Shown: positions 1 through 35,247 of the stretch, in pieces
How the letters are laid out: each line of letters starts with the position of its first letter
Numbering within the stretch: the stretch's first letter is position 1
Source of the DNA: Candidatus Daviesbacteria bacterium
GTDB taxonomy: Bacteria > Patescibacteriota > Microgenomatia > Daviesbacterales > UBA10151
Direction of reading: 5' to 3'
Length of the DNA stretch: 35,247 bases
Assembly: GCA_016186955.1 (NCBI GenBank)
Contig: JACPKP010000012.1
Span: 1-35,247 of the forward strand
Translations under genes and position numbers: made by a program
Notes under the pieces: model-generated
What the model was told of the DNA's origin: nothing
Databases searched by the model: none
Seen by the model: the letters and a program-made list of their open reading frames with translations, nothing else

Positions 1-1133
1 GAGTTAAAAATATACTGGGTCTTTTTTTGCTCTTCAAACCTTTGCAAAGCATAATTTATCAGTTTATCTAAAAGTTCGGTATATTTTATGCCTGATTTCT
101 CCCAAAGATAATATGCAAGGGATCCCGGAAGGGAGTTTATCTCGTTAACCCAAAATCGACACGAAGTGTCATCTTTATTTTCCACAAAAAAATCTATCCT
201 GGCCACACCGCAGCCGTCAAACGCCTTAAAAATTTTGACTGTTGCCTCCTGGATCTGTTTGGCCAATTTTTCACCGACCGGCGCTGGTATTACCCTGGAA
301 AGCGAGGCCATACCAGCTGATTTTGAACCTTTACCGCCTTTTTTGTACTTATCCTCAAAACTCAATACCTTGGAGGAAGCGACCGGCATTTCACAAACTG
401 AGGTTTGCACATCGCCGCCAAAACCCATTGCCGAACAATTGACTTCAATGCAATTTTCAAAAGCCTCTTCAACCAAAATCTTTTCCGAATAAACCGCCGC
501 AACCTCAATGGCAAAGGAGAGCGAATCTTCATCTTTGGCGGGATTAATCCCGATTGATGAGCCAACATTGGCGGGTTTGACAAACATGGGAAACCTTATG
601 TCATCCTGAACTTGTTTCAGAATCCTTCTTGGATTTTGCTCCCACTCTTTTCTTTTAAATGCAACATATTTCCCAACTTCTAAACCCAGTTCTTTGTAAA
701 TAGCCTTTTGCAAAACTTTGTCCATACCCAAAGCAGCCCCTACCACATTGAACCCTACATAAGGGATCCGGTAAATTTCAAAAACCCCCTGGATACAACC
801 GTCCTCACCAAACGAGCCGTGAAACAGGGGAAACGCTACATCAATAGGGGTGAATTTTTTGAAAAATCCCTGTTTTAAAAACCCCCCATGGCCAGATTTA
901 TTGGCCAAAACAAGCTGAGCGGATGAAAGAAGCAAGCCATCTATATCCTGGTAGTTTTTAATGTCCAAAAACTTGGGGTTGGTAAAAAAATGGCCTGACT
1001 TATCAACATAAATCGGGATTATCTCATATTTGCTTTTATCCAGGTTCTCATAAGCCTGGAGCGCTGTAATCACACTCACTTCATGCTCAACAGATTGTCC
1101 ACCAAAAAACAAGCCAACTTTAAGTTTACCCAT
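1..1133 (-). CDS. ddl: D-alanine--D-alanine ligase (C-terminal end off the window)
   Basis: Joins two D-alanines with ATP to make the dipeptide that ends the peptidoglycan stem peptide; cytoplasmic, ATP-grasp fold. Translating the minus strand from the ATG at 1133 gives an uninterrupted frame of at least 377 residues that is still open at base 1. Recognisable Ddl features are the N-terminal GGQSVEHEVSVITA stretch, the ATP-grasp segment FVKPANVGSSIGI, the EEAFENCIEVN segment and the metal-binding VNEINSLPGS near the C-terminus. The family is usually 300-370 residues, so little can be missing. It is transcribed divergently from the methyltransferase-like gene, with murC and murD just beyond on the opposite strand, which fits a cell-wall neighbourhood. 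A TATAAT box lies 7 nt before the start, so the mRNA is probably leaderless. Identification is secure; only the C-terminal end is unseen. Confidence 0.95.
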   Translation of the reverse strand, partial: MGKLKVGLFFGGQSVEHEVSVITALQAYENLDKSKYEIIPIYVDKSGHFFTNPKFLDIKNYQDIDGLLLSSAQLVLANKSGHGGFLKQGFFKKFTPIDVAFPLFHGSFGEDGCIQGVFEIYRIPYVGFNVVGAALGMDKVLQKAIYKELGLEVGKYVAFKRKEWEQNPRRILKQVQDDIRFPMFVKPANVGSSIGINPAKDEDSLSFAIEVAAVYSEKILVEEAFENCIEVNCSAMGFGGDVQTSVCEMPVASSKVLSFEDKYKKGGKGSKSAGMASLSRVIPAPVGEKLAKQIQEATVKIFKAFDGCGVARIDFFVENKDDTSCRFWVNEINSLPGSLAYYLWEKSGIKYTELLDKLINYALQRFEEQKKTQYIFN

Positions 1134-1140
1134 ACCATAA

Positions 1141-1148
1141 ATTATACA
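1141..1148 (-). promoter_or_regulatory. ddl -10 element (TGTATAAT)
   Basis: Minus strand reads TGTATAAT, with the TATAAT hexamer at 1141-1146, 7 nt upstream of the ddl ATG. No convincing -35 hexamer is seen at the usual distance. Transcription should begin at or within a few bases of the start codon. Confidence 0.6.
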
Positions 1149-1217
1149 GCAAAAGATACTATTGTTCGAATTTAGTTACATAAATTATCAACCCATAGTT
1201 TGCTTATCAGAAATATT

Positions 1218-1228
1218 TATAGTAAAAT
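1218..1228 (+). promoter_or_regulatory. -10 region of the methyltransferase-like gene
   Basis: TATAGT (1218-1223) overlaps TAAAAT (1223-1228). The latter is 8 nt before the ATG at 1237. This placement favours ATG 1237 over an in-frame TTG at 1162, because the box would otherwise lie inside the coding region. Confidence 0.5.
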
Positions 1229-1236
1229 TTAAAGCT

Positions 1237-2388
1237 ATGTTAAAAGAGGCTTGTGCAGAAAAATTACCCAAACATTTTTTCCCGGAATTTCGGGAATTTT
1301 ATGGAAACATTTTTAACGGAGAACTTGTATTTTTAAATAACACTCAGCTTAAAAATATAGTATCGAACTTTTTTAATACCCACCCTCTCATTGCCTTAAC
1401 AAAAAACCAAGAAGCGTTATTGAAAACTGATTTATTTCAAAAATTCAGTTTGTATTATAGCACTGATTACTATGGCACTTGGCCTACTTTCGCCGGGGAT
1501 TGTTTATATCTTCCGCCAGGGGAGTATGCAGAGATAGTCCGAAGTTACCACAGTTTTGCTGATCAACCATTTATGATAACCGGGGACAAAGCCTGGGAAA
1601 TAGGTTCTGCCCATGGTTTAGAGTTAATGACCCCATCTGATAAATTTAACCTTTTTACTGATCCAAAAATTTGGACTGAGATGCAATACATTGAATTTTC
1701 TGGCAACGGTGGTTATACAACAGACCATGCATTAGGTAATGGCACCAGAAACCTGTGCGATAAAAGCTATGAAGGTTACCCGGATTCTTATGGATTTACT
1801 AAAACATCTTTTTTGGAAATTTTAAAGAGAATTAGAAAATCACAAAAAAAAGAAGCTACTGACAATCTCAAGGGGCTTGATATCGGCGGAAGTAACGGTT
1901 TGGGCGCTTACGACGCAGAACAATTAGACCCTAACTTAGATGTCACAAATATCACGATTCATCCAGAACCAGGTGTATGGCCGCTGCGGGGTGGCCATAT
2001 GTTTTGTCTCGGGGAAAGGTTACCTAAAGACTTTTCAGAAAAATTTGATTTGATTTTATCCAATATGGCTTTTAGATATTTTAGATATCCGCATATTGGT
2101 TTAAAAAATGCTTTATATGCTCTAGCGCCAGGAGGAGTAATACATATATCATTCGCTTTTAACCAATCGCCTTTTTATAATGAACAAGATTGGCCAGTTT
2201 TAGAAAAATATATTCTGGATACTTTTGAGTGGTTTAATGATTTAGAAACTAAGGGTTTTTTAAAATTATTCACCAGAAAGTATGCAGGAAAAGAGTTAAT
2301 TTACAGGGGAAAATATGTTCTGGATAGTGAGTTAAAAGGAAAAACTGGTCCAGGGCTTGTTTATCTCCAAAAGCTACATAGTTTTTAG
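1237..2388 (+). CDS. SAM-dependent methyltransferase-like protein
   Basis: A 383-residue protein with a class I methyltransferase-like core in its C-terminal half. The nucleotide-binding glycine loop is LDIGGSNGLGAYD (D215, G217, G218, G221). The later segments FDLILSNMAFRYF and ALAPGGVIHISF resemble motif IV and the post-motif region of Rossmann methyltransferases. The N-terminal 190 residues, rich in Phe, Tyr and Trp, match no family I recognise and may form a substrate domain. I chose the ATG at 1237; an in-frame TTG at 1162 would add 25 residues but has a probable -10 box inside that extension. The gene ends two bases before the murC -10 box. The substrate is unknown and the methyltransferase fold is inferred from motifs only. 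Confidence 0.6.
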   Translation: MLKEACAEKLPKHFFPEFREFYGNIFNGELVFLNNTQLKNIVSNFFNTHPLIALTKNQEALLKTDLFQKFSLYYSTDYYGTWPTFAGDCLYLPPGEYAEIVRSYHSFADQPFMITGDKAWEIGSAHGLELMTPSDKFNLFTDPKIWTEMQYIEFSGNGGYTTDHALGNGTRNLCDKSYEGYPDSYGFTKTSFLEILKRIRKSQKKEATDNLKGLDIGGSNGLGAYDAEQLDPNLDVTNITIHPEPGVWPLRGGHMFCLGERLPKDFSEKFDLILSNMAFRYFRYPHIGLKNALYALAPGGVIHISFAFNQSPFYNEQDWPVLEKYILDTFEWFNDLETKGFLKLFTRKYAGKELIYRGKYVLDSELKGKTGPGLVYLQKLHSF

Positions 2389-2390
2389 TG

Positions 2391-2396
2391 TAAAAT
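2391..2396 (+). promoter_or_regulatory. murC -10 element (TAAAAT)
   Basis: TAAAAT begins two bases after the TAG stop of the preceding gene and ends 9 nt before the murC ATG at 2406. Predicted initiation lies near 2403, giving an essentially leaderless murCD message. Confidence 0.5.
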
Positions 2397-2405
2397 TATC
2401 TAGAA

Positions 2406-3722
2406 ATGAAAAACGTCCACTTTATGGGAATAGGCGGGTCCGGTGCATCTGCCTGCGCTGCCATAGCTTTAGCTCAGGGGTTTTCTGTTACAGGCTGTGA
2501 CAATAACCCTTATAATGAATTCACCCAAAGTTTTGACAGATCCCAATTGTTTGCAAAACATTCAGCTTCCCACCTGGAGGGTGGAGATATAGATATATTG
2601 ATAATATCACCGGCAATTACCTCCATTGACCCCGAAAATCCAGAACTGCTGGAGGCAAAAAAAAGAAAAATCAAAATTATGACCTGGCAAAAATTTTTGG
2701 GTAAATATCTGACGAAGGACAACTTTGTAATTGCAGTTTGCGGGACCCACGGTAAAACAACCACCACAGCTATGATAGGACAGCTTTTGGAGGACGGCGG
2801 ACTTAACCCGACTGTGGTAATTGGTGCTATTGTCCCAAAATGGGGGACAAATTACCGGGCCGGGAAAAGCAAATATTTTGTGGTGGAGGCGGATGAATTC
2901 AATGATAACTTTTTAAATTATGACCCTGACATTACGGTTTTAACCAACATTGAGATGGACCATCCGGAATTTTTTAAGGATTTCACCCAATACAAAAGAT
3001 GTTTCCAAAATTTTTTAAATAAGACCAGAAAAATGATCATCGCCAATCTGGAGGATCCCGGGAGTTTTGAAACCTTAAAAGAGGAAGGGGTAGGATATGG
3101 AATATTTTTTAAACCAATCTTGGACTGCTCAAAAATGAAAATAGATTTCCCCCTAAAAATTCCCGGTGAATTTAATATTTTAAATGCTACAGCTGCTTAC
3201 CAAACCGGTATTACTCTTGGGATAGATGAAACAGCCATCCGCAGAAGCCTGATGGCTTTTGAAGGCTCATCAAGAAGGTTTGAACTCTTGGGGGAAGTTG
3301 GCGGTGCAAAAATTTATTCCGATTTTGCCCATCATCCAACAGAGATTGAGAAAACCTTGCAGGCTGCGCGGGAAAAATACCCCGATAAAAAAATCTGGGT
3401 TATCTACCAACCGCATATGTTGACAAGGACAAAAGCCTTTTTTGGTAATTTTGTAAGGGTTTTTAAAAAAGCTCCTGTTGACCAGATTTATATAGTTGAT
3501 ATTTACCCATCAAGAGAAAAAGATACAGGGATAGTGACAAGCAAACAGCTTGTCGAGGCTATTGCAAGAAACAATATAAAATATATCAGTGAAATTTATG
3601 ATTTAACGCAAGTTTTGGCAAAAATTGTGAAAGTTAATGATGTAGTATTTTTCATGGGGGCAGGGGATATAGATAAAATTGCCCGGGAGTTTGTTAAAAA
3701 ATATGCAAAATATTATGTTTAA
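2406..3722 (+). CDS. murC: UDP-N-acetylmuramate--L-alanine ligase
   Basis: Adds L-alanine to UDP-MurNAc, the first amino-acid step of peptidoglycan precursor synthesis in the cytoplasm. The 438-residue length is normal. Features in order are the N-terminal dinucleotide-type loop HFMGIGGSGASA, the Mur-ligase P-loop CGTHGKTTTT, the metal/ATP segment EADEFNDNF, LTNIEMDHPEFF, the GEFNILNATAA motif and the C-terminal SDFAHHPTEI. The HHPTE motif is shared with the recycling ligase Mpl, and the preceding DFA looks Mpl-like. However YQPHMLTRT, DIYPSREKD and the closing MGAGDIDKIA fit MurC much better. It overlaps murD by 8 nt (ATGTTTAA), so the two are translationally coupled. Confidence 0.9.
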   Translation: MKNVHFMGIGGSGASACAAIALAQGFSVTGCDNNPYNEFTQSFDRSQLFAKHSASHLEGGDIDILIISPAITSIDPENPELLEAKKRKIKIMTWQKFLGKYLTKDNFVIAVCGTHGKTTTTAMIGQLLEDGGLNPTVVIGAIVPKWGTNYRAGKSKYFVVEADEFNDNFLNYDPDITVLTNIEMDHPEFFKDFTQYKRCFQNFLNKTRKMIIANLEDPGSFETLKEEGVGYGIFFKPILDCSKMKIDFPLKIPGEFNILNATAAYQTGITLGIDETAIRRSLMAFEGSSRRFELLGEVGGAKIYSDFAHHPTEIEKTLQAAREKYPDKKIWVIYQPHMLTRTKAFFGNFVRVFKKAPVDQIYIVDIYPSREKDTGIVTSKQLVEAIARNNIKYISEIYDLTQVLAKIVKVNDVVFFMGAGDIDKIAREFVKKYAKYYV

Positions 3723-5049
3723 AGGTAAAAAGGTTTTAATTTTAGGCCTTGGATTAAACCAGGGTGGGACAGGGGCGGCAAAATTTTTTGCTCAAAGCGG
3801 TGCAAAAGTCCGGGTTACAGATTTAAAAGATGCAAAAACCCTAAAAACCTCGATAAATCAACTTAAAAGATTTAGAAATATTAAGTATATTCTTGGTAAA
3901 CACAGGTATGAAGATATTGATTGGGCAGATCTGATAATCAGAAACCCTGCACTGAAACCTGACAATCCATATCTCAAATATGCCAGGCAGAAGGGTAAAA
4001 AAATTGAGACAGACATGGGGATATTTTTGCAGTTGGTAAAACCCGAACAAATTATTGGGGTCACAGGAACCAAAGGAAAATCAACCACTGCGTCACTAAT
4101 TTATGAGGTTTTAAAAAACTGCAAAGAAGGTGTTTTATTTGCAGGGAATATCGGAAAAAGTGTTCTTGATACAGTTGAATTAATCCAAACTTCAACCTTA
4201 GTGGTTTTGGAGATTTCATCATTCCAGCTTGAAGCTTTTAATGAGCACAAAGTTGCCCCCAAATTTGCAGTCCTTACCAACATCTATCCTGATCATCTCA
4301 ATTATTACAAAAGTATGAATGATTACATCCAATCCAAAAGATTAATTTTTAAATACCAGCAAAGGGCTGATTTTCTTTTTATCAGAACAGGTGATGAAGC
4401 TACTGACAAGCCCGGGTTTCTGAAAGGACTTACGGGCAAGAAAATATATTTTTCACCCAAAGATCTGCCCAAAAATTTTAAACCCTTCTTAGGGGGGGAG
4501 CATAACAAGGAAAATATGGCAGCTGCTCTGGCTATAGCTAAAACATTCAGTTTTGATCACAAAAAGGTTCTTAAGGTTCTTAAGGGATTTAAGGGGGTGG
4601 AGTTTAGACTCCAAAAAATTTATGACAAAAAGGGTATAAAAATTTACAATGACTCAGCAGCCACCAATCCAAACGCGGCAATAGAAGCCTTAAAAAGTTT
4701 CCCTAATTCAATACTTATTACAGGCGGAGTAAATAAAAACCTAGATTACAGGGATTTTGCAAAAGCTATTGAAAAATATGCAAAAGCTGTTTATTTTTTA
4801 GAAGGAGATGCAACAGATATAATAATCTCAAATCTTAAAACAATACACCCGCTTCGCGAACAAATCTTAAATTTGGTGGGAATATACAATGATCTGGAAA
4901 AATTACTGCAGGATGTTAAGAAAAACATACATGCTGGAGATATTATACTTTTTTCTCCAGGCGCTGCTTCCTTTAACCTTTTCCAGAATGAATTTGACCG
5001 GGGAAGGAAATTCAACCAGGCGGTTGCAAAAGTGTTTAAAATCAACTAG
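3715..5049 (+). CDS. murD: UDP-N-acetylmuramoyl-L-alanine--D-glutamate ligase
   Basis: Adds D-glutamate to UDP-MurNAc-L-Ala, the step after MurC. About 444 residues. It has the N-terminal Rossmann-like segment VLILGLGLNQGGTG, the P-loop GVTGTKGKSTTAS, GNIGKS, the hallmark LEISSFQLE, LTNIYPDHLNYY, GEHNKENMAAALA, the FRLQ and NDSAATNPNAA segments, and the terminal LFSPGAASF-N-EFDRG block typical of MurD. The ATG at 3715 overlaps the murC stop as ATGTTTAA and starts directly before the Rossmann strand; an in-frame ATG at 3703 and a TTG at 3679 are less likely starts. murE, murF and murG are not in the window. Confidence 0.93.
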   Translation: MFKGKKVLILGLGLNQGGTGAAKFFAQSGAKVRVTDLKDAKTLKTSINQLKRFRNIKYILGKHRYEDIDWADLIIRNPALKPDNPYLKYARQKGKKIETDMGIFLQLVKPEQIIGVTGTKGKSTTASLIYEVLKNCKEGVLFAGNIGKSVLDTVELIQTSTLVVLEISSFQLEAFNEHKVAPKFAVLTNIYPDHLNYYKSMNDYIQSKRLIFKYQQRADFLFIRTGDEATDKPGFLKGLTGKKIYFSPKDLPKNFKPFLGGEHNKENMAAALAIAKTFSFDHKKVLKVLKGFKGVEFRLQKIYDKKGIKIYNDSAATNPNAAIEALKSFPNSILITGGVNKNLDYRDFAKAIEKYAKAVYFLEGDATDIIISNLKTIHPLREQILNLVGIYNDLEKLLQDVKKNIHAGDIILFSPGAASFNLFQNEFDRGRKFNQAVAKVFKIN

Positions 5050-5058
5050 TATTGGCGC

Positions 5059-5661
5059 ATGACCGAGCAGCAGGAACAGAAAAATCAAAGTTTTGCTTCC
5101 CAAAAAACCCTTGAAGACCTTTTTGCCTTAACATGCAGTCAACAGGCAGGCAGGTTTATGCTTTATTTACCAACATTAGACCCAAGAACCCTATCTGCCA
5201 ACTGGCATAAAATATTAACGGCAAAGGATCCCACCATCTCAACCCATCTTGTGCTGGAAAAAGATATGTTTTACGCAGGAATCACCGGTGAAAAACTTAA
5301 TAAACCGGCGGTATTCGGAACCGGTTGGACTCTCTGTGACGGCCGGAACAACGAATCCGGGCTTTTATTTATGCCTTACAGCGCCGAAGGCCAAACATAC
5401 TGTCTTACGCTTTTCCAAAAATCCCAAATACAAAAGGTAGATTTCTACATTCCTTGGAACATATGGCCTCCTGAAAAATTGGAAGGCAGGTTGGTACAAA
5501 ACGGTCTTTTTCAAGGCATTACCAAAACACCTGTTGGAATCAGTTCAAAAGAAGTGACGGAACCTTGGAAACAATACTTGGAGACTTATAAAAACATCCT
5601 TCCTGAAGAAGCAATCCTGGGTATTGAAATGGGACTTTACGAAGTTTTAAGAAAGAGTTGA
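5059..5661 (+). CDS. Conserved-looking hypothetical protein
   Basis: A 200-residue soluble protein I do not recognise. It starts 9 nt after murD, so it is probably the last gene of the murCD transcript. There is no signal peptide or membrane segment. The N-terminus is Gln-rich and polar; the middle has alternating hydrophobic strands (THLVLEKDMFYAGITGEKL) and an aromatic, cysteine-containing GTGWTLCDGRNN stretch, followed by WNIWPPEKL. The C-terminus looks helical. Codon use resembles its neighbours. It is real rather than spurious judging from its length, tight spacing and the absence of a competing frame. Co-transcription with murCD hints at an envelope or division role, but that is only inference. 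Confidence 0.6.
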   Translation: MTEQQEQKNQSFASQKTLEDLFALTCSQQAGRFMLYLPTLDPRTLSANWHKILTAKDPTISTHLVLEKDMFYAGITGEKLNKPAVFGTGWTLCDGRNNESGLLFMPYSAEGQTYCLTLFQKSQIQKVDFYIPWNIWPPEKLEGRLVQNGLFQGITKTPVGISSKEVTEPWKQYLETYKNILPEEAILGIEMGLYEVLRKS

Positions 5662-5712
5662 CTTCATCTCCTATCTCATGGATTAACCACCCTGGTTTTT
5701 GCCCGCAAATAA

Positions 5713-5721
5713 TGTTAAAAT
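5713..5721 (+). promoter_or_regulatory. gyrA extended -10 promoter
   Basis: TGTTAAAAT is a full extended -10 element (TG, one base, TAAAAT at 5716-5721). No good -35 is visible. Initiation near 5728 would leave about 30 nt of leader before the gyrA ATG, so gyrA is one of the few genes here with a real 5' UTR. Confidence 0.55.
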
Positions 5722-5756
5722 TTGGACAGGGAAAACACTTTTCTCCTTAGGTTTTT

Positions 5757-8285
5757 ATGGCAAATATAGGTAAAATCCAACCCATCTCACTTATTGATGA
5801 AATGCAAAAGTCCTATTTGGACTATGCAATGAGTGTAATTGTTTCCAGGGCCCTGCCGGATGTCAGGGACGGACTAAAACCGGTCCAAAGGCGCATAGTT
5901 TATGCCATGCACCAACAGGGCCTGCACCACAATGCAAGATACCAAAAATCTGCAGCAGTGGTGGGTGAGGTGATGAAACATTTTCATCCCCATGGCGACT
6001 CATCTATTTATGATGCTATGGTACGGATGGCCCAGGATTTTTCCATGCGTTATCAGCTGGTGGACGGACAGGGAAATTTTGGGTCAATTGACGGTGATTC
6101 TCCGGCAGCTATGCGGTATACAGAAGCCAGGCTGTCTGCCATCTCCGACGAGCTTTTGAGGGATATCGGGAAAAACACAGTAGATTTTATTGACAATTAC
6201 TCCGGCACAACCCAGGAGCCGGTTTGGCTGCCTTCAGTTATACCAAACTTACTGCTTAATGGCGCTGCAGGTATTGCAGTTGGTATGGCTACCCAAATCC
6301 CTCCCCATAACCTCGGAGAAATAACAGATGCCTTAATTTATATGATAGAACACCAGGAAAAACCAGATGATGCTAAAGCTCAACAACTGAGTGAACCAGC
6401 AAATCAAAAAAACTTTGCACCATTTGGTTCTGTTGCCACCACAGACGACCTGATGAAATTTATTAAAGGACCTGATTTTCCCACAGGCGCATCCATCTAT
6501 GATGCTTCAGAAATTCAAGCTGCATATGCAACAGGCAGAGGCAGGATTGTCATAAGGGCAAAGGCGGAAATTGAAGAAACTAAAGGGGGTAGGTTTGATA
6601 TTATCATTACAGAACTTCCATACCAGGTAAACAAAGCAATCCTGATTGCAAAAATTGCCGAGCTGGTAAAGGATAAAAAAATTGAAGGTATCGCGGATTT
6701 GCGGGATGAGTCAGACAGAAGGGGGATGAGGGTGGTAATTGAGTTAAAAAGGGATGGAAAACCCCAATCGATTTTAAACAATTTGTATAAGCATACCGCC
6801 ATGCAATCTGTTTTTAATGTTAATATGGTCGCCTTATCGGACGGTGTCCCGCATCTGATGACACTCAAGCGGATTCTTGAAGAATTCATCCACCACAGGC
6901 AAATAGTCATCACCAGAAGGTCTAAATTTGAACTGGCAGAAGCCAAAGCCAGGGAACATATTCTTGAGGGTTTAAAAATTGCAGTAGATAATATCGATGC
7001 AGTCATTGAAACAATCAAAAAAAGCAGGGATGCCGATGAGGCCAAATTTAACCTGATGAGAAAATTCAAACTTACCGAAATCCAATCGATCGCTATTTTA
7101 GATATGCAACTTCGGAGGTTGGCAGCGTTGGAACGGCAAAAAATTGAGGACGAGTTGAAGCTGATAAAGGCGCTGATTGCATACCTGGAGGATTTATTGG
7201 CCCACCCTGAAAAAATCCTCAAGGTAATTAAGGAAGAGTTGGTAAAAATCAAGGAGAGGTACGCTGACGACAGGAAAACCAGGGTTTATAAACAAAAAGT
7301 TGGGGATTTTTCCGAAGAAGACCTGGTTGCGGATACACCTACCATTGTCACTGTCACAAGCGGAGGGTATATTAAAAGACAGGCGCCCTCATCTTTTAGA
7401 ACCCAAAACAGGGGAGGCAAGGGTGTCTCTGGGATCACAACTAAAGAGGCGGATGCTGTCAGCCATATTTTCTATACCAGGACTTTAGATAACCTGCTGT
7501 TTTTTACTGATAAAGGCAGGGTCTTCCAAATTAAAGTCTGGGAAATACCAGAGGTATCCCGGATTGCCAGGGGTCAGGCAATTGTAAATCTTATCAATAT
7601 TGAACAGGGTGAGAAGATTACGGCGATGCTAACAACAAGATCAAAAGACCCGGTGAAATTCCTGTTTATGTGCACTAAAAACGGCAATGTTAAAAAAACC
7701 GCCATAGAAGAGTACGCCAATATCCGCAAAAACGGCCTGATCTCTATAAAACTTGACCCCGGCGATTTACTGGGATGGGTTGTTCCAACCAAAGGGGAGG
7801 ATGATTTGATTCTCATCTCCAGGAAAGGCCAATCCATCCGTTTCGGAGAATCTCAAGTCAGGCCAACCCATCGGGATACTTCCGGAGTAAGGGGGGTCTT
7901 TTTGACAAAAGACGATGAGGTAGTTTCCATGAACCTGATAGAAAATCCCAAAGCCCAGGTTTTAGTGGTGATGGAAAACGGGCTTGGTAAAAAGACTGAC
8001 CTGTCTGCCTGGAAAAGGCAGGGCAGGGGAGGAACCGGCATAAAGGCAGCCCAGGTGACGGACAAAACCGGAAAAATTGTCACAGCAGAGATTGTTGGTT
8101 TTGGGGAGGGCACTCTGGTTATGACATCTAATAAAGGCCAGCTGATAAAACTTAGTTTAAAGGATGTCCCAACATTGCAAAGGCAAACCCAAGGTGTCAT
8201 ACTGATGAGGGTAAGAGTGGGAGAAAAGGTGGCTGCCGCAACAGTAGTATCAAGCAAGGAGCGTTCCGGAGAAACAGAAGATTGA
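5757..8285 (+). CDS. gyrA: DNA gyrase subunit A
   Basis: The breakage-reunion subunit of the A2B2 type II topoisomerase that introduces negative supercoils. The 842 residues match GyrA. The N-terminal winged-helix domain opens with [20 protein letters not shown]. The catalytic tyrosine is Y121 in [10 protein letters not shown]. The quinolone-pocket positions (E. coli S83 and D87) are Ser and Asp in GDSSIYD, the susceptible-type residues. The C-terminal beta-pinwheel carries the GyrA box at 550-556 as QNRGGKG rather than the QRRGGKG consensus, which supports gyrase over topoisomerase IV ParC. gyrB is not adjacent. The gene has its own extended -10 promoter and is followed one base later by a small membrane-protein gene. 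Confidence 0.97.
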
Positions 8286-8286
8286 A

Positions 8287-8490
8287 ATGGAAAAGAAACT
8301 GTCTTTGGTTTTCACTTTATATTTTCTGTTTGGGATAATATTTGCTTTTGCTTTTGCGCTTTATTATAGATGGCCCCCCCTAGGGTATTTGAGCCCGGGG
8401 TTTTATGTGGTAACTTTTACCTGGCCTTACCAGGCAATCGGGTTTACTAAAGACCTTTTGTACTACGGCTTGGCCGGCAAACCAATCTAA
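8287..8490 (+). CDS. Small membrane protein (67 aa)
   Basis: Starts one base after the gyrA TGA, so it must be co-transcribed with gyrA. The protein has a Lys-containing N-terminus, one strong hydrophobic helix at about residues 5-27, then an aromatic, proline-rich tail ending in DLLYYGLAGKPI. No family was recognised. Its short length lowers certainty, but the coupling to gyrA, the clean ATG and the membrane-protein composition support a real gene. No role can be assigned. Confidence 0.5.
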   Translation: MEKKLSLVFTLYFLFGIIFAFAFALYYRWPPLGYLSPGFYVVTFTWPYQAIGFTKDLLYYGLAGKPI

Positions 8491-8515
8491 AAAGAGGGAG
8501 CCCTGAAGGGCTCCC
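8489..8515 (-). terminator. Rho-independent terminator of the 8536-9120 gene
   Basis: A perfect 8-bp GC-rich stem (8496-8503 with 8508-8515) closes a 4-nt loop. On the minus strand it is followed by the T-rich tract TCTTTTT (8495-8489). This is a textbook intrinsic terminator for the minus-strand gene ending at 8536. On the plus strand the downstream bases are A-rich, so it should not terminate gyrA transcription efficiently. Confidence 0.85.
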
Positions 8516-8535
8516 AAAAGATCAGTGTGCAAACT

Positions 8536-9120
8536 CTACTCCAGCCGGAAGTTTCTTGTAATACTTCCTGCCGGAACGTAAAAGTCGTAAGCGCTGACGG
8601 GCCCTTCTACCGCAACACCAAACCAGACCACCGGACTACTGCGGTCCGGGACCCATTTGTAGGTCTTCAGCACTCCACCCGTCTGGCCATCAACTTCATG
8701 AACCCTGACGGTTAACCAACCTCCAGTGGCATTTACTTTACTTGCCACCAGACCCTGGTCGCCTTGGTCCACAAAGTAAAAATAGTACAGGTCTGAGCCG
8801 ACTGAACCGGACCCGAGGAAAAAGTCTCCCGAGACACCGTCGACTGACCTGAGGCTGGCTAAATTGTAGCTTCCCACCTCTTCCAGCCTATACGGGGTTG
8901 GAGCATTCACGGTAACCGCCATGGCTACCATGAAACCAACAACGGCGCCCATCAAAAGCCCGAAAACTCCTCCTACAAAAAATGGGAAGCGTTCGCTTTT
9001 TGAGAGAGCCACTCCCACAACCAGCCCCACCAAAACGCCAATACCAATCGTCAGCACAACCCTTCTCCTTATCAAAGAACTTGCTTTGAAAGACTCCTGC
9101 CTTTCAAGCAGTACAATCAT
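8536..9120 (-). CDS. Two-helix membrane protein with extracytoplasmic domain
   Basis: A 194-residue protein of unknown family. A basic N-terminal region is followed by two hydrophobic segments (about 20-40 and 46-70, the second GGVFGLLMGAVVGFMVAM), then a roughly 120-residue beta-rich domain probably outside the membrane, with aromatic motifs such as SDLYYFYFVDQGDQG. The gene stands alone between its own TATAAT box (5 nt before the ATG) and a strong terminator. Base composition is unusual: two 60-nt lines I counted are about 55-58 percent G+C, against about 40 percent in a typical neighbouring line. That and the self-contained cassette layout hint at horizontal acquisition. Function unknown. 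Confidence 0.65.
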   Translation of the reverse strand: MIVLLERQESFKASSLIRRRVVLTIGIGVLVGLVVGVALSKSERFPFFVGGVFGLLMGAVVGFMVAMAVTVNAPTPYRLEEVGSYNLASLRSVDGVSGDFFLGSGSVGSDLYYFYFVDQGDQGLVASKVNATGGWLTVRVHEVDGQTGGVLKTYKWVPDRSSPVVWFGVAVEGPVSAYDFYVPAGSITRNFRLE

Positions 9121-9125
9121 AGCAC

Positions 9126-9131
9126 ATTATA
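9126..9131 (-). promoter_or_regulatory. -10 element (TATAAT) of the two-helix membrane protein
   Basis: A consensus TATAAT on the minus strand ends 5 nt before the ATG at 9120, implying a leaderless message. A TTGACT (9139-9144) lies only 7 nt upstream and is too close to be its -35. Confidence 0.6.
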
Positions 9132-9157
9132 AGCTTATAGTCAACTCAGACTATATC

Positions 9158-9203
9158 TTGACTACTGATCATACTTTGTGAGTACAATATAAATAGGAGG
9201 TGA
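9158..9203 (+). promoter_or_regulatory. Promoter and strong Shine-Dalgarno of the holin-IV-like gene
   Basis: TTGACT (9158-9163) and TACAAT (9183-9188) are separated by 19 nt. They are followed by AGGAGGTGA (9195-9203), a near-perfect complement of the 16S rRNA 3' end. The ribosome site sits 7 nt before a TTG codon at 9211 and fixes that non-ATG start. Confidence 0.7.
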
Positions 9204-9210
9204 AGTTAAT

Positions 9211-9582
9211 TTGGGACTTATTATCTTTATACTGCTCAACTCGCTGGCTTTGATCATTACTGACTGGCTGCTGCCGGGATTTAATATAGCAGATTACAAA
9301 ACAGCCATACTTGCTGCAATCGTGATAGGGCTTATCAACACATTCATAAAACCCTTCCTTAGTTTCTTAACAGCCCCCTTGAATTTTATGACACTGGGCC
9401 TTTTTACTTTTGTAGTCAATGCTATTGTGTTATCACTGACTGCCTGGGTGCTCGGATCTGCATTCACTTTAGACAATTTTTGGTGGGCAATACTCGCTGC
9501 GGCAGTGCTGTCTGTTGTTTCAACCGCCCTGTCAACACTGGCAAGGGATTTGGCAGTAACCGGTAAAAAGCGCAAAAATTAG
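9211..9582 (+). CDS. Four-helix membrane protein, phage holin superfamily IV / YvlD-like
   Basis: A 123-residue integral membrane protein with four hydrophobic helices covering nearly all of it. The pattern matches the PF04020 family (mycobacterial 4-TMS holin family, YvlD): LLPGFNIADY near the N-terminus, the central GLINTFIKPFLSFLTAPLN and a late NFWWAILAAAVLSVVS helix, then a basic tail. Despite the name, family members are ordinary chromosomal genes of unknown function, so this is not evidence of a prophage. The TTG start is supported by an AGGAGGTGA site. The gene converges on the Xer recombinase gene, 11 bases apart. Confidence 0.85.
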   Translation: MGLIIFILLNSLALIITDWLLPGFNIADYKTAILAAIVIGLINTFIKPFLSFLTAPLNFMTLGLFTFVVNAIVLSLTAWVLGSAFTLDNFWWAILAAAVLSVVSTALSTLARDLAVTGKKRKN

Positions 9583-9593
9583 CTACTTCAGGT

Positions 9594-10520
9594 TCATATT
9601 TTAAGCTGGTTTTTTGCATGAAAAGATCTATGAACCTCTTTTAATTGCCTGTTGGTAATATGGGTGTAAATTTGCGTTGTTGATATATTTGAATGCCCCA
9701 GCATCTCCTGGACGCTTCTGATATCAGCCCCGTTTATCAAAAGGTCTGTGGCAAAATTGTGGCGCAGCGTATGGGGAGTGGCTTTAATAGGCAACCCCAA
9801 TAATTTAACATATTTTTCAACTATCCTTTCTATAGAGCGGGGAGTAAGCCTCATTTTTCCACCATCATCCTGCAGATCAACCCTACCTTGGAACCTGATA
9901 AATAAGGGTTTAAAATTGTCCTTTCTCAGCTGCAGATACCTGCTCAACCATTCCACTGCAGTATCTGATAAAAACACCACCCTTTCTTTGCCACCTTTAC
10001 CTACAATCCCAAACTCCTTTCTTTGCAGATTAATTTGGGGGGTATCCAATAAAGCCAGTTCTGAAACCCTCAGCCCGGTTGAAAACAGCACTTCCAATAT
10101 CGCCCTATCCCTGATACCGTCTTTTTTTGTGGTATCCGGCGCCATAATTAATTTTTCCAAATCACTTTGGTCCAATACTTTCAAAGGGGAAGGATCTTGT
10201 GTCCCCAGTTCTATTTTTTCCGCAGAAAGGGCCTTGATATCATTTTTTGCCAAGTACCTTAAAAAACTTCGCAAGGCAATTAAAAAAAAGTTTTGGGTAA
10301 CCCTTTTTAAGGGTTTTTGGGTTTTCTCATCGATAAAGCGGGACAGGTAAAGCCTGAACCTTTTGACTAAAACCTGGTCAATTTGCTCAGGATGGATATC
10401 TCCTGCAAATTCCAAAAAACGGCGCAGATAATGGTCATAGTTTGCAATAGTCCGCACTGACGCATTCCTCTCAAGCTCAAGGTATTCTAAAAAATCAGTG
10501 ATAAGGGTAGAGAGAGTCAT
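9594..10520 (-). CDS. Xer-type tyrosine recombinase
   Basis: A 308-residue site-specific recombinase of the XerC/XerD family, which resolves chromosome dimers at dif sites in most bacteria. It has an N-terminal SAM-like core-binding domain (about 3-95) and a C-terminal catalytic domain. All expected catalytic residues are visible: R151 (STGLRVSEL), K175, H250 and R253 (TPHTLRHNFAT), H276 (MLGHSNISTT) and the nucleophile Y285 (QIYTHI). Length is normal. No dif-like site was identified nearby. It starts 3 nt after the cohesin gene stop and is therefore the last gene of the surface-protein operon. The domain layout does not distinguish XerC from XerD, so no symbol is given. Confidence 0.93.
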   Translation of the reverse strand: MTLSTLITDFLEYLELERNASVRTIANYDHYLRRFLEFAGDIHPEQIDQVLVKRFRLYLSRFIDEKTQKPLKRVTQNFFLIALRSFLRYLAKNDIKALSAEKIELGTQDPSPLKVLDQSDLEKLIMAPDTTKKDGIRDRAILEVLFSTGLRVSELALLDTPQINLQRKEFGIVGKGGKERVVFLSDTAVEWLSRYLQLRKDNFKPLFIRFQGRVDLQDDGGKMRLTPRSIERIVEKYVKLLGLPIKATPHTLRHNFATDLLINGADIRSVQEMLGHSNISTTQIYTHITNRQLKEVHRSFHAKNQLKI

Positions 10521-10523
10521 CAG

Positions 10524-11279
10524 CTAGAGCAAAGCAAGTCCCAAAATTCCCAAAACAGTCAATATGCCTCCAATAATAGTGAGCGCCAGAGTTGGCCCCA
10601 CAATACCAGGACAAGTCCCTCCGGGACATAATGTTACAAGGGGGGTGGCTGAAGGAGTACTGGTCTGGCCAGGGTAAAAAGTAGGGGAAGGGGTTTGCCC
10701 AGGCCTATATGTGGGGGAAGGGGTTGGGACTGGTTGTCCCACAGGTATGCAGGCGCCGGAACCAACCGTGTAAGTCCCGTTGACTACTGAATTTAATACA
10801 TCGGCAACTGTACCCCTTTCAACAACATTGGAATCTGTGGTCTTGGTTTTATCATTCGGGTCAAATTCAAAATTGATCTGGGTTGAGCGGAGGGGGGCGT
10901 TTTGCGGCACAGTAAAATTTATAGTAGCTAAAACACCCTGGCCGGAATAGGCCTGGGTGACTGAAGCCAACCCTGAAATATTAATCTTCTTTCCTTGGAC
11001 ATCAATAAAGTTGCCGGGATAATCAGGATAAATAGAACCATTAATAATAGTGACCGGGGTAACTGCCGTAGGATCGTAACTTAAGATTGCATCCGTTCCG
11101 TCTGTCTGAGTACCGGTTGTATCAAGTGCTACATTCAGTGAAAAATTGCAGCCACGGTTAATTGCGGCGGTCGACGGGCTCAAAGACAGCGTAGCGGCAG
11201 ATACAAGCATAGGATTTATAAGTACAAGGGAGGCTGTCAATATTAAAAGACCAGGCAGCAAGATTTTGGTTGGGTTCAT
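10524..11279 (-). CDS. Cohesin-domain surface protein, C-terminally anchored
   Basis: A 251-residue exported protein. A signal peptide (1-28, ending in VSA-A) is followed by one cohesin-like domain (about 30-173), a Pro/Thr/Gly linker with a near-duplicated PSPT-x-x-PGQT unit (about 181-215), and a hydrophobic C-terminal helix (229-251) that should anchor it in the membrane. The cohesin call rests on the TDGTDAILSYDP strand, the ISGLAS segment, TTDSNVVE and a closing NGTYTVG, all shared with the next gene upstream. Cohesins bind dockerin modules, and a dockerin protein is encoded first in the same operon. The start overlaps the upstream stop as ATGA. Confidence 0.75.
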   Translation of the reverse strand: MNPTKILLPGLLILTASLVLINPMLVSAATLSLSPSTAAINRGCNFSLNVALDTTGTQTDGTDAILSYDPTAVTPVTIINGSIYPDYPGNFIDVQGKKINISGLASVTQAYSGQGVLATINFTVPQNAPLRSTQINFEFDPNDKTKTTDSNVVERGTVADVLNSVVNGTYTVGSGACIPVGQPVPTPSPTYRPGQTPSPTFYPGQTSTPSATPLVTLCPGGTCPGIVGPTLALTIIGGILTVLGILGLALL

Positions 11280-12106
11280 TGGTTTATTTCACAAGTTCCG
11301 CAACTTATTGTCAACTGAGGATCCCAAACACAAGCATTATCCTTCCATTTGCCTCCCTGGCAAAGTTGCACACCCTGTTTACCATTGCTGTCCCGGCAGA
11401 TTTGGGAAAACCCTTCACAGCTGCCCAATTGAGAGATATTTTGTTGATTTAAGTTTCTGCTGCCAATTGCAAGGTCAAGATTATAAACACCGGATAATAC
11501 ATCTGTATTGGTCTTGGTTTCAATAATATTTGAATCTGTTGTCAATCCCTTTTTAAAAACTACTGTCACGGTAGTGTTCCCATTTTTTTTAGTCTTAAAA
11601 AGCAGTGTCCCAAAATTACCTGTCCCAACAAACCCCTCACCGTCAGAAGCAGATATACCTGAAATCCTGATGGTTCCTGTTTTTACATCATTTGTAACTA
11701 TTGGGTATTCTGTATAAATATCACCTGAGGTAAACAAAGAGCTTTCTACTGCCTCAAGCAGGGCCGGGTTATAGCTTATAACTAAATCCGTACCGTCAGT
11801 CATGTAACCTCCTGTTGAAACCCGGATATTGACAGATAGGGTATCCCCAACAGGCACATCTTGCTTATCTGCAGCCAAAACAATTTTCCCGCCTGAAACA
11901 GGTTCCAAAAGTTTTAATTTGGGGATAGGGGTTTGTAAAATCCTAAATCCTACAACAAGTTCAAAAAGTATTACAGCCACTAAAACAATCAGAATAACCT
12001 TGCCTCCTTTAAAAAAGCTGAGGAAACTGCTTTGCGGTGTCTCCTTCTCTTTAATGAGATTTGAGGTGTCACTTTCAAATATAGTTGGCAAAGTTTTTTC
12101 GTTCAT
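11276..12106 (-). CDS. Cohesin-domain surface protein, N-terminally anchored, Cys-rich tail
   Basis: A 276-residue paralogue of the following cohesin gene with the opposite topology. A cytoplasmic N-terminus of about 35 residues precedes a membrane helix (37-53), an outside cohesin-like domain (about 73-212) and a tail with six cysteines (C230, C237, C249, C259, C269, C272) that may form disulfides. The cohesin domain shares TDGTDLVISYNP, RISGISAS and TTDSNIIE with its partner. It overlaps both neighbours by ATGA, so dockerin and cohesin proteins are likely made together. Assignment to the cohesin family is by pattern; a profile search (PF00963) would decide. Confidence 0.75.
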   Translation of the reverse strand: MNEKTLPTIFESDTSNLIKEKETPQSSFLSFFKGGKVILIVLVAVILFELVVGFRILQTPIPKLKLLEPVSGGKIVLAADKQDVPVGDTLSVNIRVSTGGYMTDGTDLVISYNPALLEAVESSLFTSGDIYTEYPIVTNDVKTGTIRISGISASDGEGFVGTGNFGTLLFKTKKNGNTTVTVVFKKGLTTDSNIIETKTNTDVLSGVYNLDLAIGSRNLNQQNISQLGSCEGFSQICRDSNGKQGVQLCQGGKWKDNACVWDPQLTISCGTCEINQ

Positions 12107-14811
12107 GGCTCCGGTTCATCCCTTTGGCCAAAATCATATCTCATACAGGCCCAGTCAAATGAGTTAACTTTAGTATCCCTGTTAAAATCACCATTTCTTG
12201 CGGCGCTGGCTGACCTGCTTTCCCCCCATTCCCTGTTTAATTCCGCCTTATCAGCGCTATTTATTACACCATCTCCACCGCTTAAGGGGAAGATATCACC
12301 AACTGGTAATATCATATCAGGGATAACATTTACCCCTGCTGCAGCTATGAAGGTAAACATACGCCTTAAAGACCCAGGGGCTTTCACCCAAACATTGTAT
12401 GCTTTGCCTATCTCAAACCTGGTTTGCAAACCCTGAACCCTACCTAACCTGTCGATACTGGTTGTTTCCCTCCTGGGGTTTGATATACTACTGGCTGATT
12501 CACTGGCTTCAGGCTGTTGGGAAATGATTACCTCAACATTGTTTTGGGTATGGTCGCTGGGCTGACGGCAAAACAGTTTGGTGCCAAGTTCAAGCTGTTC
12601 AAGTTGGCCTATGGTGCAAACTGTCTCCGTCTCCACCCCATCGCTTCTTTTGACAGTCAGGGGAAAATCTATCACATCCCTTAAATTATTCAGGGAAAAT
12701 TTAAGCAGTGCATCTATATTGTGATCATCCCAATTGTTAACCTGGGCATCAAGAGAGTCAGCAACCCGCAAACTTCCTTGAGATCCAAAATGCCTGCCTG
12801 AAAGATGAAACCTGACTCCATCATCACCAAGGCTGGTGGAACAATTTTTGGATGTCACCTGCGGATCCGGTTCAACCAGTTTAATAGATGCGCTTTTCCT
12901 TTGCACAGTCCCTTTAGACCCGACAAATTCAATAAATATAAATTTATCCCCGGGAGTATCATTTGCGAATTTGAAGTTAATCAGCACAGGTTCATCGCTG
13001 TAGGGGATCTGGAGGGCGCTTGACAGCCCCTCGGGTGTTTCTGAAAACTTATAAAACGATGTTTTTTCGCCGGTTTCACCTCCACCGCCACCACTAATTG
13101 TGATCGAACCTGCAATACTGGCAAGGGTTTCGGTTGTATCCTTCTTTTTGTCCTTACTTGCCGAAACAGTAAATTGATATGTACCTGTATTGGAAGGCGT
13201 ACCTTTTATCAAATCCAGTGAATCATCCAGGCTAATACCCGGAGGAAGAACTCCGCCTGTGACTGAAAGGGTAGTATTTGTAGACGGTACAACACCGGAA
13301 ACTCCTCCGCAATTGGACAATTTGACACGAGCATTATATGGTGCGCCTACTGCGCCGTTTGGCAGGGGATTGGGATCAAAGCTCAAATTACATTTCTTGT
13401 TTGTATCACCACTGCCCGGACTACCTGTACCTTTTTTGCCAGAAGATGTCGGAGTAGGGGTTGGTGTGCCTTGAGATCCATTGCAGGCTGTATTTACACC
13501 CAAATCTTGACAGCTACCTTGCTCCCAATGGCATGTACCACCTGAACTGCTCCTGAATACCCGGTACTGATGATCCGCCTGGGGATTGGTGCATATCTCC
13601 CGCGCAGCAAACTCATCACCACATACCTTATGCAAGCCCTGGTCCGAGCAACTGCCTCCGCTTGAGTAACCGCAAAACCCATTAACTTGCCTGGGGTTAC
13701 TACATTCATATGGCTCACTGCAGGAATCAGTTTTTTTCTGGACATCAATGACATAACCCGCCTGGCTAAAATTACCACCTTTTGTGTAACAATAAGTAGC
13801 CGGGTTGCCGCTGCATTCAGTATAAGAGTCACCGTCATTACCGCACTGCCCACCACCCCCTCCGCAATTTGCATTGGCGCCTTCATCCCTGCAACTCTCC
13901 CAATTACATGCATTGTTTTTATATATCCGGTATTGATGGGTTGGATCTGTATTTCCACAGGCTGACTGTGCTGTTTGCTCGTTACCACACACATGGTATG
14001 TACCTGGTGCAGGATTACAGTTTCCACCACCCCCTCCGCAATTTAGCGGATCCCCATCAACAACATCACAAGATCTCTGACAAGTTTCACTATCATCACA
14101 ATAACCTCCAGTGCATTGGCGGGTTACTCCATCCTGACAATATTGAGGTAAATCCTGGCAACCGTTCTCGTTACAACTTTCCTGAGCTAAAACATTTCCC
14201 ACTAAATTAAAGTCCGGTAATAATGCGCCATTTTTATTTTTATCTGTTGGTTTTGGAGTAGGGGTGAATGATTGTTTGCAAACACCAACTTTGTTGACAA
14301 TATCCTGGCAGGTAAAACCCGGTTGGCAATCTTTAGTTTTCTGGCATTTTTGGCCGGTACCCGGGGGTGGGGTAGATGATTGTTTGCAAACACCAACTTT
14401 GTTGACAATATCCTGGCAGGTAAAACCCGGTTGGCAATCTTTATCTTTTTTACATTGAACCGGAGGCGGGGTAGGGGTTGCGGTTGGGGTGGGCGTAGGG
14501 GTATCACAATTGCCTATACTTCCGCAGCTTGCAGGTGGTGTTGGAGAAGGCTCAGGTGTCCCTGGAGGCCCGATTGGAGAAACAGCCTCAACAGTCACCG
14601 GGTCTATGCAGGTTGCCACCAGCTGGTTATTCCGGGTTGTTACACAGGCGCCTTCCTTAAATTTAATATAACCTACCTGAGCCCTGGAAAAAAGGATCTG
14701 CTGTTGTTTGACAAGGGCGATGCCAATAGGCAGGCCTAAAATTATCACTACCAACACCAACAAATTGACAAGGTTACGCCTTGTCTTGAGAAAACTTACT
14801 AAATCATTCAC
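12103..14811 (-). CDS. Large Cys-rich surface protein with Ig-like domain and C-terminal dockerin
   Basis: A 902-residue exported protein. An N-terminal membrane segment (15-35) is followed by KQQQILFSRA, a motif common in Microgenomates surface proteins. Next come Pro/Thr linkers, a duplicated 36-residue Cys module (about 120-180), and further Cys-rich modules of which two (about 273-316 and 394-443) share H-x-VCG-E, HQYR and a C-x-W-E core. A putative Ig (He_PIG-like) domain lies at about 474-573, with LPPGISLD and GTPSNTGTYQFTVSA, then an IPT/TIG-like region at about 645-740. A dockerin-like pair of Ca loops follows: D847-GVINSAD and D875-x-N-x-D-x-KVNSFD, the first loop carrying a 4-residue insertion after D839. 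Start is GTG; no in-frame ATG lies nearby. It heads the cohesin operon. Confidence 0.8.
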   Translation of the reverse strand: MNDLVSFLKTRRNLVNLLVLVVIILGLPIGIALVKQQQILFSRAQVGYIKFKEGACVTTRNNQLVATCIDPVTVEAVSPIGPPGTPEPSPTPPASCGSIGNCDTPTPTPTATPTPPPVQCKKDKDCQPGFTCQDIVNKVGVCKQSSTPPPGTGQKCQKTKDCQPGFTCQDIVNKVGVCKQSFTPTPKPTDKNKNGALLPDFNLVGNVLAQESCNENGCQDLPQYCQDGVTRQCTGGYCDDSETCQRSCDVVDGDPLNCGGGGGNCNPAPGTYHVCGNEQTAQSACGNTDPTHQYRIYKNNACNWESCRDEGANANCGGGGGQCGNDGDSYTECSGNPATYCYTKGGNFSQAGYVIDVQKKTDSCSEPYECSNPRQVNGFCGYSSGGSCSDQGLHKVCGDEFAAREICTNPQADHQYRVFRSSSGGTCHWEQGSCQDLGVNTACNGSQGTPTPTPTSSGKKGTGSPGSGDTNKKCNLSFDPNPLPNGAVGAPYNARVKLSNCGGVSGVVPSTNTTLSVTGGVLPPGISLDDSLDLIKGTPSNTGTYQFTVSASKDKKKDTTETLASIAGSITISGGGGGETGEKTSFYKFSETPEGLSSALQIPYSDEPVLINFKFANDTPGDKFIFIEFVGSKGTVQRKSASIKLVEPDPQVTSKNCSTSLGDDGVRFHLSGRHFGSQGSLRVADSLDAQVNNWDDHNIDALLKFSLNNLRDVIDFPLTVKRSDGVETETVCTIGQLEQLELGTKLFCRQPSDHTQNNVEVIISQQPEASESASSISNPRRETTSIDRLGRVQGLQTRFEIGKAYNVWVKAPGSLRRMFTFIAAAGVNVIPDMILPVGDIFPLSGGDGVINSADKAELNREWGESRSASAARNGDFNRDTKVNSFDWACMRYDFGQRDEPEP
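14268..14443. repeat. 68-bp perfect direct repeat in the dockerin gene
   Basis: Bases 14268-14335 are identical to 14376-14443, with a period of 108 nt (36 codons), so the reading frame is kept. Each copy encodes the CQPGFTCQDIVNKVGVCKQS module. Perfect identity at the DNA level indicates a recent in-frame duplication. Confidence 0.95.
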
Positions 14812-14815
14812 TAAT

Positions 14816-14848
14816 ACTATAGTGGAACAAAAAGGATCCCTTTGTCAA
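14816..14848 (-). promoter_or_regulatory. Possible promoter of the dockerin-cohesin-xer operon
   Basis: Minus strand carries TTGACA (14843-14848) and TATAGT (14816-14821), the latter 4 nt before the GTG start at 14811. The spacing of 21 nt is longer than optimal, so the two boxes may not work together. Confidence 0.4.
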
Positions 14849-15005
14849 CTACCAAGTCAGATATTGTACGACAAGATTACGAGCTTTGTAGTTCTTCTGT
14901 AAACCATTCATCCTCCGCAAAGCTTGTGAGGTATTCTGGTTCAAGAATAAACATAATTCCAAATATGAACAGATTTTAAGATCGGAAATCCTGCATTAGT
15001 TATTT

Positions 15006-15088
15006 GTCATCCTGGAACGAGTGAAACGAGCGATAGGATCTTACTTAAATTAGATTCTATCAGTCGCTGACGCTCCTTCCAGAATGAC
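15006..15088. repeat. MITE-like palindromic repeat, copy 1
   Basis: An 83-bp imperfect inverted repeat. The left arm GTCATCCTGGAACGAG... (15006-15041) and right arm (15052-15088, ending CCAGAATGAC) are approximate reverse complements around an AT-rich centre. It belongs to the widespread GTCATTGCGAG-type palindromic family and resembles the copy at 18078-18168 in its terminal GTCAT/ATGAC and in the AGCG...GATCT...AGATT core. Confidence 0.75.
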
Positions 15089-15184
15089 AAGTACGTCATA
15101 TTCATTGCAACCATTTTAGCCACAAGGCTTAAAATACCCCCAAAAACGGCTGATTGGCAGGGGAGACGTGCAGTTGATCATCTC

Positions 15185-15214
15185 AAGTTTAGACTGTCAT
15201 AGCAGTCTAAACTT
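15185..15214. repeat. Perfect 12-bp hairpin
   Basis: AAGTTTAGACTG (15185-15196) and its exact reverse complement (15203-15214) flank a 6-nt loop, followed on the plus strand by AATTTATTATTT. It could be a weak AT-rich terminator or part of a structured RNA, but no gene on the plus strand ends just upstream. Confidence 0.6.
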
Positions 15215-15330
15215 AATTTATTATTTATCCAACGAGTTAAAAAATTATTAGAAAAAAATTGATGGAAAAATCAGCAGAAAAAGGTACATATAAAGCCTCG
15301 CTAAAAACCTTTAATTTTACCCCTTATTAT

Positions 15331-15625
15331 TTTATATTGGGTTTGTAGGTGTCCCCCTGAAAATCCGCCTCCATGATGTCGCATAAGATACATTGTGCGA
15401 CGTTGTGAATGAGTGGCGCTTAAAAGCCCAAACCTTGGAGGAGTATGCTCTCCTAAGGGGGCTAAAATTATTTGGCTGCCTAAAATCCATTACCACCTTT
15501 TGATAAATGTAAGCTGTACTTCTCTGAAATTTATGTACCTCTATTTTTTTCACGCGTGTAAACGGGTTTGGAAATTACCGGCTAATTTTGCAGAGAAGCA
15601 GTTAGAGTATACTTCTCCCCCTAAA
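15331..15625. ncRNA. Possible structured RNA of unknown class
   Basis: Several complementary segments cluster here. A 24-nt hairpin at 15378-15401 has a 9-bp stem (GTCGCA... with ...TGCGAC, including one G-T pair). A hairpin at 15433-15458 pairs CCTTGGAG with CTCC-T-AAGG. CTTCTCTG (15519-15526) is exactly complementary to CAGAGAAG (15591-15598), and CCAAACC (15428-15434) to GGTTTGG (15566-15572). An AT-rich TTTATATT just upstream could be a -10 box on the plus strand. I found no tmRNA, RNase P, SRP or tRNA signatures. The strand is undetermined. Confidence 0.3.
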
Positions 15626-15738
15626 GAGTTATCCACCAAAAAACTTGATAGTAGTGTTGTAAGGAAAGATAGTTATTTATATTAATAGAACCTATAGTTT
15701 TTATACTCACCAACAATGACTATATCAAACACTGTCAA

Positions 15739-16515
15739 TTATGCTCCCCAACTGGTTACCAGCATGCTAAAAAGGAGTACCAACCCCCCTATTCCAATAT
15801 ATTCCCAGGTTATTTTTCTAGTCAGCCTATCCCTCATATATTCAGTCACGACCCCTAAGGTTACATAAATAATCGCAGAAAGTGACAATGACCAGATAGT
15901 GGGCGCTACGGGCCAAAATGATAAAGCCAGCGCTACCTCACCTACCAGACAAGAAAGGATCAGGCTATAAACAAGAATGGTTGTATCTACTTTCTCCATT
16001 TCAACAGACCAGAGAAGTTGTAAATTAAGCGGAAAACTGATTATAAACACAACCAATGCATTTATATAAAAAGGCATTTTTAAAGCAAATGTTACATTGA
16101 ATAAAAAAAAGGCTGTTATAAGAGTAAAAAGAAAACCAACCGTTGAGGCAGCTCTGTATAGAGGAATCGTCCTTTGAGCTGCAACATTAAAAACATTTTG
16201 GGAAAGAAGTAGACTGTAAAAAGAGAGAAAAAAAAGAATTATAACGGGAAATCTGGTTAACCATCGTATAGGAAGCAAAAAATAAAAACTGGCAACAGCA
16301 ACCGTAAACATGACAGGTAAAATCATTAGCACTACCGCCTTCAGTTTGCTCATATTCTCCCAAAGCGCCCAAAGCGATAATAAATATGCAAGTATCCCAA
16401 GCGGTAAAAATAAGCGATAGCTTACATGAAAAATATTAACAAACTGCGTAGATAATAGTCCTATAGTTATTAGAGTCGAGGCTGTTATTATTTTATGCCG
16501 TTTTGTTAAGTTCAT
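15739..16515 (-). CDS. Polytopic membrane protein of unknown function
   Basis: A 258-residue, very hydrophobic protein with about eight predicted membrane helices and short loops. The N-terminus MNLTKRHK is basic, suggesting it lies inside. No motif of a transporter or enzyme family is visible; a charged loop (EYMRDRLTRKITWEY) precedes the last helix. The ATG at 16515 forms the end of a TATAATG sequence, and a 22-bp tandem duplication just upstream repeats that TATAA box, so transcription may start from the upstream copy. It lies downstream of ruvC with only 40 bases between and could also be read from the ruvC message. Function cannot be assigned. Confidence 0.7.
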   Translation of the reverse strand: MNLTKRHKIITASTLITIGLLSTQFVNIFHVSYRLFLPLGILAYLLSLWALWENMSKLKAVVLMILPVMFTVAVASFYFLLPIRWLTRFPVIILFFLSFYSLLLSQNVFNVAAQRTIPLYRAASTVGFLFTLITAFFLFNVTFALKMPFYINALVVFIISFPLNLQLLWSVEMEKVDTTILVYSLILSCLVGEVALALSFWPVAPTIWSLSLSAIIYVTLGVVTEYMRDRLTRKITWEYIGIGGLVLLFSMLVTSWGA

Positions 16516-16554
16516 TATATTTTAAGAACTTGTTCATTATATTTTAAGAGCTTG
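16511..16554. repeat. 22-bp tandem duplication carrying a TATAAT box
   Basis: Two adjacent 22-bp units (16511-16532 and 16533-16554) differ at a single base. On the minus strand each reads ...CTTAAAATATAATGA, so both the -10-like box and an ATGA are duplicated between the ruvC stop and the start of the membrane-protein gene. The unit length is not a multiple of 3, so the upstream ATG is in another frame. Confidence 0.85.
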
Positions 16555-16555
16555 C

Positions 16556-17089
16556 TCATTTCGCTGCCAGTTTTAGCGCATGGCAAATAGCTATGGCAAT
16601 TGCATCAGTTGCATCATCTAAATGCCCACCCTTCCAGTTTACTTTTAGTTTTTTATGTTTGGGACCATTACCGCCTAAAAACTTTCTCACCCCTTCGTGC
16701 ACCTGGTTTTTATCAGCTCTCCCCGATCCTGCTACCATGAGTTTAATAGAAGGTCCGCTGTATTCATGGATAGGTAAATTATATTTAGCTGCGGAAAGCA
16801 TGATCACTCCCCTAGCCTGACCTACGGAAATCGCAGTCCTGGTATTTGCCCCAAAAAAAAGCATCTCAGTAATTAACATATCAGGTTGATATTTTTCAAT
16901 AATTCCGTTTAACTTATCATGAATCAAAAGCAGCCTATCCTGCATTAATTTATCTTTTGAGGTTGAAATATTTCCATAGGTGATAAGCTCTATGCCATAT
17001 TCAAATTCCCGCCCTAAAATATTATCAGGTATTTTAATCAGACCAAAACCTGTGGTAGCAGTACCTGGGTCAATGCCAAGAAGAGTCAT
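16556..17089 (-). CDS. ruvC: Crossover junction endodeoxyribonuclease RuvC
   Basis: Resolves Holliday junctions by paired nicking, normally with RuvAB. The 177 residues match the family. The RNase H-like fold opens with LLGIDPGTATTGFG; the acidic metal-binding residues are D7, E75 (LITEMLFFG), D159 and D162 (HLDDATDAIAIA), equivalent to the D-E-D-D tetrad of E. coli RuvC. The basic segment GPKHKKLKVNWKGG precedes the last two acids. ruvA and ruvB are not adjacent. The start ATG at 17089 directly precedes the first strand. Confidence 0.95.
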   Translation of the reverse strand: MTLLGIDPGTATTGFGLIKIPDNILGREFEYGIELITYGNISTSKDKLMQDRLLLIHDKLNGIIEKYQPDMLITEMLFFGANTRTAISVGQARGVIMLSAAKYNLPIHEYSGPSIKLMVAGSGRADKNQVHEGVRKFLGGNGPKHKKLKVNWKGGHLDDATDAIAIAICHALKLAAK

Positions 17090-17130
17090 TGTTTAATAAT
17101 GTAGCGCAAAGATGGTTTGAAAGCAAATTG

Positions 17131-18000
17131 TTAATATTTGAGGTTTTTTAATCGATCTTTAGCCTCACGATATTTTTGAGTACCGAAACCAACGGGAGAA
17201 TATTTTTCGTCTGCCATAAGATAAGGGCTCATAAATGGGGTCTGCATTATAGAATTTGCGGGACCTAAGAGATCTTGGTAGGGAAAGTTTCTCTGCTTTA
17301 AGTCATAAATAGCATCAACACTTTTTGACAATGCACCATCAATCCTTATGTCAATTCCAGCAGAATCATATACTCGCATTTTTCTCATTTCCATAAACTC
17401 AAGGCTTTCTTCCTCTTTGGTTAATCCGGAGTGAAAATTTTTAAGCCCAAATGCCTTTACTGCTGTATCTTTATTAAAAGACCTAATTACCCCCCACTGC
17501 ATTATCATGGAAAACATTACCTCCCGTAAACCCCCGGTTGAATATTCCCATCCATCCATTACCCAGTGGGTACCAGCCATTTCGCCTAAAACCCTATACC
17601 ACAGAGACATATACGCATCGTCAGTCCATCTCCACTGTTTGGCTTCAAATACGGATGGGGCGATAAAAAGCATATCTCTTTGTTTTCCCAAACTATCCGC
17701 AAAAGAGATTCCTTCGTTGATATTCGGTTGAATAACCTCTTCCCAAAGCGCTTTTTGACCCACCTTTTCTGTCAATTCTTCCCTACTTTTCACTCCGTGC
17801 TCACTCAACACATCATAATATCGTTTACCCGTAGTTATTGGCATTCCAACGTACGCTATATGAGAACGGCGATCTCCTCTAAAGGAGCGGTATGCCCCCA
17901 AAACTACTCCAAGATTAGTCAATTCGTTCTCGGTTAACCGATCATATTCAGCATTTATAGAATCAAGAAGATTTTGCGGTTTTTTTATTTTTTCATTCAT
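17131..18000 (-). CDS. Nucleoside deoxyribosyltransferase / DUF4406-like protein
   Basis: A 289-residue soluble protein. The N-terminal third has a helical segment followed by the strand HIAYVGMPITTGKRYYDVL. The centre has DMLFIAPSVFEAK and then WVMDGWEYSTGGLREVMFSM. The W-x-x-S-x-G-x-x-x-E pattern and the order of these strands resemble the nucleoside 2-deoxyribosyltransferase fold, including DUF4406 proteins. The protein is longer than typical members (100-160 residues), with an extra C-terminal region of about 110 residues. The gene has a clear promoter and starts at the predicted transcription start. A nucleotide-salvage role would suit the nearby purine genes, but substrate and activity are uncertain. 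Confidence 0.5.
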   Translation of the reverse strand: MNEKIKKPQNLLDSINAEYDRLTENELTNLGVVLGAYRSFRGDRRSHIAYVGMPITTGKRYYDVLSEHGVKSREELTEKVGQKALWEEVIQPNINEGISFADSLGKQRDMLFIAPSVFEAKQWRWTDDAYMSLWYRVLGEMAGTHWVMDGWEYSTGGLREVMFSMIMQWGVIRSFNKDTAVKAFGLKNFHSGLTKEEESLEFMEMRKMRVYDSAGIDIRIDGALSKSVDAIYDLKQRNFPYQDLLGPANSIMQTPFMSPYLMADEKYSPVGFGTQKYREAKDRLKNLKY

Positions 18001-18007
18001 TATTGAA

Positions 18008-18036
18008 TATATAGCCTAACCTAAATGCTAAGTCAA
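18008..18036 (-). promoter_or_regulatory. Sigma70-type promoter of the deoxyribosyltransferase-like gene
   Basis: TTGACT (18031-18036) and TATATA (18008-18013) are separated by exactly 17 nt on the minus strand. The -10 ends 7 nt before the ATG at 18000, so the message should be leaderless. Confidence 0.75.
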
Positions 18037-18077
18037 TACTTTTGGCATGTAACTATCCAGTTTTTTGCCAGTCAAAC

Positions 18078-18168
18078 GTCATCGCGAGATCCGATGTACA
18101 TCGGACCGTAGCGATCTTACCCCAATTAGATTGCTACGTCACTCGCTACGCTCGTTTCCCGCAATGAC
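18078..18168. repeat. MITE-like palindromic repeat, copy 2
   Basis: A 91-bp imperfect inverted repeat between GTCATCGCGAG (18078) and CCCGCAATGAC (ending 18168). The internal sequences AGCGATCTT and AGATTGCTACG pair approximately, and a perfect 14-bp palindrome CCGATGTACATCGG sits in the left arm at 18091-18104. Same family as 15006-15088. It lies in non-coding sequence between two promoter-bearing genes. Confidence 0.8.
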
Positions 18169-18224
18169 AAAACTGTTGGAAAGAACTGAACTAATACTTT
18201 GACACACCGGTGTGCAACATTACT

Positions 18225-18449
18225 TTACTCACTAAGAAATCCTACTGCTTCACTGAGCCTTGACTGAAAGTTTTGGATATCTTCAGGAAAAAGTATAAAA
18301 GTATTCCTTTTGTTCTCATCCCCCTCACCCACAAACGCTGATTGCGTAACTTTAAGATACTTTTTATTGTTTGCTGCCAGGTTGACATCAAAGAAGAAAG
18401 TCCTTCTGCCTGCCCTTAACACTGAGGATTTTAATGGTTTCTTCTCCAT
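18225..18449 (-). CDS. PUR-alpha-like nucleic-acid-binding protein (DUF3276)
   Basis: A 74-residue protein matching the bacterial PUR-domain family, single-stranded DNA/RNA binders that dimerise. The pattern is SSVLRAGRRTFFFDVN, then KKYLKVTQSA, a strand NTFILFPEDIQNF and a closing helix FQSRLSEAVGFL, as in other DUF3276 proteins. It has its own strong promoter and a GGGGGTGA ribosome site, so it is probably well expressed and independent of the purine operon upstream. The PUR name refers to purine-rich sequence binding and has nothing to do with purine synthesis. Confidence 0.8.
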   Translation of the reverse strand: MEKKPLKSSVLRAGRRTFFFDVNLAANNKKYLKVTQSAFVGEGDENKRNTFILFPEDIQNFQSRLSEAVGFLSE

Positions 18450-18458
18450 ACCTTTTAC

Positions 18459-18548
18459 TCACCCCCTTTCCAAACTACTCTCTTTTCCTTACCTTTTTAG
18501 AGATTGAAGTTATGAATGCTTTATACCCGAAGAAAACCCATATGTCAA
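18459..18548 (-). promoter_or_regulatory. Promoter and ribosome site of the PUR-like gene
   Basis: TTGACA (18543-18548) and TATAAA (18520-18525) are 17 nt apart, close to consensus. The predicted start near 18513 gives a leader of about 64 nt. It ends in GGGGGTGA (18459-18466), 9 nt before the ATG at 18449. This is one of the few genes here with a leader and a clear Shine-Dalgarno site. Confidence 0.8.
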
Positions 18549-18563
18549 TATGGTCAAACTATA

Positions 18564-19349
18564 TCAAAATTTGGCTGTCAACTCTGCTACTTTTTGGTAA
18601 TCCAATTTGACTGATTCCAAATCCGCCCCTTCCCTGTATCTTTGTTTATCCAGCATTTTTGCCCTGTTACCTCCTGGCCACAGCCTCCAGGAATCATTAT
18701 CAATGACGTCACAAACCATAATTTTGCCCTGATAATCCTGCCCAAACTCAAGTTTTAAATCAACTAAGGTAACCCCAAGATTTGCCCAAGCCTGCTCCAA
18801 AACCCTAAACACCTCTTTTGTGTAATATCTTATGTGATAAATTTTAAAAAGCAGTTTATCCTGCCAGAAAGGGTTCATTTTTGCTATCAAGTTGCTTTGT
18901 GTTTTTGGTAAGTGTGCGTCATACATTAACCAAGCCCCTTTGCTAAAGTCATACTCAACCAAAGGGTCATGGTTTTTATCATCCTTGTAAAAAAATTCAA
19001 GCCTTAAATTTTTAAAAACTGTCCCCTCTTTTACTTTAGGGTATCTTTGCAGATATGAGCCTGTTGCAACTTTCCTGGCAACTGATTCAATGGGAATCAT
19101 CACCGCTTTTCTGGCTAAAAAAATATTCTCTGAAATAGGTGCAATAAAATGGGTTGGTAGACCTTCCCTGTTCAGTAGCCTGAAGCAATTCGCTGTGGTT
19201 TCTGTTGAAATTACGCCCTTACCTGCCATAATATCTTTTTTTACCCCATCCCCTGCCGTGATACTGTCTTTACTTTCAATAAATACCAGGCTTGGATCAC
19301 TCAAGCTCCAAACTATTTTAGTTTTACCCTCAGATAATTTTTCCCTCAT
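18564..19349 (-). CDS. purC: SAICAR synthase (animal PAICS-like type)
   Basis: Ligates aspartate to CAIR using ATP, giving SAICAR, in purine synthesis. The 261-residue protein has the EGKTK nucleotide-binding segment at 7-11, ESKDSITAGDG, MIPIESVARKVATGSYL, and the C-terminal LVDLKLEFG and DVIDNDSWRLWPGGNR. The wording of these segments is closer to what I recall of the SAICAR-synthetase half of animal PAICS (MIPIEW-CRRIATGSFL, VIDNDSWRLWPSGDR) than to E. coli PurC. It is the last gene of the purine operon; its ATG overlaps the purE stop by 4 nt. Enzyme identity is secure; the PAICS affinity comes from motif comparison only. Confidence 0.95.
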   Translation of the reverse strand: MREKLSEGKTKIVWSLSDPSLVFIESKDSITAGDGVKKDIMAGKGVISTETTANCFRLLNREGLPTHFIAPISENIFLARKAVMIPIESVARKVATGSYLQRYPKVKEGTVFKNLRLEFFYKDDKNHDPLVEYDFSKGAWLMYDAHLPKTQSNLIAKMNPFWQDKLLFKIYHIRYYTKEVFRVLEQAWANLGVTLVDLKLEFGQDYQGKIMVCDVIDNDSWRLWPGGNRAKMLDKQRYREGADLESVKLDYQKVAELTAKF

Positions 19350-19852
19350 CTTTTTTTTATCAGTTTATTATCCAGCGTTATTTTTTTCCTCACGGATTCT
19401 TCATGAAGCTCCTCTATCTTCCTTGCCAGTGATGGGTTGTTTAACGCAAAAATTTTAGCAGCGCTGACCGCTGCTGCCTGGGGATGGATAACCAAACTTA
19501 CACCAATACCGGCAGGGGTGTCAATTGATGAAAGATACTTTGCCAGGCCAAATTCACTTTTGGGAGGGGCTGCAATAACCGGAAATTTAGTCTGCGAGTC
19601 TATAAAAGCGCTAAGAGCATCCGACCTGCCTGCCACTGAGATGTACACAATAGAGCTATTCCCATTTTCTACATCCCTTATGATATTAAAGACATGCCAT
19701 GGTGATGTGTGCGCCGACCCTCCCCGAAACTGGTATTCTATCCCAAACTCCTGCAGTTGGTCGGTAATTTTTCTGGCATAATCCAGGTCATCTTCAGATC
19801 CCAGCACTAAAACTGCCAACTGCTTTGGTTCCTCACGGTTTTCAGTACTCAT
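19346..19852 (-). CDS. purE: Class II PurE, phosphoribosylaminoimidazole carboxylase
   Basis: A 168-residue PurE-fold protein. Class I PurE converts N5-CAIR (made by PurK) to CAIR; class II carboxylates AIR directly with CO2. Here the phosphate/substrate loop is GSEDDLD (18-24), the SAH motif is SAHTSP (46-51), and the later loop reads VAGRSDAL (73-80) followed by PVIAAPP. The AGRS motif and APP segment match the class II enzymes seen in animal PAICS (VAGRSNGL, PVISCPP), not the AGAGGAAHLPG of class I. No purK is present nearby, which agrees. It overlaps purC and purB by 4 nt each. Confidence 0.88.
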   Translation of the reverse strand: MSTENREEPKQLAVLVLGSEDDLDYARKITDQLQEFGIEYQFRGGSAHTSPWHVFNIIRDVENGNSSIVYISVAGRSDALSAFIDSQTKFPVIAAPPKSEFGLAKYLSSIDTPAGIGVSLVIHPQAAAVSAAKIFALNNPSLARKIEELHEESVRKKITLDNKLIKKR

Positions 19853-21273
19853 TCCAACACCGGTAAAAGTTCCTCCTTTAGGAATTTATCACACCTTTGG
19901 GGTGCATTACCAACATGACGGGAGATGTCCTCAAAGGCCTGTTTAATTTTATATCCGCCTAAAACCTCCATTATCCTTTTATCGTTTATGAGCAGCTCTT
20001 TCATATTGATTGGCAAACCAAGCCTGTTGGCCTGCATCGACTGCTCAGATACCCACACCAATTTTTGGTGGGCCTCTACCCTATCCATACCGGCGTTAAC
20101 CAGCTCCCCTAAAATTATTTCAGTGGCGCAAAAGGGTGCATATTTTTTTAAATTTGCATCAACCATATATTCATGGACCTGCATGGCGCTGATTACTTTC
20201 TCCGATTTTGTCAAAGCATCATCTATGGTCATAAAAGCTTCCGGCAGATAACTTTTTTTACCAGCGGAATCCTCCAACCCACGCTCAAATGTGACAAATG
20301 CCGATGTAATCCAAGGCGAAATAAGCTTGCCGGGAAGCTCCCTTGTAAGCGAACAGATATTTTCCGAAATTACGGGGTTTTGCTTATGCGGCATGGCTGT
20401 TGAGCCAGTTGTCCCCTTTCTTCTGGGCTCTGAAACTTCATCAATCCAGGGGGCCTGCAGGTGTTTGATCATGGCGTGGGACCTGTGCAGTGAGGCTCCA
20501 ATGCTTGCCAAACCAACCATAGTTAAAAACAGGTATTTCCTAGGATAGGTCTGGGCTGCAATTGTGACATAATTAAGTCCTAAATTTTTCATCACTTTCT
20601 GCTCCAGCTCCTCTGCACTCATCCTGGTATTTTTTAAAGCATTCTCCACCGAAGCAGCTGTCCCAACCGGCCCCTTAATCCCTTTTCCCTTAATCTCCAA
20701 CCTGATAAAGTCACAAAATTTTAAATCTATCAGCAGGTCCTGCGCCCATTCTGCCAACCTGTAGCCCATGGTAGTGGGTTCCGCAATCTGTTCATGTGTA
20801 TACCCCATACAGACTAAGTTTTCATATCTGTCTATTTTAACCGCATAAGCGGATAAAAGATCCAGGAGCTTTGGCCTTAAAATATGGTCATAGGAGTCAT
20901 GGATGATTTTTATTTCAACATTGGATGAAATATCTTCTGAGGTCAAACCCTGTTGAAGAATTTTCCCTCCAAGAGGCGCTTTTTCTGAGAATTCTTTGAT
21001 GGCAGCCATCACATCATGGGCTGTACCTGTTTGTGGATCTCTCTCAAGCTCGTAAATCCTTTTGACAGAGATCTCGTAAACATGTTTTTGCAAATCCTTA
21101 AATTGTTCTTTTGTCACAATACCGGCTTCCATCTGAACTTCTGCCACATTCAGCCAGATATTTCTGGCCTTCCTCCAGAAATTTGCCTGGGACCAGTAGG
21201 AACGCATATCAGGACCTGAATATCTGTAGGAAAACGGAGACTGGTAGGTATTAAAATCAGTTTCTTGTGTCAT
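19849..21273 (-). CDS. purB: Adenylosuccinate lyase
   Basis: Releases fumarate from SAICAR to give AICAR and from adenylosuccinate to give AMP; a tetrameric fumarase/aspartase-superfamily enzyme. The 474-residue protein has AHDVMA (85-90), the QGLTSEDIS substrate segment (108-116), GYTHEQ with catalytic-type H160, GPVGTAAS, and the superfamily signature [11 protein letters not shown] at 290-300 that holds the catalytic serine. The QTYPRK and [12 protein letters not shown] segments resemble eukaryotic ADSL (QTYTRK, FERTLDDSANRR). Its ATG overlaps the purL stop and its stop overlaps the purE start. Confidence 0.95.
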
Positions 21274-22805
21274 CTTTTCCCTACCATCACTACAACAGGT
21301 GTTGGTTTGATGGAATGGGTTCTGTAAGCATTATATAAACTGACGTTTCCTGAAACAACAGGGACTTTATATTTTAAACACCTTTCTCCCAAACCATCAA
21401 TGGTTTTTGCAAAAGCTCCCATTGAATCTTTGGGGTGGCCAAAATTTAAGCAATTTGTCAACCCTAAAGGCTCTGCTTTTAATTTTTCCATCCATCTGTA
21501 ACAGTTGTCAAAAGCATGTTCCACCCCCCGGGTGGGATTTTGGTTGGACAAACCCTCATCAGAGCTCCAGGAAATTGCAATCTGCCCATATGTCTCAGGC
21601 ATATCCAAAATTGCATACTTTCCAGGCTCATCCGGACCTTTCAAAGTCCTTGTCCCCACCATCCAGTCATATTGGCGCCAAATATCTGTAGTGATAGCTT
21701 TACCAACTTTAATATGTTCGCTTTTTTGAAAAACCCAATCTTTTAGCTCCCAGGATTTATAAATATCAGGTAAAATTTCATTAAAGTCCATCCTAATTAA
21801 TTTTCCTTGCTGTTTTTCCGTATCCAAAACAACTGTATAAAAACCGTCAGCAGTTACCTCACCACAAACTACCGCTTCCAAATCCCAAGCTTTAAACAGA
21901 TTTAAAATCTTTTCCCGGTATGGCCTTTTGCCCACAACCATCATCCGCTCCTGGGATTCTGACAATAAAAACTCAGCCGGAGTCAAATCATCAGCTTTTG
22001 TTGGGATTTTATTTAGGTAAATTCTTGCGCCAAGCCGGCGGCCGGTTTTGTTACGCCCCCTCAGTATTATTTCTGTGGTGGAGCATAACAGCCCGGCTGC
22101 CCCCATATCCTGCATACCTTCAATCCAGTCTGTTTGGGCAAGCTCACAGCATGCTTCAAGAAGCAGTTTTTCCAAAAACGGGTCAGAATCCTGAACCTTG
22201 GATTTGTCCAGATTTTGTAAATTTTCTGAGGCCATCTGGGCACCGCCCACCCCATCCCTGCCGGTCCTCGCCCCAACATAGATCAGATCCTGGCCTCCAT
22301 TTAGGGCATTACCATAAACAATATTTTTTTTCTTAACCAAACCCATGGCGCACACATTCACTAAACAGTTATTGTTATAAGTTTTATCAAAATATACATC
22401 CCCGCCAATAACAGGCACACCGACTGTAGTCCCATAGTCAGAGATACCTCTGACTACCCCCTCCATAATTTTTTTGCTTTGCTTATCAGTCCCAAACCGT
22501 AAAATATCTAACAGGGCAACCGGGCGGGCGCCCATGGTAAAAATATCACGTAAAATTCCTCCAACGCCTGTTGCCGCACCCTCATATGGATTAATAAATG
22601 AAGGGTGGTTGTGGCTTTCTATGCGCAGGGCAAGCGCCCACCCAATCCCCAAATCTAAAACTCCGGCATTTTCACCAGGCCCCTGGATAACATACCTGCC
22701 TGAAGTCGGCAGCTTAGCCAGGTATTTTTTGGTCGAAGCATAACTGGTATGCTCACTTGCCAAAGCCCGGGCCAGCTCTTGGGTCAACTCTGCTTTTTCT
22801 GTCAT
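21270..22805 (-). CDS. purL: FGAM synthase synthetase subunit PurL, C-terminally short
   Basis: Converts FGAR to FGAM with ATP, using ammonia from PurQ. At 511 residues it is about 200 shorter than ordinary small PurL (about 720-740). The start retains SEHTSY (17-22) and IESHNHPS (62-69), followed by [45 protein letters not shown] and a second-half segment [10 protein letters not shown] with GNVSLYN. It stops at [10 protein letters not shown], just where the second AIRS_C-like domain should begin; the usual AHD-GGL motif is absent. The N-terminal linker is also abbreviated. The stop overlaps purB as ATGA. A real domain loss and an undetected frameshift are both possible. No purS was found. 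Confidence 0.88.
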
Positions 22806-23488
22806 AATTGCAAAATATACTTTTTGAACGCTTCCAAAAACAACTGCCCATCAGGTGACCTTTCGGGGTGGGGCATCATGCCAAAAATATTTCCTTCTTT
22901 ATTGCAAACCCCGGCAATATCATGGCTTGAACCATTGGGGTTAAACCCTAAATACTTTAAAAAAACCTGGCTGTTTTTCTCCATCTCCTGGTATTTTTTA
23001 TCATCTACAACATATCTCCCATACCCATGGGCCACCGGAATGTTAAAAGACCTGCCCAAAAGCGTCCTGTCGCCAAAAAAGGATCTGCCTTCAACCCGGC
23101 AGTTGGTAAAATCACAGTAAAATTTCCCGGAGGCGTTTTTTTCTAAAGAACCGGGCAATAACCCCGCATGAGCTAAAATCTGGAAACCGTTGCAAATCCC
23201 CAAAATAGGCAACCCCAGCATGGCTGCGCGGTGGATAGTTTCCATAACAGGGGCGCTTTTTGCCATTTTACCGGGGTTATGTTCATACTCCCCTGTTGCC
23301 TCAACATAATATCTATCCCCAAAAGCAAACCCTCCTGGCAAAACATATAAATCATATTTTTTAAAAACCCTGTCTTTATACCAGATAAACTCAGGTCCAA
23401 ACACAGGGTCTTTTTGGAAGTATTTTAAGGTATCAAAGTCACAATTTGATCCTGGAAACCTGATAATCCCGGTTTTAATCTCTTGCAT
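22802..23488 (-). CDS. purQ: FGAM synthase glutaminase subunit PurQ
   Basis: Class I glutamine amidotransferase that supplies ammonia to PurL. With the ATG at 23488 it has 228 residues, the normal size. The N-terminal strand is [15 protein letters not shown]; the nucleophile is C99 in GICNGFQIL, and the other triad residues are H207 and E209 in MMPHPERSP. The segment [14 protein letters not shown] is typical of PurQ. A longer frame begins at 23608 but those 40 extra residues lie inside the purN coding sequence and lack PurQ similarity. The chosen ATG lies 14 nt inside the end of purN, and the stop overlaps purL by 4 nt. Confidence 0.95.
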
Positions 23489-24188
23489 TAGGATATGCCT
23501 TAATTGCGGCTTTTTTACAAAATTCCAGCAGTTTTTTCTCTTTTTGGTTTTTAAAAAGAGGTGTTTGGGCATGTTTAGGGTATTCCCATAAAAAATGACC
23601 AACAACATGTTTTAGAAGTTCTATCTGGACTTGATGCTCAAAGGGTAAACATCTTTGCTGAAGATCTTCGGCTGTATCAGTAGGTAAAATGTCAACTCTT
23701 TTCCTTCTGACAATTACTCCCTGGTCAAATTCTTTATCCACACGCTGTGCGATCACCTCTGTCCATAGATCCCTGCCTGTCAGTCTCCTGAACAAAAGCA
23801 CTGCCAGATGTACCCTGATCCCAAACATTCCTTTTCCGCCAAACTCAGGCGCCGGACCCGGGTGCTGGTTAAAAATCCTATCCTTATATGCCTCAATTAC
23901 CATCTCAGGAGTTTTGGGCATCCACCCATTTTGGGTGACCACTGTAACATTCCGTTTTTGCAAATTTTTTAAAAGCTCTTCAGGAAACTGTGGAAGTTTG
24001 GGGTTTAAACAGACAATATTTTTAGGGTCAATCCCTGCTATCCTAGCTTTTTTAATCCCTTCTGCATTTGGATTACTGGAAATTACACAACCAATATCCA
24101 GATTTAGTTCACCCATGTTGTAAGCCCGCAAAATTGCAGCCATAGTTGTCCCGGACCCAGAGATTAAAACCCCCAAACACTCTTTCAT
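23475..24188 (-). CDS. purN: GAR formyltransferase-like protein (PurN)
   Basis: Transfers a formyl group from 10-formyl-tetrahydrofolate to GAR. The 237-residue protein has the N-terminal LGVLISGSGTTMAAIL strand-loop and the catalytic trio of the formyltransferase family: N107 and H109 in FNQHPGPAPEFGG, and D155 in VDKEFDQGVIV. This matches N106, H108 and D144 of E. coli PurN. The segment after the NxH motif is GPAPEFGG instead of the common SLLPKYPG, and the protein is about 25-30 residues longer than E. coli PurN at its C-terminus. Its place ahead of purQ and purL supports a purine role. The ATG overlaps the yebC stop by 4 nt. Confidence 0.85.
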   Translation of the reverse strand: MKECLGVLISGSGTTMAAILRAYNMGELNLDIGCVISSNPNAEGIKKARIAGIDPKNIVCLNPKLPQFPEELLKNLQKRNVTVVTQNGWMPKTPEMVIEAYKDRIFNQHPGPAPEFGGKGMFGIRVHLAVLLFRRLTGRDLWTEVIAQRVDKEFDQGVIVRRKRVDILPTDTAEDLQQRCLPFEHQVQIELLKHVVGHFLWEYPKHAQTPLFKNQKEKKLLEFCKKAAIKAYPNARD

Positions 24189-24925
24189 TCTAATTCAAAA
24201 TTAGCAAAAACTTTTTGGATATCATCCAGCTCCTCAAGGCTTTCTGTAAAATTTAAAACTTTTTTTGCAATCTCCAGGTCAGTTATTTCTACATTAATAT
24301 TGGGTTTAAAAACTATCTCTGAAGATTCTATTTCAAAATCAGCCTGAGTAATTTTATTACTCATAGTAAAAAGTTCTGGGCTTTCCACATATACTAAGTA
24401 TTTCTGTTCCCCACCCTCTGAAAAGTCCTCAATATCTGATGCCCCTAAATCAATCAATACCAGCTCTTCTTCATCCCTTTGCCCTCCCTTACTTTTTACC
24501 TTAATTTCGCCAACTTTATCAAACATATAAGCAGTTGCACCCTGGCCTGCCAAAGACCCACCGCTTTTTTCAAACATATTTTTAATAAGCTGGGTAGTCC
24601 TCAGTTTATTATCAGTTACGCCCTCAATAAGGTAGGCAACCTTCCCAGGACCAAACCCCTCATAGGTCACCTCTTCCAGGCGCTGCCCGGGTAATTTTCC
24701 CAAACCCCGGTCGACCGCCCGCTGAACATTATCTTTGGGCATATTGGCATTTCTTGCTGTTTCAAGAGCCACCCTCAGCCTGGGGTTTGACTGGGGGTCG
24801 CCTGAACCTCCAAGTTTAGCGGCAATGGTGATGGCATTGGCTATTTTGGTAAAAGTCATGCCGCGTTTGATATCCGCAGCCCCTTTTTGCCGTTTAATAG
24901 TGGACCACTTACTATGCCCCGACAT
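24185..24925 (-). CDS. yebC: YebC/TACO1-family protein
   Basis: A 246-residue member of the YebC/PmpR family, described both as transcription regulators and, more recently, as ribosome-associated factors that relieve stalling at proline stretches. The N-terminal signature MSGHSKWSTIKRQKGAAD is diagnostic, followed by FTKIANAI, NPRLRVALETARNANMPKDN and EVTYEGFGPG. Length is typical. It is the first gene of the purine operon, with a TATAAT box 10 nt before its ATG, and overlaps purN by 4 nt. Whether it regulates the operon or is simply carried with it cannot be told from sequence. Confidence 0.95.
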   Translation of the reverse strand: MSGHSKWSTIKRQKGAADIKRGMTFTKIANAITIAAKLGGSGDPQSNPRLRVALETARNANMPKDNVQRAVDRGLGKLPGQRLEEVTYEGFGPGKVAYLIEGVTDNKLRTTQLIKNMFEKSGGSLAGQGATAYMFDKVGEIKVKSKGGQRDEEELVLIDLGASDIEDFSEGGEQKYLVYVESPELFTMSNKITQADFEIESSEIVFKPNINVEITDLEIAKKVLNFTESLEELDDIQKVFANFELE

Positions 24926-24935
24926 GATAGGATCT

Positions 24936-24963
24936 ATTATACTATTAGATTTTCAGTTTTCAA
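24936..24963 (-). promoter_or_regulatory. Promoter of the yebC-purine operon
   Basis: TTGAAA (24958-24963) and TATAAT (24936-24941) are separated by 16 nt on the minus strand. The -10 ends 10 nt before the yebC ATG, leaving only a few bases of leader. There is therefore no room for a purine riboswitch ahead of the operon. Confidence 0.75.
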
Positions 24964-25048
24964 TTTTTAATCGTTTGCATTGAAAATTTATTGTAAATTG
25001 GAGTTGGTACTTGAAAATTAGTCTATTATTTGACATACTCTTTGTTTG

Positions 25049-25783
25049 ATGGTGAGTTATCCCCCTTTAGAAAACCTTGAGCGCCTGGCGATTGATGCAG
25101 CACTAAGCTGCCAGTGGGAGAAAGCTTTGGAATATAACAAAGAGATCAAAAAAACAGAGCCGGAAAATGTAGAATGTTTAAACCGCCTGGCCAAAGCTTA
25201 TTTTGAACTTGGTAAATACTTACAGGCTAAAAAAATCTATCAGGAGGTTTTAAAACTTGACCCTTACAACTTAATTGCCCAAAAAAATTTAAAGAAGGCA
25301 GGGGCTTTTAAAAAAAATGCCGGTGCAAAAAACATACCCATACAGGTTGCCATCTCACCATCCCTTTTTTTGGAAGAACCCGGAATTACCAAACTGGTAA
25401 GCCTGATCAAAGTAGCTGAACCGCAAAGACTTTTAACCCTATCTGCGGGTAGTTTAGTTAATTTAATTCCGAAAAATAGGGGCATATCCGTAACGGATGG
25501 GAATAACCTTTATTTGGGGGTATTACCGGATGACACAGCCCATCATCTTTTAAAACTTATTAAAGGCGGAAATAAATACCAAGCGCTGATCAAATCTGTC
25601 AAACCTAACGGTTTAACCCTGCTAGTTAGGGAAACCTTCCGTTCTAAAAAATTTAAAAACCAGCCTTCATTTTTAGACAATGCCAAAATTTTAATCTACT
25701 CCTCCCATAACATTCCTCTCGACCCTGATAGCCTACCTTTAGAAAATGATGACTCTTTGACAAGCGAAGAATTAAACCAATGA
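25049..25783 (+). CDS. TPR-repeat protein
   Basis: A 244-residue protein. The N-terminal 85 residues contain about two tetratricopeptide repeats (AIDAALSCQWEKALEYNKEI; NRLAKAYFELGKYLQAKKIY; then EVLKLDPYN), which usually mediate protein contacts. A Lys/Ala linker follows, then a C-terminal domain of about 140 residues that I do not recognise, containing ISVTDGNNLYLGVLPDD and ALIKSVKPNGLTLLVRE strands, and an acidic tail. I prefer the ATG at 25049; a TTG lies directly before it. The gene diverges from yebC and its end overlaps the convergent gene at 25772 by 12 bases. Confidence 0.7.
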   Translation: MVSYPPLENLERLAIDAALSCQWEKALEYNKEIKKTEPENVECLNRLAKAYFELGKYLQAKKIYQEVLKLDPYNLIAQKNLKKAGAFKKNAGAKNIPIQVAISPSLFLEEPGITKLVSLIKVAEPQRLLTLSAGSLVNLIPKNRGISVTDGNNLYLGVLPDDTAHHLLKLIKGGNKYQALIKSVKPNGLTLLVRETFRSKKFKNQPSFLDNAKILIYSSHNIPLDPDSLPLENDDSLTSEELNQ

Positions 25784-26467
25784 CGCTATATTTAAAATTT
25801 CCCGGGCGGTCAGCAAAAAATTCAAAGCTTCTTTTTTAATTAAGGACCTATTTTCAAAAGCATTGTAAAGTTCAGTATTGGTTTCATCCCGCTGTTTGAT
25901 AAGCCCGGTGCAGTCTAATATATGTCTATCTATAGTTTTTGCAAGCCCTATTCTTTTGACTTGTTCATTGTCTTTAACCATTGCCCTAACCGTTACATTG
26001 AAACTGCTGCCTTTTTGGGGGAAACAGACAACCTGCCAAAAAAATTGCTGCTCGTCTGTTAAACTAATTTCTTGTAAAAAAGTTTCATCAACTGTAATTT
26101 TTTTAGGGGTTTTATTTGGAGCAATTGACCAAACATATGTATTTTCAACCCCGGGTAAGTAAGTTTCAAGTTGCAGAAGCTGCAGTTCAGGTAGGAAATC
26201 CACAACGGATAAAGGCGCAAAGATGACACTGGCGCTCTGGGACCCTTTAAATAACTTCTCCAGTGAAAAATATGCTTTTAAACCTGATGCCCAACCATGA
26301 AGTTTGATAATTGTCTCCAGGTTAAAAGCAGATTTGTTCCTGATCAAAAATAACCCATAAGAGGGGTTTAATAAAGGTTTCTCCTGCATGCTGCTCATTG
26401 ACCTGTAGGCCAAAAAGAAAGAGGCCGCTATAACTGTAAAAAACAACCAGATCCAAAATACATCCAT
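25772..26467 (-). CDS. Membrane-anchored hypothetical protein
   Basis: A 231-residue protein starting at the ATG at 26467, one base after the LytR_C gene stop. A longer frame from 26503 would overlap that gene by 35 bases and is less likely. The N-terminus MDVFWIWLFFTVIAASFFLAY is one membrane helix, and the rest is a soluble domain with mixed strands and a helical C-terminal third (TIDRHILDCTGLIKQRD, RSLIKKEALNFLLTAREIL). No family was recognised. It is the last gene of a four-gene minus-strand envelope cluster; its 3' end overlaps the convergent TPR gene. Confidence 0.6.
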   Translation of the reverse strand: MDVFWIWLFFTVIAASFFLAYRSMSSMQEKPLLNPSYGLFLIRNKSAFNLETIIKLHGWASGLKAYFSLEKLFKGSQSASVIFAPLSVVDFLPELQLLQLETYLPGVENTYVWSIAPNKTPKKITVDETFLQEISLTDEQQFFWQVVCFPQKGSSFNVTVRAMVKDNEQVKRIGLAKTIDRHILDCTGLIKQRDETNTELYNAFENRSLIKKEALNFLLTAREILNIASLV

Positions 26468-26468
26468 A

Positions 26469-27515
26469 TTAGCGTGCGTGCCAAAATTTAAAATAGTCCT
26501 CACCCAAAACTATAGTTATCTGGGCCCGGGAATTAGTAATTTTTGCATCTGTACTGGTACATTTTTCATTTAGACAACGTGGTGCAAATATTTGGGTTAA
26601 CCTATCTTTTGTCATCCCTCCCCCATCTTGTGCCTGAGAATAAACACCTGATTGTTGTGCCTTTTCATCTGCGCTTGAGATAATCACCACATTCCCCCCC
26701 ATATTAGCAATAACCCTGGCAGCTTCTGCTGCAATACCCGGGTTATCTGTACCGTTTAACACAGCTATTGACTTGCCCTCCTCTAAAATTTTGCTGTCAG
26801 CTAAGTTTTGCCTGATGTATAAATCTAACTTAACATTGTCTACCCCCAACACCCTGGATGAGTCTTTAAGCAGCTTGCTTTCCGTAATATCTGACCGCTC
26901 CAGGTTTAAGGAAATTATCTTATCACTCCTGATTGTTGTCAAGACTTGATAGGTTTGAAAGATTTCATTTGGTGTCAGGTCAGTTTTTATATCCGGCATT
27001 ATTGTCAAAGCATAGATTGGGTTAGAATGAAAGCGTTCAATAAAAGATTGTGCTGTTTTGGGGTCTTTGGAGTTTAGAATAATAATCCCGTCAACCGGCA
27101 AACCAAGCAACTTACTAAGTGACAGTTTAAGCAGACTACCTCCTATCGGAGGATTTTCTTCCTGGCCCAGCTTATAAATACTGCCTACTTCCCACCACCC
27201 AAAATCTTTTGGCAACTGGGCATAAGCCTTGTTGGGAACAGAGAGGATGGTTGCCTTTTTCTCATTCGGGTCAATAGTAATAACCGATATCTGCTGTTCC
27301 AAAACAGCAGATAATGATACATATATTAAATTTAACGAGGATTTACCATTCCAGGAATATTGTTTTTCACTTTTTAAATTTAAAGGTTTTTGTAATGAAG
27401 TCAAAAAAGCAGTTGATTTTCCCAAAAAAACTACTAAAAATAAAATCCCTAAGGCCAGGATTGCTAATCTGGCGCTTTTTTGGGACCCTTTATGATTTTG
27501 TAAAATTTTCCGCAC
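26469..27515 (-). CDS. LytR_C-domain envelope protein with weak LCP-like region
   Basis: A 348-residue protein with an N-terminal membrane helix (about 18-38). The middle region (about 55-205) looks like a reduced LytR-CpsA-Psr (LCP) domain: it has VITIDPNEKKATILSVPNKAY and a later GLPVDGIIIL, but I do not see the conserved Arg/Asp pattern of active LCP phosphotransferases. The C-terminal part (about 247-345) matches the LytR_C domain: SIAVLNGTDNPGIAAEAARVI to ITIVLGEDYF. LCP enzymes attach polymers to peptidoglycan; here activity is doubtful. The start is GTG, supported by AAAGAGG about 9 nt upstream and by its distance of 13 nt from the preceding microprotein gene. Confidence 0.75.
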   Translation of the reverse strand: MRKILQNHKGSQKSARLAILALGILFLVVFLGKSTAFLTSLQKPLNLKSEKQYSWNGKSSLNLIYVSLSAVLEQQISVITIDPNEKKATILSVPNKAYAQLPKDFGWWEVGSIYKLGQEENPPIGGSLLKLSLSKLLGLPVDGIIILNSKDPKTAQSFIERFHSNPIYALTIMPDIKTDLTPNEIFQTYQVLTTIRSDKIISLNLERSDITESKLLKDSSRVLGVDNVKLDLYIRQNLADSKILEEGKSIAVLNGTDNPGIAAEAARVIANMGGNVVIISSADEKAQQSGVYSQAQDGGGMTKDRLTQIFAPRCLNEKCTSTDAKITNSRAQITIVLGEDYFKFWHAR

Positions 27516-27528
27516 AAACTGCCTCTTT

Positions 27529-27657
27529 TTAGTACTTATTTTTCCCTTTGGGCGCTACACTTGGGGGGATAAACACAGGTGAGGCGGAAATGGGCTTACC
27601 ACTTTCCCCTTTTTTCTTTTTCTTTTTTTCACCTGTATAAAAACTGCCAAATCCCAT
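27529..27657 (-). CDS. Lys-rich microprotein (42 aa)
   Basis: A short frame with start MGFGSFYTGEKKKKKKG, then a Gly/Ser/Pro-rich tail ending in PPSVAPKGKNKY. It lies 5 nt after the upstream microprotein and 13 nt before the LytR_C gene, so it sits within the operon at normal spacing. The uniform A-rich lysine codons could be chance low complexity, but the clean start, stop and spacing suggest a translated peptide. No family known to me; the highly basic N-terminal half could bind nucleic acid or acidic lipids. Confidence 0.45.
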   Translation of the reverse strand: MGFGSFYTGEKKKKKKGESGKPISASPVFIPPSVAPKGKNKY

Positions 27658-27662
27658 AAATT

Positions 27663-27824
27663 TTAAAAAATAATATAAAATATTATAGCAAGCGCCAGCA
27701 ACCCAATACCAGAGTAAAGTAGCAAACCTTGGGAGATCTGTATCAGGCTAAGCCCGGCCAACGCAAGCAAAATCCCCAATAAAATCAAAATTACAGCCAA
27801 AATAGTTTTTCTTAAATCTTTCAT
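27663..27824 (-). CDS. Small two-helix membrane protein (53 aa)
   Basis: Starts MKDLRKTILAVILILL and consists of two hydrophobic helices (about 7-28 and 33-53) separated by SLIQISQG. The ATG at 27824 lies 8 nt after a -10 box whose -35 is TTGACA at 17-nt spacing. It is the first gene of the envelope cluster that continues with the 42-residue peptide and the LytR_C protein. Too short for family assignment, but promoter, composition and spacing all support it. Confidence 0.6.
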   Translation of the reverse strand: MKDLRKTILAVILILLGILLALAGLSLIQISQGLLLYSGIGLLALAIIFYIIF

Positions 27825-27829
27825 ATAAT

Positions 27830-27861
27830 ATTATAGTAGAGGTTAAACTGTAGGCTGTCAA
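27830..27861 (-). promoter_or_regulatory. Promoter of the envelope cluster
   Basis: Minus strand TTGACA (27856-27861) with TACTAT (27833-27838) at 17-nt spacing; an overlapping TATAAT (27830-27835) lies 20 nt from the -35. Either box predicts transcription starting at or next to the ATG at 27824. The -35 begins just beyond the antiporter stop codon. Confidence 0.7.
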
Positions 27862-27864
27862 TGC

Positions 27865-29544
27865 CTATTCCAACCCTTTAAAATGGATATTGGGCCAAGT
27901 TTGTTGGAGCTGCTCTACCAGGAATTTGCCAGAAACAATTTCCGGCAGGATGATATAATCAGCGCCCAGTGTCTTAAGCGCTGCTGCGTGTTCATGGTCT
28001 AAAGCCCTCACCACAATTTTGCCTCTCACCTTCCTTTTTCGACATTCTTCCAAAAGCATCTCATTGTCCTCCATATCAATCGCCGTAGAAATTATCAACT
28101 TAGCGCCGTTTAACTGTAAGCTCTCTAAAACATCAGGGTCGCCAATATCTCCATATACAACATTCATCTCCTCCTCTCTTAATTGTTCAACGATATGAGG
28201 GTTAAAATCCATCACCAAAAACGGTATATGCCATTTTTGCAGAAATCTGACGATAGGCCCACCCAATCTGTGCGCACCTATTATCACAACGTGATCCTGC
28301 ATCTCACTCTCAACTTTTGATTCAAGAAAGTGGACTTTGTTTGAGTGCTCAAAAAAGGGTAACAACGGGGATAGCAGATTATAAATCCGACGGGAATATG
28401 CTATGAGCACAGAAGAGGCGATAACCGATATCACTGCGACCGCCGCCATAACAGAAAGGGCAACTGTGGAAACAGCGCCTATTTTAAGCCCCACAAGCAG
28501 AATAACTAAGGAAAATTCTGAAATTTGAGATAAATGCAACGCTGTCTGGAACATAGTATGCTTCCTAAACCCAAACATCCCGAGTATCAGAAGAGAGATA
28601 AACGGTTTTACAAATAAAGCATAGGCGCTAAATGCGAGTATGGCCGGCCAGGCTGAAAGAAGATCGGTCAGTTTTGCCTGTGTGCCTAGATATACAAAAA
28701 ACAGTGTCACAAAAAAATCACGCAGAGGTCTGATCTTGCTTTGTATTTGCAGGTGGTACGGCGACGACGCCAACCCTATTCCCGCGAGGAACGCTCCAAT
28801 CACTACCGAAAAACCGCTTAGTGTTGCTATTGTGGTAAATAAAAAACACCAGGTTATTGCTGTTAAAAAAAGCAGTTCAGTATTTTTTGCCACAGCATCA
28901 AAGATCTTTTCCAACACATATTTTGAAAGTACAAATGTTAAAAAGAAAAGCAGCAATGCTTTGAAAACGAGGATCAAAAGCGGCAGTGATTGTTGAAGAC
29001 CCAGGTGTAAAAATGAGCTGCTAACCGATATCCCCATTAGAACCAATATCGCAACCAGGTCTTCCAGAAGGAGGATACCCAGGGAAAGCTTGCCGTATAA
29101 AGAGGTAAGATCCCGCTTCTCAAGAAGCAATTTGATCACTACCAGGGTCGACGAAAAAGCCAAACCTATTCCTAAATAGAAACTTTCAACTTGGTTGAAA
29201 CCTAAATAACCAGCTATAGCGTATCCTGCTAGTGTAGAAATAATGGTCTGGCCCAAAGATGTCATGATAATTGGTTTGCCAAGACTTCTTATCTCCCGTA
29301 GATCTAGTTCCATACCTATCAAAAACAATACAAAAGCTATGCCAAGCTCCGGTAAAAAATTAAATATCCAAAGACTGTGCAAATCTATCGGGTTGCTTTG
29401 AAATGCCACCAGCGCCAAACCAGACAATGTAACTCCTGAGACCAGATAGGCTATGACCAAAGGCAACCTCAGCCTGTACATAACAAAACCGAAGAATGAA
29501 GCCAGTGATAGAACTAACGCAAATTGCAAAAAGATATTTTCCAT
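27865..29544 (-). CDS. Kef-type cation/proton antiporter with RCK domain
   Basis: A 559-residue CPA2-family membrane protein. About 12-13 membrane helices fill residues 1-385, with ELGIAFVLFLIGMELD, SSTLVVIKLL and an ED pair (E161, D162) in LGILLLEDLVAILVL at the position of the ion-binding pair of this family. A cytoplasmic TrkA-N/RCK domain follows (about 416-535): HVVIIGAHRLGG, VMDFNPHIVEQL, VVYGDIGDPDVL. Its nucleotide loop reads GAHRLGG instead of the usual GxGxxG, with His and Leu in place of the first spacer glycine context. It probably exchanges K+ or Na+ for protons. The start overlaps the pseudouridine synthase stop as TAATG. Confidence 0.9.
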   Translation of the reverse strand: MENIFLQFALVLSLASFFGFVMYRLRLPLVIAYLVSGVTLSGLALVAFQSNPIDLHSLWIFNFLPELGIAFVLFLIGMELDLREIRSLGKPIIMTSLGQTIISTLAGYAIAGYLGFNQVESFYLGIGLAFSSTLVVIKLLLEKRDLTSLYGKLSLGILLLEDLVAILVLMGISVSSSFLHLGLQQSLPLLILVFKALLLFFLTFVLSKYVLEKIFDAVAKNTELLFLTAITWCFLFTTIATLSGFSVVIGAFLAGIGLASSPYHLQIQSKIRPLRDFFVTLFFVYLGTQAKLTDLLSAWPAILAFSAYALFVKPFISLLILGMFGFRKHTMFQTALHLSQISEFSLVILLVGLKIGAVSTVALSVMAAVAVISVIASSVLIAYSRRIYNLLSPLLPFFEHSNKVHFLESKVESEMQDHVVIIGAHRLGGPIVRFLQKWHIPFLVMDFNPHIVEQLREEEMNVVYGDIGDPDVLESLQLNGAKLIISTAIDMEDNEMLLEECRKRKVRGKIVVRALDHEHAAALKTLGADYIILPEIVSGKFLVEQLQQTWPNIHFKGLE

Positions 29545-30350
29545 TAAGAATTTATAATATGTAACTTACCTAACGCTTCTTGTAAATCATGAGGTAAATC
29601 ACTTTTAAATTCAATCCATATACCATTTACGGGATGCTTAAAACCTATTTCGCCGGCATGTAAAAATTGTCTCGGGCACCATCTTTTGTCTAACCTGACA
29701 ATTTTTCTACCCCCATACTTTTCATCGGATACAACCGGATGCCCGATATACTTTAAATGTACCCTAATTTGATGAGTCCGTCCAGTTTTGGGATGACACT
29801 TAAGCAAGGAGAATTCGTTGTAGTGCATTCTTTCCAATTTCCTAGTTTGAATTTTATTTAAATCATTAAAAATTGATTGAAAATTGAGAATTGAAAACCT
29901 GTCTGCCGACAGGCAAGATTGAAAATTGCCCGCAGGTTCATATTCTGTCTCCGCTTCCTTCCCATCTGTTGAGACCTCAAATTTCTCCCTTCTTGCAGGG
30001 TTTCTTTCTATAGCGCCTACAATCACTCCGTTTTTCTCTACAAATCCATGGACAAGCGCTAAATATTCTTTTCTCACTATTCTTTCCTTGAATTGGGACT
30101 GCAACCCTTCTAGAGCTGTCTGGGTTTTTGCAACAAGTAAAAGTCCTGAAGTATCCTTATCCAATCTATGCACTATCCCCATCCTCTCCAGTTTTATCCC
30201 GCTATGATACTCTAGAGTATCATAGCGCTCCTTTAACCAACTTACCAGGGTCGGACCCTTATTTGTTGATGATTCATCAACCACCAATCCAGGGGGTTTA
30301 TCAACCACCATCAGGTACTCATCTTCAAATATTACCGGAATTTTCACCAT
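29544..30350 (-). CDS. RluD-family pseudouridine synthase with apparent in-frame insertion
   Basis: Isomerises uridine to pseudouridine in RNA, probably 23S rRNA. A 268-residue protein lacking the N-terminal S4 domain of RluC/RluD. Family motifs are DEYLMVVDKPPGLVV, GIVHRLDKDTSGLLLVAKT with catalytic D64, KEYLALVHG, KTGRTHQIRVHLKYIGHPV and FLHAGEIGF. Between ETEYEPAGNF and the YNEFSLLKCHPKTGR strand there are about 30 extra residues (about 144-173), encoded by a GC-rich palindrome plus AT-rich repeat-like DNA, all in frame. A second, perfect 28-bp palindrome lies within codons 42-50. The catalytic core seems intact, so the protein may be active. It is upstream of and coupled to the antiporter gene. 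Confidence 0.88.
   Translation of the reverse strand: MVKIPVIFEDEYLMVVDKPPGLVVDESSTNKGPTLVSWLKERYDTLEYHSGIKLERMGIVHRLDKDTSGLLLVAKTQTALEGLQSQFKERIVRKEYLALVHGFVEKNGVIVGAIERNPARREKFEVSTDGKEAETEYEPAGNFQSCLSADRFSILNFQSIFNDLNKIQTRKLERMHYNEFSLLKCHPKTGRTHQIRVHLKYIGHPVVSDEKYGGRKIVRLDKRWCPRQFLHAGEIGFKHPVNGIWIEFKSDLPHDLQEALGKLHIINS
29829..29921 (-). repeat. Repeat-derived in-frame insert in the pseudouridine synthase gene
   Basis: Contains the palindrome-like CCTGTCTGCCGACAGG (29898-29913, 6-bp stem, 4-nt loop) followed on the minus strand by TTTTCAATTCTCAATTTTC and CAATTTTTAATGATTT. Similar TTTTCAATTTTTAAT sequence occurs in the non-coding region at 24956-24970, and a related GC-rich palindrome occurs at 30414-30433. 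Confidence 0.6.
30200..30227. repeat. Perfect 28-bp palindrome inside a coding region
   Basis: Each half is 14 bp: CGCTATGATACTCT followed directly by its reverse complement, with TCTAGA at the centre and no loop spacer. It falls in codons for ERYDTLEYHS of the pseudouridine synthase. Confidence 0.95.
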
Positions 30351-30413
30351 GGGTTTATTGTAACCTATATAGGAGAAAAATTATTCTCTGATAATAGCCT
30401 GGCACATTGGAGG

Positions 30414-30433
30414 CCTGCCTGCCGGCAGGCAGG
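30414..30433. repeat. Perfect 20-bp GC-rich palindrome
   Basis: CCTGCCTGCC followed by its exact reverse complement, in the gap between the response-regulator stop and the pseudouridine synthase start. It shares CTGCCG-CAGG sequence with the 29898-29913 element. No T tract follows on the minus strand, so it is not a standard intrinsic terminator, though the hairpin could stabilise the 3' end of the message. Confidence 0.85.
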
Positions 30434-30439
30434 TGGAAA

Positions 30440-30841
30440 CTATTTTTTTGCAGATTGGAGGTAGTTGTTGATTTCCGTCAAAACCTGGTCCGGGTTAAGG
30501 GCTGATTTAATCATATAACCTGCGCAGCCCAATTCAAAACTCTGCTTTATCACAGCATCCTGGCCAAGGTTTGTCAGGGCAACAATTGGCCCGTTGGGGG
30601 ATTTTGGCGGGTTTGCCCTGTTATCCCTTAACACTTGCAACCCATCCTTTTTAGGCAGCATTATATCTAAGACGATTAGCGCATAACCTCCTTCGTGTAT
30701 CCTGTATGAGGCTGTATCTCCATCAGCAACGGTATCTACAATAAAACCTTCTGTCTGTAAAAGCTCCTGGTAAAATTCCCTTAAAAACTGGTCATCTTCA
30801 ATAATCAGGATTTTTTTACCGGCATTGCCTTGGATATCCAT
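30440..30841 (-). CDS. Single-domain response regulator
   Basis: A 133-residue receiver-only protein with no output domain. The acidic pocket is D16/D17 (LIIEDDQFL), the phospho-acceptor is D59 (LIVLDIMLPKKDG), with T90 (VALTNLG) and K112 (GYMIKSAL) completing the active site. I chose the ATG at 30841 because a TATAGT box lies 7 nt upstream of it and the receiver fold starts soon after; a TTG at 30880 would add 13 residues and overlap the kinase gene. It is the probable partner of the kinase encoded just upstream, and must act by protein contact since it carries no DNA-binding domain. Confidence 0.9.
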   Translation of the reverse strand: MDIQGNAGKKILIIEDDQFLREFYQELLQTEGFIVDTVADGDTASYRIHEGGYALIVLDIMLPKKDGLQVLRDNRANPPKSPNGPIVALTNLGQDAVIKQSFELGCAGYMIKSALNPDQVLTEINNYLQSAKK

Positions 30842-30848
30842 CTTAGAT

Positions 30849-30854
30849 ACTATA
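30849..30854 (-). promoter_or_regulatory. -10 element (TATAGT) of the response regulator gene
   Basis: TATAGT on the minus strand lies in the 28-nt gap between the kinase stop and the ATG at 30841, ending 7 nt before that ATG. This would let the regulator be transcribed separately from the kinase. Confidence 0.45.
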
Positions 30855-30869
30855 TTAAATTGTATTGCA

Positions 30870-33089
30870 CTAAATTGCAACAGGTTCTAACATTCTTGCT
30901 CCCCCATTTACTTTTTTGATAAAGTTTTGGGAATTTGCAAGGATATTATTTGTCGCTACAGGCAGGGAGAATGTAAAAATTGCACCTTTGCCTATACCAT
31001 CTGATTTAGCCCAAATTTTTCCTCCCATAAGCTCAATTAAGTTTTTACATATATAAAGCCCCAAACCAGTACCCCCTGACGCTGCTGAGGATATATAGGA
31101 ATTATCCAGACGGCTGAATTTCTTAAAAAGAGACGGTAAATCCCCTGAATCAAGACCTATTCCGGTATCCTCAATTGATGTCTCAATACTATTCCCGTCA
31201 GAAAAAAAAGACACCGTGATAATACCTGCATCCGGTGTAAACTTGATGGAGTTACCTATTAAGTTCAGTAAAACCTGGTGTACCTTATCCCGGTCGGCAA
31301 ATACTTTCGGGATGGTTGAGTAGATAATTTTAAGCAGCAGGTTTTTTTCTTTAGCCCTGACACCAACCTCCATAAAGATGTCCGAAACAAATGTCTGGAT
31401 ATTAAAAACTTCAGGTAAAATTTCTACCCTGCCCGATTCAATACGGGAAATATTTAACATATCGTTAACCAGTTTAATCAACCTTTCTGTTGAAGTAATC
31501 GTCCTGTCAAGATACTTTTTTAACCTGTCGGATAACGGAATATCTGATTTATGCAAAGCCATCCAGGCATATGAGCGTATCGCGGTCATCGGGGTCCTAA
31601 GCTCATGGGACGCTACTGAGACAAAATCATCTTTGAGCTTATCCAGCTCTTGTAATTTATCATTGGCTATGGATAAACTACTGGTAGCCTGCGCCACTTT
31701 GCCCTGCAAAATTACATTAAACCGTCTGATCTCTTCATAGCTGCGGGCATTTTGTATGGCCACTGCAACTTCAGGGGCAAGAATCTCAAGCACTCTGATA
31801 TCTTCTGGCGTATAGAGGTCTCCTGATAATTTCTCCCCTAACACCAGAAGACCAATGTCATGGCTTTCACTATATAAAGGTTCAACAACAGTCAAATCCA
31901 AGGACCTCATCAACTCTTTTCTGGCATCAGTTTCCGTCAATTCCTCCATAATAATAGTTTGCTTAGGGGACATTAAAGAAGATATTTTTTCCTCATCAAG
32001 CTCCGGGATTTTAGAATAACCCTCAGAAGCAACCTGGTAAATATACCCTTGCTCTGTTAAAATTAAAGCCCCCCTGGTAATCCTCATCTCTTTAAGCAAT
32101 TTTTGCAGGATCTGGTGGGTTAGGTCCTCCAATCTGAGTGTTGAAGACATAATCAGCGCCAGGTCGTACAACAACTTGCTTGGGTCATAATGGTTTTGAT
32201 ACAAAAATTTATCGGTTATTTTTTCCAAAATTCTGCGGATGTACTGAAAGGAAAAGGCCATGATTAAAGCAAGTATTGTAGAAACTGCAACAGTCCGTAC
32301 CTCAATTGAAGCCTTACTGAAAATAACTGAAAGGTAGGCAAAAAACAGCGCATATAAAATACCAAGCAGCCCCAAAAGGCTTGCAAAAGAAACAGTCCTT
32401 GCAACAACTAAACGGATGTCTAAAAATCTATGCTTGATTATTGCATATGAGATTGAACCTACCAAAAGAAGGGTAAATGCGGGACCGATTGCAACAAACT
32501 CTGTCAGGTGTAATACATTAACAAATATAAAATTAGTTAGGTTGGTTAATACAAAAGTTGTAATAATACCAAATAGTAAATATTTAAGCTGAGTTTTTTC
32601 CATACCCAAGGCCTGTCTGTATTTCTTGATTAAGGTAATAATTGATAGTGTAAAAAAACCTAAAATATTTGCAGCAAAAACTACCATTCCAGATCCGGAC
32701 ACAGGTGCGGGAATACCATTAGCAAAATCAACCCTTTGAAAAACCTGGTTGGAAACAACAAGAATCTGGGTAACAAAAGTAATTACAACAGTCAGTAATA
32801 CCCATTTTTTTGGCAGAATAAAATTATTATGCGGGTATGTTGCTGAGAGAAGATAGATAGTTGAAAACATCGCGCTTGTTATAACCATTACGGCTTTAAC
32901 CCAGAAGAAAATATCCTCTTTAGATTGGACTGTTACAGAAATACTATTTGCAACCGCCCATAAAGCTAAAATTACAGTAAGAAGTAGAAAAAGCCTGTGT
33001 GTTGCACTTTTGGGGTTCTTGCTAAAAGCCAACGCCCCCAGGAAAAGATTACTGACAACTACAGCAAAAGCTATAAAAAATACGGCCAC
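30870..33089 (-). CDS. Membrane histidine kinase with 7TM sensor and GAF domain
   Basis: A 739-residue sensor kinase. The N-terminal roughly 290 residues hold several membrane helices resembling the 7TM histidine-kinase sensor region, and include a KHRFLDIRLVVART linker. A GAF-like domain follows (about 305-455; GLLVLGEKLSGDLYTPED, LEILAPEVAVAIQNA), then a coiled segment, HisKA with phospho-acceptor H495 (SVASHELRTPMTAIRSY), and HATPase with an N box (LLNLIGNSIKFTP), DTGIGL and GTGLGLYICK. The start is GTG at 33089, just after an extended -10 box. The signal sensed is unknown; the partner is probably the receiver protein encoded next. Confidence 0.93.
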   Translation of the reverse strand: MAVFFIAFAVVVSNLFLGALAFSKNPKSATHRLFLLLTVILALWAVANSISVTVQSKEDIFFWVKAVMVITSAMFSTIYLLSATYPHNNFILPKKWVLLTVVITFVTQILVVSNQVFQRVDFANGIPAPVSGSGMVVFAANILGFFTLSIITLIKKYRQALGMEKTQLKYLLFGIITTFVLTNLTNFIFVNVLHLTEFVAIGPAFTLLLVGSISYAIIKHRFLDIRLVVARTVSFASLLGLLGILYALFFAYLSVIFSKASIEVRTVAVSTILALIMAFSFQYIRRILEKITDKFLYQNHYDPSKLLYDLALIMSSTLRLEDLTHQILQKLLKEMRITRGALILTEQGYIYQVASEGYSKIPELDEEKISSLMSPKQTIIMEELTETDARKELMRSLDLTVVEPLYSESHDIGLLVLGEKLSGDLYTPEDIRVLEILAPEVAVAIQNARSYEEIRRFNVILQGKVAQATSSLSIANDKLQELDKLKDDFVSVASHELRTPMTAIRSYAWMALHKSDIPLSDRLKKYLDRTITSTERLIKLVNDMLNISRIESGRVEILPEVFNIQTFVSDIFMEVGVRAKEKNLLLKIIYSTIPKVFADRDKVHQVLLNLIGNSIKFTPDAGIITVSFFSDGNSIETSIEDTGIGLDSGDLPSLFKKFSRLDNSYISSAASGGTGLGLYICKNLIELMGGKIWAKSDGIGKGAIFTFSLPVATNNILANSQNFIKKVNGGARMLEPVAI

Positions 33090-33095
33090 AGTTTA

Positions 33096-33104
33096 AATAT
33101 AACA
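33096..33104 (-). promoter_or_regulatory. Extended -10 promoter of the kinase gene
   Basis: The minus strand reads TGTTATATT (TG, one base, TATATT at 33096-33101), ending 6 nt before the GTG start at 33089. It faces away from the promoter at 33131-33136. Confidence 0.6.
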
Positions 33105-33130
33105 AAGACAACGTAAAATTTACAACGTGA

Positions 33131-33136
33131 TATACT
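33131..33136 (+). promoter_or_regulatory. -10 element (TATACT) of the nitroreductase-like gene
   Basis: TATACT ends 10 nt before the GTG start at 33147, so initiation is expected a few bases before the start codon. The region is a divergent promoter pair with the kinase gene. Confidence 0.5.
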
Positions 33137-33146
33137 ACATAAAATT

Positions 33147-34310
33147 GTGTCTAGCAACCAAGATAAAAAAAGCGGGTCAAATTATGATGCCTGGAAAATT
33201 TCCAGACATTCTCCTTCAAGCTTTCAGAAACTTACACCCGTAGGACAAATGGAATATCTTTGTGCTTGTGGACATCTAGCGCCAAGTTCCCATAATACCC
33301 AGCCGTGGAAATTCCAGCCTATGTCTGATCAAACTATCAGGGTGTATTTGGACTTAGGCCGGTATTATGAGGACAAAGGCAAAATAATCGACCAAAGAAG
33401 GGTGCTGCCTGTTTCGGATAAAAACGGACACCAAGGGTGTGTGAGTATTGGCTGTGCAATAGCAAATATTGAAGCAGCTGCCCGATTTCTCGGGGTTTTT
33501 AAAGAAACTGTAATATTGTCACCTGCTGTAAAAATCGTACTCCCCCTTAAAAATCCCGTCCCAACAGACAACAGCTTAATACCTGTTGCAAACATCAAAT
33601 TAAGCAGTACAAAATCTGATTCTGATAAAAAATTATTTGAGGCTATTTTTACCAGAAGGGTTAATAGGGATGAATATAATTTATCCAAAAAAATCCCTAG
33701 CACGGTTTTGCAAAAATTACGTACTATAAAAACCCCCGGAGTCAGTGTTCATCTTTTGGAAAGGGATACTAAATCAGCTCCAAAACTTATGCTTATCGCC
33801 AATAGCCAATTCCAAGCGGATAAAACCGTATTCAATAATGATCAATTTATTTCTGAACTTGGCAGATGGGTTTTGAAAAATGATTCCGATAAAGGACTGG
33901 GGATGCCTTTTGGCACTTTTGGGGTCAAAAACAGCCTTGAGGCTGTTAAACTTTATTTGAATTTTAAATTAAGAAAGGCATTTTCCATAAAAGATAAATC
34001 CGGATTTTCTCAGGGTGCAATGAAAGGAATTGAATCTGCACCGCTTGTAGGAATAATCACCGTAAAACAAGATATACCAAAATTTTGGATTGAAGCAGGC
34101 AGGCTCCTGGGCAAAATAGCACTAACAGCAGAAGCGTCAGGGTTTGCTATGGCTATCCATGCAGGCATTGCCGAAGTTGAAGGTATCAAACAAAGCCTCT
34201 CATGGATCAACCATGCTGAAGACTTTGTTGTCATACTATTCCGGCTGGGCTATTCAACCCGCACTCAACCTCATGCTCCCAGATTGCCTATAGCACAGGT
34301 TATGCTTTAA
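33147..34310 (+). CDS. Nitroreductase-superfamily protein (Acg/Rv3131-like)
   Basis: A 387-residue protein. LAPSSHNTQPWKF near residue 45 is the hallmark of the Acg/Rv3131-like branch of FMN nitroreductases (APSxHNTQPW). The region around SIGCAIANIEAAARFLG, the internal TRRVNRDEY and the C-terminal LGKIALTAEASGFAMAIHAG and HAPRLP segments also fit. In mycobacteria, members of this branch may have lost ordinary reductase activity and sequester FMN. The start is GTG. The 3' end overlaps the convergent ThiF-like gene by 11 bases; in mycobacterial Rv1355c these two domain types are fused, so the pairing may be functional. Flavin binding is inferred, not shown. Confidence 0.75.
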   Translation: MSSNQDKKSGSNYDAWKISRHSPSSFQKLTPVGQMEYLCACGHLAPSSHNTQPWKFQPMSDQTIRVYLDLGRYYEDKGKIIDQRRVLPVSDKNGHQGCVSIGCAIANIEAAARFLGVFKETVILSPAVKIVLPLKNPVPTDNSLIPVANIKLSSTKSDSDKKLFEAIFTRRVNRDEYNLSKKIPSTVLQKLRTIKTPGVSVHLLERDTKSAPKLMLIANSQFQADKTVFNNDQFISELGRWVLKNDSDKGLGMPFGTFGVKNSLEAVKLYLNFKLRKAFSIKDKSGFSQGAMKGIESAPLVGIITVKQDIPKFWIEAGRLLGKIALTAEASGFAMAIHAGIAEVEGIKQSLSWINHAEDFVVILFRLGYSTRTQPHAPRLPIAQVML

Positions 34311-35232
34311 CGCCTTTTTCATTGTAGAAGACTTTTAACTCAAGATTTTTCTTGTCAACTATAAACCTCTGCGGGTACTTAAAACCTAATGGTATCCTCG
34401 CAGCCACTTCAGTCACCAAAGCTGCTGTCAAGGCAGCCGTAGAACCAAGCTGAGGGATACTGGTAAACATATTTGGGGTTTTGTCATTTATAATCCGGGC
34501 AAATTCTCCTGCTTTATGTTCTTTCCCCAAAAGCATATCTGCAACGGTAAAAAAGTTTTTTTTGCTTTTGTCGTCCCTGTATTTTCCCAAAGCTTGATAA
34601 AGATTTTCGTCGGAGATACCTGCGGCAAGTGATAAATCCGGGTATTTATCAAACCTTAATATATCTATTTGTGCAACCGAACCGGCATCTGTACCACGTA
34701 TTAGAATAGTCTTTGATTTTCGGCAATTTTCCGCAATAAGGAATTTCATCTCTAAAGAATCCATTTCATCAACAACTATATCTGCTTTTGGTTCAGTTTT
34801 GTTACCGTTAATAAAACTTTCAATACTTTCGCTGTTTATTCCCAAAAAGTAAGCCCAAATTTTGATAAACGGGTCTGTTTTGTGTATCTGCTGGGCAGTA
34901 CTGATGGCTTTATTTTTTAAACCCGTCGGGGCAAAATCCTTTCCGATCAATTCCTGAGACCAAACCAAATCATCATAAAAAAGGTCAACCCTGTTAGCAT
35001 TGGCCCATTTGTAAAGCCTCTGGTCAGCGACCTTAATCTGTTTCGGGCGGATGTCTTTGGCAATCATCCTGGCAATATTATTACCTACACTCCCTCCTGC
35101 TACAGCTATAACCAGATCGTCATAAATTTCCCGCACCTTATCCCAACCCATTTTATATTCCGGATCTTGGTATAGGGTTGCGTTGCTTGTGACCAGGTTT
35201 AACCTATGAAGGTATTCCGGCGCAAATTGCAC
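34300..35232 (-). CDS. ThiF/E1-like adenylyltransferase-fold protein
   Basis: A ThiF-family Rossmann protein of 310 residues from the GTG at 35232. The nucleotide loop is DLVIAVAGGSVGNNIARMIA, followed by KVADQRLYKWANANRV, which corresponds to the D-x-D...N-x-N-R region of E1-like enzymes, although the first motif here is ADQ rather than DxD. IVVDEMDSLEMKFLI corresponds to the conserved acidic strand. No CxxC zinc pairs or catalytic cysteine are evident. A GGGG ribosome-site-like run lies 5 nt before the GTG, but the frame stays open to the window edge, so the protein may begin further right. E1-like proteins adenylate carboxyl groups; the substrate is unknown. Confidence 0.7.
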   Translation of the reverse strand: MQFAPEYLHRLNLVTSNATLYQDPEYKMGWDKVREIYDDLVIAVAGGSVGNNIARMIAKDIRPKQIKVADQRLYKWANANRVDLFYDDLVWSQELIGKDFAPTGLKNKAISTAQQIHKTDPFIKIWAYFLGINSESIESFINGNKTEPKADIVVDEMDSLEMKFLIAENCRKSKTILIRGTDAGSVAQIDILRFDKYPDLSLAAGISDENLYQALGKYRDDKSKKNFFTVADMLLGKEHKAGEFARIINDKTPNMFTSIPQLGSTAALTAALVTEVAARIPLGFKYPQRFIVDKKNLELKVFYNEKGVKA

Positions 35233-35247
35233 TAGATCCCCTTTGGC

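Follow-up and report, generated by a model that had tools for sequence, protein, structure and literature searches.

How does an intact gene for a pseudouridine synthase come to carry, in frame, DNA that looks like a dispersed repeat, and how much of this DNA is really an insertion? The gene occupies positions 29544-30350 on the minus strand of the window (the whole stretch of 35,247 nucleotides that was analysed) and encodes a protein of 268 aa. Its assignment to the RluA/RluD family is based on the family profile (TIGR00005, 226.5 bits), an intact catalytic motif (HRLDKDTSG, with its HRLD) and the RluD fold, which is retained in the structural model according to Foldseek (matches to RluD structures 2ist and 1qyu, E about 2e-21). 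D64 is invariant in an alignment with 30 same-family orthologues, and the gene is single-copy, being the sole protein match in the genome at E<=1e-20.

A 20-bp imperfect GC-rich palindrome (CCTGTCTGCCGACAGGCAAG; 29898-29917), flanked by AT-rich sequence of the TTTTCAAT type, is located inside this intact ORF, as an earlier note on the DNA had described, and within the window each of the two motifs is more frequent than expected by chance (CTGCCNNCAGGC, three against 0.04 expected; CAATTTTCAAT-like sites, 11 against 3.4 expected). The palindrome is nested in a tandem heptamer array, (TTTTCAA)n. Read along the minus strand, the 5' part of the array (29919-29928, CAATTTTCAA, residues NFQ), which is a period-7 array in the orthologues, precedes a lineage-specific 21-bp insert (29898-29918, TCTTGCCTGTCGGCAGACAGG) composed of the palindrome and one further nucleotide and forming codons 145-151 (SCLSADR). 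The 3' part of the array (29875-29897, TTTTCAATTCTCAATTTTCAATC, FSILNFQ..) follows, coinciding with a period-7 peak at the same alignment position, and then an old family-specific segment (29817-29874, SIFNDLNKIQTRKLERMHYN) that is kept in the f1 orthologues and absent from E. coli RluD. The end of the latter overlaps a second heptamer zone, and helices are predicted at residues 154-160 and 166-174. The same gene also harbours a second in-frame palindrome, a perfect one of another type (30200-30227, minus strand, 28 bp, CGCTATGATACTCTAGAGTATCATAGCG, RYDTLEYHS); a similar insert is present in the G006 and G026 orthologues, and G006 has a second copy of this type about 14 kb off. Elsewhere in the window, at 14261-14456, a 902-aa ORF contains a tandem direct repeat of 88 nt (92% identity, copies 108 nt apart) in which KDCQPGFTCQDIVNKVGVCKQS is repeated.

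The extent of the insertion was deduced from orthologues in 30 genomes of the same family (f1; 54-71% identity, genus-distant only). The earlier note had taken around 30 residues without counterpart in RluD as repeat-derived. Solved E. coli RluD structures indeed lack a counterpart of residues 144-175 (32 residues), but about 25 of these are conserved across the 30 orthologues (LQEIFSDFNKIQMRKL...), whose shared segment reads ...LQEIFSDFNKIQMRKLxxMxYxxFTLL with NKI and Y177 nearly invariant; outside the family this old segment is mostly absent. Because the AT-rich part is conserved in the orthologues, most of what had been taken for insert is older, a segment shared across the family and based on heptamer arrays. 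Such conservation at the protein level, which the note had named as evidence against an insertion, does not extend to the 21 bp encoding SCLSADR, which are found in 0/30 orthologues and are unique to this genome. Three orthologues (L050, L051 and L061) read NFQFSI(F/S)NFQ from (TTTTCAA)n without a palindrome, while the present gene reads NFQ-SCLSADR-FSILNFQ; hence the lineage-specific insert is 21 bp, exactly seven codons, and not ~30 residues. Judged from the alignment, these palindrome-free arrays represent the empty site, and empty-site orthologues typically have 76 residues in the region against 83 in the present gene. The insert is stop-free and in frame, and since the insertion site is itself repetitive, a target-site duplication is not readable.

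It could still be argued that the whole segment of ~90 bp arrived as one large unit similar to the Rickettsia palindromic elements (RPEs), given that the BLAST likeness to intergenic copies spans 82 bp at 85% and that the AT-rich flanks of the palindrome resemble intergenic elements. However, the palindrome-free orthologues retain the AT-rich array as well as the conserved residues further downstream, and by eye the array of the gene is nearer to those of the orthologues than to the intergenic copies. We therefore regard insertion of a large unit as largely refuted and quite unlikely.

The palindrome belongs to a dispersed family. The genome comprises 1.37 Mb in 15 contigs, its size and gene content pointing to a likely Patescibacteria lineage, and our census combined pattern searches with about 470 kb of sequence stretches. 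The genome-wide search that the earlier note had called for gave 38 BLAST matches to the segment, of which five, besides the segment itself, have 80-95% identity over 55-84 bp; the palindrome with at most two mismatches occurs at 30 sites, and the reversed control has none. A core common to six copies of the subtype in the gene reads AATTTT[CT]A[AG]TCTT[GA]CCTGTCGGCAGACAGGTTT[TA]CAATT. The non-coding gaps that the note had likened to the gene do contain repeats, but of one kind each: 30414-30433, upstream of the pseudouridine synthase gene, has only a palindrome (CCTGCCTGCCGGCAGGCAGG), and 24954-25000 only AT-rich sequence of heptamer type (TTTTCAAT/TTTTTAAT). The palindrome was found in 29/57 genomes of the class; among the matches listed in a scan of named genomes it occurs in Patescibacteria, Bacteroidota, Omnitrophota, Planctomycetota and others, and 62 viral-contig stretches carry it as well. 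Our literature search did not find GCCTGCCGGCAGGC, and PAGRQ returned unrelated peptides only. Four mostly intergenic palindromes (L107:11249, L109:6372, L110:12125 and L404:1466) have common flanks resembling GAGGTGnnAAGC...TAAyCCAyC and look like the apical stem of a small structured RNA. Rfam at its gathering threshold identified just tRNAs and 16S in four stretches, three of which have palindromes in this shared context (L107, L109 and L110) and gave no match there.

Palindromes of this family are also found within other genes. Inspection of all 30 sites revealed about 15 credible ORFs that carry one, including rplB (L2), rpsF (S6), polA, lysS (LysRS), gap (GAPDH) and htpX as identified by NCBIfam profiles, and pheT and argS (ArgRS) by reading of the sequence. 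In polA the insert adds seven residues (LPAGRQV, 21 bp) that are absent from the other family genomes where the region aligned, with the exception that the polA of L382 has an unrelated insert in the same region; in rplB it adds 14 residues (42 bp) relative to the five orthologues extractable by anchors. A single frame, reading LPAGRQ or LPDGSQ, is used at 13 of the 15 credible intragenic sites (p about 1e-4), and this bias suggests filtering at the protein level. The pseudouridine synthase copy, SCLSADR with its cysteine, is one of the two exceptions. Moreover, the compound of array and palindrome recurs in a second, unrelated gene and in a different frame: a 295-aa ORF on contig 12, preceded by an SD-like GAGGAGG and an upstream in-frame stop, has it at the N terminus.

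As similar hairpins and seven-letter tandem repeats are located in many essential genes, short "junk" repeats seem to be routinely translated as protein in this genome. The 30 sites, the empty sites, polA, rplB and the second ORF thus uphold the central proposal of the earlier note, that repeat-derived DNA also present in non-coding gaps is kept as a predicted in-frame peptide. Inserts of this sort need not be translated; those of the mobile byp elements of yeast mitochondria are not. Ribosome bypass, or removal from the RNA, would be compatible with GC-rich hairpins sitting in essential genes, but neither would require inserts that are multiples of three, stop-free and biased in frame. The inserts that were measured (two of 21 bp and one of 42 bp) are all stop-free, and together with the frame bias they count against this explanation, which we hold to be extremely improbable.

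The polA genes show additional variation. That of the present genome (L371) has a further insert in a variable loop (NVIASEAKQSDNQKEIALSSDGHRSPRNDG), similar to peptides known from other widespread palindromic repeats, and close to it an insert of 28 residues around ASPKDIMARASRTLPSAKAEGDPKKTF. The polA ORFs L397 (G005) and L400 (G023) are 1139 and 1232 aa long, with an extra block after AVNHPVQG/AINHPVQG that begins CLPEDTRIL and CLPWETKIL, respectively, and is intein-like in appearance.

On the protein, the insert maps to a region of low confidence. An AlphaFold2 model built from a 14-sequence alignment has a mean pLDDT of 87.4, with residues 148-153, between strand 134-144 and helix 154-160, below 50. 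The insert is therefore predicted to be a flexible or disordered loop extension that leaves the catalytic motif intact. One may ask whether the palindrome and the arrays are instead functional features of the protein or RNA, such as a loop under selection for rRNA binding or an mRNA hairpin with a regulatory role, rather than tolerated insertions. The loop does belong to an RNA-modifying enzyme, and the mRNA hairpin of the palindrome is stable, if modest (-11.3 kcal/mol, z -2.6). However, the seven residues are missing from 30/30 orthologues and predicted to be disordered, and many unrelated genes contain the same DNA as an insert, which makes a functional role very unlikely.

Across the 30 aligned orthologues, period-7 self-identity in a sliding window is 0.19-0.33 nearly gene-wide, and its two peaks (0.47 and 0.43) both fall in the extra segment. 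The unit at this position varies by genome (TTTTCAA, AAGTATC, GTTACAG, TTTCAGC and others). The (AAGTATC)3 array in the pseudouridine synthase gene of G022 is the only one in that genome; it was probably formed in place, and copying from elsewhere in the genome is disfavoured. In the orthologues of G043 and G046 (L119 and L121), which belong to other families, a TTTTCAA array reading NFQFSIF(N/S)FQ occupies another loop, immediately ahead of the catalytic HRLDK. We counted 28 period-7 arrays in 326 kb, where shuffles gave 0-1 and other periods 0-8; this sample is biased, having been drawn from the surroundings of repeats, but an unbiased sample of 143 kb gave 7 such arrays against 0-2 for other periods. 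In this genome 26/35 arrays are within ORFs >=150 aa, and in relatives, with the pseudouridine synthase gene masked, 3/20 are inside ORFs, both fractions being approximate because the ORFs were called mechanically. The arrays are accordingly enriched strongly and specifically, and are mostly coding in this genome. Frequent intragenic arrays with a genome-varying unit at one position have, as far as we searched, not been described in the literature.

Taken together, we consider it highly likely that the pseudouridine synthase gene already had an in-frame heptamer array when a short palindromic element of REP/RPE type inserted there, and that translation of this element lengthens a loop by seven tolerated residues. 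The palindrome may have arrived by transposition-like copying or by recombination between the heptamer array of the gene and an intergenic array-palindrome element, after which the 21 bp would be read as seven extra residues. The insert would persist owing to its length of a multiple of three, its stop-free frame and the tolerance of the loop, and on these grounds would be neutral or selfish, and not a peptide with a function. Meanwhile, the arrays around it would turn over in place and offer tolerant sites.

No mobilising enzyme for the palindrome was found: RAYT-like genes exist, but none of those inspected is immediately flanked by it. Y1_Tnp genes are present in 50/57 genomes searched, with three in this genome, and we inspected 17 RAYT neighbourhoods, including those of two of the three own-genome genes. 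Other hairpins flank some of these RAYTs; the palindrome in L147, and a related one in L145, lie >500 bp from the RAYT and within another ORF. With no palindrome in the immediate flanks, and with G031 possessing 30 palindrome copies and no Y1_Tnp, mobilisation by RAYT is not supported. At the RAYT-like locus of G007 (L157), three copies of GCAAGGTGACGCCTTGC surround the Y1_Tnp match, an arrangement that is REPtron-like and unrelated to the palindrome studied here.

A bolder and rather doubtful idea, which we put forward tentatively, is that the lineage has an active process that specifically makes 7-nt tandem arrays and captures palindromes in genes, so that repeat DNA would constantly renew coding loops, 21 nt (7 residues) at a time. 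If so, the pseudouridine synthase loop, with different heptamers at the same position in different genomes, would be the clearest record of such rebuilding. The insertions and arrays described here make it testable by which route repeat DNA gives rise to additional protein loops, and why the arrays repeat every 7 nt, although a period of 6 or 9 would preserve the frame far more easily.

Among known systems, RPEs are dispersed palindromic repeats that occur between genes and in frame within functional protein genes, including the truB pseudouridine synthase and a DNA polymerase gene (PMC3733652, PMC10969869). The likeness to RPEs drawn by the earlier note is sound in functional terms only, as we observed a dispersed palindrome family (30 sites, 0 in the reversed control) and in-frame insertions with repeat-free orthologues in the pseudouridine synthase gene, polA and rplB. 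However, the units are 21 or 42 bp instead of about 100-150 bp (the RPE unit is about 150 bp; PMC10969869), and CGTC, in which the RPEs of R. conorii end (PMC3733652), is within 8 nt of only 1/30 sites. The lineage is also unrelated, and the palindromes are partly nested in heptamer arrays. Intragenic GTAG/CGTC REPs are palindromes of 20-40 bp, some of them in polA, tRNA synthetase, DNA ligase and pseudouridine synthase genes (PMC3733652), and the present palindromes are similarly short and located inside polA, tRNA synthetase and pseudouridine synthase genes. The GTAG tag, however, is found at 0/30 sites (its reverse complement CTAC at 1/30), and in none of the 17 RAYT neighbourhoods does this palindrome immediately flank the RAYT gene. 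The element hence works like an RPE or REP, but with the RPE size and the CGTC and GTAG tags lacking, it is a variant and not a member of either group.

Tandem 7-nt units dispersed in the genome are likewise known from bacteria, as GGGNATC in Xanthomonas and Nostoc and TAACTGA in Beggiatoaceae (PMC4692102, PMC4679880), and over-representation of heptamers was already recognized (PMC4692102). The present arrays resemble them in that period 7 exceeds both chance and other periods. Those heptamers are mainly intergenic and each has one consensus, whereas here many different units occur, most of the arrays are within ORFs, and the unit differs between genomes at the same position. Palindromes inserted in frame, for which Rickettsia is the best-known case, are thus now seen in a small-genome lineage, where their host genes include those for ribosomal protein L2 and DNA polymerase I as well as several for tRNA synthetases, and where they are coupled with intragenic heptamer arrays whose unit is genome-specific at a fixed position in one protein.
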